Shown here: positions 1 to 20,148 of the stretch, one piece after another
How positions within the stretch are numbered: position 1 is the first letter of the stretch
How the letters are laid out: the number at the start of each line of letters is the position of its first letter
Virus record (IMG/VR): IMGVR_UViG_3300032284_001769
Coordinates: 1 to 20,148 of that record
Source of the DNA: a virus
Strand: one strand, 5' to 3'
DNA: 20,148 bases
Notes under the pieces: generated by a model
What the model was told of the DNA's origin: nothing
Database searches by the model: none
Seen by the model: only the letters and a program-made list of their open reading frames with translations
Translations under genes and position numbers: made by a program

Positions 1-1
1 C

Positions 2-982
2 CAGAACTACATTGGCTCGGTTCAGGTCGGCTCAATTACCGACAATGGCAATGGCACGTCGACCATCGGCATCATAGATTTGTGGGACAACTTCTGCTCC
101 AAAAATGGCGCAGGCGGCAATTTCTGGGTCGGCCTGAAGGTCTCCTTCTCTCCTTATGTACTCTACAGGAATGTAGTAGATGCATCTACGATCTCGGTGC
201 TCGACCCCGCCCGTGCTGGTTATGTCGGGATGCTCCTCCTAGGAGATAACATCAAGATCCAGAACGTCTCTATCTTCGGCTTCCATAATGGTATTGCCTG
301 CTCGCCGTTCTGCCAAGCCGCGCAAGTCGCCTTTCACTGGTCCGAGTCGCACGCCTTTTCCGCCTTCAGCAATCCGCCCGGCTATGGCGCGGATCATTCT
401 CTGATAGAGTTCTTCACGCAGGGCTTCTATCACAAGGACTGGGCGAACCCAAATGTCGGCAGCAATACATACTTCGATACTTCTTGTAGGTACCAACTGT
501 TCGGCATTTTCGCGCCGCCCGCGAATGTTCAGGGCACGAACATCACTATCTCCGCCGTGGTAGTGGGCATCTGGCAGCAGGCCGCGTCGAACTGGAGCTT
601 CGGCAATCTCACTATCGACTCACCCGCGCGCTGGGCTATTTACTCGGTCTCGGGCCGCTCGACTTCGAGCATGGTCAATATTGACTACCTGTTGATTAAC
701 GCTCCGGGCACGTTCTACTCCGACCGGGGCGACACGCTGCCGTTCAATCGCGGCACCCCGAGCGCAATCTTTCTCGCGAACACTCCGGGCGCGCTGTTCA
801 AGATCGGGACACTAAACATTAGCTACTACAACGTCCTAGGCGCGACCGCTTTCCAGAGCTGCTTTGACATCACAAACAATACTGTTATCTCGTATGTGGA
901 CCTAGCTTATGGCCCCGGAGTTACCGGTGGCACATTGAGCACCGGAGCTGGCGCGGCAATCAAACAAGGTCAATACGCTTAA
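2..982 (+). CDS. Tail spike/fibre-like protein, 5'-truncated by window edge
   Basis: The reading frame is open from base 2 to the TAA at 980-982, giving 326 visible residues; the true start lies outside the window. A TTG at base 80 could act as a start, but the frame stays open upstream with similar Gly/Asn/Ser/Ile-rich sequence, so this is the 3' part of a longer gene. The composition is rich in Asn, Ser, Gly and aromatics, with short alternating hydrophobic strands (GDNIKIQNVSIFGFHNGI, TNITISAVVVGIW, ALFKIGTLNISYYNVLG). That pattern is typical of the right-handed beta-helix of phage tail spikes. No catalytic pectate-lyase or depolymerase motif can be assigned. It sits 12 nt before a second fibre gene and just ahead of tail adaptor genes, which supports a receptor-binding or host-surface role. 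Function is inferred from composition and context. Confidence 0.6.
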   Translation, partial: QNYIGSVQVGSITDNGNGTSTIGIIDLWDNFCSKNGAGGNFWVGLKVSFSPYVLYRNVVDASTISVLDPARAGYVGMLLLGDNIKIQNVSIFGFHNGIACSPFCQAAQVAFHWSESHAFSAFSNPPGYGADHSLIEFFTQGFYHKDWANPNVGSNTYFDTSCRYQLFGIFAPPANVQGTNITISAVVVGIWQQAASNWSFGNLTIDSPARWAIYSVSGRSTSSMVNIDYLLINAPGTFYSDRGDTLPFNRGTPSAIFLANTPGALFKIGTLNISYYNVLGATAFQSCFDITNNTVISYVDLAYGPGVTGGTLSTGAGAAIKQGQYA

Positions 983-994
983 GGAACTAACAAC

Positions 995-2167
995 ATGGCC
1001 AACAAACAATATTTCTCTGAGCCGCTGAGTTTCACCGGCATAGTCGCAGGCGGCTCTTGCATCGGCGCGGCCGATCTTGACTCTGCATTCACGCTGATTC
1101 AGCCTCTCGCGGGCATAGGGTTGGTTATCTTCTCGGACACTGCGCCCGACGTGGTGACCTATCCGGCGCTCAAATACTTTACGTGGCGCAAAACCTTCAG
1201 CGGAGCGACTACTAAAGATAGTTTTGATTCTTACTTCGACGCCGCGACTGGCTTCTGGGAGGCTCTCTCGACGACCGATGGCGCGCGAATTCAAGCTAAG
1301 TCCATCCCGATTACTGCGCTCAACCCCGGCGTAGGCAACGCCCTTAAAATCTACCAAGTCTCAGCCGACGGTTCGAGCGTGCAGTTCGCGTCGGTCGGCA
1401 GCTTGTTCTCGGCCGGATCTATCCCGACTAATGCGCTGGTGCCTCCCGCCGCCGGATATTACTTCCTCGCCTCGACCGCCTCGGCGGCGACGTGGGTTTC
1501 CGGTCCGACCGCAGGCGGCATGATTTCAAACATCCCGGTTACGAACATTCAAGCTTCGGGCGTGTTCGGCTCAGTTTCCATCCTGACCACGAATACGTTC
1601 GGGGTCAATGCTTGGGCTTCCTCAGTGCCCGGCACGGTGCTGACCTCTGCGTCTGTGCCGCCCGGAGCTATGCAGCCTGGCGCGACGGACGGAATGTTGC
1701 TTACGACTTCCGGCGGCAGCGCGACTTGGAAATTGCCGCAGCCCGGCAAGGCCGCCATTTCGATCATTGATATTGTGCCGACTTCGGCCGGTACCCCAAC
1801 TCTAGTTGCCCACGGCCAGAACGGCACCCCGGCTGTCGCGGTTTCCTGGGTGTGCGTCAATTTGAGCGTCTCTTACGGCACTAATATAGTCGTTGGCAGC
1901 GAGCTGCCGCTGGAGACTTTCATGCAGAGTTGGTATTTATCTGCGGGTTTCAAGCTTTACTACAATCCTTTAGCTTCTGTAATTATTAACCCGACTCAGG
2001 TAATCGCCTACTTCGGGCCATACTCTGGCGGCTCGCCAACAGCGTATAATGCCTATATGACCACCGACGTAGCCAACGATCCGTTCGGCGATGGCTCTCG
2101 TCAATATGATTTGAAGGCTCACCTTACCACCGACTGGAAACTCCGCATTCGTGTGTTCTCTCAATAA
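995..2167 (+). CDS. Tail fibre protein with four internal repeats
   Basis: 390 residues. The ATG at 995 is preceded by AAGGA (981-985), one of the few Shine-Dalgarno-like sites in the window. After an N-terminal region (1-100) come four degenerate repeats starting near residues 103, 142, 179 and 220. They share a core of (S/N)-(I/V)-P-x-x-(A/I)-(L/I/M), then a Pro/Gly turn, then a small-residue strand ending in a Trp or Phe (for example SAATWVS and GSATWKL). Such 'ATW' modules are common in phage fibre and structural proteins. Residues 251-390 form a distinct C-terminal region with Tyr/Asn-rich strands, possibly a receptor-binding head. The ORF ends in RIRVFSQ. The preceding gene is also fibre-like and the following gene is a tail adaptor. 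The fibre assignment rests on repeats and context; no chaperone or enzymatic domain is seen. Confidence 0.6.
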   Translation: MANKQYFSEPLSFTGIVAGGSCIGAADLDSAFTLIQPLAGIGLVIFSDTAPDVVTYPALKYFTWRKTFSGATTKDSFDSYFDAATGFWEALSTTDGARIQAKSIPITALNPGVGNALKIYQVSADGSSVQFASVGSLFSAGSIPTNALVPPAAGYYFLASTASAATWVSGPTAGGMISNIPVTNIQASGVFGSVSILTTNTFGVNAWASSVPGTVLTSASVPPGAMQPGATDGMLLTTSGGSATWKLPQPGKAAISIIDIVPTSAGTPTLVAHGQNGTPAVAVSWVCVNLSVSYGTNIVVGSELPLETFMQSWYLSAGFKLYYNPLASVIINPTQVIAYFGPYSGGSPTAYNAYMTTDVANDPFGDGSRQYDLKAHLTTDWKLRIRVFSQ

Positions 2168-2179
2168 CTCTTTACTACT

Positions 2180-3130
2180 ATGGCTACCTTCGGCGACATA
2201 TTAAAGTGGATCTCGACCCACTCGGAGTTCAAGTCGAGCGGCCATGACCGCACCACTTTGGTGCCGATCATCAACGAGGTCTACAAGCAGATCATCGACT
2301 CGCTGGACCTGCCGGAGTTCCGGTATGAGGTCAACATAACCGCGAACGTCGATTTTAACACCCGTATAATCACGCTGCCCTACTACGTGCAGGAACTGCG
2401 CGCCGCGCGGGCTTCGAGGACCGGCTACAACATCGCCCTGAACGCGCCCGCCCGATATTTCCAGTCGGACCACTGGTTCCAGAATCAATGGGAATGGAAG
2501 ATCGTGGGCCATCGGCCGCACAAGCGCGTGATTCAGAACGCCACTCCGCTGACCTTCGTGTTGAAGGATGTCACCTCCGAGGATGTCGTCTTGTCGATTA
2601 ACGGCCAAACTGACCGCGCCAGTAACATCGAAGAGATCCTCACAATTCCGGCCGGTTCCACGAAGGCCACGACGATCAACTCCTTCAAAGACCTCGACGT
2701 GGTCAAGAAGGCCAAGCCCTCTTCGGTGGACCTTAAAGGCTTTGACGGCGACGGCTCCGAGGTTATCGAGATCGCCAACAGCTACCTTGAGGCGCGCCAC
2801 GTCCTCGTGCAGATCAAGGACCCCATCGACCAGTCGTTCTTTACCTGCACCTGCTATCAGATCCTATATAAGGTGCGGCCGCCCTACCTGTGGAATGACT
2901 CCGACTTCATCCCGGACGTGGTCTATCAGGCTCTATATCAGAAGACCCTTGAGTCAATCTATGAGACAAAGGTCAACGCCGAGGGCGTTTTGGACCCGCG
3001 CGCCGAGATGTACGGCAACAAAGCCAACACCCTACTGACGAACCACATTGAGAACGAAGTGCAAGGCACGAACTATATGATCGCGCTGCCTACGTTTCTG
3101 GGCGTAAAGACCTACAGGGGGACCTACTAA
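2180..3130 (+). CDS. Head-tail adaptor / tail tubular protein A-like
   Basis: 316 residues, starting 12 nt after the previous stop. The upstream sequence (TTTACTACT) has no Shine-Dalgarno. The N-terminus is helical with the pattern LVPIINEVYKQIIDSLDLPE, followed by beta-rich sequence. The C-terminus is again helical (VVYQALYQKTLESIYETK, then YGNKANTLLTNHIENE). This helix, beta-barrel, helix layout, with a short 'NevYkqi..sldlpE' motif, resembles T7 gp11 (TtpA) and related gp4-type adaptors that form a ring below the portal. At 316 residues it is longer than T7 gp11 (about 196), with extra beta sequence around residues 90-230. It is immediately followed by the nozzle-like gene, as gp11 precedes gp12 in T7-type phages. 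The role is inferred from gene order and this layout rather than from a diagnostic motif. Confidence 0.55.
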   Translation: MATFGDILKWISTHSEFKSSGHDRTTLVPIINEVYKQIIDSLDLPEFRYEVNITANVDFNTRIITLPYYVQELRAARASRTGYNIALNAPARYFQSDHWFQNQWEWKIVGHRPHKRVIQNATPLTFVLKDVTSEDVVLSINGQTDRASNIEEILTIPAGSTKATTINSFKDLDVVKKAKPSSVDLKGFDGDGSEVIEIANSYLEARHVLVQIKDPIDQSFFTCTCYQILYKVRPPYLWNDSDFIPDVVYQALYQKTLESIYETKVNAEGVLDPRAEMYGNKANTLLTNHIENEVQGTNYMIALPTFLGVKTYRGTY

Positions 3131-3131
3131 G

Positions 3132-5645
3132 ATGGAACCTATCTTCGTACAGGCCGACTTTTCGGGCGGACTTAACCGGCAGCTCGACGCCACTAAGCTC
3201 ACAAGGAATGCCTACCCGCTGGCGACTAATATCCGCGTCCGGACGAACAACGTCACGCCGGTCAAGACGCATTTGCAGCTCAACGCTCCGCAGGGCAAGG
3301 TCCAGGGCCTGAAAGTTGCGGGCTCTAATTTATATACAGTAGTGAGCGGCCAAGCCTATTACTGCGATTTGACCCAGTCGACGTTGCAGTTTAACGCCAT
3401 CGGCGGCTGGCAGCCCATGTCCGCCAATGCCCCGAAAGTCTACATTGAGCCGGTCCCGACGACGTTCAGCTTCTTCGCGCGGAATGGTGCGCCAGAGTCT
3501 ACCGTCAAGGTCTTCAGCGGCTCAATCGCGGCCTATCCGGCGTGCCTGATCGTGCAAGACGGCACCAATCAGCCGCAGGCCATCTTCCCGAATAATACCT
3601 CTTTGCGACTAGGGGCCTATGTCGACTGGACGCAGGACATCCCGAACTATGTCCCAATCGGCACGGTGATGTGCTTCTCTGGAGCTAAGTTATACATAGC
3701 CAATGGCGCGGACATCTACCAGTCCGTTTCGGGCCGCCCGACGGATTTCGTCGTCAACCTTAAGTCCGACGGCACTAAGGGCGGCGATGCCACCACGACG
3801 AAGACCGCGGTAAGTTTCAATCCCGTAACCGCGATGGACCCGCTGCCGGGCGGGAATCTGCTCGTCAGGACGCAGTACGCGACGCACGTCCTAACTCTCG
3901 ACCAGAACAACACGACCTTCGGCGAGCCGAATATCATTCCGGACGTAGCATTTCCAATCGGCGCGCCCAACGACCGCTCGACCGTCGTCGTCACCGGCGA
4001 CGAAACCTTCATCGCGAGCAATGGCATCCAATCGTTCAACTTCGCGCAGTATATCCACCGCAATACGAACAACGGCCCCTTTGGCGCGCCCATCCGCTCC
4101 CTGCTCGTCACGCCGCAGGTTTCGACCGCCGCCACGATGTTCGACGACTATGGCCTGTACTCGATGCAGACCATCTTCGGCAATGGCGTTGTGGTATATG
4201 ACTCCGCAAGTTTCTCGCAGCAGTTCGTTTCGTTGGACCTTGGCTTCGGGCCAGTGCAGCAGTTCGCGACCGCGTTCGTCGACGGCAAGGAGCGGCTGTT
4301 CTTTTACACCTCGGATAATCTGATCTTCGAAGCCTACGCCGGTTCGGGCACGCAGACGTCGTCGATTTACCTTGGCGATTTCGCGCAGGGCGTCAAGACC
4401 TACGCGCACGGCTTTATCGCCGGGTTCACGAACATTAAGACTCCGGGCACGGTCAAGGTCTCGATTTTCGCGGACAAAGAGCTGATCTATTCCGGCACTT
4501 CTCTCGTCACGTCGGATTACGTGGCGAACAATGGCACTGTTCCCTTGCCGTATGCCATCAATCAGTCCGCACAGAACTTCGCCTTCAACTTCGGCAAGCT
4601 GACCAACGCGAGTCAGGTCGGCGCCTATGTCGAGTGGAACTTTGACGGCGCGCTGGAGTTCGTGCACTTCTACGGCGAGGCCGTCAATAGCTGGAACCCC
4701 GACCTGACCGCTGGCGCGCCGAGTCCCGAGGCGCAACTTTTGGTATTGGGCAATGCGACCTTCGGCGCGAACGTCATCGTAGCCGACACTTCTGTCGCAG
4801 TGACTAAAGGTGCGTGGTACTATTTCGCGCCTTTTGATAGTAATAGCTTCCTGCTCGATGGCAACCTCAGAATAACCTCCGCCGGATTCTACCGCGCCCA
4901 AGGCGAGTATGTCTATTGCAACAATGCTTCTTCCTTGAAGGAGTGCTCGACCGTCTATAATATCCTCCGCTCGACTCGGGCGACCAACCCCGAGACTTTC
5001 GCGGGTATAGTCCTCCTAGGCGACACAGATTCCAATCTCATTACCTACCTCCGAACTCTCTATGGCGCGTCGAACATCATCGTCACAATGGGCGACCGAG
5101 ACTACCAGTCCGGCCTTAGTTGGTCCGCCCCAGCAGGAATTGCACGATACCATTTCGAAAGCGCGGCAGGCGTTAATTTCGCATGCCTCAACGGCGGTTA
5201 CTACCTATCAGGAACAGCGGTTGATCCGGCTAGCGGTACTCCGGCTGGACCAGTTATTGAACCTGATGGAAATACTATACTCGACGAGCAATACCGCTGG
5301 TACAAGCAACTTTCTCCAGGAGCCGTCGTCTGCGTCCACGAGCCGCCTTTTAGCGGATGCACAGGAAGCATACCGGGCTTTGTTCCGCTTAGATGGGATT
5401 TTGGGAACTCCGGAGCGCAACTGGTTCTTTCGGGCCATGCCGGAGTCTACGAAAGATACAACGCCGGAAGCTTAGTCTACGTGAACATCGGCACTTCGGG
5501 CGCAGACCCGCTCGGCGTCCCCTCGCCGAACTCGACGATGGACATTTGCGCGGCAGTTCCGGCCTACGGCATTTTGACCGTCGACAATCTCGACCAGACC
5601 TTGAAAGTGTACAACCTGAGCGGCGACCTTCTGGACATAGTATGA
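3132..5645 (+). CDS. Tail nozzle / TtpB-like protein fused to a degenerate metallophosphoesterase domain
   Basis: 837 residues, with its ATG 1 nt after the previous stop. The N-terminus (about 8-45: ADFSGGLNRQLDATKL, then NAYPLATNIRVR) has the 'F.gGln...l...e...l.N.r.r' opening common in podovirus tail nozzle/tubular B proteins. Residues to about 520 are beta-rich, consistent with a propeller-like nozzle. The C-terminal part (about 600-815) looks like a calcineurin-like phosphoesterase of purple-acid-phosphatase type: GDTDSN at 630-635, GDRDY at 654-658 where GNHD is expected, DEQYRWYKQL before VCVHEPPFSG (His736), and LSGHAGVYER at 764-773 where GHxH is expected. The His of GNH and the second His of GHxH are absent, and no N-terminal DxH is obvious. 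Hydrolytic activity is therefore doubtful and the domain may serve as a binding module. The stop overlaps the next start (ATGA). Confidence 0.62.
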   Translation: MEPIFVQADFSGGLNRQLDATKLTRNAYPLATNIRVRTNNVTPVKTHLQLNAPQGKVQGLKVAGSNLYTVVSGQAYYCDLTQSTLQFNAIGGWQPMSANAPKVYIEPVPTTFSFFARNGAPESTVKVFSGSIAAYPACLIVQDGTNQPQAIFPNNTSLRLGAYVDWTQDIPNYVPIGTVMCFSGAKLYIANGADIYQSVSGRPTDFVVNLKSDGTKGGDATTTKTAVSFNPVTAMDPLPGGNLLVRTQYATHVLTLDQNNTTFGEPNIIPDVAFPIGAPNDRSTVVVTGDETFIASNGIQSFNFAQYIHRNTNNGPFGAPIRSLLVTPQVSTAATMFDDYGLYSMQTIFGNGVVVYDSASFSQQFVSLDLGFGPVQQFATAFVDGKERLFFYTSDNLIFEAYAGSGTQTSSIYLGDFAQGVKTYAHGFIAGFTNIKTPGTVKVSIFADKELIYSGTSLVTSDYVANNGTVPLPYAINQSAQNFAFNFGKLTNASQVGAYVEWNFDGALEFVHFYGEAVNSWNPDLTAGAPSPEAQLLVLGNATFGANVIVADTSVAVTKGAWYYFAPFDSNSFLLDGNLRITSAGFYRAQGEYVYCNNASSLKECSTVYNILRSTRATNPETFAGIVLLGDTDSNLITYLRTLYGASNIIVTMGDRDYQSGLSWSAPAGIARYHFESAAGVNFACLNGGYYLSGTAVDPASGTPAGPVIEPDGNTILDEQYRWYKQLSPGAVVCVHEPPFSGCTGSIPGFVPLRWDFGNSGAQLVLSGHAGVYERYNAGSLVYVNIGTSGADPLGVPSPNSTMDICAAVPAYGILTVDNLDQTLKVYNLSGDLLDIV

Positions 5646-6004
5646 TTCTTGCTGACCTCGTAAACTGGGTGCTAAACCACCCCTCGCGCGCGAAGTTCGC
5701 GGACTGGTCCGCGGACGATTTCGCCAATGTGCTTCTGCAAGCTCATTGCCGAAATCAGCTCTGGTACTGTACTGACACTAACGGCAACAACGGAGCGATC
5801 AAAGGCGTCGCCAGCTTCTCCCTCGACGAAACTTCCCATAAGATGTTCGTCGATCTAGTGATGTGCGACCCCGGCTATTTACGAGTTTTCCGGGACGCCG
5901 CGCGCAAGCTTTATCCTGACTGGCAAGTCACCGCCTATAGGTACGACAAGGGCGGCAAGTACACCACCTATAACACTCTTAAAACCACGAAGTATGGCAA
6001 GTAA
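5642..6004 (+). CDS. GNAT-like small virion-cluster protein (T7 gp13 position)
   Basis: 120 residues. I chose the ATG at 5642 because it overlaps the preceding TGA in an ATGA arrangement that suggests translational coupling; the frame is open further upstream but only as antisense-free overlap inside the nozzle gene. The fold pattern suggests a GNAT acetyltransferase core: a beta-hairpin (QLWYCTD, then AIKGVASFSLD), strand MFVDLVM, a helix (LRVFRDAARKLYP), and strand WQVTAYRYDKGGK. A clear acetyl-CoA pyrophosphate loop (Q/RxxGxG/A) is not visible, so enzymatic activity is uncertain. In T7-type phages gene 13, which is also GNAT-like, occupies the same place between the nozzle and the internal core proteins, and its product aids virion assembly. 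A similar assembly role is an inference from position. The gene overlaps the next by 11 nt. Confidence 0.5.
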   Translation: MILADLVNWVLNHPSRAKFADWSADDFANVLLQAHCRNQLWYCTDTNGNNGAIKGVASFSLDETSHKMFVDLVMCDPGYLRVFRDAARKLYPDWQVTAYRYDKGGKYTTYNTLKTTKYGK

Positions 6005-6887
6005 AAATCCACAAGGCATAAGTGCCTCGTTCGACAACCTTAACAAGGCGTTCCAGCAAAACCTTGGGCCTGATATCGCTTCGATATTGGGCAACCAAAC
6101 TGGCGTCGCGCAGGGCCAACTGGCCGCGGACCAAGCTGTGTCGCCTGGCTATGCGGCGCTACAAGACCAGCTATATAAGACTTACGGCACGTCAATGAAT
6201 AAGACGGGCGCCGACATTGCCAACTCAAATCGGGCGACGAATTACCAAGGCTTGAACCAGCTAGCGGGCCAAGGAGGCGCAGGCAGCAACCTTGTCGGTC
6301 TCGCGGACCAGCTCCAGCACCAGCTCGACCCGAACTTCTATAAGGGCGCCAATGCCGTCGGTTCGGGAATACAATCCCTTCTGGGCGGCATGGACCCTAA
6401 TCAGCTCTCTGGTTCGGAACTAGCCACAGTCCAGCGCGGACTGGCGCAGCAGCCCGGCAGCTTTACGCCGAGCACCTTATCGACAATCCAAAACGCCTCG
6501 CAGTTTGGCAATGCCCTCGCGCAGAAACAGGCGCGGTTCGGGCAGGCCATCTCGCAGGCCGCCGGAGCTTTGCCTGCGATTAGGTCGGGCATGTCCGGCA
6601 TTGGAATCGCGACTGGCGCGCAAACCCCGCAAAATACAGGCGACTCGCGGTTCTTTGGCGCGCAGACCGGCACGGGTGCTAATGCTTGGAATTTCGGTAA
6701 CAATCTACTCAGCTCTGCGACCGGGACAAATAATGCTATTATTAATAAGAACAACAATCAAACTGGTTTAGGTTCCGCGATAGGCGCGCTTGGCGGCCTT
6801 GGTCAGGCGTTAGGCACTTGGGGCGGCGCAGGTTCCGATTCCGGCAAGGGCTTACTTGGTACCGCCGGTTCTTTGTTCTCACTCTAA
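5994..6887 (+). CDS. Putative internal virion/ejection protein, Gly/Ala/Gln-rich (297 aa)
   Basis: 297 residues. Its ATG at 5994 lies inside the end of the preceding gene (11-nt overlap), implying coupled translation. The sequence is low in charge and rich in Gln, Gly, Ala, Asn and Ser. It has helical N-terminal segments (SFDNLNKAFQQNLGPDIASI) and a long glycine-rich hydrophobic C-terminus (about 258-297: GLGSAIGALGGLGQALGTW, ending GLLGTAGSLFSL). I recognise no enzymatic domain. Position, composition and the two following genes suggest one of the three internal/ejection proteins (gp14-like) that leave the capsid with DNA and form a conduit across the envelope. The glycine-rich end could associate with membrane. 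The assignment is by context and composition, not homology. Confidence 0.5.
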   Translation: MASKNPQGISASFDNLNKAFQQNLGPDIASILGNQTGVAQGQLAADQAVSPGYAALQDQLYKTYGTSMNKTGADIANSNRATNYQGLNQLAGQGGAGSNLVGLADQLQHQLDPNFYKGANAVGSGIQSLLGGMDPNQLSGSELATVQRGLAQQPGSFTPSTLSTIQNASQFGNALAQKQARFGQAISQAAGALPAIRSGMSGIGIATGAQTPQNTGDSRFFGAQTGTGANAWNFGNNLLSSATGTNNAIINKNNNQTGLGSAIGALGGLGQALGTWGGAGSDSGKGLLGTAGSLFSL

Positions 6888-6899
6888 CCTTTATCTGAT

Positions 6900-7922
6900 A
6901 TGCCAACACGAAGTTTACTTGGGCAAATTCTAAACCGCACTCCTTGGGAAGTGCAGCACGCCGACGAACAAGACGCCGAGAAGCGCAAGTTCGATAAGCA
7001 GACGCGGCTAGACGAATTGACTACTGCCTCAAAATTACGCAAGGAAGAAGAAGCGGACCGACTGGCTGCGGCGCGCGACGACATCAAGCAGAAAGAACTG
7101 CACATGCGCGAAATGCTCGTGTCGAGCTACGGGCCTGAAAAAGGCGCGGCTATGTTCAATGATATCATAGGGCAGCCCGGCTATTTGGCGCACAAGGAAA
7201 ATGTAGTTAATCAACTAGCGGCCGCTGGAACCGAGGCGCGAATCCCAGGCGAAGGCGAATTAGCGGTGGTCAATCAGAACGCCGACAAGGAGGCGGCAAA
7301 GGCGCGCGGCATTATCGCAAACACTGCCGGACTTACCTCGTTAGCCACTGACCCGAAAAAGGTCGGCCACTCGATAACTAACGCAGCCGAACTGACCTCG
7401 GCTAATGCGCTGCTCAATTCCGCAGTGGCTGATAAAACCGATCCTAATGCGCTGGCTGCCGCAGCCAATACAGGCGCACAAGTACAAACTGCGGCCAATA
7501 ATACTTTGCTCCGGCCGTTCACAGTTAATAATACCGGAGCCGCAGCGGCCGCTAAATTGCCGCCTATTACCGACACTGGCGCGGGCTTGCAGGCTTTAGG
7601 CAACTTGCTGCCGAGCGCGCAAAAAGAAGAACAGGCAGCTTATCTTGGCGGCAGGACTTTGACAGAAGAGCAAAAAGCCGCACTTGCTAAGCAGCAGGCC
7701 GATATGATGAGTGGCATACTAGGCGGTACTACTGCGACGCCAACTACCATGCTCGGAAATCCTCTGCAATCCTTGACAACCGGAACTAGCGCGACTTCGT
7801 CAAATGTGCCGGGACCGGTCATAACTACCGCGCCTAATTCGACTAGCGGATTGGGGACCGGCGAGAAAGCCTTCGACCCGAAACAAGGACCGGCCGGAAA
7901 GTTCTTTAAGCCGAAGAAGTAA
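6900..7922 (+). CDS. Putative internal virion protein with N-terminal coiled coil (340 aa)
   Basis: 340 residues, starting 12 nt after the previous stop; the upstream CTAACCTTTATCTGAT has no Shine-Dalgarno. Residues about 19-75 are strongly charged and helical (EQDAEKRKFDKQTRLDEL, KLRKEEEADRLAAARDD), consistent with a coiled coil. The middle (about 100-240) is Ala/Asn/Thr-rich helical sequence. The C-terminal 90 residues are low-complexity Thr/Ser/Gly/Pro, ending in a basic GKFFKPKK tail. No known domain is visible. It lies between two other internal-protein candidates and corresponds in position to T7 gp15, although T7 gp15 is more than twice as long. It is best regarded as a component of the ejection apparatus; this is inference from order and composition. 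Confidence 0.48.
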   Translation: MPTRSLLGQILNRTPWEVQHADEQDAEKRKFDKQTRLDELTTASKLRKEEEADRLAAARDDIKQKELHMREMLVSSYGPEKGAAMFNDIIGQPGYLAHKENVVNQLAAAGTEARIPGEGELAVVNQNADKEAAKARGIIANTAGLTSLATDPKKVGHSITNAAELTSANALLNSAVADKTDPNALAAAANTGAQVQTAANNTLLRPFTVNNTGAAAAAKLPPITDTGAGLQALGNLLPSAQKEEQAAYLGGRTLTEEQKAALAKQQADMMSGILGGTTATPTTMLGNPLQSLTTGTSATSSNVPGPVITTAPNSTSGLGTGEKAFDPKQGPAGKFFKPKK

Positions 7923-7934
7923 CCCACTACGATT

Positions 7935-10900
7935 ATGGATAAACGCTTTTACAGGTTGGATGACGAGGAGCTGGACAAAGACGCAGTGCTCGCGGAGTTG
8001 CGCGCCAAGCACCGCGACGCCAAACCCGACGACTACCTGCTCGACGCCACGACCGGCCAGTTCGTGCCCGCGCCGGGGAGCATCGGCTCCGGGCTGGCTT
8101 CTGCCGCCGCGAATGTACTGCCCGGGCTGGGCGCGCTAGTCGGCGGGACGGCAGGTCTAGCGGCTGGTGGACCACTTGGTGCGGCAGGGGGCGGATTAGG
8201 TGGCGGCTATCTTGTAGGTAAAGCTCAAGATGCTGTCCTACCTGATGCCGCCAAAGACTACCTTGCGCGCGCAGCGGCAGCCCATCCGGCTTTGACGACC
8301 GCGACTGGAATCGGAACCGGGCTGGTCGCCTCTGGCGGCGGCGGACTAGGAAGTAAGATTCCCATGCTGGCGCGGCTAGGTTCGGCCGGACTTAATGCCG
8401 GACTTGATGCTGGCGTCCAGATGGCGCAGAATCAATCTATCGACCCTAGGAACATTAACTTGCTCCAGACCGGCCTAGCCGGAGCTGCGGGCGGATTGCT
8501 GCCCGGTCGCGCTCCCGGAATGCTCGGGCGGCTACAGGCCAATACCGTCACGCCATTAGAGAATGCAGTGGCGCGACTGCCCGGACTGGCTAACAGTCCG
8601 CACGCGCAGGAGATCCTAAAGAGGAATGCCTTGCCACCCGAACACAATCCCTATATTCTTCCTCCGCGCGATCCTAATTTGCCTCCAGACAAGCTGGACC
8701 GTCCGCGCAATGCAGCTGCTAATGCTGTGCTGATTCAAAACCAGCACGACATTCCCGGCGCGATTAAGATACTTCAGGAGCAGCAACATCCTATTACCCC
8801 TGAGGAATTGGAATATCTCGGGCCGAACGTGCGCGGCTATACCGCGAAGGACCAGATCCCTATTCAAGAACTCTCCACCCGCCCGATGGAGATAGCCTCC
8901 GTCATGAAGGGCGTCGGCCACCCCGAGGGCGCGAAGGCCATCCTTGAGGCGCGCAAGGCTATGGGCGGCGCAGAGCTGCCAATCGAAGAGGCTCAGCGGC
9001 TGTATAACAAGCCGGAGGCTCTACAGTCCTACCTGTCGGCCAACGCTACCAAGATCGCGGAAAGGATCGCGCAGCAGAAGGCCGCCGAGAAGGCCGCAGA
9101 GGAAATCCCGGCGCAGCAAGTCGCGGAATCACTGCACGACGTTAAAACAAGCGAACCGCACCTTGAGCAATTAGCTAAGCAGGGCAACAAGACCGCGGCG
9201 CTGATGCTCAAGGCCAAGCGCGCCGGGCTGGACCTCGCGCCTGAAGATATCGCCAAGCTGCACATTGACGGCAAACAGCACCTTGATAACCTCCTTGCCG
9301 CGCGGACCGACGAGCAGATCAATGCCGCCGACAAGGCTCTCGCCGCTAACAGGGCGACAGAAGAGGCCACCGCTAAGGCCGCGACTGAGAAGGCGCAGAC
9401 CAAGGGTGTGTCAGAAGAGATGAAAAAGACCGAGGCCGAACTGGCCGCGCTCAAAGTCGCCAAAGAACGCGAAGACAAGCTCCAGCAGCCGCCGCGAGTG
9501 CAGGCGACCGGTGGGCCTATTGATGACACCCTGTCCTACGCGATTGCCAAAGGCAATCCTAAGGCGCTGGAAGAGCTTGGTCTGTTGAATCATCCGACTA
9601 TTAAAGATGTAATGGAGCTGCGGAAGTTGGGCGTCAATGTCCGGCCCGAGGATGTGCGCGCCATTCAGCGCGAGCCAATGGCCGCTAAGAATGCTATCTT
9701 GCTCAGACATCTTCAAGAAGCTGCAGGCGGAACAATGGGCCACGGACCTACGGTCGATGTGCCGCCGGGAGGGTCTGGCTCGCCAACCGGTGGGCCGGAA
9801 TTGCCACCGCCAACTTTGCCTGGACTTCCCGCGCCGCCAACTCAAAAAAAAACTGAAGCCCTAGCTGTCAGGCCAAGCGCCCCTGAGCAGAAAATCCCCG
9901 GCATGGGCGCCAATCTGCGCAAGAAGCCGTCCTCGACTGAGGGCGGTTTTGTCGCTATGCCTGAGCCTCTGCGGCGGCTGGGCGAGGGATTGAATAAGGC
10001 CATAACCTCCTCGGCGGACCTAATCCGCGAGGTGCGCCCGAAGATTGCCGCCGCACTGTCGGACATGCCGGTCGTCTTCACACAGCTGCACAACGAATAT
10101 GCGCGCCATGTCGACACTGCTTTCAAAGGATTGAAGCGCGCGGAGATAGAGCATCTCGGCGACCTGATGCACCAAGAATATAGTACTCAGACTTCGCTGC
10201 GCTCTCTACTGCCTGACAAGCTCCTGCCAGCGTACGATAGCTTGCGCGCCATGTACCGCACCATGCAGGTGCACCAGAACCTTGAGGGGCCTTTAATCGA
10301 GGGTAGAAGAAAAGCTGAACAAAGTGATTTTTGGGTTCCTGGGAAGTTCTCCTCAGAGGCGCGCGATCTTCTGCAATCTAACTCCCCGCGAGGGCAAGAA
10401 ATCAAGGATGCTTGGACTCGGGACTACACGTCGAGAAATCCCGGCGCGACGCCCGAAGAGGCTCTGGCCGCCCTTAAGCAGCGCGCCGGAATCGGCATTC
10501 GCAAGGGCGACCCTATCGCGGAATATGGGCCGCTAAGACGTTCAGAGGGTGTCCCATTGCCTAAGGAACTGCGCGCCGGGTTCGAGGAGTCTGCGCGGAC
10601 TTACGTCACCCGCTGGGCGCGCGACATGGCCTTCCACCAGACCATCGAATCGCGCCCGGAGATTGCTATTCCACTCGGCCTGAAAGATTCGGGCAAAGGA
10701 GTGGACTACACCAAGGGCGAATTCCACGACCCCGAAACTGGCGAGCGGCTCACTCAGGACATGCGCCTTGACGCGCCCTTCAAGGACGTGATGAACAACT
10801 ACAACAACATCGGGGCGGACCATACCGGCGGGTTCCGCGCGGCTAGCTCGCTGGCGAAGTCGGTCATCATGGGGCCGCACACCGCGCTGGCGTTTCTGGC

Positions 10901-12275
10901 GCAGACCCCGACCAGCATGTACCCCTTGATGAGGAATCCGGCGCGCGGGATGTCCTCGATCCTAGGCGGGCTGGCCAAGACCATCTACGATCCGGCGGGG
11001 TCCATAGCTAATGCGAAATCTGCCGGGGCCATCAAGCAATACAACCCGACCACAACCGACGTGCATAATATCTCGGGCGCGGCCTCGAAGCTCGCGCAGA
11101 TGATTTTCCGGCACACCGGCACTGAAGCCATCTACGACATGCAGCGCGCGTGGGGCTACGAGACCGGGAAGCTATATGCGGATATGGCTTTGCGTACAGG
11201 AGATGAGAAGTTCCTGAACGAGATGGGGCCCGCGAATTGGCGCACGATGAACCACGATGAGGTGGTGGAAACTACTGCCGCCAAGGTCGCGCGTTTGACC
11301 GGCGCGTCGGACTTCACCGAACTGCCGGGCTGGCTCCAGCAGCACTCCGGCAATGCGGTGGCTAATGGGCCGCTGGCCTTCGGGCGCTGGGGCGTCGGTC
11401 AGTTCAACCACTTCCGGCGGTTCGTCCTGAAGCCGCTAAGTGAAGGCAATGTCATTCCGCTGTTAGCTTCGGTCGGCGTGGGCGCGGCGACCAAGACCGG
11501 CTGGGACGAACTGAACAAGGAGCTGTTCGCGGGCAAGCCCAAGGAGATGACCCCGATGGAATGGCTCGGGCTGAAGTCCGAGGACAAGGGCAAGTTCCTT
11601 TACAGCATGGTCGCGTCGATGATACCGGCCGGGATTCTGTCTGATTTGGCCGTGAAAGCGGCGCACCAGCTGGCGCTCGGGGAGGAGACCTCCGCGAGTC
11701 TGGCGACCTCATCGCCCATCATGGAGTCCTACTTCAAGACCGCGAATGGGGTGCACAACTTCATTAGCGCGCTGAAGGAAAATCCGCAGGACCTTGTTGA
11801 ATTATTGAAAGTGTTCGGCAAGGACGTAATCATGAGCAACGTCCAAGTCGCGAATGACCTAGCGAAAGTAACGGGCGCGAAAGAAGATAAGCACCTGCGC
11901 GAGCAGAACATGTTCAAACAGGCAATGGGCGAGAAGTTGCATCTCGGAGATGTCATACCGGACAAGTACTCTCCGGAGGCGCGGTTTAAGGCCGCAGATA
12001 CCGAGGAACGCGCCCGTGAATTAGCTAAAGAGCTGAAGGAGAAACCCTCGCTGCCTAACACCTCAACGAAGCCTACACTGAAAGAGGCCGCCGAGCAGCA
12101 GTTCATGCAGCAAATTGGCGGACCCCGGCTTGTTGAGGATATCAACAGCGCCAAGATCCGCCAGTTGCAGCTAAACAAATTGAAGGAGTCGCTGGTCAAA
12201 GGTCTGCCGCCCAAGGACCTCGAACAGAAGCAGCGGTATATTAACTTCCTTTCAACTGCACGGGCCGCTCAGTAA
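7935..12275 (+). CDS. Giant internal virion/ejection protein (1446 aa)
   Basis: 1446 residues, the largest gene here, comparable to T7 gp16 (about 1318). Residues 1-46 are charged. Residues 47-192 form a Gly/Ala hydrophobic block with glycine-zipper spacing (GLGALVGGTAGLAAGG, GAAGGGLGGG), a plausible membrane-inserting segment. Residues about 350-520 are charged, Ala/Glu/Lys-rich helix and probably coiled coil. A proline-rich linker spans about 607-655 and contains an A9 DNA tract. The C-terminal half (about 660-1446) is helical. It holds several hydrophobic stretches (for example SVIMGPHTALAFLAQ, NVIPLLASVGVGAA, LYSMVASMIPAGILSDL), resembling the long helical regions of large phage internal or polyvalent proteins. 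No lysozyme or transglycosylase motif was found, unlike T7 gp16. The likely role is DNA ejection through the cell envelope. The last 35 nt overlap the convergent gene. Confidence 0.58.
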   Translation: MDKRFYRLDDEELDKDAVLAELRAKHRDAKPDDYLLDATTGQFVPAPGSIGSGLASAAANVLPGLGALVGGTAGLAAGGPLGAAGGGLGGGYLVGKAQDAVLPDAAKDYLARAAAAHPALTTATGIGTGLVASGGGGLGSKIPMLARLGSAGLNAGLDAGVQMAQNQSIDPRNINLLQTGLAGAAGGLLPGRAPGMLGRLQANTVTPLENAVARLPGLANSPHAQEILKRNALPPEHNPYILPPRDPNLPPDKLDRPRNAAANAVLIQNQHDIPGAIKILQEQQHPITPEELEYLGPNVRGYTAKDQIPIQELSTRPMEIASVMKGVGHPEGAKAILEARKAMGGAELPIEEAQRLYNKPEALQSYLSANATKIAERIAQQKAAEKAAEEIPAQQVAESLHDVKTSEPHLEQLAKQGNKTAALMLKAKRAGLDLAPEDIAKLHIDGKQHLDNLLAARTDEQINAADKALAANRATEEATAKAATEKAQTKGVSEEMKKTEAELAALKVAKEREDKLQQPPRVQATGGPIDDTLSYAIAKGNPKALEELGLLNHPTIKDVMELRKLGVNVRPEDVRAIQREPMAAKNAILLRHLQEAAGGTMGHGPTVDVPPGGSGSPTGGPELPPPTLPGLPAPPTQKKTEALAVRPSAPEQKIPGMGANLRKKPSSTEGGFVAMPEPLRRLGEGLNKAITSSADLIREVRPKIAAALSDMPVVFTQLHNEYARHVDTAFKGLKRAEIEHLGDLMHQEYSTQTSLRSLLPDKLLPAYDSLRAMYRTMQVHQNLEGPLIEGRRKAEQSDFWVPGKFSSEARDLLQSNSPRGQEIKDAWTRDYTSRNPGATPEEALAALKQRAGIGIRKGDPIAEYGPLRRSEGVPLPKELRAGFEESARTYVTRWARDMAFHQTIESRPEIAIPLGLKDSGKGVDYTKGEFHDPETGERLTQDMRLDAPFKDVMNNYNNIGADHTGGFRAASSLAKSVIMGPHTALAFLAQTPTSMYPLMRNPARGMSSILGGLAKTIYDPAGSIANAKSAGAIKQYNPTTTDVHNISGAASKLAQMIFRHTGTEAIYDMQRAWGYETGKLYADMALRTGDEKFLNEMGPANWRTMNHDEVVETTAAKVARLTGASDFTELPGWLQQHSGNAVANGPLAFGRWGVGQFNHFRRFVLKPLSEGNVIPLLASVGVGAATKTGWDELNKELFAGKPKEMTPMEWLGLKSEDKGKFLYSMVASMIPAGILSDLAVKAAHQLALGEETSASLATSSPIMESYFKTANGVHNFISALKENPQDLVELLKVFGKDVIMSNVQVANDLAKVTGAKEDKHLREQNMFKQAMGEKLHLGDVIPDKYSPEARFKAADTEERARELAKELKEKPSLPNTSTKPTLKEAAEQQFMQQIGGPRLVEDINSAKIRQLQLNKLKESLVKGLPPKDLEQKQRYINFLSTARAAQ
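9844..9852 (+). other. A9 homopolymer, possible slippage site
   Basis: Nine consecutive A residues occur inside the giant ejection gene, read as CAA AAA AAA ACT (Q637-K-K-T). It is the longest A run I noticed in this GC-rich gene. It sits at the proline-rich linker between the N-terminal and C-terminal halves. Insertion of one A brings TGA at 9854-9856 into frame within two codons. Loss of one A gives LKP and then TAG at 9862-9864. Either slip would give an N-terminal product of about 640 residues. Slippage itself is not demonstrated, and the run could also be a place for sequencing error. Confidence 0.35.
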
Positions 12276-12483
12276 GCAGGCGAATAAAGGCCCGCGCCGA
12301 GTCGGGCCGCTCAAGCCGGAGACCTACGATGCGCACGCGTTGTAGGTCTTCGTCGTCTGATATAGTGAGGTCCGAAGTGAAGTAAAAATTCGGAAGGTTT
12401 ATGTAACAATCTACACAGACTTCACTGGAGTTACTGGCGCCCTGCATATTGAACAGGGCGTCGCACAGTTCGAGGAGGGTCAT
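12241..12483 (-). CDS. Hypothetical 80-aa protein at 3' end of the replication block
   Basis: 80 residues; ATG at 12483-12481, preceded by TAACTAACTAACCTACT and no Shine-Dalgarno. It has mixed, globular-looking composition (CVDCYINLPNFYFTSD, then DEDLQRVRIVGLRLE) and an acidic middle. I recognise no family. It is the last gene of the - strand block, and its final 35 nt overlap the end of the convergent ejection gene. A GC hairpin (12289-12308) falls inside its 3' coding part. Tight spacing (10 nt) from the upstream small gene and normal amino-acid composition argue that it is real. Confidence 0.6.
   Translation of the reverse strand: MTLLELCDALFNMQGASNSSEVCVDCYINLPNFYFTSDLTISDDEDLQRVRIVGLRLERPDSARAFIRLLTERPVQLKGS
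12289..12308 (-). terminator. Weak candidate terminator hairpin near the convergent junction
   Basis: A perfect 6-bp inverted repeat (GGCCCG / CGGGCC) with an 8-nt loop lies 13 nt beyond the stop of the + strand ejection gene. Read on the - strand it is followed immediately by TTTATT, a weak U-tract; on the + strand no U-tract follows. It could end leftward transcription of the replication block, although it lies within the last codons of the 80-aa gene. It could equally be chance in GC-rich coding sequence. Confidence 0.3.
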
Positions 12484-12488
12484 AGTAG

Positions 12489-12500
12489 GTTAGTTAGTTA
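12489..12500 (-). repeat. TAACTAACTAAC intergenic motif, copy 1
   Basis: On the - strand the 12-mer TAACTAACTAAC spans the stop of the 78-aa gene and the leader of the 80-aa gene. Because TAA recurs every 4 nt, it places a stop codon in each of the three frames. An identical 12-mer occurs at 20122-20133, also between genes. The shorter AACTAAC is found before the ATG at 995 on the other strand, and AACTAATTAAC before the ATG at 12730. Confidence 0.6.
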
Positions 12501-12730
12501 TCCTCAATTCGGAGTTCATCCAGTTTGGCGGGCTGCTTGAACGTGGGGTAGTTCGAGCGGCCCTGAATAATGGCGGCCACGTGGCCCTCTTCGTTCTTAT
12601 AACTTGCGAGCGAATTGACCGCGGCCATAAGGGCTGTGCCGTCGTTCGCGACGATTTGGATCATTACTTCTCCGGCGGCGATGGTGGACTCGTGCAGGAG
12701 TCCTTCAGATAGTTCTTGGGCGCTGGGCAT
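12494..12730 (-). CDS. Hypothetical 78-aa protein
   Basis: I chose the ATG at 12730-12728, which follows the preceding gene's TAA by 4 nt; an upstream in-frame TTG near 12808 would add 26 residues inside the neighbour and is less likely. The 78-residue product is helical and then strand-like (PSAQELSEGLLHESTIAAGE, VMIQIVANDGTALMAAV, GHVAAIIQGRSNYP), with an acidic C-terminus. No family is recognised. The leader is AACTAATTAACCAT without a Shine-Dalgarno. It belongs to the 3' end of the replication block; its role is unknown. Confidence 0.6.
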   Translation of the reverse strand: MPSAQELSEGLLHESTIAAGEVMIQIVANDGTALMAAVNSLASYKNEEGHVAAIIQGRSNYPTFKQPAKLDELRIEDN

Positions 12731-12734
12731 ATGG

Positions 12735-13340
12735 TTAATTAGTTCGGGGTTTATGCTCTCCCTTGATGCGTTTGATTTCGTCCTGTATATACCACACAGC
12801 CTTCTCAAGGTCTTGCGTGTCGGTGTCTGCGTCCTTCAGTCCGGCGCGCCAAAGATACTTGATGGCGTTGCCGACGTTGTAGTTTCTATGGCGCGTGACC
12901 TCGATGCACTCGACGCCCGACGGGTCGGAGGTATAGTGTTTCGGATGGTTGACCGGGTCGTGGTCCTTTTGCAGGGGCTTGGTGCTATTTTTAATCATTT
13001 CTTTATAGGCATCTTGGATCGGCGCGGAGAAGGCGCTTTGGATGTTCTCGTCTAGTTCGGCCTTGCTGAGTCCTGTCTGCTGTTTGCAGCGACAATCTTC
13101 GCAGGTAATTTCTGCGTTGCGATCCAGCCCGGCCGGAAACAGTCCTACTTTCCGCCATTTGCACACTTTGCAAACGTAGCTATATTCGATCTGCTTTTCG
13201 TGATTTTGGTTCATATTTTTTTCCTTTTCTTCGCACTCCGGGCAAAGATGCTCACCTGCTAGTTCCTCCATTATAAGAGTGTAGAATCTGAATATTTTAT
13301 TACACTTGTCGCACTCTGTGTCTTTATGATATATTGGCAT
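12735..13340 (-). CDS. Zinc-ribbon plus DUF3310 protein (T7 gp1.7-related)
   Basis: 201 residues from the ATG at 13340. Two Cys clusters look like zinc ribbons: C10-x2-C13 with C33-x2-C36, and C57-x2-C60 with C80-x2-C83. The C-terminal region (about 127-192) matches DUF3310: DPVNHPKHYTSDPSGVECIE, then NYNVGNAIKYLWRAG and DLEKAVWYI. DUF3310 is widespread in phages and includes the T7 gp1.7 nucleotide kinase family, so a role in nucleotide metabolism is plausible. An internal ATG at 13214-13212 (Met43) is preceded by AAGGAAAAAAAT, a better Shine-Dalgarno than the first start has, so a shorter 159-aa form lacking the first ribbon is possible. It follows the MazG-like gene by 5 nt. Confidence 0.78.
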   Translation of the reverse strand: MPIYHKDTECDKCNKIFRFYTLIMEELAGEHLCPECEEKEKNMNQNHEKQIEYSYVCKVCKWRKVGLFPAGLDRNAEITCEDCRCKQQTGLSKAELDENIQSAFSAPIQDAYKEMIKNSTKPLQKDHDPVNHPKHYTSDPSGVECIEVTRHRNYNVGNAIKYLWRAGLKDADTDTQDLEKAVWYIQDEIKRIKGEHKPRTN

Positions 13341-13345
13341 AGAGC

Positions 13346-13930
13346 TTAGACTTTCAAGTATTGTTCTAACTGCGCGGGGCTATAGGTGGGCGGCTTGATA
13401 ACCTTACCGGCCTTGTTCCTACAGACCCAAAGTTGCTTTAGTGAATCGACGAGGAAGAAATCCTTGTCGGCGTCCCGAACGAGTGGTTGGATTTGCTCGG
13501 TGGTCCAGAGCTTCGACATGTTCGAGCGGTGTACCTCGTCGAAGGCCGCGAAGAAGTTCGAGCACTGCTGGCCGAGCAGCTCAATGGCCGGATAGGATTT
13601 CGACAGGCCGCGCGTCAGGCCCTGCTGGCAAAGAGGGTGTTTCAGCAGCTCTGAGGTCAGGTCGCCGATGGCGTTGGCCAAAGGGATGTTCGTTATGACC
13701 CCAGCCTGTAACGAGAGAACATCGGCGGTGCCGGCGACCACGTACATAAGGTCGCACAGGGCGTCCAATCGATCAATCGGACTAGTGGCGTTCAAATATT
13801 CGGAGAACTCTTCCTGAATCAGGGCGTGCCGTAGCTGCGCCATCTGCGGAGTGGCCATGTGGAAGCCGCCCGAGCGCACGACAAAGAAGCGCTGGTGGAA
13901 CTCACGGACTTTGGGGAGGTAGTGGTTCAT
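13346..13930 (-). CDS. MazG-like NTP pyrophosphohydrolase (all-alpha NTP-PPase)
   Basis: 194 residues. The core (about 34-70) has the metal-binding helices of the all-alpha NTP-pyrophosphatase/PRA-PH superfamily: HALIQEEFSEY with E40, E41 and E44, then DRLDALCDLMYVVAGTA with D56 and D60. A later segment FDEVHRSNMSKLW (130-142) is typical of the phage phosphoribosyl-ATP-pyrophosphohydrolase-like branch. Such enzymes cleave NTPs or dNTPs to the monophosphate and PPi, so here the likely role is shaping nucleotide pools or removing odd nucleotides during phage replication; the substrate is not predictable. The start overlaps the methyltransferase stop as ATGA, and the context AGCAAAATGAACC is nearly shared with that gene's start, suggesting coupled expression. 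Confidence 0.75.
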   Translation of the reverse strand: MNHYLPKVREFHQRFFVVRSGGFHMATPQMAQLRHALIQEEFSEYLNATSPIDRLDALCDLMYVVAGTADVLSLQAGVITNIPLANAIGDLTSELLKHPLCQQGLTRGLSKSYPAIELLGQQCSNFFAAFDEVHRSNMSKLWTTEQIQPLVRDADKDFFLVDSLKQLWVCRNKAGKVIKPPTYSPAQLEQYLKV

Positions 13931-14436
13931 TTTGCTTGGTGGGGTATGATGCTAATTGTTTGCTCTCCGCGCGCCGCCAAATCCCAGACCATCCACGCGC
14001 AGGTTACGCTGTCAGTCTTGCCGTCGCCTGTGAATGAGATTCTAGGCAGGATGATAAGATGGTTTGGCGGGCGCTCGGCCAGTAAATCTTCGCGCTGATA
14101 AGTGGGCTCAAGAAAAGATAAACGCAGTAGCAGAGCCACGAACCTTCGGCGCGCCTTAAAGATTGTCTGTAGAATTTCGAACGCCAGACTGAACGGCGGG
14201 TTGGTAATCACGGCGTCAAAGTCATTATACAAATGAACATGGCGCGCGTCGTGTCCGGTAGTTATGTCGAAGCCTGCCGCAGTATGGCCGCGCTTTTTGA
14301 GCACATTTAAGATGTGCCCTTGGCCGCAGCAAGGCTCGATGATTGGGTCGGGTATAGTTGAGCCGAAGCGGTCAAGCAGTGCGTGGGTCGCCCATGCAGG
14401 GGTAGGATAAAACTCTCGTGGGTTTTGGGGGTTCAT
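13927..14436 (-). CDS. DNA N6-adenine methyltransferase, orphan phage type
   Basis: 169 residues. The opening EFYPTPAWATHALL is typical of short phage Dam-like methyltransferases. Motif I (SAM binding) is IIEPCCGQGHIL (33-43), and D57 may contact the SAM ribose. Catalytic motif IV is NPPF (79-82), the N6-adenine form. The C-terminal SVTCAWMVWD also fits this family. No separate target-recognition domain or partner endonuclease is present, so it is likely an orphan enzyme that could protect phage DNA from host restriction or mark it; specificity is not predictable. It overlaps both neighbours by 4 nt (ATGA with the helicase stop and with the MazG-like start), so the three genes are probably translationally coupled. 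Confidence 0.82.
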   Translation of the reverse strand: MNPQNPREFYPTPAWATHALLDRFGSTIPDPIIEPCCGQGHILNVLKKRGHTAAGFDITTGHDARHVHLYNDFDAVITNPPFSLAFEILQTIFKARRRFVALLLRLSFLEPTYQREDLLAERPPNHLIILPRISFTGDGKTDSVTCAWMVWDLAARGEQTISIIPHQAK

Positions 14437-15674
14437 TTTGCTGTGGTTGGTTGTTTCTTGCGAAGGTGCGGAACGCCCGCCGGAGTGATGCGCTCGATGT
14501 CATTGTTAATCGCGAGCAGCTCGCGGACGATAGTGTAGAACTCTTCCATGTTGATGTCGGCTTGGTAGCGCGTGAACAGCTCGACCTCGGAGATGCCTTG
14601 GACGCGGGTTTCTTTTGTAATGTCGCGCGTTAAGAGGCGGGAATAGAAACTCATTTCATTCCTTCCGGAGAAGTTCAGGCCTCGCGCCATGGCGGCCTCG
14701 TTCCTGTCGAGCAGCTCAAGGGCGGACTGGAACGCATGCAATGGAATTTCCAGCGAGTCAGATTCGGAGAAGTGCATGGCGGCCGCCAGCTTCAGAAGAG
14801 CTACACGTTTGCGGCCGTAATACGTGCGCATCTTGGCGCTCGCGGCTTTTTCGGCGGGCACGTTCTTGGTGATGTACCAGTCCTCAAGGAAGTCGTGGAC
14901 TTCCTTCGAATAAGTTAGCTGGCCATAGAGTTTAGTCAATGCGAGTACCCGCTGCTCGACCTGAGCGCACGCGGCTTCTTGCGCGGCATCGAGGCCCATC
15001 TGGTGAAACCGCTCGAACCGCCGCTCATGGGCGAAAACGAAAATGCACCGCGACGTGAAGCCGTCGTCGAAGATGCCGAGCCGGGTGGCCTCGCGCAAGA
15101 AGCCCTCTTGGGCGCACGCCAGAAAGTTGAGGCACATATTCCTTATGAGGTCCTGCGGCCCGTGCTTGGGCTTGTAGTCATAGTCGCCGCAGTCATAGGC
15201 TTCGAGCAAGAACTTAATAATTTGGGATTGGTTCTGCTTGAACAGCGAAGCGAGTTCCTCAAGGGCGAACGCTAGGCTCGCGTGGATATAGGGCTTCTCG
15301 CCCTTGATGCGGTACGACCTAGTGGCGCCGGTCATGTCTTTCAATAGGCCTTCGAAGGTCGTGGTGTTGGCGCCGCCGGGGATTAGGCGCGGAAGTTCGA
15401 GGCGGTTGCCCGCGACGGTTACGGCCGCGCCCTCCGCCCATGGGTGCTTCTTAAGAATGCCATTGACCTTCGACAGGACGAGGCCCTTGCCGATGGCGGG
15501 CTCGCCCACGAGAATGATGTAGGTGTTCGGGAACAGCGCGCCCTTGTCGCGGTTGTTGTACCACACGCGCCGCTGCAATGCCGCAGTTATCATGGACACA
15601 TAGCCGAAGTCAAGGTATATCTGCGGGCAGGTCAGGTCGCGGGTGTAAAGTTCCCAAGCTTCGCGGTTGGTCAT
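14433..15674 (-). CDS. DUF3987-like AAA/RecA-type ATPase, putative replicative helicase
   Basis: 413 residues. A P-loop LVGEPAIGKGLV (G57 to G64, K63 the Walker A lysine) has Gly where Ser/Thr is usual. A Walker B-like strand follows (SLAFALEEL, E139-E140). A sensor-type strand is NFLACAQEGFL and a candidate arginine finger is GFTSRCIFVFAHE. This order matches DUF3987-type helicases found beside phage replication genes. The C-terminal about 150 residues are helical and end in a basic HLRKKQPTTAK. No primase (zinc or Toprim) domain is fused, and none is seen elsewhere in the window. It lies 4 nt after the polymerase palm gene, which fits a replisome role. The AAGGA 11 nt before the ATG falls in the previous gene's last codons and may be fortuitous. 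ATPase assignment is solid; helicase function is inferred. Confidence 0.7.
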   Translation of the reverse strand: MTNREAWELYTRDLTCPQIYLDFGYVSMITAALQRRVWYNNRDKGALFPNTYIILVGEPAIGKGLVLSKVNGILKKHPWAEGAAVTVAGNRLELPRLIPGGANTTTFEGLLKDMTGATRSYRIKGEKPYIHASLAFALEELASLFKQNQSQIIKFLLEAYDCGDYDYKPKHGPQDLIRNMCLNFLACAQEGFLREATRLGIFDDGFTSRCIFVFAHERRFERFHQMGLDAAQEAACAQVEQRVLALTKLYGQLTYSKEVHDFLEDWYITKNVPAEKAASAKMRTYYGRKRVALLKLAAAMHFSESDSLEIPLHAFQSALELLDRNEAAMARGLNFSGRNEMSFYSRLLTRDITKETRVQGISEVELFTRYQADINMEEFYTIVRELLAINNDIERITPAGVPHLRKKQPTTAK

Positions 15675-15678
15675 TATG

Positions 15679-16707
15679 TTAGATTTCCTTCATCCCGAGA
15701 GGGTTGTGCTCTTCGTGCCATTTGCCCCAGTTGCGCCCTACCGATACTTCAGTGCCCATACGATATTGAACGCCGCGACTGCTGACAAGGTCGCGCCCAA
15801 TATGACTGCGCAGGGCGTCGGCCGCCATCTCAATATGCTCGCGAGTATCAGGGCACTGCAAAAGTATAGAATCGTGCTTGTTATTAAGGAGGTCCCACGG
15901 CAGGCGCTCGCGCTCGATCTTTCGTTGCAGCTCGGAGAAGGCGACGTTGGTGATGGTGCCGACTGTGGACTGGGGGACGGCGGCGTAGAACTTTCGTTTG
16001 GTGTCATGGCGGTATCTTTCGGTGATGTAGATAGGGTGGCCGAACAAGTTGCGCACTGGGGTGCGCGCCAGCATCTTAGCTTGGAGTTCGTTCTGCCATT
16101 CGAGAATCTCTGGGAAAGTCGAGCTGTAAGCGCCTTGTATTTTCTTGACTTGGTCGAGGGTCAGGACGAGCTGCCCGGCGGTTTCTTCGATGACCGAGGT
16201 CAGAAAGGTGTTCGGGCCGACATCGTAGTTTCCGGAGTGGATGGACTTCTTGCCTAGGAAGTAACGCGTAGAATATTTACCTTTGAGAGACTTCTTGATA
16301 GCGGGCCATTCGGGGAGTTTCTTAATCTCGTCGACCGGGACGCGGGAGAAGTAATCCTTACTATGCGCCGCGAAGAACTCTCGGTGGAACTCATCGTTGA
16401 ATATGACGACCGCCATGTACTCGTGCGGCTTGACGCCCGACTGTATGAGCTTGAGGAACTTTGCTGGAGGCGCTTCATAGGCGACAATGACCGCCTCGGC
16501 CCCGGCTTGGTCGGCGGAGACGAAGATCTTACCCTCGTCCGGCACGACGGAGCGCATCATCGCCTCGGATGGATTCTGGGCGTTGCCGCCGTAGATGCCC
16601 AATAAGGCGGCGGACGCCAGCCGGAAGAACACGGTGCCCGTGACCTTCCAGCCGGTCGTTAATCTACCGCGAGGGGCGGGCGGCAGGATTGCGGTTCGTT
16701 TGATCAT
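15679..16707 (-). CDS. Family A DNA polymerase, palm/fingers half (split polymerase)
   Basis: 342 residues starting directly at the palm. TGTVFFRLAS (23-32) and NAQN (42-45) match the TGRLSS / LQN region of family A polymerases. Motif A is VSADQAGAEAVIV (D66 catalytic, E71). Motif B is GKKSIHSGNYDVG, where K153 aligns with the O-helix lysine, H157 takes the place of the usual Phe/Tyr, and Y161 follows. Motif C is NKHDSILLQ (H278-D279), with Ser280 where HDE has Glu. Both catalytic aspartates are therefore present. No exonuclease or thumb is encoded; these are in the gene at 18126-19481, about 1.4 kb upstream. No upstream Met extends it, and the next Met is residue 50, past essential motifs. 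The start overlaps the 110-aa gene by 44 nt. Together the halves make a complete Klenow-like enzyme. Confidence 0.88.
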   Translation of the reverse strand: MIKRTAILPPAPRGRLTTGWKVTGTVFFRLASAALLGIYGGNAQNPSEAMMRSVVPDEGKIFVSADQAGAEAVIVAYEAPPAKFLKLIQSGVKPHEYMAVVIFNDEFHREFFAAHSKDYFSRVPVDEIKKLPEWPAIKKSLKGKYSTRYFLGKKSIHSGNYDVGPNTFLTSVIEETAGQLVLTLDQVKKIQGAYSSTFPEILEWQNELQAKMLARTPVRNLFGHPIYITERYRHDTKRKFYAAVPQSTVGTITNVAFSELQRKIERERLPWDLLNNKHDSILLQCPDTREHIEMAADALRSHIGRDLVSSRGVQYRMGTEVSVGRNWGKWHEEHNPLGMKEI

Positions 16708-16996
16708 AGGCTTTTACTTGATCTTCTGTTATGCCGAGAATCCTGATGAGCTTGTCCGCGTAGAAGTCATACTCTTCCTTGGTGTTCCAGCCCATCATGT
16801 GCAGCTTGACCGGCTCATTGAAGCGCGACCTGATTATCATCGCGCCCTTAAAGGTGGTGAAGGTCATAAAGGATTCGGGCTCGCCGCTAAATTGAAACAG
16901 ACCAATGGGCGGATTGTCTGAGCCGTCCCATTGGTAGATTTCGATGTAGCGCAGCTTCTTAAATACTGACACAGCAGTTATGTTATCAATATTCAT
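16664..16996 (-). CDS. Hypothetical 110-aa protein between ligase and polymerase palm
   Basis: 110 residues, starting 5 nt after the ligase stop; leader without a Shine-Dalgarno. The composition is that of a small alpha/beta protein (LRYIEIYQWDGSD, FMTFTTFKGAMIIRS, helix EEYDFYADKLIRILGI), with a polar basic tail. No family is recognised. Its last 44 nt overlap the start of the polymerase palm gene in another frame, so ribosomes leaving this gene could re-initiate at the polymerase. Being wedged between polymerase halves, it may be a replication accessory protein, but the sequence gives no direct hint. Confidence 0.65.
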   Translation of the reverse strand: MNIDNITAVSVFKKLRYIEIYQWDGSDNPPIGLFQFSGEPESFMTFTTFKGAMIIRSRFNEPVKLHMMGWNTKEEYDFYADKLIRILGITEDQVKAYDQTNRNPAARPSR

Positions 16997-17001
16997 ATGG
17001 C

Positions 17002-17775
17002 TTATTCATAATTTCGAACAGCTACGAAACGGGGCTTCAGCGGCACCCCGGTTTTCGAGAGCCGCTCGTAGTTGATGGTAATGGTCGCGCCTAGGTACTT
17101 CGCGCGGTTGTAGAAGAATTCATCTCTCATAGAGTTGTCCATGCCGGAGCAGGTGAACTCAGTGCCGTCCGGTAAAGAGCATTTCAGGGACCCGAGCGTA
17201 GCTGAAAATTTCCCCCCTGACTCGCCGCGCAGAAAGCCTGTGATAGTTGCCTCGCAGGACCGGACTTTCTTGAGGCGCATACAAGCGGCCGACCGGCCGG
17301 GGGTGTAGGGCGCATGGGCGTCGCGGATGATGATGCCCTCCTCTCCGGCGGCCACAAGCATCTCGAAGTATTCCTTTACGTCGTCTTCGATATCGCCCGA
17401 ATAATACTCAGGGACGAAAGTCAGGCGCTTGAGGTAATTGCCGGGCGCGATCTCGTCGAATAGAAAGACTCGAAGTTCTTCGATGTCTTTGTGGCGCGAG
17501 GTGCGCGTGACCGCCGCAAGTTCCTGCACGCGCTGGACGCCGCCCTTGGGCGACCAGAGTTCGCAGCAGCGCGGGTTCTTGCCGCGCAGGGCTTCGGCTT
17601 GCGGGATGATGTTCATGCCCCAGACTTTGCCTTGACGCGTCTGGAGAGTGCCGTCAGGGTGGATGATGCAGAAGATGCCGTCTTTCTTGCGCTGGACTAG
17701 AAACCGCTCAGGTAAAAGGTTTGGGTTATAGTCCATCGGGTGCATCAACTGGTCGCGGGGAATTAGGGTGGCCAT
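17002..17775 (-). CDS. ATP-dependent DNA ligase
   Basis: 257 residues, short for the family and close to minimal viral ligases. Nucleotidyltransferase motifs in order: motif I K30-K-D-G33 with K30 the expected AMP-accepting lysine, although the usual Arg two residues after Gly is Phe (GIF); CELWS at 71-75; motif III VFLFDEI (103-109); motif IV EEGIIIRD (145-152); motif V RLKK (167-170). The remaining 85 residues form a beta-rich OB-fold-like region (CEATITGFLRGESGGKF, TITINYERL). It seals nicks during replication or repair. It is 2 nt after the upstream small gene and lies between the two halves of the DNA polymerase. RNA ligase or mRNA-capping enzyme, the other members of this superfamily, are less likely given the neighbours. 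Confidence 0.82.
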   Translation of the reverse strand: MATLIPRDQLMHPMDYNPNLLPERFLVQRKKDGIFCIIHPDGTLQTRQGKVWGMNIIPQAEALRGKNPRCCELWSPKGGVQRVQELAAVTRTSRHKDIEELRVFLFDEIAPGNYLKRLTFVPEYYSGDIEDDVKEYFEMLVAAGEEGIIIRDAHAPYTPGRSAACMRLKKVRSCEATITGFLRGESGGKFSATLGSLKCSLPDGTEFTCSGMDNSMRDEFFYNRAKYLGATITINYERLSKTGVPLKPRFVAVRNYE

Positions 17776-17777
17776 AG

Positions 17778-17975
17778 TTAAAGAGTCTTATCTATGAATT
17801 GAATGGATGGGCGTTTGTGGAATATATAAATCATGTCGCCAATCTGGACTGTCTCAAAGAAGTTGGCGTACTTTGCATTAGCCTTGGCTAGCTTGTCCTG
17901 AATGCGCATCAGCAGGCGGTGCTGGCGTAGCCTCTGGCGGCGGCTAGGGTTGGCGCGCTGGTAGGTTTGACTCAT
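17778..17975 (-). CDS. Hypothetical small basic protein (65 aa)
   Basis: 65 residues with a strongly basic N-terminal half (RANPSRRQRLRQHRLLMRIQ) and a hydrophobic strand-rich end (VQIGDMIYIFHKRP). The basic part could bind nucleic acid; no domain is recognised. The start overlaps the preceding gene by 32 nt and the stop is 2 nt before the ligase start. The ATG leader (GGCAATAAACAAAAGCAGAT) has no Shine-Dalgarno. It is one of three small genes lying between the polymerase halves. Confidence 0.55.
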   Translation of the reverse strand: MSQTYQRANPSRRQRLRQHRLLMRIQDKLAKANAKYANFFETVQIGDMIYIFHKRPSIQFIDKTL

Positions 17976-18141
17976 ATCTGCTTTTGTTTATTGCCTGTGT
18001 CCAAATACCGGAGTATATCTTGTGTTCGATCATTCCAGTTTTAAACTCTAATTGGGCGCGCTTATACATTAGCATATCCGCTTCTGTCCAACGCTTAATT
18101 GGGTCGCGTTCTAGTTCGGTGGGCTTTATGTCTTCAGCCAT
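17944..18141 (-). CDS. Hypothetical small protein (65 aa) following the polymerase exonuclease half
   Basis: 65 residues, helical and charged (ELERDPIKRWTEADMLMYKRAQ, then IYSGIWTQAINKSRYESNL). No family is recognised. Its start lies 16 nt inside the end of the exonuclease/thumb gene and its end overlaps the next small gene by 32 nt, a tightly coupled arrangement. It does not resemble any missing part of the polymerase. A role as a small partner joining the split polymerase is possible but unsupported by motif. Confidence 0.55.
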   Translation of the reverse strand: MAEDIKPTELERDPIKRWTEADMLMYKRAQLEFKTGMIEHKIYSGIWTQAINKSRYESNLPARQP

Positions 18142-19481
18142 TTTGGTGTGTATAGAGTAGGGGTTAGGTTGGAAAGTTCTTTGGCGGCCGCTCGGTAGCG
18201 GATGATAAAGGGAATCAGCGGGTTGCCATATTTCACAAGGAGCTTATACAGACTCTTGGAGTCGCACATAGGCTGCTTGGTCTCGGCGGAAAAGGCGGGC
18301 GGCTGGTAGTTCAGGGTGTTGTAGAAGAACTGCTGGCACTGGGCGGTCGAGCCGGGGTTAAAGTCGGGCGAGCCGATCAGGGCGCGGCACAGGCGGAGAG
18401 CTTGGGCCTTCTCGCGTTCGAGATTCTTGACTTCTAGAGCTTGCTGCTTGAGGTCCACCCGCAAGCCGAATAGGGAGTTTACGAGATAAGGCTCGATCGA
18501 GTCGTTGACCTGATTGATCGAGAGCAAGTAGCTGTTGTCGGTCATCATCGCATAGTGCCACTGGGCGGCCTTGATCTCTTTCAGCACTGCTACGTCCTTG
18601 CCGTTGTAGGCCCAGAGCTGCGCCTCCTGCTCGGGGTTGTGCGGAAAGATCATCTCGCCCTTATGGTAGGGCCGGTTGGTCCACATCATTACGGCGTGCG
18701 CGAGAGACTTTTCGAGCTGCGGAAAGAGCCGGTGCTGGGCCGCCATCGTATCGTATATCCGGTGGCCGAACAGCCAGCGGTAGTACATGCCGAGGAAGAC
18801 AAGGTCATAGCTGGAGTTATGGGCGATCAAGACGCCGGTGGACATGGCGCGCAGAAAGGCGCGGTAGAGCTGGGCTGTGTCTTGAGGAGAGTAGGCCAGT
18901 TTGTTGTTGTACCTATAGAACGGCACGACATAGACCGGCCCATCGTTGACGCTGAAGCCAATGCAGTCGAGAGTGTCGGCGCGCGATTCGATGTCGAAGT
19001 AGAACTCGTCATTGCGGGTGACCTTGTTCAATACGGAGATGACCGAGGTCGCCGGAGGGTAGGTAATGATGCGCGGCAAAGGAGGCGATGGCTTGAGGGT
19101 GCGGGCCTTCCGGCAGATCCACTCGGTCCAGAACTTCCAGTTGGCGCGCTTGGTCACCTCGCGGTCTTTGTTGTCTTGGGCGGAGGGTTTGTCGTCATCA
19201 TTGGATAATCCCTCGTAGTCCTTCACGTCCATCGCGTCCTGCGGCGGCCAGATGTGCGTCTGGTTGCCCGCGAAGAAGTAGCCATGGGGCAGAGAGGGCT
19301 TGAGACTGGCGATAAAGACGGCCTTGTATTTATGCGGAACAGGGCACGGGCGCAGAGAGACAGTTAATTCATTCCGAGGAATGCAGGACTCGTCAAACCA
19401 CGTCCCGGCCGAGCCGGTCAGCAGCTCGCCCGGAGTGTCGCGGTCGAAGCGCGAGGGTTTATCTAGTTGGAGGTAATACAT
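18126..19481 (-). CDS. Family A DNA polymerase, 3'-5' exonuclease plus thumb half (split polymerase)
   Basis: 451 residues. Residues 1-155 are an unrecognised N-terminal extension. The DnaQ-like exonuclease follows: ExoI FDIES (D163, E165), ExoII HNSSYDLVFL (N222, D226), ExoIII YNGKDVAVL (Y292-x3-D296). All acidic metal ligands are present, so proofreading activity is expected. Residues about 330-445 resemble the polymerase thumb (VNSLFGLRVDL, FNPGSTAQCQQFFYNTLNY, then FIIRYRAAAKELSNL), which is where a normal family A enzyme would continue into TGRLSS of the palm. Instead the ORF stops at 18126, and the palm is a separate gene at 15679-16707. A hairpin with a T5 run ends only 7 nt before the ATG, so expression may depend on readthrough from the SSB-like gene. 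Confidence 0.85.
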   Translation of the reverse strand: MYYLQLDKPSRFDRDTPGELLTGSAGTWFDESCIPRNELTVSLRPCPVPHKYKAVFIASLKPSLPHGYFFAGNQTHIWPPQDAMDVKDYEGLSNDDDKPSAQDNKDREVTKRANWKFWTEWICRKARTLKPSPPLPRIITYPPATSVISVLNKVTRNDEFYFDIESRADTLDCIGFSVNDGPVYVVPFYRYNNKLAYSPQDTAQLYRAFLRAMSTGVLIAHNSSYDLVFLGMYYRWLFGHRIYDTMAAQHRLFPQLEKSLAHAVMMWTNRPYHKGEMIFPHNPEQEAQLWAYNGKDVAVLKEIKAAQWHYAMMTDNSYLLSINQVNDSIEPYLVNSLFGLRVDLKQQALEVKNLEREKAQALRLCRALIGSPDFNPGSTAQCQQFFYNTLNYQPPAFSAETKQPMCDSKSLYKLLVKYGNPLIPFIIRYRAAAKELSNLTPTLYTPKWLKT

Positions 19482-19488
19482 AATACAT

Positions 19489-19517
19489 AAAAATCTACCC
19501 CACCCGGTCGGATGGGG
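19489..19517 (-). terminator. Putative intrinsic terminator/attenuator between SSB-like gene and polymerase exonuclease
   Basis: Read on the - strand, CCCCA (19517-19513) pairs with TGGGG (19502-19498). After one mismatch 2 more bp form around a 4-nt loop, and the stem is followed by TAGATTTTT. The structure lies in the 62-nt gap after the SSB-like stop. The T run ends 7 nt before the exonuclease ATG, leaving little room for a separate promoter downstream, so it may attenuate rather than fully stop transcription, favouring SSB over polymerase. Confidence 0.5.
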
Positions 19518-19543
19518 CAGTGCTTTTAGGTACTAATTCGGAT

Positions 19544-20098
19544 TTAGTCGAGCGACTCGGTCGACTCCGGAACCGACATATTTTCAGAGTCGCCGAAGGT
19601 CGCGAGGCCCTTGACGTTGTTCAGCTCGGCCTTGATTTCGTGGCCCGCCGGGATGGGGTTGCCCTTGACATCGAGCACCTGCTTGTAGCTGCCGTCGGGC
19701 TGCTTGACCTCCTTGAACCGCTCCTTGGTGGTCAGATAGATGTCGAACGCGATGCCTTTGAGGAGGGGGACATACTCGTCGGTGTCGCCGCGCTCGACGA
19801 TTTCAGGGTCGAGGCCGACCGTGAGCAGGAACACGTTCCAGCGCGCCAGACCCCAGTCCTGACCGGCGACCAGCAGGCCGCGCATGGTGAACTCAATTCC
19901 GGCCGGGCGGATGAAGTCCTCGGTGCTGCCGGGGACGGGCATAATGTCGGGCCCGATGATCTCGCAGTTTAGGGTGACCATGGGCGTGCCCTTGGCTTTC
20001 GAGAAGGCGAACTCGGCCTTGGTGATGCGCGCGGAATAAGTTCCGGCGGGCAGGAGGGTTGCGGAGGCTTGATTTTTGTCAGTTGCGAATACAGGCAT
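19544..20098 (-). CDS. DUF669-like putative ssDNA-binding protein
   Basis: 184 residues. The core LLPAGTYSARITKAEF, then SKAKGTPMVTLNCEIIGPD, is the 'pG.Y.a.I..ae...sk.kGtpm..l...i' beta-barrel opening of DUF669-type phage proteins, which are often placed with replication genes and considered ssDNA-binding OB folds. Later residues remain beta/alpha (FTMRGLLVAGQDWGLARW, GIAFDIYLTTKERF). The last about 16 residues are acidic (GDSENMSVPESTESLD), like the protein-interaction tails of SSB and T7 gp2.5. It is the first complete gene of the leftward block and precedes the polymerase exonuclease, fitting a replication-fork role. The leader CTAACTCCTCTATAAA has no Shine-Dalgarno. The family call is moderate; DNA binding is inferred. 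Confidence 0.62.
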   Translation of the reverse strand: MPVFATDKNQASATLLPAGTYSARITKAEFAFSKAKGTPMVTLNCEIIGPDIMPVPGSTEDFIRPAGIEFTMRGLLVAGQDWGLARWNVFLLTVGLDPEIVERGDTDEYVPLLKGIAFDIYLTTKERFKEVKQPDGSYKQVLDVKGNPIPAGHEIKAELNNVKGLATFGDSENMSVPESTESLD

Positions 20099-20121
20099 TT
20101 TATAGAGGAGTTAGGAGTTGC

Positions 20122-20133
20122 GTTAGTTAGTTA
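20122..20133 (-). repeat. TAACTAACTAAC intergenic motif, copy 2
   Basis: This 12-mer is identical to the one at 12489-12500 and lies in the leader upstream of the SSB-like gene on the - strand. It again gives TAA in all three frames, so any gene running in from the right would be terminated here. The rest of 20099-20148 holds no other recognisable feature; the end of an upstream - strand gene probably lies at about 20127-20133. Confidence 0.6.
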
Positions 20134-20148
20134 CGATAGGTGCGGTAG

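Follow-up and report, generated by a model that had tools for sequence, protein, structure and literature searches.

A family A DNA polymerase divided between thumb and palm in a clade of uncultured phages

Can a family A DNA polymerase (PolA) work when its gene is broken between the thumb and the palm, or is such a gene in decay? The question is raised by the window analysed here, that is, the whole 20,148 bp of a linear IMG/VR record, a metagenome-derived fragment of an uncultured phage. An earlier note on this DNA had described two separate ORFs, an exonuclease-thumb ORF at 18126-19481 and a palm-fingers ORF at 15679-16707, with about 1.4 kb between them holding a ligase and three small genes. 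Both ORFs were confirmed at these positions, on the minus strand. The two halves were separated by 1418 nt, and the gap contained a 257-aa ligase and ORFs of 65, 65 and 110 aa.

Gene organisation of the locus

On the minus strand, the transcription order was as follows: an SSB-like/DUF669 gene (19544-20098; phrog_378, E 1e-4), subunit 1 (451 aa; N-terminal region, 3'-5' exonuclease and thumb), the first 65-aa ORF (17944-18141, sharing 16 nt with the end of subunit 1), the second 65-aa ORF (17778-17975, overlapping the first), the ligase gene (17002-17775), the 110-aa ORF (16664-16996, sharing 44 nt with the start of subunit 2), subunit 2 (342 aa; palm and fingers) and a DUF3987 gene (14433-15674). 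The last of these was assigned by profile matches and a neighbourhood survey (phrog_14296 'DNA primase', helicase-like ATPase). Several adjacent ORFs overlapped by approximately 16-44 nt, an arrangement that resembles one operon.

The ligase matched phrog_114 (E 2.4e-39) and Pfam DNA_ligase_OB_2 (PF14743, E 1.6e-9). It carries both the motif I (K-K-D-G, by motif alignment) and the OB domain by which an ATP-dependent DNA ligase is recognised. No homologue or family was found for the 65-, 65- and 110-aa ORFs in Pfam, in PHROG or by comparison with the gaps of related loci.

Two halves of one polymerase and the place of the break

Searches against PolA families, as the earlier note had proposed, placed the two proteins on complementary profile columns. 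Subunit 1 matched columns 666-951 of phrog_17 (DNA polymerase; E 5.7e-23) and subunit 2 matched columns 957-1233 (E 1.8e-21), leaving a gap of 5 columns, so that almost no polymerase sequence is missing between the halves. In Pfam DNA_pol_A, subunit 1 covered columns 11-96 (18.2 bits, under the family cut-off) and subunit 2 covered columns 227-380 (E 1.5e-11, over the cut-off). Klenow and G20c PolI were profile matches of subunit 1, whose family profile aligned to the Klenow thumb as far as KxxST(Y). The concern that this protein might have no thumb was thereby settled, since the thumb is present both in DNA_pol_A columns 11-96 and in the Klenow alignment.

The Exo I-III and motif A-C signatures reported from the window were found complete, and the clade conserves them. 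Subunit 1 carries Exo I (D163/E165), Exo II (N222/D226) and Exo III (Y292/D296), and subunit 2 carries motif A (D66/E71), motif B (K153/Y161) and motif C (H278/D279). The exonuclease residues and the equivalents of R668, D705, K758, Y766, H881 and D882 were identical in all 49 clade rows, and the E710 equivalent was kept in 48 of 49. Position R15 of subunit 2 was R in 35 rows and H in 14, and R29 was R in 49/49. The features of PolA (PF00476) were thus found in full, namely palm motifs A, B and C, the pre-motif A R668, a thumb and a DnaQ-like 3'-5' exonuclease with Exo I-III. Judged by these signatures, the two ORFs are the halves of one family A DNA polymerase, the only recognisable one in the window, and are predicted to synthesise DNA.

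AlphaFold models were made of each half as an isolated chain. Subunit 2 gave a good palm-fingers core that matched Taq and Klenow (Foldseek E 1e-10), and its head (residues 1-54) was unfolded (pLDDT <50; the low confidence may partly come from the shallow alignment of 12 sequences). An unfolded head would be expected in a lone half if its folding depends on the other half. The exonuclease-thumb model of subunit 1 was weaker (pTM 0.61), and its best Foldseek matches were all PolA structures (E 3e-10).

When the break was mapped on Klenow by profile alignment, it fell at about residues 652-654 of E. coli Pol I, approximately 14 residues ahead of the R668 equivalent. The last thumb residues of subunit 1 aligned to about E. 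coli T641. By hand arithmetic on the E. coli sequence, we take the 11 residues after the thumb to fit the D642-T652 stretch, and palm R15 and R29 to be the equivalents of R654 and R668, the former because 14 residues separate R15 from R29. The break therefore lies between thumb and palm, as had been claimed, but the thumb half extends about 11 residues past 'RYRAAAKELSNL(T)', which had been given as its end. Likewise, the palm half does open near 'TGTVFFRLAS', but it starts earlier, with the strand R15-L-T-T-G-W.

Two strands flank the turn that holds the cut, an L-x-F-x-P-W strand that ends the thumb half and an R-x-T-T-x-Y/W strand that opens the palm half. The former consists of residues 440-451, the C-terminus of subunit 1 (18129-18164, minus strand), and is by alignment the counterpart of the L-x-F-x-P-W strand in one-piece relatives; the latter belongs to the N-terminal head of subunit 2, from R15 to R29 (16621-16665, minus strand), where the clade alignment also places the pre-motif A arginine. 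In the one-piece polymerase of contig L111, the junction reads GQLKFPPW-KGD-RITTSYNLAGTTSYRLAS, and LKFPPW-KGD-RITTSYNLAGT bridges the split ends LKFKPW and R-x-T-T-x-Y. In most split homologues, subunit 1 still closes with an LxFxPW-like strand and subunit 2 opens with an RxTTxY/W-like one. Because both strands are recognisable in the split proteins, the gene appears to have been cut in the turn between them at no cost to either side. In vibriophage DpoZ, the loop that joins palm strand 7 to strand 8 directly precedes the TGR motif (PMC8599892), so the palm half of the window would start around strand 7. Judging from the sequence alignment and from the general architecture of Pol I, we infer that the two strands flanking the cut form a hairpin.

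These features suggest how the enzyme might be put together. The exonuclease-thumb and palm-fingers subunits would be translated separately and assemble non-covalently into the normal PolA shape. A cut in the turn at the thumb-palm boundary would leave one strand on each half, and the two strands may re-pair across the subunits, holding the thumb on the palm.

Distribution and evolution of the split

A peptide search with the exonuclease half of the window returned no close relative, or only the contig L002, and a palm alignment proved to be the productive query. An alignment of the palm halves of the window and L002 yielded 26 loci, and a 12-member alignment yielded 221 loci, of which 80 were kept; contigs were tallied by hand from the locus table after removal of repeat fetches. 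This provided the survey of fused and split forms suggested earlier. Among the loci kept (26, then 80 of 221), the same break was found in 49 contigs besides the window, and a one-piece polymerase was found in 23 contigs of the same clade. The palm halves of the split relatives were 34-54% identical to that of the window. The nearest relative, L002 (palm 54% identical), has the same order of exonuclease, x, ligase, x, palm and DUF3987. One of the 49 split contigs, L089, has an extra frame disruption within its palm ORF. No phage with a thumb-palm split was found in a collection of 50,697 phage records, where the matches were distant (approximately 22-27% identity) and either one-piece or differently split.

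The length of the gap ranged across split loci from -38 nt (L015) and -22 nt (L073), where the halves overlap in different frames, to +2.7 kb (L046), and the contents were unrelated. A homologous ATP-dependent ligase was present in the gap of 28 of the 49 further split contigs. Other gaps held a DUF7831 gene (9 loci), ThyX (L014), HNH endonucleases (L072 and L085) or small ORFs only. The DUF3987 gene lay downstream of the polymerase in split, one-piece and outgroup loci, and SSB-like matches lay upstream in some split and some one-piece relatives. Since these neighbours flank both forms, the gap genes either entered the polymerase gene by insertion or were exchanged inside it.

In the concatenated tree, a clade of 49 rows (100/100) included the split rows and a well-supported one-piece group (98/96). 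One change between fused and split forms sufficed in the best tree, on a weakly supported branch (67/41). The window belonged to a 19-row sub-clade (100/100) in which every row had the ligase in the gap. The ligase was also in the gap of L046 and L049, and a single clade for all 21 was not rejected (p-AU 0.146). The earlier note had called the break with its inserted ligase unusual. The cut site does seem to be new, but the ligase is an old, conserved part of the window's sub-clade rather than an oddity of this phage, and other sub-clades carry other gap genes.

The position of the cut has been kept over deep evolutionary time. One contig deep in the split group, L119, is joined over the original break (RLRFLPW-VED-RDSCQW) and interrupted elsewhere, before motif A; its sister is L073, whose halves overlap by 22 nt. 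L119 is probably a natural re-joining, as read from this one MAG contig. It comes from a Methanoregulaceae MAG and was the clade's one match in a genome collection, an assignment that may be binning noise.

A one-piece gene upstream of the DUF3987 gene would have been broken in an ancestor of these uncultured phages, and the simplest account is that this happened a single time, when DNA was inserted, perhaps in the form of a mobile endonuclease gene. HNH genes, as expected of a gene broken up by a homing endonuclease, were present in the gaps of L072 and L085 only, and none was present in the gap of the window; they hint weakly at the mode of origin. The gap may afterwards have served as a slot for cargo genes, and the ligase would have stayed there in the window's sub-clade, where its co-expression with the polymerase would be expected.

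Function, rival explanations and known systems

The dN/dS ratio was 0.06-0.14 for the exonuclease half and 0.04-0.10 for the palm half (pairs with finite dS), indicating strong purifying selection on both. Among 24 related contigs, the majority 48-59 kb in length, none had a PolB, a PolC or a second PolA locus (PF00136, PF07733 and extra PF00476); this search for a second polymerase, which the earlier note had named as a possible refutation, bears on those relatives, the window itself being a genome fragment. The split is real and conserved, and the enzyme is most likely functional. The earlier reading of a two-subunit polymerase rather than decay was supported by the 49 contigs, the catalytic residues, dN/dS and the lack of another polymerase in the 24 contigs; assembly of the halves and polymerisation are predicted. 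As a whole, the observations are very probably best explained by an obligate two-subunit PolA with a gap that accepts varied cargo genes. A broader proposal, which we consider unlikely, would make this heterodimer obligate throughout the clade, its thumb-exonuclease half a separate subunit that may be exchangeable or regulated and the ligase a physical partner, with one operon encoding a minimal split replisome that consists of both polymerase halves, SSB, the ligase and the DUF3987 helicase/primase.

The halves might instead act separately, as a stand-alone proofreading exonuclease and a minimal thumbless polymerase that form no heterodimer. Related phages (L016, L022, L024, L026, L028 and Kuura) do have distinct exonuclease and polymerase genes, as the window does, and AlphaFold gave subunit 2 alone a confident palm-fingers core. 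However, in L016, L022-L028 and Kuura the cut lies before the thumb, which stays with the palm and fingers on polymerase ORFs of 510-560 aa, whereas in the window the thumb is on the exonuclease ORF. That it was kept there with its terminal strand makes sense only if the thumb still binds the palm, and the palm head was disordered in the lone-chain model; separate action is thus quite improbable. It is more improbable still that the gap of 1.4 kb represents a gene-carrying intron of group I or II that splices itself out and leaves a single polymerase. Introns are common in phage DNA polymerase genes, for example Kayvirus polA with three exons and endonuclease genes, and the authors who described the split of MEP401 considered one (PMC10580990). 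Against this, no Rfam intron family matched the window, even with E values of up to 1 allowed (the sole match was weak, snoRNA-like and due to chance), and none was found in 8 related loci at the gathering score. The range of gap lengths, the unrelated contents and the out-of-frame overlaps in L015 and L073 also argue against an intron, as do the separate start and stop of each half and the conserved strand with which the thumb half closes instead of running on into intron sequence.

The overlaps of 38 and 22 nt in L015 and L073 might allow some fused product by ribosomal frameshifting or read-through. This would be impossible in the window, where four other ORFs intervene, and each palm ORF has a start codon, leaving this explanation with a very slim chance. 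Slimmer yet is the chance that the ORFs are fragments of a once-single gene, by decay or assembly artefact. In favour of such a reading, the window is one linear metagenome-derived fragment, but its arrangement is common to 49 other contigs, including the gene order of L002, with invariant catalytic residues and dN/dS of approximately 0.04-0.14, and these comparisons refute it. A split intein was also considered and rejected; there was no intein family match, and about 11 residues after the thumb and 14 before R15 are too short.

An obligate heterodimer is made plausible by other enzymes that work in pieces. In Aeromonas phages 25 and 44RR, PolB is split into gp43A and gp43B, a homing endonuclease gene being possibly involved, and the halves from phage 25 co-purify and polymerise (PMC2988022); unlike the enzyme of the window, this is a family B polymerase of other fold and lineage. 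NrdA of phage Aeh1 is cut by insertion of mobE and its pieces are fully active (PMC2988022), although it is a ribonucleotide reductase, and its interruption by an inserted endonuclease is a feature of one phage, not an old state of a whole clade. T7 RNA polymerase is functional in fragments as well (PMC4299498).

Split PolA as such has already been published, and what appears to be new is the position of the cut between thumb and palm. The closest precedent is that of the OM43 phages MEP401 and MEP402 (Zobellviridae; gp13/gp14/gp15), in which, as in the window, PolA lies in two ORFs with the exonuclease on the first and a small gene between, a split conserved in most related metagenomic genomes (PMC10580990). 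However, MEP401 is cut after TGRLSS...NLQN, directly before motif A, where the window has no break; it has one small gap gene and no ligase, and it falls outside the window's clade. Vibrio phage vB_VspS_VS-ABTNL-3 (PVS_29/28/27, MF497422) also has a two-ORF PolA, with a 184-aa gene in the gap, but it is cut after TTRLAS...NLQN, before motif A, and belongs to a separate lineage. The one-piece polymerases (L044, L050-L071, L111 and L113; phage ctMlz233, MW202489) are of the same family as that of the window and share a DUF3987-type gene downstream and, in motif B, a His in place of F762, but form a single ORF of approximately 790-835 aa. A literature search, with subscription journals mostly outside its reach, found no thumb-palm split of PolA in phages.

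If the enzyme is functional, a covalent link between thumb and palm would be dispensable in nature, and the break would mark a place where cutting is tolerated, offering polymerase engineers a split site taken from nature. Sister enzymes of both forms, divided and one-piece, are available for direct comparison, with L119 as a probable natural re-joining. Because the thumb half and many palm halves score under the Pfam cut-off, such phages can seem to be without a complete polymerase, a misjudgement of which annotators should be warned.

Genes between the polymerase halves

A family of ~130-160-aa proteins recurs in the gap between the two polymerase-half genes of nine related loci (L006, L009, L011, L013, L014, L042, L080, L085 and L117). 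Both of the two members tested were assigned to DUF7831, and the family is a possible partner. The gap of locus L046 holds a second, stand-alone exonuclease (7114-7698), which matched RNase_T and phrog_192, annotated as 'DNA polymerase exonuclease subunit'. Additionally, HNH endonuclease genes were found in the gaps of L072 (7509-8027) and L085 (8426-9007) and are candidate homing endonucleases, and a gap gene of L103 (8462-9004) matched phrog_3704, annotated as 'ferredoxin'.

Interruptions within the polymerase

The palm ORF of L014 (6654-8621) carries an in-frame insert of ~290 aa in motif B (7127-8001), which is probably an intein. This insert matched parts of the PhoH and thymidylate synthase PHROG profiles. 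In the MAG contig L119, the old break between thumb and palm is closed, yet ~200 nt rich in stop codons interrupt the polymerase ahead of motif A (8761-9030). Unlike the thumb-palm break, the cut in PolA of the isolated Vibrio phage vB_VspS_VS-ABTNL-3 (MF497422, 697-3831) lies before motif A, with a 184-aa gene between the parts, providing a culturable example of this other split type.

Motif B and a large ORF in the window

Phe, Tyr or Leu usually occupies the motif B position of E. coli Pol I F762. In our alignment, His was found there in 48 of the 49 clade rows and all seven outgroup rows, including palm residue H157 of the window (16237-16239), and this substitution may affect nucleotide discrimination. 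Elsewhere in the window, a 1446-aa ORF (7935-12275, plus strand), for which the PHROG profile search returned no match, probably encodes a virion protein.
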